Assembly (NCBI GenBank): GCA_030706685.1 | Contig: JAUZOA010000050.1 | Span: 1-38,121, forward strand | Length of the DNA stretch: 38,121 nucleotides | Reading direction: 5' to 3' | Origin: Bacteroidota bacterium | GTDB taxonomy: Bacteria > Bacteroidota > Bacteroidia > Chitinophagales > Chitinophagaceae | In this document: positions 1-38,121 of the stretch, in pieces | Layout: every line of letters begins with the position of its first letter | Position numbering within the stretch: the first letter of the stretch is position 1 | Notes under the pieces: generated by a model | Databases searched by the model: none | What the model saw: the letters and a program-made list of their open reading frames with translations, nothing else | Told to the model about the DNA's origin: nothing | Translations under genes and position numbers: made by a program

Positions 1-371
1 TACGGGTTATTTATTTTCAAGACCCTTTGAAACTAAGGTTTCACCCCTCTTTAGTCACAGGCGATTGCTGGCTAACCCAAATATTTCTGGCCTATTCCAC
101 AGCCAATTCTATCCATTCTATCTAATGCCAATTATCACCGGTCCGGAGTTTAGATTTCTAGTTTTGAGTTCAAAGAGAGGAGATGTATTGGAATTGCATG
201 GTTTTTATATATTATATATTATTTTAATAATAATATTAATTAACAATTACTGCCATTTTTTAAACATTAGGCAAAATAATACTGCATATAGCGATAATTT
301 TAATAATAATTACTTAATTTAGTTTAGCTATTTTCAAATAATTTTTTTTATTAATATCTAAATCTCAGCTT
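1..371. other. AT-rich upstream region of the first amt gene
   Basis: No gene is supported here. The last 150 bases are very AT-rich, with runs of TAAT/ATTA, as expected for a promoter region. I looked for a sigma-54 type GG-N10-GC element, common before ammonium transporters in other phyla, and for an exact TAnnTTTG element, and found neither. An open frame at 65-322 has low-complexity composition and no recognisable protein features. Confidence 0.5.
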
Positions 372-1757
372 ATGCCCAAGCTAACAGTAAAACAGGTTGC
401 CCCATTCTTTGTACTTGCCACGATTGCCATCTTTGCCATATTCGTAAAACCGGTATCCGATTTTGCAGATGCCAGCAAATACAACAGCGCGGATATTGCC
501 TGGATCATTGTTGCTACGGCCCTGGTTTTCCTGATGACACCGGGTCTCGCCTTTTTCTATGGCGGTATGGTACACAGAAAGAATGTGATCTCCACCATGA
601 TAAAAAGCGTGGTGGCTGCCGGAGTTGTCAGCGTTATCTGGGTAGTAGTTGGCTATAGCCTTTGTTTTGGAAAAGATATTAATGGTATAATTGGCGATCC
701 GACTACACATCTTTTTTTTAAGGGGGTGAATTCTGGTGAACCCTGGGTAGGAGCTCCAACCATTCCCAAAACTTTATTTTCTCTTTTCCAACTGATGTTT
801 GCCGTAATTACCCCGGGTTTAGTGGTAGGGGCGGTAGCTGAAAGAATCCGTTTCACTTCTTACATATTATTTACTGTTTTATTCAGCCTGCTCGTTTATG
901 CGCCGCTCGCGCACTGGAGTTGGCACCCCGATGGATTTTTGGCTAAAATGGGCGCCCTCGATTTTGCAGGAGGCACTGTAGTTCATATCTCTGCCGGATG
1001 CGCCGCGCTTGCAGGTGCATTGGTACTGAAAAGAAGACAATCTCACCTTGAAAACAAAGAGATCCCACCTGCCAATATTCCTTACGTATTAATAGGTACA
1101 GGTCTTCTCTGGTTTGGCTGGTTTGGGTTTAATGCCGGTTCGGCTTTAGCCGCGAATGCCTTATCCGTCTCTGCTTTTGCTACAACTAATACCGCCGCTG
1201 CTGCCGCAGGTTTAAGCTGGATGTTTTTTGATGTGCTTCGGGGCAAAAAACCTTCCGTCATTGGCTTCTGTGTAGGCGCGGTAGTAGGTTTGGTTGCCAT
1301 CACGCCCGCGGCAGGCTATGTCGCTATTCCTCAAAGCATCTTCATCGGCATGATTGCTGCCATCATTTCTAATGTAGCCGTTTATTATAAACAAAAATCC
1401 ACCCTGGATGATACGCTCGATGTATTTCCCTGTCATGGTATCGGCGGCATGGTCGGTATGCTGATGACAGGCGTGTTTGCAACAAAAGCGGTGAATGCCG
1501 CCGGTAATGACGGCTTGTTTTTTGGAAATCCTGCCTTTTTCCTTACACAATTAAAGGCCATGGCGGTTGCTGTCGGATACAGCTTTACTGTTTCATTCTT
1601 AATTTTTAAGTTCATCAATTTCATCTTGCCATTGCGGGTAAGCTCACAGGAAGAGTTAGAAGGTCTCGATGCTTCCCAGCACAATGAAAAATACCTGCAG
1701 GGTACATTGTTAGTTCATAACAATGGCTCTATAAAAGAAGTACCAGCGATAGAATAG
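372..1757 (+). CDS. amt: Ammonium transporter (Amt family)
   Basis: This is a 461-residue inner-membrane ammonium channel of the Amt/MEP/Rh family. About eleven hydrophobic segments are visible after a short N-terminal one. The PDGFLAKMG...DFAGGTVVH block near residues 190-205 carries the conserved Asp and the first pore histidine, and FPCHGIGG near residue 355 carries the second. The GAVAERIRF motif of canonical Amt proteins is intact. It lies upstream of an outer-membrane porin and a second, divergent Amt. No glnK (PII) gene follows, although amt-glnK pairs are usual. A nested hairpin follows the stop codon, so this gene may be a separate transcript from the porin. Confidence 0.95.
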   Translation: MPKLTVKQVAPFFVLATIAIFAIFVKPVSDFADASKYNSADIAWIIVATALVFLMTPGLAFFYGGMVHRKNVISTMIKSVVAAGVVSVIWVVVGYSLCFGKDINGIIGDPTTHLFFKGVNSGEPWVGAPTIPKTLFSLFQLMFAVITPGLVVGAVAERIRFTSYILFTVLFSLLVYAPLAHWSWHPDGFLAKMGALDFAGGTVVHISAGCAALAGALVLKRRQSHLENKEIPPANIPYVLIGTGLLWFGWFGFNAGSALAANALSVSAFATTNTAAAAAGLSWMFFDVLRGKKPSVIGFCVGAVVGLVAITPAAGYVAIPQSIFIGMIAAIISNVAVYYKQKSTLDDTLDVFPCHGIGGMVGMLMTGVFATKAVNAAGNDGLFFGNPAFFLTQLKAMAVAVGYSFTVSFLIFKFINFILPLRVSSQEELEGLDASQHNEKYLQGTLLVHNNGSIKEVPAIE

Positions 1758-1789
1758 AGGCGATAGAAAAGAATTGACGAAATAAAAAA

Positions 1790-1836
1790 GGTACAGCATG
1801 GATGATAAGTTGCGCTAACAACTTACCAGCTGTACC
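1790..1836 (+). terminator. Nested hairpin between amt and porin
   Basis: An outer 8-bp stem (GGTACAGC at 1790-1797 with GCTGTACC at 1829-1836) encloses an inner 7-bp stem (TAAGTTG at 1806-1812 with CAACTTA at 1819-1825, loop CGCTAA). CTTATTTG follows. The position 33 bases after the amt stop suggests a terminator or an mRNA 3' stabiliser. The U-tract is imperfect, so partial read-through into the porin gene is possible. Confidence 0.6.
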
Positions 1837-1863
1837 CTTATTTGATAATTAAAAACTATAGCA

Positions 1864-2919
1864 ATGTTAAGAAAAATCTGCTCTGCAATCATCATTGTCT
1901 CAACATCTTTTTCATCTGTTTTTTCACAAGATTCCACAAAGAAAGGCAACCTGACGATCTCCGGCTCTGTTGATGCCTATTACCGGTATGATTTCAATAA
2001 TGCCAAAGACTCAGCCCGGACCAACAACTACACCAGTTTCACCAATTCCCAGAACTCATTTGAGCTTGGTATGGCTTCCGTTAAAGCCGATTATGCTATC
2101 GGCAAGGTAGACGGGCTTCTTGACCTTGGTTTTGGAAGGAGGGCCGATGAGTTTTCCTACAATGATCATGGGTCATTGACGGCTGTTAAACAGGCTTATC
2201 TCTCCTATGCTCCTTCCGCCAAAGTAAAATTCACCATGGGAAAATGGGCTACCCATGTAGGTTATGAATTGCTTGACGCCTATTTGAATCGCAATTACAG
2301 CATGGATTATATGTTTTCTTATGGCCCCTTCTTTCATACCGGCTTAAAAGCGGATATAACCATCAGCAACAGTTTTGCCTTTATGGCAGGTGTGGTCAAC
2401 CCGACAGATATGTCTACAGCCAGCTTTGCTAAAAAATTCTTTATCGCACAGGTGCATGGTGCAAGTAAAAATGGCAAGATAGGCGGTTATCTTAATTATG
2501 TTGGCGGAAAAGATATGGCTAAGAATTCCATTAATCAATTTGACCTGGTACTTACCGGGGTTGTCAGCAGTAAGTTCAACATAGGCTATAATGGGACTGT
2601 CAAAATGGTAAAACCCGATGATGGCAGCAGCGCTTCCTGGTGGGGATCTGCTTTATATCTCAATTATGATCCGACTTCTATATTTGGATTAACTGCGAGA
2701 GGCGAATTATTTGGTGATAAAAAAGGAGTGGCGGGGCTTGGTACTAATATAGTCGATTTTACATTATCGGGTAATATCCATATCGACAATCTGACAATCA
2801 TCCCGGAATTCCGTATTGACGGAGCAAAAGATCCGATCTTTTTCAAAAATGCCGACACGGGTGCGCCAACTGCTAAAAGTACCGGCACATTTATTTTAGG
2901 CGCTACTTATCATTTTTAA
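1864..2919 (+). CDS. Outer-membrane beta-barrel porin (OmpL-like, BBP2 type)
   Basis: A 351-residue protein with a typical signal peptide (hydrophobic stretch ending SSVFSQ, mature start DSTKK). The mature part has alternating beta-strand composition, an early GSVDAYYRYDFN motif, and ends in an aromatic residue (TYHF), as outer-membrane barrels do. The N-terminal motif and length recall the Bacteroidota porin-2/OmpL-like family, which I have in mind as a frequent neighbour of ammonium transporters. It sits between two amt genes, so the inference is that it passes small nitrogen solutes through the outer membrane. Substrate specificity cannot be read from sequence. Confidence 0.8.
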   Translation: MLRKICSAIIIVSTSFSSVFSQDSTKKGNLTISGSVDAYYRYDFNNAKDSARTNNYTSFTNSQNSFELGMASVKADYAIGKVDGLLDLGFGRRADEFSYNDHGSLTAVKQAYLSYAPSAKVKFTMGKWATHVGYELLDAYLNRNYSMDYMFSYGPFFHTGLKADITISNSFAFMAGVVNPTDMSTASFAKKFFIAQVHGASKNGKIGGYLNYVGGKDMAKNSINQFDLVLTGVVSSKFNIGYNGTVKMVKPDDGSSASWWGSALYLNYDPTSIFGLTARGELFGDKKGVAGLGTNIVDFTLSGNIHIDNLTIIPEFRIDGAKDPIFFKNADTGAPTAKSTGTFILGATYHF

Positions 2920-3224
2920 GTCGTCGTTCAAATTTACCGGGTTTAAACTGCATAATTATCACCCCAAAACTACAAACATGAAAATTGAATTTTTAACCAG
3001 GATAAATAAAACGGTTTTTGCTGAAGGCCTTTTTATAGTAAAATTATTTGTTAGGAACTTGTTTATGAAACCGCTAGTTCCTATTGCCATTCCCGGACTC
3101 TCCGTTAACGAACGGACTCCATTTCCTTTTTATTTTGGTCATAGCCGCCGGCTAAACTGAAAATGTAACCGAAACTACATTTCCCAGTATTGACTAACGG
3201 CAGGAACACTAACCTAGGACCCCA
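2920..3224. other. Porin to amt2 spacer, no convincing gene
   Basis: The spacer between the porin and the second amt is AT-rich. It contains a 60-codon open frame (2978-3160) without recognisable features, which I do not support, and a short dyad (CCGTT aacg AACGG near 3105-3118). No clear intrinsic terminator for the porin was seen. Confidence 0.4.
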
Positions 3225-3323
3225 ATGAAACAAGTTGAAATGTTAATCAAACATTCTTCATTCGGAAGGTTGATGTTTATAAATAATTTTTTAAAAGAAA
3301 ATCAATTCAAATGGCCATCCTAA
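3225..3323 (+). CDS. Possible 32-residue upstream ORF overlapping the amt2 start
   Basis: An ATG at 3225, preceded by an AGGA sequence, opens a 32-codon frame (starts MKQVEMLIKH, ends KWPS). It terminates at TAA 3321-3323, 13 bases inside amt2 and in another frame. Nothing identifies its product. If translated it would make amt2 translation dependent on termination and restart. It could equally be chance in an AT-rich leader. Confidence 0.2.
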   Translation: MKQVEMLIKHSSFGRLMFINNFLKENQFKWPS

Positions 3324-4882
3324 ATTTTTTAACTAACAGAAACAATAGTCATCTTCAGGGTCCCCTGGTCCGACTGACCAGGCCTGAGAAATTTCGTATT
3401 GCTGGCAGTATGTTTGCCGGTAAGATCATTGGTTTATTGATTGTATTAATTGCAATGGGCTTTTTGCCGGCAATCTTAGGTGGGTTGTCTGCACATGCGC
3501 AGGACACTTTTACTCCGCATGAGACAACAATGATGAATTCGGCCAACACAATCTGGACGCTTGTAGCTGCCTTTTTAGTATTCGGGATGCAACCAGGATT
3601 TACTTTTCTCGAAGCAGGCTTTGCCCGCAAAAGAGAATCCGTAAACATCTTAATGGAATGCGTTTTTGATACTTGCATTTGCGGCATCTTATTCTGGGCT
3701 ATCGGATATGCCTTTATGTTTGGACAAGGAAACGGCTTTATTGGCTGGGGAGGAGGACCTTTGGCGGGAGGAGATGCTAAGAACTGGTTCTTCTTGCAGA
3801 ATACCCCTGACACTTATGGAGCAACAGGTGTTCCTATTTTGGCACACTGGATTTTCCAATTTGCATTCGCCGATACTACTTCTACTGTAACCTCAGGTGC
3901 AATGATTGGACGCACCAGTTTCCGGGGTGATATACTTTATAGTATCGGTGTTACCGGTTTTATTTATCCTATTATTGGTCACTGGGCATGGGGACCAGAC
4001 GGATTCTTAGCCCTGATGGGTTCAACAGGACATTTCTTACCATTTATAGGAACCGGCTTCAGAGATTTTGCAGGTTCTACTGTTGTACATACGATTGGAG
4101 GCATGGTTTCATTGGCCGGCGCTATTGTACTTGGACCTCGTTTGGGCAGGGTATTTAAACGGGATGGTGGCGGAATGCCACCTGCGCACAATCTTAATAT
4201 CGCAGTAGTGGGCGGTTTTATTCTTTGGTTTGGCTGGTATGGATTTAACCCGGGAAGCACTTTATCGGCAATGGATATGCAGGGAATTGGCCGGGTAGCT
4301 GCTAATACTACACTTGCCGCTTGTGCGGGAGGAATCTCTGCCATGTATATAGCTCTTTGGTTTGGCAAAACAGGAAAATTCGATGTTGGTTTTACAACAA
4401 ATGGATTTCTTGCCGGTCTTGTCGCTATTACCTGCCCGTGTTATTGGGTATCTCCCTTCGGTGCAGTGGTGCTAGGGTTGGTAGCTGGTTTAATAGTATA
4501 CCTTGCTACGAATTTATTGGAATGGCTTCGCATAGATGATCCTATTGGAGCCGTTCCTGTTCATGGAGCTTGCGGTATATGGGGCACCTGGTCATTAGGA
4601 TTATTTGCTTGCGGAAAATATGGAGCAACAGGACCTACAGGGGCGGACAATTCCGCTCCCGTCACCGGTTTATTTTATGGCGGAGGAACACAAGTTCTCA
4701 AAGCTCAAATAATTGGAAGTCTTACTATCACTATTGCCACATTCGTTGTTGCCTATATCTTAATGTTAGTGATTAAGCAATTACCCCATCCATGGAAATT
4801 AAGAGTAGCAGCAGAAGGCGAGACGAATCCGGGAGGTCTTGATGTATATGAGCATGGAGTTGAAGCTTACGCAATGGATTAG
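3311..4882 (+). CDS. amt: Second ammonium transporter, with cleavable N-terminus
   Basis: A 523-residue Amt-family inner-membrane channel, clearly a different paralogue from the one at 372-1757. Residues 1 to about 65 form an extra N-terminal region with a hydrophobic segment ending LSAHAQ, which looks like a cleavable signal peptide. The two pore histidines are present (DFAGSTVVH near residue 255, VPVHGACG near 417) and the WGPDGFLALMG block is retained. The canonical AER motif of the third pore segment is replaced by SGAMIGRTSF. An insertion of about 15 residues separates the PDGF block from DFAG. It is followed by a long hairpin. No PII gene is adjacent, so whether it works as a transporter or also as a sensor is open. 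Confidence 0.93.
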   Translation: MAILNFLTNRNNSHLQGPLVRLTRPEKFRIAGSMFAGKIIGLLIVLIAMGFLPAILGGLSAHAQDTFTPHETTMMNSANTIWTLVAAFLVFGMQPGFTFLEAGFARKRESVNILMECVFDTCICGILFWAIGYAFMFGQGNGFIGWGGGPLAGGDAKNWFFLQNTPDTYGATGVPILAHWIFQFAFADTTSTVTSGAMIGRTSFRGDILYSIGVTGFIYPIIGHWAWGPDGFLALMGSTGHFLPFIGTGFRDFAGSTVVHTIGGMVSLAGAIVLGPRLGRVFKRDGGGMPPAHNLNIAVVGGFILWFGWYGFNPGSTLSAMDMQGIGRVAANTTLAACAGGISAMYIALWFGKTGKFDVGFTTNGFLAGLVAITCPCYWVSPFGAVVLGLVAGLIVYLATNLLEWLRIDDPIGAVPVHGACGIWGTWSLGLFACGKYGATGPTGADNSAPVTGLFYGGGTQVLKAQIIGSLTITIATFVVAYILMLVIKQLPHPWKLRVAAEGETNPGGLDVYEHGVEAYAMD

Positions 4883-4890
4883 ATATCTGG

Positions 4891-4932
4891 CAAGAATCCC
4901 TTCAGCTCTATTCCGGGTTGAAGGGGTTCTTG
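4891..4932 (+). terminator. Hairpin after amt2
   Basis: A 14-bp stem with one G-T wobble: the 5' arm is 4891-4904 (begins CAAGAATCC) and the 3' arm 4919-4932 (ends GGGTTCTTG), with a 14-base loop. It starts nine bases after the amt2 stop. The following ATTACTTC is only weakly U-rich, so it may be a terminator or a 3'-end protecting structure. Confidence 0.7.
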
Positions 4933-5041
4933 ATTACTTCAGGATCAAATTAATCAGGTAGTTAAAATAACTAATTTCCCATGGACTTACTAATATTGAT
5001 GATTTCATATTTCATAGGGAAAAAATTAAACAGGATCAGAA

Positions 5042-5150
5042 GTCAGCCTAAAAAACATGTTTTCTACCAGGCTGACCCGGGTCCGGGCGCGGGATAATGC
5101 TGGCTGTATCTTAAAATGATAATCGCCCCAGGAAGACCCGGGACGATTAT
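5042..5150. repeat. Cluster of palindromes and a 17-bp direct repeat
   Basis: GTCAGCCT (5042-5049) pairs exactly with AGGCTGAC (5069-5076) around a perfect 12-bp palindrome AAAACATGTTTT (5052-5063). A 10-bp palindrome GACCCGGGTC follows at 5074-5083. A second hairpin is made of ATAATCG and CGATTAT at about 5119-5150. The segment 5067-5083 recurs at 5128-5144 with three changes (CCAGGnnGACCCGGGnC). The cluster lies between amt2 and the 3' end of the small minus-strand ORF, so it may terminate transcription from both sides. Confidence 0.6.
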
Positions 5151-5198
5151 TAATTAATTCAAGGGTAGATACTTATATTGAATAGAATAAATTCTAAC

Positions 5199-5282
5199 TT
5201 AAGCAGCTACTCTTTTTGCTCCTTTAAAAGCAGGAACAACAATGAGCGCAATAACCGCTAATACTGATAATACGATTGACAT
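5199..5282 (-). CDS. Predicted 27-residue single-span membrane peptide
   Basis: An ORF of 28 codons on the minus strand, too short for usual gene callers. The ATG at 5282 is preceded by AAAAAAGGAATATT, with an AGGA ribosome-binding sequence at good spacing. The product starts MSIVLSVLAV, continues with an uninterrupted hydrophobic stretch to a proline near residue 17, and ends in a short basic tail (KGAKRVAA). This is the layout of a one-pass small membrane protein. Dyads lie downstream of its stop at 5042-5150. The coding context (strong RBS, isolated gene between convergent units, clean TM-plus-basic-tail design) makes it credible, but no homologue is known to me. Confidence 0.5.
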   Translation of the reverse strand: MSIVLSVLAVIALIVVPAFKGAKRVAA

Positions 5283-5699
5283 AATATTCCTTTTTTAGTT
5301 ATTTAATAGGGTAAAATTGGAACATTAAAATGGGAAATTAAAGTTAATAGAGAGAAGTATACGGATTATAAAAAAAATTAATATTACTTATTTTCATGAG
5401 TTAATAAAATTTTGTGGAGAGTGAGAAATAAATTAATATTTTATTAATGGTAGCAAGCTTTTTTTCTGGGATAAAATCACGGATAATGTGCCATTTATCA
5501 GGAAGTTATTTCAATCAAAAAGTTATCCACATTTTGAATTTAGAACATAGAAAAGCGCTGTTACGAATGAATGTTTTGCAGAAAACGCCTGGTAGTAATT
5601 GTAGAGTGATATTCAGTACGCAGGCAACTGTTTGTATAAATTCAGATACTCCTTCCTAAAAATATTTAGCTCTTTCATATGGCAAGCAATCGTTAGTGA
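5283..5699. other. Spacer with a possible plus-strand non-coding transcript
   Basis: This AT-rich spacer of more than 400 bases holds no supported protein gene. The open frame at 5447-5659 lacks recognisable features. A strong plus-strand intrinsic terminator stands at its right end (5700-5734) although no plus-strand gene precedes it for 800 bases, which would fit an unannotated small RNA. A perfect match to the DnaA-box consensus, TTATCCACA, occurs once at 5523-5531; a single copy is not evidence of an origin. Confidence 0.25.
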
Positions 5700-5734
5700 G
5701 GCTGTCTATTTCTATAGACGGCCTTTTTATTTTG
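5700..5734 (+). terminator. Strong plus-strand intrinsic terminator
   Basis: GGCTGTCTAT (5700-5709) pairs with ATAGACGGCC (5714-5723), a 10-bp stem with one wobble and a TTCT loop, followed by TTTTTATTTT. The U-tract is on the plus strand only; on the minus strand the stem is followed by CTCACTAACG. It therefore terminates plus-strand transcription head-on to ppc. Confidence 0.8.
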
Positions 5735-5743
5735 ATTCAGGAT

Positions 5744-8323
5744 TCAGGCTGAATTCCTCCCGGCATTGATAATACCAAATGAGCAGCGCATGACAAGTTT
5801 CTCGTAGATATCCTTCATAGGCGACTGCACCAGTTGTTCTTCCATTTCCCTTACTCGTGTAAGACCATATTGCTGGATAGTCAGCAAGGGCAATACAATT
5901 CGTTCACGCATTTGAATCGAGGCCCTGTCAATCGGGTAGTCTGCCATCAGTTCAGTGTGCCCGGTAAGCTTGGTTAGATACTGGCAGGTCAATTCGTATT
6001 CTTCATAGATCATTTGCCATAATTCTCCAAACTGTTTGTGCTTGCTTAAAAACTCCGTCAAAGGGAAAAATGATTTTGACATGGCCATTTCGCAATTATC
6101 CAGCAACGTTTTAAAGAAAAGAGAGTTTTTATACAGCTTCTGAAATAAAGCAAATTTTCCTTCCTTTTCCATTTGCCGCAAAGCGGATCCGACCCCATAA
6201 TACCCGGTCACGTTTTGCTTCAACTGGCTCCAGGAACCCGCGAAAGGAATGGCCCGCAGATCTTTTAATGATAAGCCGGATGAAACACCGCGCTTCGCCG
6301 GACGGCTGCCGATATTGGTCTCACTGTAAAATCGCAATGGGCTAACCTGGAGAAGATAATCAGCAAGGTAAGGGTGATCTTTTAATTGCTTATAAGCCAC
6401 ATACCCGGCTTCAGCCAAATGCTCTAATAAGGCTTCCTCCTCTTCATTAAGTGTAAAATGTTTTGTTGAAAAGAGATCATTGGAAATGCCCGCATTCAGC
6501 AATTGCTCAATATTAAATTGCGCCGCCTCTACAATTCCGAAATTGGAACTGACTGTCTGGCCCTGGATAGTTAGTTGTATTTCTTTGTTGGCAATATTAT
6601 GACCCATAGATGCATAAAACCTGTGTGTCTTGCCACCGCCCCTTGATGGAGGCCCGCCGCGACCGTCAAAAAAGATTACATCTATTTTATGTTCTCTTGA
6701 TACCCGTGTCAGTTCTTCTTTTGCTTTATAAATACTCCAGTTAGCCATCAGGTATCCTCCGTCTTTGGTACCGTCGGAGAATCCCAGCATGATTGTCTGG
6801 CAATTCTTCCTGAGCTTCAGGTGTTCTTTATAACCGGGATCTTTATACAACGTTGTCATTATCTCGCTGGCTCTTTCCAGGTCATCCACTGTTTCAAAAA
6901 GAGGCACGATATCAATATTCATTTCTTCTTTTCGCCAGCCACTCAAAAGAAATAAAGCATATACTTCCACGACTTTTAACGCACTGCTGCACTGGCTGAT
7001 AATATACCGGTTACACCCTTCAACCCCGTTATATTGCTGGATTTCCTTAACACCCGCGATAACTTTTAATGTATTTTGCTGGACCATATCTTCAATCGGT
7101 CCCGGGTCAAGCAGGCCTTTTACTGAGGAAAGTATTTTTATCTTATCATCATCGGGTAAATCTTTATAGCCTGCCGGCAGAAACTTATTTTGTTCTGCAA
7201 TCGTTTCTATCAATTTACTATGCACTGACCCCTCCTGCCTTATATCCAGTGAAGCAAAATGTAAACCGAATACTTCTATCTTATTGATCAGGTTATTCAC
7301 CAGGTGGAGAAACAGGCCGTTATGTTGCTCGATAATAATTTGCCTTATCTGCTCCAGAGTTCCAAGGATCTCTTCTTTCGTCAGTTTTGTTTTACTGCCC
7401 GGAATAAAAAGATTTTTATACAATTTACTTTCCAATTCATTCAGCAGGACATCAATACCCGGAAAGGTCAACCGCCTTTTTAAACGGCGGACATCAAGGT
7501 AATAGCATTTTATTATCCCACCCCGGAGAGCTTCTGCCACCTGCCGGGTAATATCACTTGTTACAAACGGGTTGCCATCCATATCGCCGCCGGGCCAAAA
7601 GCCCATCCTGATCACGGGATTTTTTTTATCCACTGCATGGGGGAATTGCGCTTTAAGATTGCTGACCGTTTTTCCCGCAGCCGGGTAAAAGACATTTTCG
7701 AGGTACCACACAAGGCTGATGGCTTCATCATAAGGGGTAGGCTTTTTCTTTTTAAAGAAAGGAGTTTTACCTAATTGCTGCAGGTAAGTATTAATAAGAT
7801 TTGTATTATTTTCCCCGAGTGCTTTTGACAGATCATTGATGATCCCTAATACCGGCCCGGGATAGAATTGTGTGGGATGAGCCGTCAAAACAAACCGTAC
7901 GGAGAATTCTTTTAATTTCTCTGCAAGCTGGTCCTCCTTATTTTCCTGGATTACTTCGGATTCCAGATGTTTTAAAGTACCCACTCCATTGAGATCATGC
8001 ACTTTTGCAAAAGCGGCATCTTCGAGGGCGTCAAATAAAACTACCTGCCTTTCCACGTATTGTACAAACCGAAAAAGAAGATCTGCACGTTCTTTTTCAG
8101 CCGTATAAGAAGTATGCTTGTTAAAAAATTCGTCAATGATCCTTATCGGGCTTAAATGCTTTTTGTAGCCTTCATCACAGTTGTTGGACAATAAAGAAAG
8201 TAAAATACCTGTCTTTTCGATACGGTGAAAAGGCAGGGACGTAAAAAGGCTGTTGTAAAGCTGGAAGCGTATACCAACTTCACTTTTGAACTGCTGAAAT
8301 GCCTGGTTTGATTGATTATCCAT
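5744..8323 (-). CDS. ppc: Phosphoenolpyruvate carboxylase
   Basis: An 859-residue cytosolic enzyme that carboxylates phosphoenolpyruvate with bicarbonate to oxaloacetate, replenishing the TCA cycle. The first signature, VLTAHPTQ with the catalytic histidine, is near residue 148; GGDMDGNPFVT follows near 245. The second signature region near residue 552 reads FFDGRGGPPSRGGG where the enterobacterial and plant enzymes have FHGRGG followed by GRGG: the arginines and glycines are kept but the histidine is an aspartate. The C-terminus (GIINAGRNSA) also differs from the usual end in NTG. I recall both variations as features of the Bacteroidota branch, so the gene is probably functional. It is monocistronic and convergent with the terminator at 5700-5734. 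Confidence 0.95.
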   Translation of the reverse strand: MDNQSNQAFQQFKSEVGIRFQLYNSLFTSLPFHRIEKTGILLSLLSNNCDEGYKKHLSPIRIIDEFFNKHTSYTAEKERADLLFRFVQYVERQVVLFDALEDAAFAKVHDLNGVGTLKHLESEVIQENKEDQLAEKLKEFSVRFVLTAHPTQFYPGPVLGIINDLSKALGENNTNLINTYLQQLGKTPFFKKKKPTPYDEAISLVWYLENVFYPAAGKTVSNLKAQFPHAVDKKNPVIRMGFWPGGDMDGNPFVTSDITRQVAEALRGGIIKCYYLDVRRLKRRLTFPGIDVLLNELESKLYKNLFIPGSKTKLTKEEILGTLEQIRQIIIEQHNGLFLHLVNNLINKIEVFGLHFASLDIRQEGSVHSKLIETIAEQNKFLPAGYKDLPDDDKIKILSSVKGLLDPGPIEDMVQQNTLKVIAGVKEIQQYNGVEGCNRYIISQCSSALKVVEVYALFLLSGWRKEEMNIDIVPLFETVDDLERASEIMTTLYKDPGYKEHLKLRKNCQTIMLGFSDGTKDGGYLMANWSIYKAKEELTRVSREHKIDVIFFDGRGGPPSRGGGKTHRFYASMGHNIANKEIQLTIQGQTVSSNFGIVEAAQFNIEQLLNAGISNDLFSTKHFTLNEEEEALLEHLAEAGYVAYKQLKDHPYLADYLLQVSPLRFYSETNIGSRPAKRGVSSGLSLKDLRAIPFAGSWSQLKQNVTGYYGVGSALRQMEKEGKFALFQKLYKNSLFFKTLLDNCEMAMSKSFFPLTEFLSKHKQFGELWQMIYEEYELTCQYLTKLTGHTELMADYPIDRASIQMRERIVLPLLTIQQYGLTRVREMEEQLVQSPMKDIYEKLVMRCSFGIINAGRNSA

Positions 8324-8470
8324 TTCTCCAGTTTATAAAAGTCTGATATAGCAAGCAGCAAACGGGGTGGTGAAAATACTTCATTAGAAGAAGAGGTCAA
8401 AAAAAGAAACGGAGAAAAGTGACTTATTCCCGTTTATTCCTTTCCGGCTTTTTGTTAATTATTCATGCGG

Positions 8471-9412
8471 TCAATTTCCCTGGTTGCTGTTTCCGGACGG
8501 TTCGTACGCAAATACTTTCTTTTTTTTCTTTTTGCGGCTAATAAATCTCCAGGTAGCGCCAGCCACCAGTACGATTCCCACAAGGATATATTTCAGGAAT
8601 TTCAAAATGACTGCAAAGAAGCCGGCTTTATCTGCTATTTTTCCGGCTACAAGCCCCCCGATCGTCCATACAGCGACATTATCAGTCTTTGCGTCAAAAT
8701 CAGCATAACGATTGCCCTCGTTGAAACTCACCATACCAAGTATATCATGAATATGCCGGTTTACACTGTCTGATTGATCCATACCTGAAACAGCCTGGAG
8801 AGTCAGCACGCCTTTTCTTCCCAGAACCCGGACATCATAATTCAGCGTATTCTCCGGTCTCCCGGATACAGAAAATTCCTTAGCCCAGTATAATACTTTT
8901 TTGTCTTTATCATAATAGGGTTTAGCGGCCCAGCCGATAAGATCCATCGTTACAAGACCTGATTTTCTTCGTTCTTCGTTGTCTTTCACAGTACTTTCTT
9001 TCATATCTTTTAACAGATCGTCATAGTTGATCTTACCGGCGTCATCATCTTTGACATATCCCATGTTTTCAAATTTTACAACAAATGCATAGCTGCCCGG
9101 ATCAGTAGCGCCGCTGCCGGCGGGAAATAAAAGCCCTGATGGCGGTTCAGCAGAAGGAGGGTTACCCCATATATTTTCTATTACATATTTTGCTTCAACG
9201 GGATCAAGAAATTTAAACCCGGCAGGAATATCGATGCTGGCCATGCCTCCATTCAACTCAATCTTCCCGGTTTTATAATGCAGTGTTTTCTCAATGGAGT
9301 CGATTCTCTTGAATTCATCCATCATTTGTTTGATGGAATCTTCCTTTCCCTGCGCAAACAAGGACGCGGGTATGAAATAGAAAGAAATCAGGAGTAATAA
9401 GATTCTGCACAT
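8471..9412 (-). CDS. DUF2167 membrane protein
   Basis: A 313-residue protein with a signal peptide (hydrophobic stretch ending ASLFAQ), a long extracytoplasmic domain, and near residues 255-290 a GGLVAGKIADKAGFFA motif followed by a transmembrane helix and a run of lysines (RKKKKKK). This C-terminal arrangement and the WAAKPYYDKDKKVLYWAKEF segment are typical of the DUF2167 family, whose biochemical role is not established. It is on the same strand as the ribosomal operon but separated from rplQ by a strong terminator, so it has its own promoter. Confidence 0.85.
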   Translation of the reverse strand: MCRILLLLISFYFIPASLFAQGKEDSIKQMMDEFKRIDSIEKTLHYKTGKIELNGGMASIDIPAGFKFLDPVEAKYVIENIWGNPPSAEPPSGLLFPAGSGATDPGSYAFVVKFENMGYVKDDDAGKINYDDLLKDMKESTVKDNEERRKSGLVTMDLIGWAAKPYYDKDKKVLYWAKEFSVSGRPENTLNYDVRVLGRKGVLTLQAVSGMDQSDSVNRHIHDILGMVSFNEGNRYADFDAKTDNVAVWTIGGLVAGKIADKAGFFAVILKFLKYILVGIVLVAGATWRFISRKKKKKKVFAYEPSGNSNQGN

Positions 9413-9440
9413 GGTTTCATTTTAGGAGACGATTAAGCGT

Positions 9441-9475
9441 TAAAAATAAAAAAGACCCCGGTAATTACCGGGGTC
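9441..9475 (-). terminator. Intrinsic terminator of the rpoA/rplQ operon
   Basis: A perfect 22-bp palindrome at 9454-9475 (GACCCCGGTAA and its exact complement) is followed on the minus strand by TTTTTTATTTTTA. It lies 26 bases after the rplQ stop codon and ends the ribosomal operon. Confidence 0.93.
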
Positions 9476-9501
9476 CTGAGAAGAACATTTAAATAGAAAT
9501 A

Positions 9502-9990
9502 TTATTCTTCGGGTTTGGCTTTCCCGGTTTTTTCATCTGCGGCGGCGGTTTCAGTGGTTTTCTTTTTACTCCCGGCACGGCGTGTTTTTTTCGTTGCCGC
9601 TTTTTCTTCCCCTTTACCCTTGCCATAGATCTCGTTGAAGTCAACCAGTTCTATCATTCCCTGTTCGGCATTATCACCGGGACGGGTACCTAATTTGATG
9701 ATACGGGTATAACCACCCGGGCGTCCGGCAATTTTTTCGGCTACTATACCAAACAATTCTTTCACAGCTTCCTTATCTTTCAGGTAACTGAATACTACCC
9801 GGCGCTGGTGTGTTGTGTTTTCTTTTCCTTTCGTGATCAGGGGTTCCGCATATACACGCAAAGCTTTTGCTTTCGCCAACGTAGTAACGATTCTTTTGTG
9901 TTTGATCAGTTGACAAGCCAGGTTACTCAGCAAGGCATCCCTGTGTGCCTTGGTGCGGCTTAAATTTTTGATTTTGTCTCCGTGACGCAT
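9502..9990 (-). CDS. rplQ: 50S ribosomal protein L17
   Basis: A 162-residue large-subunit ribosomal protein. The N-terminal 115 residues carry the full L17 fold ([20 protein letters not shown], later [19 protein letters not shown] and MIELVDFN). The last 40 or so residues are a low-complexity Lys/Ala/Glu-rich tail, a common extension in Bacteroidota. It is the last gene of the operon, 144 bases downstream of rpoA, and that gap is filled by repeats. Confidence 0.97.
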
Positions 9991-10041
9991 GACATTTAGT
10001 TTTATCCGGCTGCACCGTGTCAGGAATTGCAGCCTACATTA

Positions 10042-10134
10042 ATTAAGTTAGAAGTACGAAGTATGAAGTACGTACTTCAGTTAAGTTAGAGGTACGAAGT
10101 ATGAGATACGTACTTTGTACTTCCTATTTCGTAG
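10042..10134. repeat. Heptad repeat tract, GAAGTAy family, rpoA-rplQ spacer
   Basis: Degenerate 7-bp units (GAAGTAC, GAAGTAT, GAAGTAC, then the inverse GTACTTC) fill the spacer. A block beginning TTAAGTTAGA occurs at 10043 and again at 10081, a 38-bp tandem period with a few changes. The tract reaches the rpoA stop codon (10135-10137). A related tract lies at 28467-28541, and a fragment near 32827-32835. Confidence 0.75.
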
Positions 10135-11136
10135 TTACAGCTCGTCTTTATCAACACCCAGTTTCTGCAGATCCATTCCGAAATGCAAGCCTCTTTCTGT
10201 CAGCACCTGCTCAATTTCAGCCAGCGATTTCTGACCGAAGTTGCGGAATTTCATCAGGTCTTCCTGCTCATACTGTACCAGTTCACTCAGTGAATTGATT
10301 TTTGCTGCTTTCAGGCAATTAAAGGCACGTACTGAAAGATCAAGATCCTCCAGCGGAGTCTTTAATACCTTACGCAGTTGCAATGTTTGTTCGTCTACCA
10401 GGTCTTCTTTCTTTTCTTCCCTGTTATCAAACGTGATGTTTTCATCTGTAATGATCATCAGGTGCTGGATCAGGATACGGGAAGCCTGTTTTACTGCTTC
10501 TTCCGGGTGAATGGTTCCGTCGGTAGAAACTTCCATGATCAGCTTTTCAAAGTCTGTGCGCTGTTCAACGCGGGTATTCTCGATCGTGTATTTTACATTC
10601 TTGATCGGTGTGAAAATAGCATCAATCGGAATATATCCGAGAGGAGCGTCTTTTGGCTTGTTCTCTTCAGCAGGAACGTATCCGCGGCCCTTACCTACTG
10701 TTAATTCGATCTCCATTTTAGCTGATGAATCCAAAGTGCAGATCAGCAGATCGGGGTTCATGATCTGGAAAGAGTGTGTAGCTTCCCCGATCATCCCGGC
10801 AGTAAATTCAGTTTTATTTCTCAGCGACAAGATGATTTTCTCATTTGCCACTTCATGTTCAACGATCTTCTTGAAACGAACCTGTTTCAGGTTAAGGAAT
10901 ATTTCAACCACATCTTCGCTGATGCCTTTCATGGTAGCAAATTCGTGCTCTACACCTTCGATCTTCACACCCACAAGGGCATAGCCTTCCAGCGAATTCA
11001 ACAATACACGGCGAAGTGCGTTGCCGATTGTTACACCATAACCGGGCTCTAACGGGCGAAACTCGAACTGAGCTTCAAAATCAGTAGCCTTTTGTAATAT
11101 GATCTTATCGGGTTTCTGGAAATTTAAAATGGCCAT
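10135..11136 (-). CDS. rpoA: DNA-directed RNA polymerase subunit alpha
   Basis: A 333-residue alpha subunit, close to the usual length. The N-terminal dimerisation domain (residues 1 to about 235) contains the characteristic RPLEPGYGVTIGNALRRVLLNSLEGYA stretch (given here only for its start, RPLEPGYG, and its end, SLEGYA). The C-terminal DNA-binding domain (about 255-333) carries LDLSVRAFNCLKAA and NFGQKSLAEIEQVL. It lies between rpsD and rplQ, the standard alpha-operon order. Confidence 0.98.
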   Translation of the reverse strand: MAILNFQKPDKIILQKATDFEAQFEFRPLEPGYGVTIGNALRRVLLNSLEGYALVGVKIEGVEHEFATMKGISEDVVEIFLNLKQVRFKKIVEHEVANEKIILSLRNKTEFTAGMIGEATHSFQIMNPDLLICTLDSSAKMEIELTVGKGRGYVPAEENKPKDAPLGYIPIDAIFTPIKNVKYTIENTRVEQRTDFEKLIMEVSTDGTIHPEEAVKQASRILIQHLMIITDENITFDNREEKKEDLVDEQTLQLRKVLKTPLEDLDLSVRAFNCLKAAKINSLSELVQYEQEDLMKFRNFGQKSLAEIEQVLTERGLHFGMDLQKLGVDKDEL

Positions 11137-11167
11137 ATTTCAGATTTATTTTTTGAATAATTAATTA

Positions 11168-11231
11168 GGTGAGTTGTCAGCAGGCAGTTGTGAGTTTTAG
11201 ACTCACTATTCACTGCTCACCACTCACTTGC
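11168..11231. repeat. Heptad repeat tract, GTGAGnn family, rpsD-rpoA spacer
   Basis: A first run on the plus strand reads GTGAGTT, GTCAGCA, GGCAGTT, GTGAGTT; a second, inverted run contains ACTCACT, TCACTGC, TCACCAC. Both have a 7-bp period and could pair as a hairpin. The tract touches the rpsD stop codon at 11232. The same family recurs at 26134-26160. Confidence 0.75.
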
Positions 11232-11837
11232 TTACTTGCTGTACAACTCAACAATCAACTGTTCCTTAATGTTCTCCGGAACGCTTTCTCTCTCAGGATA
11301 GGTAATAAAAGTACCCTTCAGATCCGTGTCGCTCCAGTCAAGCCAGCTAAATTTTGGGTTTTTAGGGCGAACGACGCCGGTGATAGAAGCTTTAGCTTTG
11401 CTTGCTTCTTTAATAGTGATAACATCACCTGCTTTAAGCTGGAAAGAAGGAACGTTTACCACATCGCCGTTTACTTCAATGTGTTTGTGGCTTACAAGCT
11501 GACGGGCAGCCGGTCTTGAAGGAGCAATACCCATGCGGAAAACGGTATTATCCAGGCGGGCTTCCAGCAATTTGATCATATTCTCGCCGGTCACACCTTT
11601 GCGACGGCTTGCTTCTTCAAAAGTTTTGCGGAATTGTTTTTCCAAAACACCATAAGTGTATTTGGCTTTCTGCTTTTCGCGAAGCTGAAGAGCGTATTCA
11701 CCTAAAGTTTTGCGCTTTTTTTGTGCGCCATGCTGACCCGGGGGATTGCTGTTCTTGTCCAGCCATTTGCCATTACCTAAAATGGGTTCCCCGAATCTAC
11801 GGGAGATCTTGGTCTTAGGACCATTGTAACGTGCCAT
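11232..11837 (-). CDS. rpsD: 30S ribosomal protein S4
   Basis: A 201-residue primary 16S rRNA-binding protein. The N-terminal part (MARYNGPKTKISRRFGEPI) and the S4 RNA-binding domain near residues 92-155 (LEARLDNTVFRMGIAPSRPAARQLVSH in outline) are intact. The C-terminus is typical (ESVPENIKEQLIVELYSK). The zinc-finger cysteines of some S4 proteins are absent, the usual zinc-free form. In other bacteria S4 represses its own operon; no such site is recognisable here. Confidence 0.98.
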   Translation of the reverse strand: MARYNGPKTKISRRFGEPILGNGKWLDKNSNPPGQHGAQKKRKTLGEYALQLREKQKAKYTYGVLEKQFRKTFEEASRRKGVTGENMIKLLEARLDNTVFRMGIAPSRPAARQLVSHKHIEVNGDVVNVPSFQLKAGDVITIKEASKAKASITGVVRPKNPKFSWLDWSDTDLKGTFITYPERESVPENIKEQLIVELYSK

Positions 11838-11950
11838 AGTTATTATTCATTTACGCTTTTTTGAAACGGTGCGCTGATCAGTAAAAGCGTTAAAAATCAA
11901 TCAGGCACCCTTTGTTTAAATGAAACCAAACTGGCTCAATATGTATAAGG

Positions 11951-11978
11951 CTATTAGCTGATAGCTACCAGCTGATAG
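11951..11978. repeat. Heptad repeat tract, AGCTnnn family, rpsK-rpsD spacer
   Basis: Units AGCTGAT, AGCTACC and AGCTGAT occur in a row, preceded by CTATT. It lies just beyond the rpsK stop (11984-11986) and is a short example of the family seen at 13121-13189, 16271-16379 and 18048-18160. Confidence 0.7.
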
Positions 11979-11983
11979 TTTTT

Positions 11984-12397
11984 TTAAACTCTTCTTTTCT
12001 TTGGCGGGCGGCAACCATTGTGTGGCAATGGAGTCACGTCTTTGATCATCACCACTTCAATACCATTCTGGGAAATCGCACGGATAGAACCTTCACGACC
12101 AGCTCCCGGGCCTTTCACAAATACGTCCACGCGTTTTAAACCGGCATCAAAAGCCGCTTTAGCCGCATCAGCAGCCGCCATTTGCGCGGCATAGGGAGTA
12201 TTCTTCTTTGATCCCCTGAAACCCATTTTACCGGCGCTGCTCCAGGAAATCACCTGGCCACTCTTGTTGGTTAAACTGATAATGATATTGTTGAAACTGG
12301 CGGTAATATGAGCATCGCCATACGCGTCAACTTTTACTATTCTTTTTTTGGCCGCTACTTTTGGACTTGGTGCGGCTGCCTGTTGTGCTTTTGCCAT
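11984..12397 (-). CDS. rpsK: 30S ribosomal protein S11
   Basis: A 137-residue small-subunit platform protein. After an Ala/Lys-rich N-terminal extension of about 20 residues comes the S11 core: [32 protein letters not shown], and the conserved end [18 protein letters not shown]. The asparagine-glycine pair known to become isoaspartate in S11 is present in HNGCRPPK. Confidence 0.97.
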
Positions 12398-12505
12398 GAG
12401 GTAATCTTTCTTTCTTTTTTAAATATGATTCCGCCTGAAACGGAATTGAACCAACCCTCCTGCTGACTTATGAAGCTATCCGGTATTGATTCGAAATAGA
12501 TAAGT

Positions 12506-12558
12506 CTTCACTTCGCTTCGCTCAGTGTGACAGTTATCATGCTGAACGAAGTGAAGCA
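12506..12558. repeat. REP-like inverted repeat, rpsM-rpsK spacer
   Basis: CTTCACTTCG (12506-12515) pairs exactly with CGAAGTGAAG (12547-12556). The interior carries CTTCGCTCAGTGTGAC and CATGCTGAA. I know the word pattern CTGAACGAAGTGAAGCAT with CGCTCAGTGTGAC as a dispersed intergenic element in Bacteroidota. The right arm ends two bases before the rpsM stop codon, the same placement as the heptad tracts. Confidence 0.75.
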
Positions 12559-12939
12559 TTATTTCTTAGCCGCCTTCTTTTTACCTGCGACTGTTTTACG
12601 TTTTCCTTTCCTTGTCCGGCTATTTGTTCTTGTACGCTGGCCACGAACGGGTAATCCTTTGCGATGACGAAGTCCGCGATAGCAGGCGATATCCAACAAA
12701 CGCTTGATGCTCATCTGCACTTCCGAACGCAACTGGCCTTCCACTTTCAGCTCTTCTGTAATAGTATTACGAATGGCATTCAACTCCTCATCATTCCATT
12801 CATTGACCTTTTTATCCCGGCTGATATTATTTTTATCCAGGATATATTTAGCCGTAGAAGGGCCAATACCATATATATAGGTAAGGCCTATTTCGCCTCT
12901 TTTATTTTTGGGTAAATCTACACCGGCAATACGAGCCAT
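12559..12939 (-). CDS. rpsM: 30S ribosomal protein S13
   Basis: A 126-residue head protein of the small subunit that contacts the P-site tRNA and bridges to the large subunit. The N-terminus [20 protein letters not shown], the [11 protein letters not shown] helix-hairpin-helix and the [20 protein letters not shown] block are all typical, followed by a Lys-rich tail. The gene follows rpmJ with a 58-base gap. Confidence 0.98.
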
Positions 12940-12997
12940 ATTTTCTGTTTATTGTTTGTCGTTTTTGTTTTGTCAAGCTGTTAGCTATGAACTTCTC

Positions 12998-13114
12998 TTA
13001 TCCCTGTCTTTGCTTAAAGCGGGGATTCTTTTTGTTGATAACATACAACTTGCCCTTCCGGCGAACGATTTTACAATCGACGCTGCGTTTTTTGATGGAT
13101 GCTCTTACTTTCAT
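12998..13114 (-). CDS. rpmJ: 50S ribosomal protein L36
   Basis: A 38-residue protein, so short that ORF callers with a length limit miss it. The ATG is at 13114 and the TAA at 12998-13000. The translation begins [20 protein letters not shown] and ends KQRQG, matching L36. The usual CxxC...CxxxH zinc ligands are reduced: only one cysteine (DCKIV) is seen, so this is the C-minus, zinc-independent form. It sits between infA and rpsM as in most bacteria. Confidence 0.95.
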
Positions 13115-13120
13115 TATTTT

Positions 13121-13189
13121 AAGCTTTTAGCTTTTAGCTGTGTTCCTAATATTTGATCTCTATTGCTAATAGCTGACAGCTAATAGCTT
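13121..13189. repeat. Paired heptad tracts, AGCTnnn family, infA-rpmJ spacer
   Basis: Near the rpmJ start the plus strand reads AAGCTTTTAGCTTTTAGCTG (13121-13140). Near the infA stop it reads GCTAATA, GCTGACA, GCTAATA, GCTTA (about 13165-13190). The two tracts are imperfect inverted copies and could pair around a 25-base loop. The last unit runs into the infA stop codon (13188-13190). Confidence 0.75.
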
Positions 13190-13406
13190 ATTTATACCTG
13201 AATATGATTCTTCCCCTGCTTAAATCATATGGCGACATTTCAACCCCTACTTTATCTCCCGGCAGAATACGTATATAGTGCATCCTCATTTTCCCTGAGA
13301 TGGTAGCCAGAATTTCATGTCCATTTTCCAGTTTTACCCTGAACATGGCATTTGAAAGCGCTTCTATGATCGTACCATCTTGTTTAATAAGGGGTTGTTT
13401 CGACAT
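13188..13406 (-). CDS. infA: Translation initiation factor IF-1
   Basis: A 72-residue OB-fold factor that blocks the ribosomal A site during initiation. I start at the ATG at 13406 ([19 protein letters not shown]), which gives the canonical length; an upstream in-frame ATG at 13424 would lie inside the predicted -7 promoter element and is unlikely. The conserved [14 protein letters not shown] and [15 protein letters not shown] segments are present. It is the first gene of the ribosomal operon here. Confidence 0.96.
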
Positions 13407-13421
13407 ATATTTTTGGGGCTG

Positions 13422-13429
13422 CAAAGATA
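13422..13429 (-). promoter_or_regulatory. Putative -7 promoter element of the infA operon
   Basis: On the minus strand TATCTTTG matches the Bacteroidota -7 consensus TAnnTTTG, 16 bases before the infA start. The -33 position (about 13449-13452) lies in a T-rich stretch without a clear TTTG. It would give a leader of roughly ten bases. Confidence 0.55.
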
Positions 13430-13438
13430 GGCGGAATG

Positions 13439-13487
13439 CCCTGAAAAAAGAAAAAACGCAGATTTTTTTTCAGGGTTGCCTGAAAAA
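13439..13487 (-). promoter_or_regulatory. Three mutually complementary segments before infA
   Basis: CCCTGAAAAAA (13439-13449), TTTTTTTTCAGGG (13463-13475) and CCTGAAAAA (13479-13487) are arranged so that the middle one can pair with either neighbour: an 11-bp stem with the left, or a perfect 9-bp stem with a GTTG loop with the right. This is the geometry of competing hairpins. It lies between the stop of the 13516-13911 gene and the infA promoter. It may be only a terminator for the upstream gene, although neither stem is followed by a clean U-tract. Confidence 0.45.
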
Positions 13488-13515
13488 GCTTAGTCGCTGG
13501 TAAAAATATTGACTA

Positions 13516-13911
13516 TCAGGGGAGATCCAACGGTACTTTTGTCATATCCAAATGAAGATTCTGGAGCTGATGGACGCCCAGCGGGGCGCTAAAATGGCGT
13601 CTGTCTTCCCGGTACCACATCTCCAGATTTGAAAAATCCCCTCTATGGGGGGTAACAAGACGAAAAGCACCTTTAAGGTATTTGACTGCTCCGTCAAGGT
13701 CCTGTTTTTCGAATCCTAACTTAGTCAACTGGCTTTCATCCAGGGGAACCGCCTGGATATCCTCCTGCCCGTACCAGAATTCCTGCACCCCATTGTCCAC
13801 CAGTGCGAGGTGTTCTACATGGTTTACACGAACAACGACTCCTTCCCTTTCTACGCCGTCATCATTTACTTTTACAATATCACCCTGTTTTAACTCTCCG
13901 ATTTTTAGCAT
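13516..13911 (-). CDS. Small protein of a Bacteroidota family often found in phages
   Basis: A 131-residue protein without signal or TM segment. Residues 1-50 (MLKIGELKQGDIVKVNDDG...) look like a small beta-barrel of SH3 or KOW type. PLDESQLTKLGFEKQ near residue 55 and GVHQLQNLHL near residue 112 resemble motifs I recall from a widespread Bacteroidota hypothetical family (ELRIGN...PLTEEWLLKFGF...VHQLQNLYF) that is frequent in prophages. No phage gene surrounds it here. Its function is unknown. It stands where secY or map would be expected ahead of infA, separated by a hairpin region. Confidence 0.6.
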   Translation of the reverse strand: MLKIGELKQGDIVKVNDDGVEREGVVVRVNHVEHLALVDNGVQEFWYGQEDIQAVPLDESQLTKLGFEKQDLDGAVKYLKGAFRLVTPHRGDFSNLEMWYREDRRHFSAPLGVHQLQNLHLDMTKVPLDLP

Positions 13912-14043
13912 AGCATTCGTTTTTGTACTCCGAATATAAAAAAGTTTACGCTGACAGCAAATGACTTTTTATAAACCGGAAACGGAGGATTCCATCACCC
14001 TGTTAAATTAGAATTAAGCCCGGTTTTCTGTCCGTTGAAAATA

Positions 14044-15162
14044 TCAGTTTCGTTTGTGATAACTGATGACCGCCCAGCCATTAAAGAAAACGGCAAACCC
14101 GAACATGATAAGCAAATGATTCCTTATATCCCCAAGACTGCTGCCTTTTAGCACAACCATTCTCATTACATCTATGAAATAAGAAACGGGGTTTATTTTC
14201 GTAATGAGCTGCGCCCATTGGGGCATACTGTCAATAGAAGTATACAAGCCTCCTAATAATATGAAGACCATCATCATGAAAAAAGAAATCAGCATCGCCT
14301 GTTGCTGGGTGCCCGTGAAAGTAGAAACCAAAAGACCCAGTCCTAATACTGCCAGCAGGTAAATAGCGGCAAAAACATAAATCGCAAAAAGGCTGCCCGC
14401 CGGGACAATTCCATAAGCTACCCGGGCAATAAGCATCCCGATGGATAAAACGATCAGGCCAAGTACCCAGAAAGGGATCAGTTTGCCCAGGATGAACTGG
14501 TATTTTTTAACAGGGGTTACATTGATCTGTTCAATGGTGCCTATTTCCTTTTCTTTTACGATATTCAATGCTGCCAGGAAAGAACCCACCATGGTCACGA
14601 GTATTACCAGTATTCCGGGCACCATGAAGTATTTATAGTTCATCAGCGGGTTGAACCAATTGGAGGAAGTGATCTCGATATTGGTTTCGGGGCTGAAACG
14701 GGGGAACTGTATCCATTCGGTTCTTACCTGGCTGTTATAGTCCTGCACGATATTTCGCAAATAAGCTCCGCCCAGATTAGCTTTTACCCCGTTGATCGCG
14801 TTGACGGCCATAAATAAAGTGGCTTTGTCTTCCTTTATTAATTGCTTTTCAAAAGATGCCGGTATCTCTAAGATGAGGTCCGCCTTGTCTTTTTCTACTT
14901 CATGCAGGGCCGTTTGGTAAGAGCCGGTATAATCCTGCAATTGAAAATAAGCGGAAGCGGTAATCTTCGAGACCAACTGGCGCGAGTAATCAGAATGATC
15001 ATGATCCACCACGGACAGCTTTATATCTTTTACCTCATAATCCGCTGCCCAGGGAAGAACGAGCAATTGTATAATGGGCATCACAAAGATGACCCGGAGG
15101 ATCGAAGGCTCCCGGAATATCTGCCGGAATTCTTTTTGTAATAAAAACCTGAGCGTCCTCAT
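14044..15162 (-). CDS. ABC-2 type transporter permease (YbhR/YbhS-like)
   Basis: A 372-residue inner-membrane permease. One TM segment near residues 20-38 is followed by a large extracytoplasmic domain (about 40-175) and five C-terminal TM segments. KEKEIGTIEQINVTPVKKYQFILGK, the conserved cytoplasmic amphipathic motif of ABC-2 permeases, lies near residue 205 (E-K-E-x-G-T-x-E-Q). It is the last gene of the exporter operon. Its ATG overlaps the stop of the preceding permease in an ATGA, so the two subunits are probably translated together and form the heterodimeric membrane part. Confidence 0.92.
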   Translation of the reverse strand: MRTLRFLLQKEFRQIFREPSILRVIFVMPIIQLLVLPWAADYEVKDIKLSVVDHDHSDYSRQLVSKITASAYFQLQDYTGSYQTALHEVEKDKADLILEIPASFEKQLIKEDKATLFMAVNAINGVKANLGGAYLRNIVQDYNSQVRTEWIQFPRFSPETNIEITSSNWFNPLMNYKYFMVPGILVILVTMVGSFLAALNIVKEKEIGTIEQINVTPVKKYQFILGKLIPFWVLGLIVLSIGMLIARVAYGIVPAGSLFAIYVFAAIYLLAVLGLGLLVSTFTGTQQQAMLISFFMMMVFILLGGLYTSIDSMPQWAQLITKINPVSYFIDVMRMVVLKGSSLGDIRNHLLIMFGFAVFFNGWAVISYHKRN

Positions 15163-16265
15163 GCCAAACGTATTTTAAATTTTTTAAGCGCGAGCATTAA
15201 TAAAAGCAACATCATCCCCGCCAATACAAGGGTCTCCTGCCAAACAGATTCGAACCCCACTCCTTTGATCATTACATCTTTGACGATCAGGTAATACCAT
15301 TTAGCAGGTACTATATTCGATATGATCTGTAGTAGCAAGGGCATATTTTCAATCGGGAACATAAACCCGCTCAGCATGATCGTGGGCAGGAACATCCCCG
15401 TTAATGAAATAAACATCGCCGTCTGCTGCGAATCCGTGGAAGCGGATATCAGCAAACCGAAAGCCAGGCAAGTCAGCGTAAATAAGACGCTTTCGAAACT
15501 GAGTAATAATAAGCTGCCATTGATCGGCACATCTAACACAAATACACTTAACAGCAGAATACTGGCAATATTTACGATGGATAATAACAAATAAGGAACT
15601 GCCTTGGCGATAATGATCCTGAGCGGCTTTACAGGCGACACCAGCATGACTTCCATGGTTCCCATTTCTTTTTCACGTACCACCGTGATAGCCGTCATTA
15701 ATGTACAAACCAGCATCAGCACCATCGCCATTACCCCCGGTACAAAATTATAAGCGCCTTTCAACTGCGGGTTATACAGCATCCGCATCTCCGTATTGAT
15801 CGTATAAGGAAGTTGATGATCCTGCGTAATGCGTTTCTGGTAATCCACAATAATAGCAGAAGCGTAATTCGTCAATGTATTCGCTACGTTCGGGTCAGAA
15901 GCGTCAGCCACCAACTGAACCTGCGCCTTATTGAAATGCCGGAGATCTTCCCCAAAATGCTGCGGGAAAACAACCGCTAACTTGATCTTTCCTTCCCGGA
16001 AAGAACTTTCAATATCATTATAGGAATAAATATCTTTCTCAATATTAAAATAACGGCTGGATCCGATCTCCGCAATGAGTGAAGCGGTAGCGGCATCCCT
16101 TGAATTATCAAGGATGGCTATTTTAGAATTCTTCACTTCATTGGTCAACGCAAAACCAAAAATAATGATCTCCATGATGGGCATACCCAGCAGTATGAAC
16201 AGTGTCCGTGTATCGCGGAAGATGTGATGAAATTCTTTTTTGATAAAGGCAATGAATTGTTTCAT
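15159..16265 (-). CDS. ABC-2 type transporter permease (YbhS/YbhR-like)
   Basis: A 368-residue permease with the same plan as its downstream partner: N-terminal TM, extracytoplasmic domain, VREKEMGTMEVMLVSPVKPL motif near residue 205, and five further TM segments. I start at the ATG at 16265 (MKQFIAFIKKEFHHIFRD). The earlier in-frame ATG at 16283 lies inside a heptad repeat and would add six uninformative residues. The partner begins in the last codons of this gene (ATGA overlap at 15159-15162). Confidence 0.92.
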   Translation of the reverse strand: MKQFIAFIKKEFHHIFRDTRTLFILLGMPIMEIIIFGFALTNEVKNSKIAILDNSRDAATASLIAEIGSSRYFNIEKDIYSYNDIESSFREGKIKLAVVFPQHFGEDLRHFNKAQVQLVADASDPNVANTLTNYASAIIVDYQKRITQDHQLPYTINTEMRMLYNPQLKGAYNFVPGVMAMVLMLVCTLMTAITVVREKEMGTMEVMLVSPVKPLRIIIAKAVPYLLLSIVNIASILLLSVFVLDVPINGSLLLLSFESVLFTLTCLAFGLLISASTDSQQTAMFISLTGMFLPTIMLSGFMFPIENMPLLLQIISNIVPAKWYYLIVKDVMIKGVGFESVWQETLVLAGMMLLLLMLALKKFKIRLA

Positions 16266-16270
16266 GTTAT

Positions 16271-16379
16271 AGCTGTTAGCCATTAGCTTTTAGCCGTTAG
16301 CCCGTTCATAAAATTTGGTTTACTTCAAGCCTGATACTATTTTGCTAAAAGCTGATAGCTAAGCGCTGACAGCTTTTAG
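16271..16379. repeat. Paired heptad tracts, AGCTnnn family, ATPase-permease spacer
   Basis: The first tract (16271-16303) lies just before the permease start and contains the units TTAGCCA, TTAGCTT, TTAGCCG, TTAGCCC. The second (16344-16379) contains GCTAAAA, GCTGATA, GCTAAGC, GCTGACA, GCTTTTA and runs into the ATPase stop codon at 16380. The tracts are in opposite orientation and enclose about 40 unique bases. Confidence 0.8.
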
Positions 16380-17123
16380 TTATTCCCCTCTTGTCGCCTT
16401 CCTGGCTAATTTCAAAAACACTTCATCCATAGAAGCCGCGTTGAAAGTTTTTTTCAGTTGCTGTGGCGTATCCAGCGCGTCTATCCTTCCATCCACCATA
16501 ATGGAAATCCGGCTGCAATATTCCGCTTCATCCATATAATGTGTTGTCACAAAAACCGTGATCCCTGATTCCGCGGCCTCGTAGATCATGTTCCAGAATT
16601 CCCTTCTTGTTACCGGGTCAACGCCGCCGGTAGGCTCATCGAGGAAAACGATTTGAGGTTCATGAAAAATGGCCACTGAAAATGCCAGCTTTTGTTTCCA
16701 GCCGAGTGGCAATGATCTCACCAATTTATTCGTCTCGCTTTCCAAATGCAGGTGCTTTAATATAAATACCGTCTTTTCTTTGATGAACTTATCGCTCTTA
16801 CCATAAATGCCTGCATAAAAGCGAATATTCTCTTTTACCGTCAGGTCCTCGTACAAAGAAAATTTCTGGCTCATGTACCCGATATTCTGTTTGATCTTTT
16901 CGTTTTGCCTGTACACATCAAACCCCGCTACTGTCGCTTTCCCGGAAGTGGGTAATGACAACCCGGACAACATTCGCATCGCGGTAGTTTTTCCCGCCCC
17001 GTTAGCGCCCAGGAAACCGAATATCTCGCCTTTATGCACATCAAACGAGATCGCATCCACCGCGGTGAAGTCGCCAAAACGTTTGGTAAGCTGATCGGCT
17101 GTTATAACTTTATCATTGTTCAT
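16380..17123 (-). CDS. ABC transporter ATPase, degenerate signature motif
   Basis: A 247-residue nucleotide-binding subunit. Walker A is GANGAGKTT near residue 40, Walker B with catalytic glutamate is IVFLDEPTGGVDP near 160, and the H-loop histidine is present (VTTHYMDEAE). The signature motif is not LSGG but LPLGWKQ, so the ATP site it completes should be inactive or slow. This matches the second nucleotide-binding half of E. coli YbhF as I remember it. Its start codon directly abuts the stop of the other ATPase, so the two are co-translated halves of what is one fused protein in enterobacteria. Confidence 0.93.
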   Translation of the reverse strand: MNNDKVITADQLTKRFGDFTAVDAISFDVHKGEIFGFLGANGAGKTTAMRMLSGLSLPTSGKATVAGFDVYRQNEKIKQNIGYMSQKFSLYEDLTVKENIRFYAGIYGKSDKFIKEKTVFILKHLHLESETNKLVRSLPLGWKQKLAFSVAIFHEPQIVFLDEPTGGVDPVTRREFWNMIYEAAESGITVFVTTHYMDEAEYCSRISIMVDGRIDALDTPQQLKKTFNAASMDEVFLKLARKATRGE

Positions 17124-18035
17124 TTAATTCTTCATTAAAGCGATAAAACAATCTTCGATATCCGGTCTTACTTCTTTCATTTCATACTGCCTGCCTGTTT
17201 GCCTTAAATAATCTTTCAATTCGTTTTCACCGCCGTGTTTCATTATTACATGATGGTATTCTCCGAAAGGATAGGCATCTTCTATGTCTTCATTTTGCTT
17301 AAGATCATTCAGCAAATGAAGCATGTCGTTGCTTTTTACGGCAAATAAGGTTTTGCCGAATTCATTAACAACTCCCTGCGGCGTATTGATCGATAAAATT
17401 TTCCCGGACTGTAATAATGCCACCCTGTCACACAAACCGGCTTCATCCATATAAGGTGTGGAAACTAGGATCGTGATGCCCTGCTCCTTCAATCTTTTCA
17501 GCATTTCCCAGAATTCTTTCCTGGACACGGCATCTACACCGGTCGTAGGTTCATCAAGGAATAAAACAGAAGGCCGGTGTATCAACGCGCAACTCAATGC
17601 CAGTTTCTGTTTCATTCCCCCCGATAATTTACCCGCGCGACGATTTTTAAATGGCTCTATTTGCGAATAAATATCTTTCACCAGGTCATAATTCTCTTCG
17701 ATGGAAGTATTGAAGATGGTTGCAAAAAAATCAAGGTTTTCCTTTACTGTCAGGTCCTGGTATAAAGAGAATCTTCCCGGCATATATCCCACCCGCTCAC
17801 GGATAGTTTTGTAATCTTTCACAATGTCGAATCCATCCACGGTGGCCGTTCCTCCGTCTGCCAGCAGCAATGTTGTCAATATCCTGAACAGGGAAGTCTT
17901 CCCCGCTCCATCCGGCCCAATGATCCCGAAAATTTCTCCCTTGTCCACTTGAAAACTTATTCCCTGCAAGGCAGAAACAGGGGCTTTTTTTGTTCCGTAA
18001 CGTTTGATGATATTGCTGACGATTACTGCGTTCAT
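17124..18035 (-). CDS. ABC transporter ATPase, canonical signature, no H-loop histidine
   Basis: A 303-residue nucleotide-binding subunit. Walker A is GPDGAGKTS near residue 40, the signature is intact (KLSGGMKQKLALS) and Walker B reads VLFLDEPTTGVD. The position of the H-loop histidine reads STPYMDEAG, a proline. About 75 residues follow the core domain and end in DIEDCFIALMKN. Together with the neighbouring ATPase it forms a pair with complementary motif losses. It corresponds to the first half of YbhF. Confidence 0.93.
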   Translation of the reverse strand: MNAVIVSNIIKRYGTKKAPVSALQGISFQVDKGEIFGIIGPDGAGKTSLFRILTTLLLADGGTATVDGFDIVKDYKTIRERVGYMPGRFSLYQDLTVKENLDFFATIFNTSIEENYDLVKDIYSQIEPFKNRRAGKLSGGMKQKLALSCALIHRPSVLFLDEPTTGVDAVSRKEFWEMLKRLKEQGITILVSTPYMDEAGLCDRVALLQSGKILSINTPQGVVNEFGKTLFAVKSNDMLHLLNDLKQNEDIEDAYPFGEYHHVIMKHGGENELKDYLRQTGRQYEMKEVRPDIEDCFIALMKN

Positions 18036-18047
18036 ATCCGGGTGAGG

Positions 18048-18160
18048 CTATTAGCTTTTAGCCGTTAGCTTTTTCGTTATTAAAAAAATTTCTGCTCATA
18101 CTGTCAATGATTCACTAATAATAATGCTATTAGCTAATAGCTACCAGCTAACGGCTATTA
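18048..18160. repeat. Paired heptad tracts, AGCTnnn family, hlyD-ATPase spacer
   Basis: One tract (18048-18070) sits before the ATPase start and reads CTATTAGCTTTTAGCCGTT in part. The inverted tract (18126-18160; units TTAGCTA, ATAGCTA, CCAGCTA, ACGGCTA) runs into the hlyD stop codon (18158-18160). About 55 AT-rich bases separate them. Confidence 0.8.
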
Positions 18161-19099
18161 AAACTTTACTTCCCCATACATCCCGATCTTCAGGTACCCG
18201 TCATTCTTTACTTTTACTTTCATGGCATATACCAGGTTAGCTCTTTCATCCTTCGTTTGAATAGTTTTGGGAGTAAATTCCGCTTTATCCGAGATCCAGG
18301 TAATCGTACCCGGAAATTCTTTATACTTGTCAGCTCCGTCATCTACCAGCACTTTCACTTGCTGCCCGAGTTTAACCTGCGATAATTGTGTGCCGGTGAT
18401 ATAAGCTCTTAATGTCATGATTGACAGATCAGCAATTTTATACAAGGCCTTACCTCCGGAAGTCATCTCACCGGCCTCCGCATATTTTGTAATAACAGTT
18501 CCGCCAACAGGGTTCATAATATTGGTTTTCTGTAACTGGTCTTCAATTTGCGCGGCCCTTTTTTTTAAAGGTTTTCCCTGGCTTAATATCCCCCGGTTCT
18601 GGGTGCCCACATTATTTTTCTGAACATTGATCTGCTGTTGCATAACATTGATTTGTTTTTGCACCACATCAACCTGCGCATTGATATCATCCAGTTGTTT
18701 GCCGGTAGCTGCATCCTGCTTCAATAAATTTTCAATCCTTGTTTTTTCATGCAAAAGATTAGCCAGCTGCGATTGTTGCACCGCTAATTGGTCTTCCAGC
18801 AGCTTAACCTGCGGTTCCACGTTGGCTGTTTGCTGTCCAAGTGATTCGATCGTTGCTTCAACTTCCTGTTTTTGCAAATTAAGGCCGGTGGGGTCTACCT
18901 GGCCGACAATACTGTCTTTGTGGATTACAGAGCCTTCTTCGATATTAAAGGATAATATTTTCCCGGTTGCTAAAGAAGACACGACTACCTCATCCACCTC
19001 GAAAGTGCCTGAAGCGTCATAGTTGCCATTTTTATTATTGCAAGCCGTCACGAATAATAATAAGCTGCCGGCTGAGAATAATTTTACAATGAAGTTCAT
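18158..19099 (-). CDS. HlyD-family membrane fusion lipoprotein (YbhG-like)
   Basis: A 313-residue periplasmic adaptor. The N-terminus is a lipoprotein signal with lipobox LFVTAC near residue 20. It is followed by a biotinyl-lipoyl half-motif (GTFEVDEVVVSSLATGKI), a long coiled-coil hairpin rich in Gln/Leu (about residues 75-190), the second lipoyl half (MNPVGGTVITKYAEAGE) and a beta-barrel region. It would link the inner-membrane ABC pump to the TolC-type channel encoded 11 bases upstream. Confidence 0.93.
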   Translation of the reverse strand: MNFIVKLFSAGSLLLFVTACNNKNGNYDASGTFEVDEVVVSSLATGKILSFNIEEGSVIHKDSIVGQVDPTGLNLQKQEVEATIESLGQQTANVEPQVKLLEDQLAVQQSQLANLLHEKTRIENLLKQDAATGKQLDDINAQVDVVQKQINVMQQQINVQKNNVGTQNRGILSQGKPLKKRAAQIEDQLQKTNIMNPVGGTVITKYAEAGEMTSGGKALYKIADLSIMTLRAYITGTQLSQVKLGQQVKVLVDDGADKYKEFPGTITWISDKAEFTPKTIQTKDERANLVYAMKVKVKNDGYLKIGMYGEVKF

Positions 19100-19110
19100 A
19101 TCCCTGTGGT

Positions 19111-20385
19111 TTATTGTTTTCCTGAAATGGTTTGATAATTGATTTGTGCCTGTAATAATTGCACCTGGTGAGTGATGAGTGCTTGCCTCGCCTGGTCTTC
19201 CTCATTTACTTCTTTTAAATAATCGCTGGCAGTGATCACCCCGTTTTCCAATTGCGCCTTAGCCGCATCGGTTACACTTTTTCTAAGATCAATGATTTCA
19301 TTATCAGAGGCCACCAATTGCTGCAGCTTATCTATCTCGGATTGCTGTTGCTTAAGCTGGGTATTGGTATTGAGAAGAAAAGTTTCTTTCTGGATGTCGT
19401 TGATCTTCCTGTTCACTTCCACCAGTTCCTTTTCTTTTTTCTTTGTGTAAAGGCCTCCCAATGACCAACTGAAACGCAGACCCCCGATATAATAAAAATC
19501 GAACCCGTTCTTTAAGAGATTTAAACCCGGTTTTCCATATCCGCCCTGGGCAAACAAACTTGCTTTGGGTAAATTTTTAGAAGTAATCAACCTGTTTTGC
19601 TGACCGATCAATTTTGTTTGTTCGCTGTATAATTTCAATTCCGGGCGGTCAATTTCCCCCATAGCAATCGCAGTTGTCATAAGAGGTTTTTCCAATTGCA
19701 GGTTCCCGCTCAGAGGCTGACCAAGAAAAACACCCAATGCTTCTATCAACCCTTTCCTGGATGCACTGATCTCGATGGCGCGCTGGTTTGTCTTCAGCAG
19801 CTCGGCTTTCAGCATATCCAGGTTGGATTTGAAAGCTATGCCATTTTGCACCTGCGCCTCCACTTTTTTAATTCCTGTCCGGATATCCGCTTTCACCAGT
19901 TCAACCTGCTTCAACTGTTCATCAAGATAAAGTACACTTAAATAGATCTGGTTGATCCGTTCCTTTACTTTATACAATTCTACTTCCAGTTTCTGATCTT
20001 CTACGGAAGCATTCAATTGCTGCAACAGCTTTTGTTCTTTTGTTACACCGCCATCGTAGATCAGCTGGCTGACGTCGGTCACCAGTTTATACTGATCCTT
20101 ATCCGGGGGAATAAAACTAAAACCGGGTAGTGAAACATCAATCCTGGTGACATCTGATTGGTAAGTCGCCTGCCCGCTGATAGTTACCTGCGGCAAAAAT
20201 CCTTTTTGCAGGTTGTCAATATTGATGGCCGAAGTTTGCTTGACCAGGTCCTTTTGCTGAATAACAGGATAGTTCTTCCGGGCCAGCTCATACGCCTGGG
20301 GAAGATCGAGCTTCTGTATTTCCTGTGCCTCCAGCCACCCCGGCATAAAAAGCAATAAGAAAGTATATTTCTTTAAGTTAACCAT
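19111..20385 (-). CDS. TolC-family outer-membrane efflux channel
   Basis: A 424-residue outer-membrane factor: signal peptide (MVNLKKYTFLLLF...EAQ), then alternating long helices and strand pairs in the typical duplicated arrangement, with the DLPQAYELARKNYPVIQ start and a central barrel segment. I choose the ATG at 20385 because it gives a normal basic n-region. An upstream ATG at 20412 overlaps the tetR stop as ATGA and would add nine residues (MIFLLNINQ), so it remains possible. The chosen start codon lies inside a perfect operator dyad. Confidence 0.92.
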   Translation of the reverse strand: MVNLKKYTFLLLFMPGWLEAQEIQKLDLPQAYELARKNYPVIQQKDLVKQTSAINIDNLQKGFLPQVTISGQATYQSDVTRIDVSLPGFSFIPPDKDQYKLVTDVSQLIYDGGVTKEQKLLQQLNASVEDQKLEVELYKVKERINQIYLSVLYLDEQLKQVELVKADIRTGIKKVEAQVQNGIAFKSNLDMLKAELLKTNQRAIEISASRKGLIEALGVFLGQPLSGNLQLEKPLMTTAIAMGEIDRPELKLYSEQTKLIGQQNRLITSKNLPKASLFAQGGYGKPGLNLLKNGFDFYYIGGLRFSWSLGGLYTKKKEKELVEVNRKINDIQKETFLLNTNTQLKQQQSEIDKLQQLVASDNEIIDLRKSVTDAAKAQLENGVITASDYLKEVNEEDQARQALITHQVQLLQAQINYQTISGKQ

Positions 20386-20393
20386 TTGGTTAA
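20378..20393. promoter_or_regulatory. Second TetR-type operator dyad, over the tolC start
   Basis: TTAACCATTTGGTTAA is a perfect 7-bp inverted repeat with a 2-base centre, identical in both arms to the dyad at the tetR promoter. It overlaps the start codon of the channel gene (20383-20385). Binding here could repress tolC or act as a roadblock to transcripts coming from tetR. Confidence 0.75.
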
Positions 20394-20408
20394 TATTTAA
20401 TAAAAAAA

Positions 20409-21026
20409 TCATTTTTTTATAGCATCAATAATAAATTTGGGTATCTCTTTTTTGCGCTGTTCCATAATAGAGCGGAATTGCAATTCATCCAGCCCAAGAT
20501 TTTTCTGAAACATGGGTTTAGCAACAAACGGGAAAATAGTGAGGGAAATAAGGTTAAGCAACAACTGCAAAGGGCTTATTCTTTTTATGGTTCCCTTTTT
20601 AATTTCCCGTTCGATTTGCTGAAGGAATTTTTCCGGCTGCGGCCGGCTTCTTCCCGACCATACTTTCTGGAGGAAATATTCCGGGTCCTGGTTGATCTCA
20701 TTCAATACGAATAAGGGCAGGTAAGGGTTTTCAATGACTACCGTAATATACTCCACGCAAAATCTTTCGATCTTTTCAAAGAGTGGCAGCTCCGCAGTAA
20801 ATATCTCGTTGATCTTCGGAAAAAGCTTGTTGGCGGCCTCCATAAAAATAACCCCGAAGAGTTTTTCCTTGTTTCGGAAATAATAATGAACCAGCGCTTT
20901 ATTGATTCCGGCTTCATCGGCAATATCCTGCATCCTGGCCCCTGCCATTCCCTTGCGGACGAATACCTGCTTGGCGGCTTTTAATATCCGCTCCTCCGTC
21001 GTCTGATCTTTTTCTCTTTTAACCAT
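20409..21026 (-). CDS. TetR-family transcriptional repressor of the exporter operon
   Basis: A 205-residue regulator. The N-terminal helix-turn-helix (ERILKAAKQVFVRKGMAGAR, then MQDIADEAGINKALVHYYFRNKE in outline) is canonical. The C-terminal ligand domain is divergent, as usual. I start at the ATG at 21026 (MVKREKDQTTEE); the frame stays open upstream, but that stretch holds the operator and promoter. It is the first gene of the operon, and E. coli also encodes a TetR-type regulator beside ybhGFSR. Two identical palindromes, at its own promoter and at the tolC start, are the obvious binding sites. The inducer is unknown. Confidence 0.93.
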   Translation of the reverse strand: MVKREKDQTTEERILKAAKQVFVRKGMAGARMQDIADEAGINKALVHYYFRNKEKLFGVIFMEAANKLFPKINEIFTAELPLFEKIERFCVEYITVVIENPYLPLFVLNEINQDPEYFLQKVWSGRSRPQPEKFLQQIEREIKKGTIKRISPLQLLLNLISLTIFPFVAKPMFQKNLGLDELQFRSIMEQRKKEIPKFIIDAIKK

Positions 21027-21031
21027 ATAAT

Positions 21032-21047
21032 TTAACCAAATGGTTAA
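21032..21047. promoter_or_regulatory. TetR-type operator dyad at the tetR promoter
   Basis: TTAACCAAATGGTTAA is a perfect 7-bp inverted repeat with a 2-base centre, five bases upstream of the tetR start and immediately downstream of the -7 element, so it covers the expected transcription start. A further half-site TTAACCA lies at 21019-21025 over the start codon. The layout fits autorepression. Confidence 0.82.
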
Positions 21048-21078
21048 CAAAAGTAATAATTTTTCCTTCCTGTCCAAA
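21048..21078 (-). promoter_or_regulatory. Promoter of the tetR-exporter operon
   Basis: On the minus strand TTTG (21075-21078) and TACTTTTG (21048-21055) are separated by exactly 19 bases. This fits the Bacteroidota primary-sigma consensus TTTG-N19-TAnnTTTG at every defined position. Confidence 0.82.
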
Positions 21079-21159
21079 AATATATTTGGCTAATGCGTGA
21101 TTTTATCGTGTGAATTGCAGGTTTTGACAGGTAAAATAAAGCCGGGGTTCAGTACATAA

Positions 21160-21348
21160 TCAGTCTTTGGATACTCTATTTCCTTTATAATCGCCCGGTT
21201 TTTTCGACTCATCCCCGGGATATGTCCCGGACCAGATCGCGTCATCCTTGCCCAATGACTCACGAATGCCTGTACAGTAATTACCCTCCTGAGTACCCCC
21301 GGAATTACTCCCGGAGTGTGTATAGAGAATCCCTCTATAAGTCCTCAA
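21160..21348 (-). CDS. Doubtful 62-residue ORF
   Basis: The only open frame in the 400-base gap between the exporter operon and hmgA. The product is Gly/Ser/Lys-rich, has no hydrophobic segment and resembles nothing I recognise (ends GDYKGNRVSKD). It may be a chance frame or a relic; the rest of the gap (21079-21159 and 21349-21423) shows nothing else. Confidence 0.2.
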   Translation of the reverse strand: MRTYRGILYTHSGSNSGGTQEGNYCTGIRESLGKDDAIWSGTYPGDESKKPGDYKGNRVSKD

Positions 21349-21423
21349 TAGTTCCAGTATAACAATGAGTAGCCAGCAGGGAAACCGGTATTCATCATTA
21401 AACTAAATCCAATAAGCGATAAG

Positions 21424-22581
21424 CTACTCCGCCCAGCTCATGACATAATCTTTGTTCTCTATGTCCAAAGCTTCTTTAGTCAGCATAAGAGGATGGAAAG
21501 TGTCCACCATGACTGCCAGTTCCTTTGTTTCTTTGGCGCCGATACTTTTTTGCACAGCCCCCGGGTGAGGGCCATGGGGTATACCGGCAGGATGCAGCGT
21601 GATCATTCCCCGTGTAACATTCTTCCGGCTCATAAAATCCCCATCCACATAATACAACACTTCATCGCTGTCGATATTACTATGATTATAAGGAGCGGGA
21701 ATCGCCTGCGGATGGTAATCAAATAAGCGGGGACAGAACGAACAAACTACAAAATTGTGCGCTTCGAAAGTCTGGTGCACAGGAGGTGGCTGATGTACCC
21801 TTCCTGTTATCGGTTCAAAATCATGAATGGAAAAAGCAAAAGGATAGCAATAACCATCCCATCCTATTATATCAAAAGGATGAGTACCATAGTGAAGCCC
21901 GTACAGCATTCCTTTTTTCTTTGCCCTGACCAGGAAATCACCTTTCTGATCATACGTTGGCAGGTTTTGGGGAGGGCGGATATCTCTTTCGCAATAAGGT
22001 GAATGCTCCAGCAACTGTCCGTATTTACTGAGATATTTTTGGGGATAACGTATGGGACTGAAAGATTCAACGATGAAAAGGCGGTTAATTGAGGAAGCAA
22101 ATTCTATCTGGTAAATTGTCCCTCTTGGAATGACTAAATAGTCGCCATATTCAAAAGGCAATTCGCCATACATGGTTCGCAGCATCCCTTTCCCTTCGTG
22201 GACAAAAATCATTTCATCCGCGTCGGTGTTTTTGTAGAAATAATCTGTCAGGCTGTCCTGCGGCGCGGCCAATACGATATGACAATCATTATTGACAAGG
22301 ACAGCTTTCCGGCTTTGCAGGAAATCCTTTTCCGGCTTGATATTGAATCCTTCAAAGCTGCGGTGCTTAAGCATTTTTTCTTCCGCTACGGTTGGCGCTA
22401 CGCTTACCTGCGGTTCTGTTTTAATGATCTGGGTAGGCGGGTAAACATGATACATCAGGGAATAGTCATTGGAAAAACCTTCCGTCGAAAATAATTGCTC
22501 GGAATATAATTCTCCATCGGGTCTGCGGAATTGTATATGACGTTTATGCGGAATGGTTCCGAGTTGATAATAGTGAGGCAT
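21424..22581 (-). CDS. hmgA: Homogentisate 1,2-dioxygenase
   Basis: A 385-residue cupin-type, Fe(II)-dependent ring-cleaving enzyme that opens homogentisate to maleylacetoacetate in tyrosine and phenylalanine breakdown. Iron ligands can be placed in HSNIDSDEVLYY (His and Glu, near residue 293-299) and GIPHGPHPG (near 325). The substrate-loop region GRVHQPPPVHQTFEAHNFVV is also conserved. I start at the ATG at 22581 (MPHYYQLGTIPHKRH), where homologues begin; the frame extends 24 codons further upstream with an unrelated sequence. No other tyrosine-pathway gene is in the window. Confidence 0.93.
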   Translation of the reverse strand: MPHYYQLGTIPHKRHIQFRRPDGELYSEQLFSTEGFSNDYSLMYHVYPPTQIIKTEPQVSVAPTVAEEKMLKHRSFEGFNIKPEKDFLQSRKAVLVNNDCHIVLAAPQDSLTDYFYKNTDADEMIFVHEGKGMLRTMYGELPFEYGDYLVIPRGTIYQIEFASSINRLFIVESFSPIRYPQKYLSKYGQLLEHSPYCERDIRPPQNLPTYDQKGDFLVRAKKKGMLYGLHYGTHPFDIIGWDGYCYPFAFSIHDFEPITGRVHQPPPVHQTFEAHNFVVCSFCPRLFDYHPQAIPAPYNHSNIDSDEVLYYVDGDFMSRKNVTRGMITLHPAGIPHGPHPGAVQKSIGAKETKELAVMVDTFHPLMLTKEALDIENKDYVMSWAE

Positions 22582-22654
22582 AAAAAGAATTTTGAAATTG
22601 AGAGATTGGGAAACAGGTCCGAAAACCGGGGAGACGGAAAGTCCGAAAGACATT

Positions 22655-22852
22655 TCAACATAGCAGGGTATTTCTTCCGGACTTGCTGTCTTTACTGACT
22701 TTCAGGTTTTTTATTAATTCAAGCGACACCATCAGGAAATAGTATTTCCATTTTCTTTTGTCGATCCAGTAAGTGAAATTGCGATGAAACAGCATAATAA
22801 ATTCTCTGTTTAAAATTACGGAATCGGTTTGTAACCCCGAATTTTGCTTCAT
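22655..22852 (-). CDS. Possible 65-residue protein upstream of hmgA
   Basis: A minus-strand frame whose ATG (22852) shares the sequence CATG with the ATG of the plus-strand Nudix gene. The middle part (HRNFTYWIDKRKWKYYFL) is rich in aromatic and basic residues and looks more protein-like than a random frame, but no family is recognised. A shorter version could start at 22795. It may be a chance ORF in the divergent promoter region. Confidence 0.25.
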   Translation of the reverse strand: MKQNSGLQTDSVILNREFIMLFHRNFTYWIDKRKWKYYFLMVSLELIKNLKVSKDSKSGRNTLLC

Positions 22853-23255
22853 GCGACTTCCTACGGCCGGATTAGTAGTCATACAAAACAGCAAATTGCT
22901 TTTGGCGTTCAGCAATAATAAGCGATGCTTTTACCTGCCGGGCGGCAAAATTGATGAAGGTGAAACCCCGGCGACAGCTTTATGCAGGGAAATATCGGAG
23001 GAATTGAATATTACCCTTACTGAAAATGATCTGAAATATTACACCCATATTTCCGCGCCTGCCTACGGTGAAAAAGACGGTATGATCATGGAGCAGGATT
23101 GTTTCATTATTCATAAGCCGGTAGAACCTGTTGCCGCCGCAGAGATCGGCGAATTGAAATATTTTTCTCTTGGCGAATACCTTGATCAGGCAAGCAAGGC
23201 CCCGGGAGTTATAATGATTCTCGAAAAACTAAAATCAGATAACCTGGTAGATTAG
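22851..23255 (+). CDS. Nudix hydrolase
   Basis: A 134-residue pyrophosphohydrolase of the Nudix superfamily. The Nudix box near residues 31-54 reads GGKIDEGETPATALCREISE followed by EL: the REixEE metal-binding core is intact, while the glycine near the end of the box is Asn. The substrate (nucleoside diphosphate derivative) cannot be inferred. Its stop codon overlaps a GTG just before the next gene, with which it probably forms a two-gene operon. Confidence 0.9.
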   Translation: MRLPTAGLVVIQNSKLLLAFSNNKRCFYLPGGKIDEGETPATALCREISEELNITLTENDLKYYTHISAPAYGEKDGMIMEQDCFIIHKPVEPVAAAEIGELKYFSLGEYLDQASKAPGVIMILEKLKSDNLVD

Positions 23256-23257
23256 TG

Positions 23258-23770
23258 ATGACCCGCATTGGCCTTATATCAGATACACATGGTTTCCTGG
23301 ATGAAGCGGTTTTCAAATATTTTGAAAACTGTGATGAGATATGGCATGCCGGCGATTTTGGTGATATAGAGATCGCTAAGAGGCTGTCCTTCGCCGTGGG
23401 TTCAGGAGAGAAAAAGAGATTAAGGGGAGTGTATGGAAATATTGACGGGCAGGATATAAGGAGTGAATTCCCGGAACAATTAGTCTTCCTATGTGAAGAG
23501 GTGAAAGTCATGATACGACATATCGGTGGTTCTCCGCCAGGATATAACCCGGAAACAAAAAAAGAATTGCAGCTCCATCACCCCCAATTATTCATCAGCG
23601 GTCATTCCCATATTTTAAAAGTCATCTATGATGACAAGATCAATTGTCTCCATATAAATCCCGGCGCTGCCGGCAGACAGGGCTGGCATAAAATCAGAAC
23701 CATCATCCGGTTCGCAATCGATGGTTCTGATATTAAAAATTGTGAAGTGATCGAGCTGGGAAAAAAATAA
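23258..23770 (+). CDS. YfcE/MJ0936-type metallophosphoesterase
   Basis: A 170-residue calcineurin-like phosphodiesterase. The metal-site motifs occur in order: SDTHG (residues 8-12), HAGDFG (near 30), GNID (near 66), and GHSH (near 113) with a final HINPGA. I prefer the ATG at 23258; a GTG one codon upstream is possible. It follows the Nudix gene by two bases. The end is convergent with the VOC gene, with a single base between the two stop codons. Confidence 0.92.
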   Translation: MTRIGLISDTHGFLDEAVFKYFENCDEIWHAGDFGDIEIAKRLSFAVGSGEKKRLRGVYGNIDGQDIRSEFPEQLVFLCEEVKVMIRHIGGSPPGYNPETKKELQLHHPQLFISGHSHILKVIYDDKINCLHINPGAAGRQGWHKIRTIIRFAIDGSDIKNCEVIELGKK

Positions 23771-23771
23771 A

Positions 23772-24236
23772 TCAATTCTGCTGCGCCATTTCTTTCATCG
23801 CCTTTTGCATTTCTTCTTCGGAAACATCTTTAACATGAGTAGAAATGATCCAGGTATATCCAAAAGGATCTTCAATCCGGCCACTCCTGTCGCCATAAAA
23901 CTGATCTTGCGCGGCCATAAGAAGTTTTGCCTTGTTACCTACGGCTTTCTCAATTGTTTTATCGACATCCGGTACATATATGCACAGGTTGACGGAATTG
24001 CCATTTAATGTTTTAGGGCTTTTATTATACTGCGGGTTTTCTTCCGATAACATTACCACTGAATCGCCTATCACCAATTCAGCGTGCGCAACGGTTTTGT
24101 CAGGATTGTCAAACCGCATTTTTTCTTTGGCGTCAAAAACATTTTTATACCATTTGATAGCGGCATCGGCTCCTTTAAAAGCAAGCGCAGGTATTACGGC
24201 ATTATAGCCTTCGGGGATATAAGAGTATTTATTCAT
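23772..24236 (-). CDS. VOC-superfamily protein (PhnB/glyoxalase-like)
   Basis: A 154-residue protein with two beta-alpha-beta-beta-beta modules: PEGYNAVIPALAFKGADAAIKWYKNVFDA at the start (in outline), AELVIGDSVVMLSEE in the first half, and FYGDRSGRIEDPFGYTWIIS at the end. The latter is the standard PhnB-like motif. I start at MNKYSYIPEG (24236); the 33 codons before it are Cys-rich and do not belong to the family. The reaction is unknown; such proteins include glyoxalases, resistance proteins and 3-demethylubiquinone-methyltransferase-like members. Confidence 0.88.
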   Translation of the reverse strand: MNKYSYIPEGYNAVIPALAFKGADAAIKWYKNVFDAKEKMRFDNPDKTVAHAELVIGDSVVMLSEENPQYNKSPKTLNGNSVNLCIYVPDVDKTIEKAVGNKAKLLMAAQDQFYGDRSGRIEDPFGYTWIISTHVKDVSEEEMQKAMKEMAQQN

Positions 24237-24462
24237 AGTTGAAATATTTTTTGACAATTTACCGTGCAGCTTATACAGCACCACACGGGAACAGGAATTG
24301 CAACAATATTCTTGCCATCTGCAGTAATCAATCAAGAATTCCAGGCAAGCTGAACAGGCGGAGGCTCATATAAAATCCAGTCTGAATAGTAAGGCAAATG
24401 GCAATCAGCGTCCCCCAAAAATAAGAGAGTTTGTCGTACCTTAAAGTCTTAATTTCCTGCTT

Positions 24463-25560
24463 ATGGATCGTCGCCAACTTTTAAAGCATAGCGCTTTGGC
24501 TGTAGCTGCTTTTACTTTTAGCCGGGATTTATTTTCCCGGGAAGCCGAAAAAATTATTGCCGTAAACGGTTTTGCGGATTTTATCAAACTCAGTTCAAAT
24601 GAAAATCCGCATGGCCCCTCCCCTATGGCACGCAAAGCGATGGTGGCAGCCGTAAATGGTTCAAACCGCTATCCCGGGGAGGTAACTACTCAATTGAGGG
24701 AAAAAATCGCGACATTATACAACCTTACAAAAGATCATGTAGCTATTGGGGCAGGGTCTTCTGAGCTCCTGGGCATTACTTCATTGTATGCTGCCCTGCA
24801 AAAAGGGAATGCAGTTGCCCCGGATCCTACTTTCCGATTGTGGATGCCGGCAGCCCGTAAAGTAGGCCTGCCCATTAAATTAGTCCCCCTTACAACCGGT
24901 AAAGTAACCGACCTGCAAAGAATAAAAGATGCTGTTGATGCAGGCACAAAGATGGTTTACCTCTGCAATCCCGCTAATCCTACCGGAACCGTAGTACCGG
25001 CTGCCGAACTGGAAACATTTATAAAAGATATGGCGCCTAAATGCGTGATACTGCTGGATGAGGCGTATACGGAATTCAGTGATGAGCCTTCCATGGCTAA
25101 AATGGTGAACGATTATCCTAATCTTATCGTCGCAAAAACATTTTCGAAGATATATGGAATGGCGGGTGCAAGAGTGGGCTTCACGTTGGCACAGCCCCAG
25201 ACCACGAAACAATTGAATAACCTGCAGCCCTGGGCGAATGCGGGAGCCAGTGCTGTATCGCTTGCGGGGGCATTGGCCTCCATGGATGATAAAGAGTTTA
25301 CCCGTTTCTGCAAAAAAGAAAATCAAAAAGCCCGTTCAATATTTTATGCTGCTTTGGAAAAAGCGGGAATGCCTTATATCACCTCGCATACCAGTTTTGT
25401 TTACTTCGATTCCACTCCTTATGGCAAAGATGTAAGGCAATTACTGGAATCACATCAAATTGTTGGTGCAAGAACCTTTGAAGATGGCACCAAATGGCTT
25501 CGCCTGAGTGTCGGCACTGTCGATGAAATGCAGAAAGTAGCCACTGCACTGAATACTTAG
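24463..25560 (+). CDS. Tat-exported histidinol-phosphate aminotransferase-like enzyme
   Basis: A 365-residue PLP-dependent fold-type I aminotransferase of the HisC-like group. The N-terminus MDRRQLLKHSALAVAAFTFS is a twin-arginine signal. The body begins FIKLSSNENPHGPSP. The PLP-binding aspartate lies in VILLDEAYTEF, NPANPTGT is intact, and the Schiff-base lysine is in AKTFSKIYGMAGARVGF (K near residue 228). A role in cytosolic histidine synthesis is unlikely because of the export signal and the absence of his genes. The likely place of action is the periplasm; the substrate is unknown. Confidence 0.88.
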   Translation: MDRRQLLKHSALAVAAFTFSRDLFSREAEKIIAVNGFADFIKLSSNENPHGPSPMARKAMVAAVNGSNRYPGEVTTQLREKIATLYNLTKDHVAIGAGSSELLGITSLYAALQKGNAVAPDPTFRLWMPAARKVGLPIKLVPLTTGKVTDLQRIKDAVDAGTKMVYLCNPANPTGTVVPAAELETFIKDMAPKCVILLDEAYTEFSDEPSMAKMVNDYPNLIVAKTFSKIYGMAGARVGFTLAQPQTTKQLNNLQPWANAGASAVSLAGALASMDDKEFTRFCKKENQKARSIFYAALEKAGMPYITSHTSFVYFDSTPYGKDVRQLLESHQIVGARTFEDGTKWLRLSVGTVDEMQKVATALNT

Positions 25561-25577
25561 AGAATCTTATCAGCATT

Positions 25578-26051
25578 TTACGTACCGGGAAGCCACGGCC
25601 TTCCGATAATATTGCGGAAGGGCCAGGGAACGGCCACTAATATAAATAACAAGGCCACTATAAAAAGCCAAAGCGCCCTTTTATATTTCGCATCGTCAGC
25701 GATAGGCTTCTTTGCCGATCCGTAAGCGAGGGTAATCATGATGATGGCGAGTATCATAAACGTTGGGTGCTCCACCCAGAAAAAACGATAAAATTTATCT
25801 TTCATGATACTAAATCCTGGAGGCAAGGTTGTTCTTAGCATGCCTAAATGCTTTCCCCACAACCATTGGTACAACCCGATTAAAAGAGTAATATGCGCGG
25901 ATATTAAGGTAAATAGCCAGGCCTTCCTATCTCTATTTAAAAAAGCTTTCTTCTGCTTCCAGCCGGCATAAGACCGGGCAATAGAATATATCAGTAAAAA
26001 TAAAACGATCCACCGAAGGAGGTTATGGAGATCCAGCAATCCTTGTTCCAT
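25578..26051 (-). CDS. Four-helix membrane protein, cytochrome b-like
   Basis: A 157-residue integral membrane protein with four hydrophobic segments (about 10-28, 45-63, 93-110, 126-142). Histidines occur in or near the helices (LHNLLRW, SAHITLL, EHPTFM), the pattern that leads such Bacteroidota proteins to be labelled cytochrome b-like. Haem binding is not proven. It converges with the aminotransferase gene (17 bases between the stops). Confidence 0.7.
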   Translation of the reverse strand: MEQGLLDLHNLLRWIVLFLLIYSIARSYAGWKQKKAFLNRDRKAWLFTLISAHITLLIGLYQWLWGKHLGMLRTTLPPGFSIMKDKFYRFFWVEHPTFMILAIIMITLAYGSAKKPIADDAKYKRALWLFIVALLFILVAVPWPFRNIIGRPWLPGT

Positions 26052-26133
26052 AGCTTTTAATTTAAGTGTCCAAAACTACTACATGCCTTTTGCAACTTCA
26101 AATGTTATTATTCTCCGGGAAAATGCTGCCTCT

Positions 26134-26160
26134 CCTCACCACTGACAACTCACCACTCAC
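26134..26160. repeat. Heptad repeat tract, GTGAGnn family
   Basis: Plus-strand units CTCACCA, CTGACAA, CTCACCA and CTCAC with a 7-bp period. The PD40 gene's stop codon (TGA on the minus strand, 26157-26159) lies inside the last unit. The word family is the one found at 11168-11231. Confidence 0.7.
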
Positions 26161-27290
26161 TTATCCACCCAATCGGCAATGAATATATTCGTATCATGCG
26201 TACCACCATTATTGCGGTTACTGCAGAATACCAGCTTCTTTCCATCCGGCGAAAACATCGGGAAAGCATCAAATATTTTTTCATGGGTGATCTTCTGCAG
26301 GTTGGTTCCATCCTCGTTAATAGAATAAATATTAAAAGGAAATCCTCTTTTATATTCCTGGTTGGAGGCAAAGATGATGCGCTTGCTGTCGGGAAAAAAA
26401 GCGGGCGCCCAGTTAGCCTGCCCGAAATGGGTGACCTGGTGCGCATTGCTTCCATCCGCATTAGCCACGAAGACTTCCATATTGACAGGCGCTACTAAAT
26501 TTTCCGCTAATAAGTCTTTATATTCTTTCACCTCTGCATCTGTTTTCGGCCGGGAAGCTCTCCAGATTATTTTCTTTCCGTCGGGACTGAACCAGGCGCC
26601 GCCATCATAACCAAGAGTATTAGTCACCCTATTTTCTTTACCGGTTTCAAGGTCCATGATATAAAGATCAATATCACCATCCTTATCGCTTGTATAGATC
26701 ATTTTTTTGCCATCCGGCGATAAAGTGCCTTCTGCATCATAGCCTTTTGAATGGGTCAACTGCCTGGTAATTTTTCCATCGAGACCGGCCATAAAAATAT
26801 CATAGCTGTCATACAAAGGCCATATATACTTGTTGCCATATTTAGACCTGTCCGGTACCGGCGGACAGGTATCTGCACCGAGATGAGTAGATGCGTAAAT
26901 AATATGCTTGCCATCTTTGGTAAAGAAGGGACAGGTTGTTCTGCCTTTCCCGCTGCTGATCATTTTATATTCAAACTTATCGCCAGGTTTTTCCGGCACT
27001 TTGCCCATGAATATCCGGTCGCACATAATGCCTTCTTTGGGATTTCTGCGCTGAAAAACAATATACTTGCTGTCGTAGCTCCAGTAGGCTTCGGCATTAT
27101 CGCCACCAAAGGTCAATTGTTGCACATTTTTAAGATGAGTCTCTTCGGGAAATTGGATCGTGTCGCTGGCTGAGGGTAGGTTGGGGATAGCCTGTGACGG
27201 GTTTGAGGTAGCCTGTGGCTTCTTTTCTTTACATGAAACGGCTATTAAAATAATGGCAATAAGAAGTGATAAAGAAACAAATTTTTTCAT
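26157..27290 (-). CDS. PD40/TolB-like beta-propeller lipoprotein
   Basis: A 377-residue lipoprotein (lipobox IAVSC near residue 20, followed by KEKKPQ). The rest consists of six or so repeats of the WD40-like PD40 type, recognisable by FTKDGKHIIYAS, LSPDGKKMIYTSDKDGDIDL, FSPDGKKIIWRASRP, FFPDSKRIIFASN and FSPDGKKLVFCSNRN. Such propellers bind peptides or partner proteins in the periplasm or at the surface. Unlike TolB there is no N-terminal TolB domain and no pal gene nearby. Divergent from the TPR lipoprotein. Confidence 0.88.
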   Translation of the reverse strand: MKKFVSLSLLIAIILIAVSCKEKKPQATSNPSQAIPNLPSASDTIQFPEETHLKNVQQLTFGGDNAEAYWSYDSKYIVFQRRNPKEGIMCDRIFMGKVPEKPGDKFEYKMISSGKGRTTCPFFTKDGKHIIYASTHLGADTCPPVPDRSKYGNKYIWPLYDSYDIFMAGLDGKITRQLTHSKGYDAEGTLSPDGKKMIYTSDKDGDIDLYIMDLETGKENRVTNTLGYDGGAWFSPDGKKIIWRASRPKTDAEVKEYKDLLAENLVAPVNMEVFVANADGSNAHQVTHFGQANWAPAFFPDSKRIIFASNQEYKRGFPFNIYSINEDGTNLQKITHEKIFDAFPMFSPDGKKLVFCSNRNNGGTHDTNIFIADWVDK

Positions 27291-27314
27291 AATTCTTCGT
27301 TTATATCAGCGGCG

Positions 27315-27328
27315 CAAAGGTATTTTTG
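27315..27328. promoter_or_regulatory. Overlapping divergent -7 elements
   Basis: On the minus strand TACCTTTG (27315-27322) and on the plus strand TATTTTTG (27321-27328) both match TAnnTTTG and share two bases. They would serve the PD40 gene and the TPR gene respectively. Clear TTTG elements at the -33 distance are missing on both sides. Confidence 0.45.
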
Positions 27329-27376
27329 CAGCGCATTTATTTCGTCAGGGAATTGTCACACCTTTTGTTTCAAATT

Positions 27377-28468
27377 ATGAATAAACCCGCAAAAGCAATC
27401 GCAAAGAAACTATTTTCTTTATTTGCCCGGCTGAATTACTGCGCTGAATTGATTCCCCGGGCTAAAGCGAAGGATTTAGCTTGCCTGGTAATAATTAGTT
27501 TTCTCTTCATCCTTACTGCCTGTACTAATAAGGATGATGCTTCTCCTTATGATGAAATTCTCGCACAACCCTTATATGCTTCTTTGACCGATAGCATTAA
27601 GCAACAACCCAAAAACGACGAGTTGTATTTCCGGAGGGCTGTATTGCTCAACAAAAATAATTTTCCTGAGCCGGCATTGGCCGATTTTCAAAAGGCCTGG
27701 TCACTTCACAAATATGAAAAATACGCGTTCGGCATTGCCAATATATGGCTGGATAAAAAACCAGACTCTGCTGCTATATTTTTAAATGAAGCGCTGAAAG
27801 GCCTCCCGGAAAGTTATTTACTCCGCCTCAGCCTTGCCCGTGCCTATGATGCGTTGAATAAAACAGGCGAAGCGCTGAAAGTCTGCAATCAGTTGGCCGG
27901 GATGCAGCCTGCCCGGCCGGAGGTTCTCCTGTTGCAATCAGAACTTTTGGATAAGAAGGGTGATTCACTGGGTTCCATTGCCCCGATGGAAAAAGCGTAT
28001 AGCCTTTCCCCCGCCAGCCTGGAGGTGGGTTTGAAGCTGGCTTATAAATATGCAGAAAGCAAAAATGAAAAAGTCATCCCTCTCTGCGATTCGCTGATCA
28101 GGAAAGATTCGTTGCATCTCCACGCCGATCCCTTTTATGTAAAAGGGGTCTATTATTCCAATATCAATGACAAGGAAAAAGCTATTCAATGGTTTGATGA
28201 AACGATCCGGTACAGCTACAATTACCTCAATGCGTATATTGAAAAAGGAAAGATTTTGGTTGGCCAGAAAAAGATCGCGGAAGCGCTCACCGTTTTCAAA
28301 TTAGCCAACAGGATTTCACCGGCCTTCCCCGATGCTTACTATTGGATAGGAGTTTGCCAGGAAAAACAGGGGCAGAAAGATGAAGCCAGGCTGAGTTATG
28401 AAAAAGCATACAGCCTGGATAAAACTTTTACGGAAGCCAAAGATGCAGCCGATAAAATTTCGAAATAA
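27377..28468 (+). CDS. Tetratricopeptide-repeat lipoprotein
   Basis: A 363-residue protein. The lipobox ILTAC lies unusually far in (near residue 49), behind a basic stretch of about 30 residues; no later start codon would bring it closer. From residue 75 on there are TPR-like helical pairs, for example LYFRRAVLLNKNNFPEPALADFQKA (in outline), AIQWFDETIRYSYNYLNAYIEKG and PDAYYWIGVCQEKQGQKDEAR. A role as scaffold for protein complexes at the membrane is inferred. The start at 27377 (ATG) is preferred over a TTG at 27326 that lies inside the promoter. Confidence 0.85.
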   Translation: MNKPAKAIAKKLFSLFARLNYCAELIPRAKAKDLACLVIISFLFILTACTNKDDASPYDEILAQPLYASLTDSIKQQPKNDELYFRRAVLLNKNNFPEPALADFQKAWSLHKYEKYAFGIANIWLDKKPDSAAIFLNEALKGLPESYLLRLSLARAYDALNKTGEALKVCNQLAGMQPARPEVLLLQSELLDKKGDSLGSIAPMEKAYSLSPASLEVGLKLAYKYAESKNEKVIPLCDSLIRKDSLHLHADPFYVKGVYYSNINDKEKAIQWFDETIRYSYNYLNAYIEKGKILVGQKKIAEALTVFKLANRISPAFPDAYYWIGVCQEKQGQKDEARLSYEKAYSLDKTFTEAKDAADKISK

Positions 28469-28541
28469 GAAATACGGAGTACGAATAAAATCGGCTTTGT
28501 ATCTTGCAGGCGAAAAACGTATTTCTTAGCTTGTACTTCTA
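28467..28541. repeat. Inverted repeat pair, GAAGTAy family, TPR-rpe spacer
   Basis: AAGAAATACG (28467-28476), which begins within the TPR stop codon, pairs exactly with CGTATTTCTT (28518-28527). The adjacent words GGAGTACGAA and TTGTACTTCTAAC extend the match in the pattern of the 10042-10134 tract. The right arm ends shortly before the rpe start. This is the plus-strand example of the same architecture. Confidence 0.7.
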
Positions 28542-28551
28542 ACTTATACAA

Positions 28552-29199
28552 ATGGCTATTGTCGCCCCCTCGCTTTTGGCTGCTAATTTCCTGAGACTGG
28601 AAGATGAATGTAAAATGGTCGATGAAAGTGAAGGTGATTGGTTCCACCTCGATATCATGGATGGCCGTTTTGTACCGAATATTAGTTTCGGGCCGATGAT
28701 CGTTGAGTTTGTCCGCAAGACAACGAAAAAGCCCTGCGATGTTCACCTGATGATACTGGATCCCGGCCACTATGCCGAGGAATTGAAGAATGCCGGTGCC
28801 GATCATCTTTCAGTACATTTTGAAGCCTGCCCTCATCTGCACCGGAATATCGAACAAATAAAATCACTCGGTATGAAAGCCGGTGTCGCGATTAATCCTC
28901 ATACATTGGTTGCTGAATTAAGCGATGTACTGTATGAAATAGATATTGTCTGCATGATGAGCGTGAATCCCGGTTTTGGCGGACAAAAATTCATTCCGCA
29001 TACCCTGGAAAAGATTAAACAGTTGCGGAAGATGATAGATGAAAAAGGATTGAAGGTTCAGATTGAAATTGACGGCGGCGTAACCTTGAAAAATGCTGCT
29101 TCCATTATGGAAGCCGGGGCGGATGTATTGGTTGCCGGGAATGCAGTGTTCAAATCGGCTGATCCAAAAGCTACGATCCATCAACTGAAGAATAGCTAA
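28552..29199 (+). CDS. rpe: Ribulose-phosphate 3-epimerase
   Basis: A 215-residue TIM-barrel enzyme interconverting ribulose 5-phosphate and xylulose 5-phosphate in the pentose phosphate pathway. Signature blocks are in order: APSLLAANFLRL, WFHLDIMDGRFVPNISFG (metal-binding His and catalytic Asp), CDVHLMI, MSVNPGFGGQKFI and EIDGGV with the second catalytic Asp. The GADVLVAGNAVF phosphate-binding end is intact. Confidence 0.97.
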   Translation: MAIVAPSLLAANFLRLEDECKMVDESEGDWFHLDIMDGRFVPNISFGPMIVEFVRKTTKKPCDVHLMILDPGHYAEELKNAGADHLSVHFEACPHLHRNIEQIKSLGMKAGVAINPHTLVAELSDVLYEIDIVCMMSVNPGFGGQKFIPHTLEKIKQLRKMIDEKGLKVQIEIDGGVTLKNAASIMEAGADVLVAGNAVFKSADPKATIHQLKNS

Positions 29200-29334
29200 G
29201 AGATCAATGAGGAAAAGAGAAGACCGGGTTGATGATATCGCCTGATTCCTGCCTTACCTCATTTTTGGTAGTGACTCATTTTCCCCCTTTTCCTCTTAGC
29301 CCAAAAAAGCCGTATCTTGAAAGCCAATTCTCTT

Positions 29335-31824
29335 ATGAAAATAACCGTCCACCAAATATTCCTGACTGCAATTGCCATTTTGCTTTCGCTTCTATCCTTT
29401 TCTCAAAAAAAATCCGCCTTCGTAACCGGTAAAGTAGTAGATGAAAATGAAAACCCGTTAGCCAAAGTTTCGGTGATTATTCTTGGAAAGCTGAATGGCA
29501 CCAGTACAAACGATTCCGGTTATTTTAAATTGAAGGTCCCGGCTGAAAAAGCATTTGCCGTGGTTTTTAGTTATACAGGACGTCAGTCCGAGCAAAAGAA
29601 TTTTCTCCTCAATGAAAATGAAGAAGAAAACATAACCATTCGTTTGGAAAGAGGCGCCGACACTTTACAGGAAGTAATTGTGAGGGACCAGCGGGACAGA
29701 ACAGAAACCGGCCTGATACGGCCTAATCCCAAGACAATCCTCAACCTTCCCTCGGCAGTGACCGGGGTTGAAAGTCTTATCAAGGTTTTCGTTGGCTCTA
29801 ATAATGAATTGACTTCCCAGTATTCCGTTCGCGGTGGCAGCTACGATGAGAACTTAATTTATGTAAACGATTTTGAAGTGTTCCGTCCTTATCTCGTGCG
29901 TAATGGCCAGCAGGAAGGCTTAAGTTTTATTAACCCGGAATTGGTAAAGAATATCAATTTCTACAACGGTGGTTTCCAGGCAAAGTATGGTGATAAGATG
30001 AGCAGTGTGCTCGACATTCAATATAAAAAACCAAAAAAGTTCGGCGGCTCTGCTTATGTAGGCATCCTGGAACAGGGGCTGCATCTCGAAGGCATTACCG
30101 CGAAAAACAAACTGAGCTACCTGATCGGCGTACGTAATCGCAGTAATAAAAATCTTTTGAGCCGCCAGGAAACACAGGGCAATTATGTTCCGTCTTCCAC
30201 TGACCTGCAATTGCTGCTGGATTATCAATTCAATCCAAAATGGCAGGCTGAATTGTTTGGCAATATTTCGCAAACCAGGTTTACCCTGAATCCGCAATTC
30301 AGCCAATTGAGCACTTCTGTCTTCTCGCCGTTTTTCACGGCCAGTCTTGGTATTGATATTTATTTTGATGGGCAGGAAAAAGACGAGTACAAGACTAATA
30401 TGATCGGGTTTGCACTGACTAACCAGGTAAACCGCAAACTGAAATTAAAATGGATGGCTTCGCGATTTGAAAATGATGAAAGAGAAAATGAAGATATCTC
30501 AGGCGCTTATTTATTTGGTGAAAGGGACTTTGACAAAAGCCAGCCTACTTACGGGCAGATAGTCAATCCGCTTGGGGCAGGTGTATTCCAGAATTTTTCA
30601 AGAAATAAACTCAATATCCAGAACTGGAATATTTCACATAAGGGGAATTATGATCTTGGTAAACATGCTGTGCAATGGGGCCTGGGTTATGACAGAACCA
30701 TCATTGCTGATAAATTGAATGAATGGGAATTCCAGGATTCAGCGGGTTATTCAATTCCTTTTAATCCCGGCCAGGTACAGCTAAGTAATGTAATAAAATC
30801 GACAGCCGGCCTTACTGTTAATAAATACTCGGGGTACCTCCAGGATAATATTTTACTTGGCGATTCCCTGAACTCTTATACTTTATCTGCCGGTATTCGT
30901 TTCAATTATAATTCACTCAACCAGGAATTTTTGATCTCACCCCGGCTGGGAGCAAGCTGGAAACCCAACCGGAAAAAAGACATTGTCTTTCGGGCGGCCA
31001 TCGGGGTATATGATCAGCCGCCATTTTATCGTGAACTGAGAAGGTATGATGGAACGGTTAATACAAAGCTCAAAGCGCAAAAGAGCCTGCAGGGAGTTGC
31101 AGGGTTTGATTATAACTTCAGCGGCTGGGGACGGGCCATGCGATTGACTACTGAAGCCTATTATAAACACATGACCGATGTAGATCCCTATGACATAGAT
31201 AATGTACGTATCCGTTATTTTGGCGAGAATATCGCAAAAGCATATGCCGCCGGTATTGAAATGCGTTTGTTTGGCGAACTGGTTAAAGATGCCGAAAGTT
31301 GGATAAGTCTTGGCCTTATGAGGACCAAAGAAGATATACAGGGAGATACTTACAAAGATTATACGTTGAATGCCCAGAACGAACCGGTTGACAGCGTAGT
31401 CAAAGAAAAAGGATGGGTAAGGCGCCCTACCGACAGGCTTATAACCTTCGGAATGTTTTTCCAGGATTACTTAGCTACCAATAAGAATATAAAAATGTAC
31501 CTGAATCTCTTATATGGAAGCAACCTGCCCTATAACATTCCCGGCAGCGTAAAATACAGGAATGGGTTGGAGATACCACCTTATATAAGAGTGGATATCG
31601 GTTTCAGCGCATTACTTCTTGACAGCGACCGCAGCAAACGACGCAGCCATAGCCCGTTCATGGGTTTTGATAATATCTGGGCCAGCCTGGAAGTATTTAA
31701 TTTAATTGACCGTGCCAATACGATCTCCTACCTGCTGGTAAAAGATTTTTCCAATACGACTTATACTATGCCTAATCGCCTGACTCCAAGACTGCTGAAT
31801 TTTAAGATTGTTGGAAGATGGTGA
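29335..31824 (+). CDS. TonB-dependent receptor with carboxypeptidase-regulatory-like domain
   Basis: An 829-residue outer-membrane receptor. A signal peptide (hydrophobic, ending LSFSQ) is followed by a CarboxypepD-regulatory-like beta-sandwich (about 25-105; VTGKVVDENENPLAKVSV), the plug domain (SVRGGSYDENLIYVNDFEV, FYNGGFQAKYGDKMSSVLDI) and a 22-strand-type barrel ending NFKIVGRW. No SusD-like lipoprotein follows, so it is not a glycan SusCD pair; siderophore, metal or peptide uptake is possible. The ATG at 29335 gives a normal signal peptide; a TTG at 29317 is less likely. Confidence 0.93.
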   Translation: MKITVHQIFLTAIAILLSLLSFSQKKSAFVTGKVVDENENPLAKVSVIILGKLNGTSTNDSGYFKLKVPAEKAFAVVFSYTGRQSEQKNFLLNENEEENITIRLERGADTLQEVIVRDQRDRTETGLIRPNPKTILNLPSAVTGVESLIKVFVGSNNELTSQYSVRGGSYDENLIYVNDFEVFRPYLVRNGQQEGLSFINPELVKNINFYNGGFQAKYGDKMSSVLDIQYKKPKKFGGSAYVGILEQGLHLEGITAKNKLSYLIGVRNRSNKNLLSRQETQGNYVPSSTDLQLLLDYQFNPKWQAELFGNISQTRFTLNPQFSQLSTSVFSPFFTASLGIDIYFDGQEKDEYKTNMIGFALTNQVNRKLKLKWMASRFENDERENEDISGAYLFGERDFDKSQPTYGQIVNPLGAGVFQNFSRNKLNIQNWNISHKGNYDLGKHAVQWGLGYDRTIIADKLNEWEFQDSAGYSIPFNPGQVQLSNVIKSTAGLTVNKYSGYLQDNILLGDSLNSYTLSAGIRFNYNSLNQEFLISPRLGASWKPNRKKDIVFRAAIGVYDQPPFYRELRRYDGTVNTKLKAQKSLQGVAGFDYNFSGWGRAMRLTTEAYYKHMTDVDPYDIDNVRIRYFGENIAKAYAAGIEMRLFGELVKDAESWISLGLMRTKEDIQGDTYKDYTLNAQNEPVDSVVKEKGWVRRPTDRLITFGMFFQDYLATNKNIKMYLNLLYGSNLPYNIPGSVKYRNGLEIPPYIRVDIGFSALLLDSDRSKRRSHSPFMGFDNIWASLEVFNLIDRANTISYLLVKDFSNTTYTMPNRLTPRLLNFKIVGRW

Positions 31825-31892
31825 AATGGCAGCAGGTAAGCAACTAAAAAATTGGCTGTATCTTTCGAAATATACTCAACGGGTATCAGCTT

Positions 31893-32075
31893 ATGCAGGG
31901 AAAGATCAAATTCGTTTTTTTATTTCTTTTGCCGGGGTCACTGGCAAGCTGTGATAACAGATCCATGAACGGGATTGACGATGGGCTTACCGTTATCGGG
32001 ATTATAATCGCTATCATGGCCGGAGCCTACTATCTTATCAAAAAAATATGGATCAACACAAAAAAAAGATCCTGA
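31893..32075 (+). CDS. Small lipoprotein with one membrane segment
   Basis: A 60-residue protein with a lipoprotein signal (MQGKIKFVFLFLLPGSLASC), a short acidic linker and a second hydrophobic stretch (GLTVIGIIIAIMAGAYYLI) before a basic tail. If lipidated, it would be anchored at both ends, which is unusual. Otherwise the first hydrophobic segment is an uncleaved anchor. A TATCTTTC element close to the promoter consensus lies about 30 bases upstream. Function unknown. Confidence 0.6.
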   Translation: MQGKIKFVFLFLLPGSLASCDNRSMNGIDDGLTVIGIIIAIMAGAYYLIKKIWINTKKRS

Positions 32076-32104
32076 AAAAGAATAGTCATTTATTAGGGCA
32101 ATAG

Positions 32105-32164
32105 ATGAAAACAAGATTGTCATCAATGCTTTGGATATGCGTATTCTTTGTTTCCTGGTATTGA
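32105..32164 (+). CDS. Possible 19-residue hydrophobic peptide
   Basis: ATG AAA ACA AGA opens a 20-codon frame encoding a short basic start (MKTR) and a hydrophobic remainder ending FFVSWY. It may be the remnant of a signal peptide from a lost gene, a small membrane peptide, or chance. No clear ribosome-binding sequence precedes it. Confidence 0.2.
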   Translation: MKTRLSSMLWICVFFVSWY

Positions 32165-32180
32165 CTTTCTGACACCCAGC

Positions 32181-32651
32181 TTATTTTAATTTTTCCAATG
32201 CCTCTTTCAATGCTGTGAAATTTACTTGTGTGCCCGGGTTCACTGTTTCTTCTGAATAAGCAATCATGCCATTCCTGTCAATCACGATCACTCCCCGTTT
32301 GGCAACACCTTTTATGCCGCAGATAAAATTGCAATGATACATCTCGTATTCATGAATGGTGAGTTTATTAGCATCTGAAAGCAATTCAAAATTTATATTG
32401 TGTTTTTCTTTAAAAGCCTTTAATGAAAAAGGCATGTCTACCGATATCCGGATCACGGTTGCTCCCAGCCCGTTATAGTAATTCATATCATCGCGGTTGG
32501 TACAAACCTGTTCGGTACATACGCCTGTAAAGGCCGCAGGGAAAAAATGAAGGACAACAACCTTCCCTGCGAAATCAGAGGAGGATATCTCTTTTCTTTC
32601 TGTATTGTATAACTTAAAGGCTGGCGCCTTAGAGCCCGGTGCTATTGCCAT
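32181..32651 (-). CDS. Peroxiredoxin (AhpC/TSA family)
   Basis: A 156-residue thiol peroxidase without signal peptide, acting in the cytoplasm on hydrogen or organic peroxides. The peroxidatic cysteine is in FPAAFTGVCTEQVCT near residue 46, with a second cysteine five positions on; the fold markers GSKAPAFKLYN and FAGKVVVLHFFP precede it. The arrangement resembles the Prx5/AhpE-like group more than classical AhpC. Reductant unknown. It converges with the small lipoprotein. Confidence 0.9.
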   Translation of the reverse strand: MAIAPGSKAPAFKLYNTERKEISSSDFAGKVVVLHFFPAAFTGVCTEQVCTNRDDMNYYNGLGATVIRISVDMPFSLKAFKEKHNINFELLSDANKLTIHEYEMYHCNFICGIKGVAKRGVIVIDRNGMIAYSEETVNPGTQVNFTALKEALEKLK

Positions 32652-32847
32652 TTTTTTTCTTTTAGGATAGTAATAGTACGAAACAATTACAGATGAATAT
32701 GGTTGACCAGCAGGAAAATATTTTCAGCAACTGTGCCTTCCGGATACAAGTTTACCCGTCCATCCTACATTAACTAAAATTTCCCTGTAAAAATTTCTAT
32801 TCACAGTTGTTAATAAGTAACTTTAGGAAGTACGAATTCCAATAAGT

Positions 32848-32921
32848 TATATTTGGAATCAGAGGGGTAAAGCTTCTGTAACCTGTTCAGAAGACGCATC
32901 AGTAACCCGGCATTACCCCTC
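32848..32921 (+). promoter_or_regulatory. Promoter and folded leader of phoH
   Basis: TATATTTG (32848-32855) matches the -7 consensus TAnnTTTG and overlaps the right arm of an inverted repeat ATTCCAA/TTGGAAT (32836-32842 and 32853-32859). Seven bases downstream, where transcription should start, GAGGGGTAA (32862-32870) pairs exactly with TTACCCCTC (32913-32921), which ends nine bases before the GTG start. Inside, CTTCTG (32873-32878) pairs with CAGAAG (32888-32893). GTAACC occurs in the inner loop and as GTAACC again at 32902-32907. The leader thus could fold into a closed multi-stem structure next to the initiation site. Confidence 0.55.
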
Positions 32922-32930
32922 GCCGGCTTT

Positions 32931-33926
32931 GTGAATAATAAACCGACCGATTTGACAGACACGATCATTAACCTCGAAACCGTTAACCCTATTGAGTTCT
33001 TTGGAGTAAATAACGGCAAACTAGACATCCTCAAGAAAAAATTCCCGCTGCTGAAGATCCTTTCCCGCGGTAAACAGATCAAATTAAGCGGCGCACCGGA
33101 GCAGATAGAAAATGCCCGTGAAAAGATCGAGCTCCTGATCTCCTATCTTGAACGTAATGGCCACATGAGCGAGAATTATTTTGAACAGATTCTCGGTGGC
33201 GATGACGCTGACACAGTTGATAATTTCAAAGATCATCATCCCAATGATGTATTGGTATTCGGTCCCAATGGCAAATCAGTAAGAGCCAGAACTGCCAACC
33301 AGAAAAAACTGGTACAGGAAGCAGAAAAGAATGACGTGGTATTTGCTATCGGCCCTGCCGGAACCGGTAAGACCTATACCGCTGTCGCATTGGCGGTAAG
33401 AGCATTAAAAAATAAACAGGTAAAAAAGATCATCCTTACCCGGCCTGCCGTAGAAGCCGGTGAAAATCTTGGCTTTTTACCAGGTGACCTGAAAGAAAAG
33501 ATTGATCCTTACCTCCGCCCGTTATATGACGCTCTGGATGACATGATCCCGGCCGACAAGCTTGGCTATTATATGACCACCCGAACGATCGAAATAGCGC
33601 CGCTGGCTTACATGCGCGGCCGTACGCTGGATAATGCTTTTATCATATTGGATGAAGCCCAGAATGCCACCGACCTGCAATTAAAAATGTTTCTTACCCG
33701 GATCGGCGCTAATGCCAAAGCGATCATCACAGGAGATATTACACAGGTGGACCTGCCGAGAAATCAGCGAAGCGGCTTAAGTACTGCCGTCCGTATTTTG
33801 CAAAACATTGACGGCATAGCGCATATTGAACTGGATGAAGAAGATGTAGTGCGCCACCGTCTCGTCAAACAGATACTTCGCGCGTATACACGGGAACAGG
33901 AAAAAGAAAATCCTCAACAGAGATAA
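32931..33926 (+). CDS. phoH: PhoH-like ATPase
   Basis: A 331-residue cytosolic P-loop ATPase. The N-terminal 100 residues have the KH-like character of the family ([20 protein letters not shown]). The ATPase core carries Walker [12 protein letters not shown] near residue 138 and Walker [13 protein letters not shown] near 240, with [20 protein letters not shown] following. The start is a GTG at 32931; a TTG a few codons on is an alternative, and no ATG is available. Related proteins have been connected with RNA metabolism and phosphate stress. The next gene follows after 25 bases. Confidence 0.93.
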
Positions 33927-33951
33927 AACATAATGTCCTTACTTTGCAGGA

Positions 33952-34401
33952 ATGAAAAAGATACTTACCCTCTTATCATTCCTGTTTTTTTGCCTGGTGG
34001 CCTGCAATAACCCGGGCAAGCAAGCTCTGAAATCGGAGAATGACCTGGATGCCGTGAGAAATTTTATCCAGGCAGCGTTATATGGCAAATATGATGAAGC
34101 CAGGAATTACATGCTTCCTGATTCAATTAATGAAGAAAGGATGAGACTGATCGAAAGGGTGAAACTTTCCCCTGATGAGAAAAGAGGGCTTGCAACGGCC
34201 AGCATCAATATCCATAATGTCAACCCGGTAAATGACTCGACAACTATTGTTATTTACTCCAATTCATTCAAGAACGACCGGGATACATTGAAGGTTGTAA
34301 GAGTAAAAGGGCAATGGTTGGTGGACTTTAATTACCTTTTTGAACATGATAACGATACGTTGATGAAGAAGCCGGTTAACAAGACCGATAGTATCAAATG
34401 A
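33952..34401 (+). CDS. Lipoprotein with NTF2/DUF4878-like fold
   Basis: A 149-residue lipoprotein (lipobox CLVAC near residue 18). The mature part starts with a helix (DLDAVRNFIQAALYGKYDEARNYM), then IERVKLSP and beta-strands ending VVRVKGQWLVDFNYLF, the layout of DUF4878-like NTF2-fold proteins. Its stop overlaps the crcB start in an ATGA, so the two are translationally coupled. Function unknown. Confidence 0.75.
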   Translation: MKKILTLLSFLFFCLVACNNPGKQALKSENDLDAVRNFIQAALYGKYDEARNYMLPDSINEERMRLIERVKLSPDEKRGLATASINIHNVNPVNDSTTIVIYSNSFKNDRDTLKVVRVKGQWLVDFNYLFEHDNDTLMKKPVNKTDSIK

Positions 34402-34775
34402 TCAGGAATATTTTACTTGCAGGATTGGGAGGTGGCATCGGGAGCGTAGCCCGCTATCTTTGCCAAAAATGGTTCAATGAAACTTACCCCCATCCATTTC
34501 CATGGGGAACCTTCGTTGTCAACCTGCTGGGTTGTTTCCTGATAGGTATTATTTATGGGGCATCAGAAAAGAGCACTGTGTTAAGTCCGCAAACAAGATT
34601 GTTCCTGGCAACAGGATTTTGTGGCGGATTCACTACATTTTCAACTTTCGCTTTTGAAAACATGAATTTGCTTCGCACCGGCGATACAACTTATCTTCTT
34701 CTGTATACTATGGGAAGTGTACTACTGGGCATATTGGGTGTTTTTGCCGGTACGGCGATCATGAAATTTTTGTAA
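34398..34775 (+). CDS. crcB: Fluoride ion channel CrcB/FluC
   Basis: A 125-residue inner-membrane protein with four TM segments that forms dual-topology dimers exporting fluoride. Signature segments: GGGIGSVARYLCQKWF, FPWGTFVVNLLGCFLIGI with the pore asparagine, and GFCGGFTTFSTFAFE with the phenylalanine box and the Na-binding region. It is followed after one base by DUF190 and then by inorganic pyrophosphatase, an enzyme strongly inhibited by fluoride. No fluoride-riboswitch structure was recognised upstream. Confidence 0.95.
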   Translation: MIRNILLAGLGGGIGSVARYLCQKWFNETYPHPFPWGTFVVNLLGCFLIGIIYGASEKSTVLSPQTRLFLATGFCGGFTTFSTFAFENMNLLRTGDTTYLLLYTMGSVLLGILGVFAGTAIMKFL

Positions 34776-34776
34776 C

Positions 34777-35124
34777 ATGGAACTACAGGGACAATCCAAG
34801 CTATTGCGAATTTTTGTCGGAGAGATTGATAAAATAGGTCACCAGCTCCTGTATGAAGCGATTTTATTAGCCGCCAGGGAAAAAGGATTGGCCGGGGGTA
34901 CCGTTTTAAAAGGTATCATGTCTTTTGGCGCCAGTAGCAGGGTGCATGTAGCAAGGTTAATAGAATTATCTGAAGACCTTCCTGTTGTTATCGAGATTGT
35001 TGACCAGTCCGAAAAAATAGACGCGTTTCTGCCCTTTGTCAATGAACTATTTGAAAAATGCGGCCGGGGCGGCCTGATCACTATTGAGAAAGTAGAAGTG
35101 TTATATTATAAACCCAGAAAATAA
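34777..35124 (+). CDS. DUF190 protein, crcB partner
   Basis: A 115-residue cytosolic protein of the DUF190 family (LLRIFVGEIDKIGHQLLYEA, GLAGGTVLKGIMSFGASSRV, DLPVVIEIVDQSEKI). The fold is related to PII-like proteins. Family members are very often encoded next to crcB, as here with a single base between genes, which suggests a role in fluoride export or sensing. Confidence 0.92.
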   Translation: MELQGQSKLLRIFVGEIDKIGHQLLYEAILLAAREKGLAGGTVLKGIMSFGASSRVHVARLIELSEDLPVVIEIVDQSEKIDAFLPFVNELFEKCGRGGLITIEKVEVLYYKPRK

Positions 35125-35191
35125 GCAAGCCGATGGCTGCAAAATATTCAGACCATATCATCTGCTCGTAAACTTTCTGAAACCGTAAAAC

Positions 35192-35737
35192 ATGCTTACT
35201 GTCAATCATCCCTGGCACGGAGTCCATTATGGTGATCATGCGCCAAAAAAAGTAAATGCACTGATCGAAATACCGCAAGGTGCAAGGGCCAAATACGAAG
35301 TGGATAAAGCAACGGGGCTTTTAAAACTGGACAGGGTCATTTATTCCTCTTTTCACTACCCGGTCAATTATGGTTTCATTCCCCAAACACTTGGCCAGGA
35401 TAATGATCCCCTGGATATCCTGGTGCTTTGCTCACAATCCATTCAATCATTATGCCTGGTGGAAGCCACTATTATCGGCAATATGCAGATGATTGACCAG
35501 GGGCAGATGGACGATAAGATCATTGCCGTGGCAACTAAAGATCCGTCTGTCAATCACTACCAGGAAATGGAAGACCTGCCCCAGCATTTCTTGTTAGAAC
35601 TGAAGAATTTTTTCGAGCAATACAAGGTATTGGAAAATAAAAAAGTAGAGATAGATAATTTCCAGGACAAAGACACGGCCTGCAAGATCATTAGTGATGC
35701 GATCTCCTTTTACAAAGAGACCTTTTCCACTAACTAG
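35192..35737 (+). CDS. ppa: Inorganic pyrophosphatase (family I)
   Basis: A 181-residue soluble Mg-dependent enzyme that hydrolyses pyrophosphate. Active-site elements are in place: ALIEIPQGARAKYEVD, HYPVNYGFIPQT, the signature GQDNDPLDILV with three aspartates, and MIDQGQMDDKIIAV. The first four residues differ from E. coli, otherwise the length is close (175). The gene is 67 bases after DUF190 and 6 before TauE, so it belongs to the same cluster. Confidence 0.96.
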   Translation: MLTVNHPWHGVHYGDHAPKKVNALIEIPQGARAKYEVDKATGLLKLDRVIYSSFHYPVNYGFIPQTLGQDNDPLDILVLCSQSIQSLCLVEATIIGNMQMIDQGQMDDKIIAVATKDPSVNHYQEMEDLPQHFLLELKNFFEQYKVLENKKVEIDNFQDKDTACKIISDAISFYKETFSTN

Positions 35738-35743
35738 AATTTC

Positions 35744-36169
35744 ATGGATAATAAATTTAAAAATATGGGCGCGGAATCAATCACATTGCTGGTGGTAGTA
35801 GGCCTGGCCGCAGGTATTTTGAGCGGGCTGGTAGGCGTAGGGGGCGGTATTATTATCGTACCCGCACTGGTCTTTTTTCTTGGCTTCTCCCAGTTGCAGG
35901 CACAGGGAACTTCACTGGGTCTTTTATTATTACCGGTAGGAATATTCGCCGTGATCAATTATTATAAAAGCGGGTATATAGATCTGAAAGTCGTAGGGGT
36001 AATGTGCCTGGCATTTGTAGCCGGGGGATGGATTGGCAGCAAGCTGGCTTTACGCCTCGACCAGGAAACAGTTAAAAAAATATTCGCTATCGTTTTGTTT
36101 TATACTGCCTTCAGGCTGCTGCACTGGGACGCGGCTTTGGCAAAATGGGTGAGAGGGATTTTCTCATGA
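35744..36169 (+). CDS. Half-size TauE/SafE-type membrane protein
   Basis: A 141-residue protein with four hydrophobic segments and the family motif GILSGLVGVGGGIIIVPALVFFLGFSQLQAQGTSLG (in outline) near residues 24-60, then GGWIGSKLALRLDQETVKKIF. Typical TauE/SafE anion exporters have two such halves (about 250 residues); this one has only the first, so it would need to form a dimer. It may not be truncated, since single-half members exist. Substrate unknown (sulfonates or other anions). Confidence 0.85.
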   Translation: MDNKFKNMGAESITLLVVVGLAAGILSGLVGVGGGIIIVPALVFFLGFSQLQAQGTSLGLLLLPVGIFAVINYYKSGYIDLKVVGVMCLAFVAGGWIGSKLALRLDQETVKKIFAIVLFYTAFRLLHWDAALAKWVRGIFS

Positions 36170-36303
36170 AAAAACGATTACCGTAATAAGGCTGAGCCCA
36201 TCTTTCTATGTTTCATACACCAGGAACATTTTTGATATCCCAAGCTCACACAATTCTTTATACTTCCGCAAGCACCGGCGGCATTGCATTTTCCAGCGTA
36301 AGG

Positions 36304-36915
36304 TTATCTCCTGAAACCCATTTTTAAACCTATGCCTCCTGTAACAGCATCCCACCCTTTGGTTGTTTTGGCAAAATAATACGTGTTGTTGAGCGCTACC
36401 GGAAAATGGAATAGCCTGAACCCGATACCATATACCAGAGATGGAGAAACGCTGTTAAAATCCCATCTCCCCGTTACTATATCTTTATCATTAACGGTCA
36501 TAGCATTTGAAAATGGATCAAGGGTATAAGGCTGCTCAGTTCCCCTGTCCCTTGCGATCATATACCCAAGGCCTATGCCCGCGAATAGGCCATTGCCCGG
36601 CTTTTTCCCGGTACTGTAAATAAATTTTATGGAGGGCGTCAGGGAGGAAAAATGTCCCCTTGAGTATACATTATCCGAATAATCTTTATACCGCGTATTC
36701 CAGTAATGGATATCATACAAAATGCTGAAATGCGTTTTTGGGGTTTGCTGGATCCCCGCCAAAAATGAAACCGGGTTGCTGGCACCGCAACCACCAAACA
36801 GGATCCCGGCATAAGGGGTCCTGACATTGGCTCTTGTACCTGCACTTTCCTGTGCAGTAAGCCAAGATGCAGGAATTAAAAAAAAGGCAAGAGCTAAAAA
36901 ATGAATTTTTCTCAT
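36304..36915 (-). CDS. Outer-membrane beta-barrel protein, function unknown
   Basis: A 203-residue protein with a signal peptide (ending SWLTAQ) and alternating strand composition with glycine-aromatic turns (AGILFGGCGASNPVSFLAG, LFAGIGLGYMIARDRG, YGIGFRLFHFPVALNNTYYF) and a C-terminal GLKMGFRR. This suggests a small eight-stranded barrel. No family is recognised. It is divergent from the next gene with 83 bases between them. Confidence 0.65.
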   Translation of the reverse strand: MRKIHFLALAFFLIPASWLTAQESAGTRANVRTPYAGILFGGCGASNPVSFLAGIQQTPKTHFSILYDIHYWNTRYKDYSDNVYSRGHFSSLTPSIKFIYSTGKKPGNGLFAGIGLGYMIARDRGTEQPYTLDPFSNAMTVNDKDIVTGRWDFNSVSPSLVYGIGFRLFHFPVALNNTYYFAKTTKGWDAVTGGIGLKMGFRR

Positions 36916-36998
36916 AGCAGGAGGTTTGCTGAAGTTTATATCAAAAAAATTAACAGAATGAAATTAAAAGGATCAATACCTTCACGGAAACAGATTTT

Positions 36999-37628
36999 AT
37001 GAGAAAACTATATTTAGTTTTATCATTCATCTCACTGGTTAGTTTTTCTGCAGATAGCCAGTCCCCTGTTTATAAAATAGTCCATAGCTATTTCCGCTCC
37101 GACCCTTTTCAAACTGAATTCAGTGCTTTTTTGACTCACCTGCTTAATGATCCTACCCTGACTGAGAAGATACTTAACAAGAGAACCGATTCCAGTCTTT
37201 TTTATTTCCAGGGAACTTATACCAACCATAATCCCTTTTTTTTCAAACCAACCAAAGTAAAGGTGGTATTGACGGAGACGCCTGTCCTGGTAGATTCGCT
37301 GCACCATCCTGATACGATATTCACTTATCAACTATTTGCTTATGACAACGATTCAAAAGAGGGAGTTCATGAATTAAAAAAGGAATTTGAAAAAATTTGC
37401 CATCGTTACAAAGGTGACTTCCCAAAGAACACTTATTCGGAAACCAGGGAGGGCACCGAATTAAAAGGGGAAACCTATAATTTTTTTGATTCCTTCCATG
37501 CAGTGGCGCCATTCGCGGTAGCCTGGTTGGGGCCTAACGAGGATAAAGAAATTTGCCTGGTAATAGTTATAAGAATGGGCCTTAGTAATAATAAGGCTGA
37601 ATTACCAGTATCGTTTTATACTCCTTAG
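36999..37628 (+). CDS. Secreted protein of unknown function
   Basis: A 209-residue protein with a signal peptide (ending SFSADSQ). The body has no recognised domain, no TM segment and no lipobox. KEFEKICHRYKGDFP near residue 127 and HAVAPFAVAWLGPNEDKEIC near 167 are its most distinctive stretches. It overlaps the converging peptidase gene by 27 bases (37602-37628), so the two 3' ends are antisense to each other. Confidence 0.6.
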   Translation: MRKLYLVLSFISLVSFSADSQSPVYKIVHSYFRSDPFQTEFSAFLTHLLNDPTLTEKILNKRTDSSLFYFQGTYTNHNPFFFKPTKVKVVLTETPVLVDSLHHPDTIFTYQLFAYDNDSKEGVHELKKEFEKICHRYKGDFPKNTYSETREGTELKGETYNFFDSFHAVAPFAVAWLGPNEDKEICLVIVIRMGLSNNKAELPVSFYTP

Positions 37629-38121
37629 AAAATGAGTTCTGGCTCCCGTATCGGTCCGGATGATCCCTTTCTTATCAATTTCATCAATTCTTACTTTGCC
37701 CGAAGCATGAATAATCTGGCCAGGGCCAAGCAAAATTCCTACATGAACGATCTCGTCTTTATCATCAAAAAATGCAAGGTCACCACAAACAGCTTCTTTT
37801 AGCTTCTTTATCCTTCTGCCCTGTTGTGCCTGCTGCCAGGCATCTCTTGCCAGGTCAATACCCATCATTTTATAATTCACCTGGACAAAACCGCTGCAAT
37901 CCACGCCTAGAATCGTTCTGCCACCCCACATATACGGCGCATTCAGCCATTGGGCCGTAAGCTGCAATAATTTGGCGGCATCGGGCTGTATGGCAGACCG
38001 GTTGATAAAATTCCCATCATACCTGTACTCCATATCGTTCAGCCTGCCCAGCCCGTTTGCAAATCCCGGAAGAGATGAGCCAAAAGGTATATGCATCTTC
38101 TTTCCATTGATCGACAGGCTA
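37602..38121 (-). CDS. NlpC/P60 (C40) cell-wall peptidase, N-terminus outside the window
   Basis: The frame is open to the window edge (the codons before the ATG at 38096 read SLSINGKK), so this is the C-terminal part of a longer protein, probably with N-terminal SH3-like domains. The catalytic domain is complete: NAPYMWGGRTILGVDCSGFVQ with the cysteine nucleophile, DEIVHVGILL with the general-base histidine and QIIHASGKVRID with the third polar residue. Such enzymes cleave gamma-D-glutamyl-diamino acid bonds in peptidoglycan stem peptides. Confidence 0.92.
   Translation of the reverse strand, partial: SLSINGKKMHIPFGSSLPGFANGLGRLNDMEYRYDGNFINRSAIQPDAAKLLQLTAQWLNAPYMWGGRTILGVDCSGFVQVNYKMMGIDLARDAWQQAQQGRRIKKLKEAVCGDLAFFDDKDEIVHVGILLGPGQIIHASGKVRIDEIDKKGIIRTDTGARTHFLRSIKRYW

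Follow-up and report, generated by a model that had tools for sequence, protein, structure and literature searches.

Palindromes built from 7-bp words downstream of stop codons in a Chitinophagaceae genome

Spacer elements of the ribosomal and exporter operons

The analyzed window is a stretch of 38,121 nucleotides from a Bacteroidota bacterium of the family Chitinophagaceae (contig JAUZOA010000050.1). The following elements lie between its ribosomal protein genes, between its exporter genes and at higher coordinates.

10041..10134, minus strand: palindrome of GAAGTAC/GTACTTC heptads in the spacer that separates rpoA (stop codon 10135-10137) from the rplQ leader (12/14 at lag 7; RNA fold z -4.8)
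10044-10079 and 10102-10137, minus strand: arms of this palindrome
11168..11231, minus strand: heptad palindrome, word GTGAGTG, in the rpsD-rpoA spacer; arms 11159-11195 and 11201-11237
11951..11978, minus strand: AGCTnnn words forming a short overlapping palindrome in the rpsK-rpsD spacer (RNA fold z -1.8)
12506..12557, minus strand: non-heptad palindrome in a similar post-stop slot of the rpsM-rpsK spacer, read by eye
13118..13190, minus strand: AGCTnnn palindrome in the infA/rpmJ spacer; arms 13120-13139 and 13171-13190 (RNA fold z -1.7)
16271..16379, minus strand: AGCTnnn palindrome separating two exporter genes; its arms lie at 16271-16301 and 16344-16374 (RNA fold z -3.5)
18047..18157, minus strand: AGCTnnn palindrome between exporter genes (RNA fold z -1.7)
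18051-18070 / 18132-18151 and 18059-18070 / 18146-18157, minus strand: arms of the latter palindrome
26134..26160, minus strand: lone array of CTCACCA words that extends to the stop codon (26157-26159) of the gene at 26157-27290
28466..28541, plus strand: degenerate words (GAAATAC/GAGTACG), from the stop codon of a gene with its end at 28468 (RNA fold z -2.4)
28466-28476 and 28518-28528, plus strand: two complementary 11-nt arms of 28466-28528

The AGCTnnn words reported by the initial annotation at 11951-11978, 13121-13189, 16271-16379, and 18048-18160 were found there, as were the GAAGTAy words at 10042-10134. Two spacers had a weaker period: the GTGAG spacer between rpsD and rpoA (11168-11231) scored 10/14 at lag 7, and the rpsK-rpsD spacer (11951-11978) scored 9/14, yet contained an exact copy of AGCTNNNAGCTNNNAGCT. 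The array at 26134-26160 had no inverted partner. When folded as RNA and compared with shuffles, seven window spacers gave z values from -1.7 to -4.8, four of them below -2; the rpsD-rpoA spacer gave -4.4. A search with Rfam returned no gathering-level match in the window, and four sub-threshold matches at 10041-10143 (miRNA precursor and plastid families) were taken as hairpin artefacts.

The 7-bp period in the host genome

The 7-bp spacer pattern is confirmed as real and genome-wide in the genome from which the window comes (hereafter the host genome). Autocorrelation of unselected spacers, the check proposed with the initial annotation, peaked at 7, 14, and 21 bp; coding DNA was free of these peaks. 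Against dinucleotide shuffles, the spacers of 800 kb of large contigs, a set independent of the choice of contigs bearing the AGCT pattern, reached z = 11.1 at lag 7, 6.0 at lag 14, and 4.8 at lag 21. Lags 3 (z = 11.5) and 4 (z = 7.1) were also elevated, and lag 28 (z = 2.1) did not exceed lags 20 and 22. The coding DNA of the same 800 kb showed no peak at lag 7; it held 11 lag-7 arrays in about ten times as much sequence, compared with 38 in spacers and 0.0 in shuffled spacers.

In a sample of 2.05 of the 5.74 Mb, about 0.38 Mb of which was taken from contigs with the AGCT pattern, lag-7 arrays occurred in 60 of 885 spacers of 25–400 bp (21-nt test), compared with 1.0 after shuffling. Of the same spacers, 18 had arrays at lag 8, seven at lag 11, and one to three at lags 4–6. 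In a sample of mainly small contigs with spacers of any length, lag 7 was no distinct peak among the neighboring lags; in spacers of at most 600 bp, lag 7 (z = 7.0) was near lag 11 (z = 6.7). The word array AGCTNNNAGCTNNNAGCT occurred at 65 positions in the host genome and its reversed control at none, the control being an imperfect one that is itself a possible heptad word (178 and 176 in genome G060). Genes were called as ORFs by codon score. Four loci consisting of N only, with zero spacers (L061–L064), were included in the early autocorrelation sets and excluded from the later ones.

Word vocabulary

The autocorrelation bore out the earlier proposal of several word families with one common 7-bp period, which is present in spacers and missing from coding DNA. 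The host sample contained 46 different heptad words, a count that excludes 25 arrays lying inside called genes. Twelve of the 46 words recurred in genome G055, where 1.7 would be expected (46 × 44 / 1172) with every word class given the same likelihood and base composition ignored. The short tandemly repeated repetitive sequences of cyanobacteria are likewise heptameric and intergenic, and they are direct repeats with few words; unlike them, the present elements have inverted arms and 46 words, and are neither direct repeats nor drawn from a small word set.

A fixed period with changing words could reflect binding-site arrays whose 7-bp spacing is read by a nucleoid protein or another DNA-binding protein. 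The unequal conservation of the heptad positions, from 0.99 down to 0.50, is consistent with such a protein, although the figure was sorted by position within each array and is uncontrolled. However, 46 words could hardly be read by one protein, and periods of 8 and 11 occur too; we therefore regard binding-site arrays as a very improbable explanation.

Palindrome architecture and placement

Most elements are palindromes that consist of a 7-bp array, a loop, and a complementary array, an architecture that the initial annotation had missed. Inverted repeats scoring at least 12 were present in 68% of heptad spacers, whereas other spacers reached 18% and shuffles 3%; the arms are thus mostly inverted, and the earlier description as plain tandem repeats does not hold. 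Real arm pairs also outscored permuted arrays of the word concerned, with a mean of 20.7 versus 17.0 in the host genome (higher in 29 of 35 pairs) and 21.5 versus 17.4 in G055 (higher in 15 of 19). A permuted arm did as well in 46% of trials on average, which makes the signal for arm copying modest.

The elements had been described as lying inside operons. By the 14-nt test, which found 56 heptad spacers in the host genome, they were carried by 38/629 tandem, 6/112 convergent, and 12/144 divergent spacers, so they are not confined to operons; in G055, only 1/23 divergent spacers carried them. Tandem elements of the host genome lay close to the upstream gene: 30 of 33 began at most 15 nt from its stop codon, where 14.6 would be expected under random placement in the same spacers, and the median distance was 4 nt from this codon and 39 nt from the start codon that follows. 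Elements in convergent spacers covered nearly the entire gap (median 0.92, n = 5). Anchoring to stop codons holds in tandem spacers, and divergent spacers have elements too. The stop codons preceding 54 tandem heptad spacers were 30 TAA, 12 TAG, and 12 TGA; those of all 629 tandem spacers were 363 TAA, 96 TAG, and 170 TGA.

This placement is favorable to the view that the elements are transcribed stem-loops of 3′-untranslated and intercistronic regions, selected as gene punctuation. A hairpin forming behind the last ribosome would protect the upstream message or stop re-initiation, and any sufficiently long hairpin would serve, leaving its words free. The nearly filled convergent gaps, the RNA folding of the window spacers, and the scarcity of elements in the divergent spacers of G055 all point in the same direction. 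However, selection for hairpins leaves the 7-bp period of the arms unexplained, and the elements in the divergent spacers of the host genome also speak against it.

Terminator and RNA-hairpin tests

A T-tract followed none of 33 heptad elements in the host genome and 3 of 23 in G055, and we reject intrinsic (Rho-independent) terminators on this ground. Non-heptad hairpins of the host genome were followed by T-tracts in 26/74 cases with loops of at most 10 nt and in 11/120 cases with longer loops. As the latter are the fair comparison, the result indicates that heptad elements are not terminators rather than that they are unusual. In four of the six sisters compared at locus B, a GC hairpin with a T-run (read by eye) takes the slot that a CTGGATR palindrome occupies in the host genome, a substitution that would suit gene punctuation.

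Selection on the RNA should favor G.U over A.C mismatches on the transcribed strand. No strand preference was seen in the tandem spacers of three samples taken together (85 G.U versus 99 A.C, p = 0.34), and a constraint on RNA structure was thus unseen overall. By sample, the G.U and A.C counts were 35 and 55 in the host genome, a lean toward A.C (p = 0.045), 26 and 32 at Chitinophagales loci, and 24 and 12 in G055, the one sample that agrees with punctuation. The rpoA-rplQ spacer also has a genuine RNA hairpin, which served as a positive control and gave 23 G.U and 0 A.C (pairs 1–6, 48 distinct stems, excluding L106, which is the same genome as L230). The initial annotation had also suggested that different word families are interchangeable in one role; neither an RNA-level constraint nor a terminator signature was found to substantiate this. 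On balance, we consider gene punctuation a somewhat unlikely explanation.

Sister species and wider surveys

The initial annotation had proposed a comparison with sister species for changed words under an unchanged period. The genus sisters support such a change: 14 of 51 genus-sister spacers at matching junctions kept the 7-bp period, compared with 0–1 at lags 4–6 and 8–13. Two of the 14 had the word of the host genome (infA-rpmJ of G119 and G120), two had a near word (infA-rpmJ of G086 and rpoA-rplQ of G117), and ten had another word. Among these ten, the host spacer was weak or its best word A-rich in six (rpmJ-rpsM, rpsK-rpsD, and rpsD-rpoA), and the period was clear in both genomes in four (junctions C and A:u2-u1). 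The word listing skips several junctions, rpsM-rpsK and B included; the count of 51 spacers is the full one. At infA-rpmJ, a pattern of AGC every 7 bp is common to the host genome, G119, G120, and L108, and the number of heptads differs by eye among the first three. The rpsM-rpsK slot holds different sequences in the sisters, several of them palindromic.

The two exporter junctions measure 120 and 128 bp in the host genome, from stop through start codon, and 8 and 12 bp in G119 and G120, both of the genus sisters that cover this operon. The 8-bp junction corresponds to the element at 16271-16379 and the 12-bp junction to that at 18047-18157. However, L153 has 104 bp of different sequence at abcA1-abcM2; gain in the host genome, rather than repeated loss, is what the two sisters suggest.

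Within the family, AGCTNNNAGCTNNNAGCT was found in 48 of 117 genomes, compared with 13 for the reversed control. The AGCT pattern gave 779 hits for the Chitinophagaceae genome of CP128386, provided that this genome and G055 are one. In the phylum, it was found in 31 of 118 genomes and the control in 26; as these counts are near each other, high counts, not mere presence, are taken as evidence. Outside Chitinophagales (L170–L184), 5 of 110 spacers passed the lag-7 test, two passed at lag 8, and none or one at lags 5, 6, 9, and 11.

Mobility tests

The excess of 112–116 bp over the sisters at the two exporter junctions, and the words common to different genera, raise the possibility that a transposase recognizing periodic hairpins moves the elements as miniature MITE- or REP-like units. 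Some elements do resemble copies: ATGTACG and CTGGATR elements can be aligned with one another across several loci, G055 has five similar loop pairs, and one heptad element of the host genome (L020 15122) is a member of a dispersed family. A whole-genome search with 18040-18160 returned, besides itself, one match of 85 bp at 73% identity, but the remaining six spanned only 24–34 bp. The loops of the host genome are mostly unique, with one loop-to-loop pair, and target-site duplication was absent from 34 host elements (mean longest shared flank word 2.94, versus 2.98 for random pairing). Only two matches to the Y1 transposase (PF01797) were found in the genome, one above the cut-off, and no heptad arrays lay near the first of these loci, the one of the two examined. 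The mostly unique loops, the lack of target duplication, and the two transposase matches speak against fresh mobile copies, and mobile elements in general appear improbable.

REP and BIME sequences are intergenic palindromes near gene ends. Unlike them, the present elements have no common sequence, and their host genome has mostly unique loops and only two Y1 transposase matches; in place of one palindrome sequence in many copies, there are many words, with ATGTACG and CTGGATR as exceptions.

Relation to known intergenic repeats

The elements are related to known intergenic heptamer repeats, in a new form. They are tandem 7-bp units, intergenic and above chance, as are heptamer long simple-sequence repeats in two reports (PMC4679880, PMC4692102). 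According to the latter, the GGGAATC repeats of Xanthomonas and the GGGGAYT repeats of Nostoc are degenerate and intergenic, vary in length and sequence between close relatives, and lie on average 28 nt from the 5′ neighboring ORF but 160 nt from the downstream one. The present elements share the 7-bp period, degenerate units, intergenic location, proximity to the upstream gene, and variation in length and sequence among relatives, but where one G-rich word was studied there, the words here number in the dozens, the arms are inverted, and matching junctions differ in word. The TAACTGA direct repeats of Beggiatoaceae, Cyanobacteria, and five Bacteroidetes are described in PMC4679880 as lying before ribosomal protein genes in some cases, in BOGUAY mostly immediately before start codons, and differing between two close Cyanothece strains mostly by 7-nt indels. 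These repeats are also intergenic with a 7-bp period; unlike these direct repeats of a single word, the elements reported here are inverted, have many words, and lie right after stop codons. The TAACTGA class is missing from the 40 words listed of the 46 in the host sample.

In E. coli, stop codons are often followed by inverted repeats that have other causes and are mostly parts of intrinsic terminators, with units of at least 8 bp and loops of at most 8 (PMC6060812). The heptad elements are similarly concentrated just past stop codons, but in the host sample they are without T-tracts, have longer loops, and carry a 7-bp arm period. The available portion of PMC2267715 mentions neither heptamers nor tandem repeats. 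Among the literature matches listed, which cover few subscription journals, none describes word-switching heptad palindromes in Bacteroidota.

Proposed origin and significance

Directly observed are the 7-bp period, the inversion of the arms, the placement after stop codons in tandem and convergent spacers, the long elements at junctions that are tight in sisters, and the changed words. From them we infer, tentatively and with a little less than even confidence, that these are DNA palindromes generated and rewritten in situ, with high turnover, by 7-nt slippage and fold-back copying. The better match of real than of permuted arms, the mismatches without strand preference, the mostly unique loops of the host genome, and the differing heptad numbers at infA-rpmJ favor this reading. 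Arrays would be lengthened by replication slippage in 7-nt steps, and the complementarity of the arms would be maintained by fold-back (template-switch) copying. Palindromes may in this way be created, enlarged, and replaced just downstream of stop codons. Their tight position would reflect where insertions are tolerated, because leaders and promoters occupy the stretch before the next start codon. Effects on expression, such as uncoupling of neighboring genes or slower 3′ decay, would be a by-product rather than a shared sequence-specific role. Local generation alone predicts no shared vocabulary, so the words shared with G055 count against this reading, and slippage leaves the unique loops unexplained. 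The elements that resemble copies and the inverted repeats of other cause behind E. coli stop codons weigh against it as well.

Heptamer repeats have long been noticed in bacterial spacers and are poorly explained. At the same junctions, sister species have the 7-bp rhythm with other words and sometimes nothing, which suggests that the setting of the period is separable from any function of the word. If functional, the elements would provide a flexible decoupling of operon genes; if neutral, they would expose the mutational step size of the replication machinery. More speculatively, and in our estimate unlikely, a process working in 7-nt steps (a polymerase, reverse transcriptase, or end-processing enzyme) may write gene-end palindromes in Chitinophagaceae and perhaps in other Bacteroidota, with the period and hairpin inherited or selected and the word free. 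If so, period-locked, word-free intergenic elements would form a separate class.

Seven-Base Period in Intergenic DNA

The window is positions 1–38,121 of one contig of the host genome (5.74 Mb, 226 contigs), whose closest named relatives by RpsD belong to the Chitinophagaceae. The analysis covered 2.05 Mb of this genome and 0.40 Mb of the comparison genome G055. Genes were called by codon score, and the spacers of the window were read directly and with repeat finders. In 800 kb of large host contigs, chosen without regard to the pattern, spacer autocorrelation had maxima at lags 7, 14, and 21, where z relative to dinucleotide shuffles was 11.1, 6.0, and 4.8. At lag 28 the score (z = 2.1) did not exceed that of lag 20 or lag 22; elevated values also occurred at lag 3 (z = 11.5) and lag 4 (z = 7.1). 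Coding DNA of the same contigs had the 3-bp period and lacked a peak at lag 7. The 7-bp period is real, and the initial annotation was right to expect it in intergenic and not in coding DNA. A first sample, mostly of small contigs, gave no clear autocorrelation peak once long spacers were included.

Strong lag-7 arrays in the 800 kb numbered 38 in spacers, compared to 0.0 after shuffling, and 11 in called coding DNA; 15 lag-11 arrays were found in spacers. Counted by spacer, lag-7 arrays occurred in 60 of 885 host spacers (1.0 when shuffled) and in 39 of 161 G055 spacers. Host arrays at lag 8 formed a smaller excess (18/885), followed by lag 11 (7) and lags 4–6 (1–3). Among 8-bp arrays of tandem spacers that have an inverted repeat, 9 of 12 started at most 15 nt from the stop codon. 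The 11-bp arrays are a second class, with words such as GTTATACTGGA and GGTCAGGnnnn, mostly in longer spacers and by eye sometimes inverted; they lie in host contigs at

L065 9124
L068 18761–18900
L070 11991–12146
L080 13863–13999
L082 19172–19290
L088 5283
L090 3770–3853

From 109 non-coding arrays of the host sample, 46 canonical heptad words were obtained, most commonly AGCT-type, GTGGTGA-type, GGATGCT, and CGATGTA. The vocabulary is wide yet non-random, because 12 of these words recur among the 44 of G055, where equal likelihood of all word classes would give an overlap of 46 × 44/1172 = 1.7. Direct repeats of the word TAACTGA, which also occur in five Bacteroidetes, are described in PMC4679880 (MacGregor). 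That paper further cites work by others in which heptamers were the most frequent type of long simple repeat in the majority of genomes examined.

Palindromic Anatomy and Position

Most heptad elements are palindromes. Inverted repeats scoring at least 12 were present in 68% of host heptad spacers (n = 56, defined by a 14-nt test); the corresponding shares were 18% for spacers without heptads and 3% after shuffling, and the G055 values were 60, 25, and 5%. The five larger elements of the window have arms of 20–37 nt around loops of 5–61 nt. Arm-to-arm agreement averaged 20.7 versus 17.0 for permuted arrays of the same word and was higher in 29 of 35 host pairs, with a single permutation equaling or beating the observed arm score in 46% of trials.

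In tandem spacers, host elements with an inverted repeat of at least 12 (n = 33) began a median of 4 nt past the upstream stop codon and ended a median of 39 nt ahead of the next start. The element started within 15 nt of the stop in 30 of these 33, where random placement within the same spacers predicts 14.6, and likewise in 16 of 19 G055 elements and 23 of 33 from Chitinophagales loci. Convergent gaps were filled by the element (median gaps 7 and 0 nt, n = 5), and divergent elements were not anchored (24 and 49 nt, n = 7). Heptad spacers made up 12/144 divergent, 38/629 tandem, and 6/112 convergent host spacers, with no drop in the divergent class; in G055 (1/23, 24/118, and 5/20) the divergent class was lower. 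Degenerate heptamers of Xanthomonas and Nostoc lie nearer the upstream ORF, according to the accessible part of PMC4692102.

Word Turnover in Sister Species

Genus sisters were found via RpsD and three further host proteins, and 12 of 19 junctions yielded sister spacers of at least 40 nt, 51 in total. A lag-7 signal was present in 14 of the 51, spread over seven junctions, compared to 0–1 at lags 4–6 and 8–13 and 0.22 in shuffles. The host word was kept in two (infA–rpmJ in G119 and G120), a near word occurred in two (infA–rpmJ in G086, rpoA–rplQ in G117), and the other 10 carried another word. Of these 10, the host spacer was weak or A-rich in six, and both sides were clear in four. These counts support words changing in sisters while the period stays, which the initial annotation had proposed to check.

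Heptad words at two junctions of further host loci (A and C)
Junction C: host ACATCGT; G118 ACCACTG; G121 AAGTCTG; G117 AAAAGTG
Junction A:u2-u1: host AACAGCT; G086 AATACTG

Elements may also be missing. At the exporter junctions (window 18047–18157 and 16271–16379), the distance from stop through start was 12 and 8 bp in G119 and G120, both sisters covering this operon, versus 128 and 120 bp in the host. Another exporter locus, L153, had 5 bp at the first junction and 104 bp of unrelated sequence at the second, and 10-bp junctions occurred in G118 at A:u2-u1 and in G119 at C. At a further locus, B, the lag-7 test found heptads in 0 of 6 sisters, and a GC hairpin with a T-run was seen by eye in four of six. 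Ahead of the next gene there (L070 6900–6945), the motif TTGGCACGTC, which looks like a promoter, was seen by eye in the host and in each of the six sisters; TTT comes directly after it in the host and five sisters. Visual inspection of the rpoA–rplQ spacer across the family showed several loci with post-stop palindromes of differing words, placed 5′ of a conserved leader, and other loci with nothing there.

Palindromes with heptad arms whose words differ between species at one junction are absent from the accessible parts of PMC4679880, PMC4692102, and PMC6060812, and from the matches listed in literature searches, whose coverage excluded most subscription journals.

Conserved Leader-Like Elements

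Three conserved elements accompany the ribosomal spacers:

Window 10006–10036, minus strand: stem-loop right before rplQ (L17), conserved over 53 loci
Window 12398–12558: rpsM–rpsK spacer, leader-like GGATNNC...GTCAGCAGGAGGGTTG
Window 11838–11983: rpsK–rpsD spacer, leader-like ATATTGAGCC...GGTTTCATTT...TGATCA

The latter two lie 3′ of a variable post-stop slot and are common to the genus sisters; for Bacteroidia and Flavobacteria, PMC7247131 already describes S4 leaders. The rplQ loop, AATTCCTGACACGGT, is near-invariant (exact in 41/53 loci), and its 6-bp stem varies in letters with standard pairs in 47–48 of 48 distinct stems. The pattern had no match in 16 of the 65 loci L105–L169 or in any locus from outside the order (L170–L184), some contigs being short. 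Rfam gave no gathering match. The parts of the literature available describe an L17 leader for Actino- and Proteobacteria only (PMC7247131) and an L17 downstream element in Lactobacillales and Listeria (PMC2864571). The stem-loop is likely an unlisted L17 leader of Chitinophagales.

Origin of the Elements

Inverted repeats past stop codons in E. coli are mostly terminators, as far as the accessible text of PMC6060812 goes. A T-tract followed 0 of 33 host and 3 of 23 G055 heptad hairpins, compared to 26 of 74 short-loop and 11 of 120 longer-loop non-heptad hairpins of the host. The main rival explanation is a selected, sequence-independent 3′-UTR hairpin. Arm mismatches had no strand preference (85 G·U vs. 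99 A·C). The rplQ hairpin, which shares its spacer with one heptad element, gave 23 G·U vs. 0 A·C over the first six pairs of 48 distinct stems, and the mismatch test is therefore able to detect such a preference.

Mobility of the elements is a minor rival. Host loops were mostly unique, with one similar loop-to-loop pair; a whole-genome search with one element returned an 85-bp match at 73% and, besides this, six fragments of arms; no duplication was seen in element flanks; and the host has two Y1 transposases, one above the cut-off. Mobility nevertheless stays in consideration because purely local generation leaves unexplained the vocabulary common to host and G055, the alignable ATGTACG and CTGGATR families, and the similar loops of G055 (five pairs).

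Two further arrangements were observed in the host. At L024 297–15890, six large genes of similar size and a smaller one lie in a row on one strand; four gaps have AGCT-type arrays, a fifth passes the heptad test, and two elements are 94% alike across 72 bp. A dispersed family at L020 15122–15355 and nine other loci (up to ~150 bp, 73–95% identity between loci) is unlike other heptad elements.

With period, inversion, and turnover established, we infer that the elements are DNA palindromes made and rewritten in place. Arrays would grow by slippage in 7-nt steps, their arms may be matched through arm-to-arm copying, and the elements would survive where insertions are tolerated, directly past stop codons.
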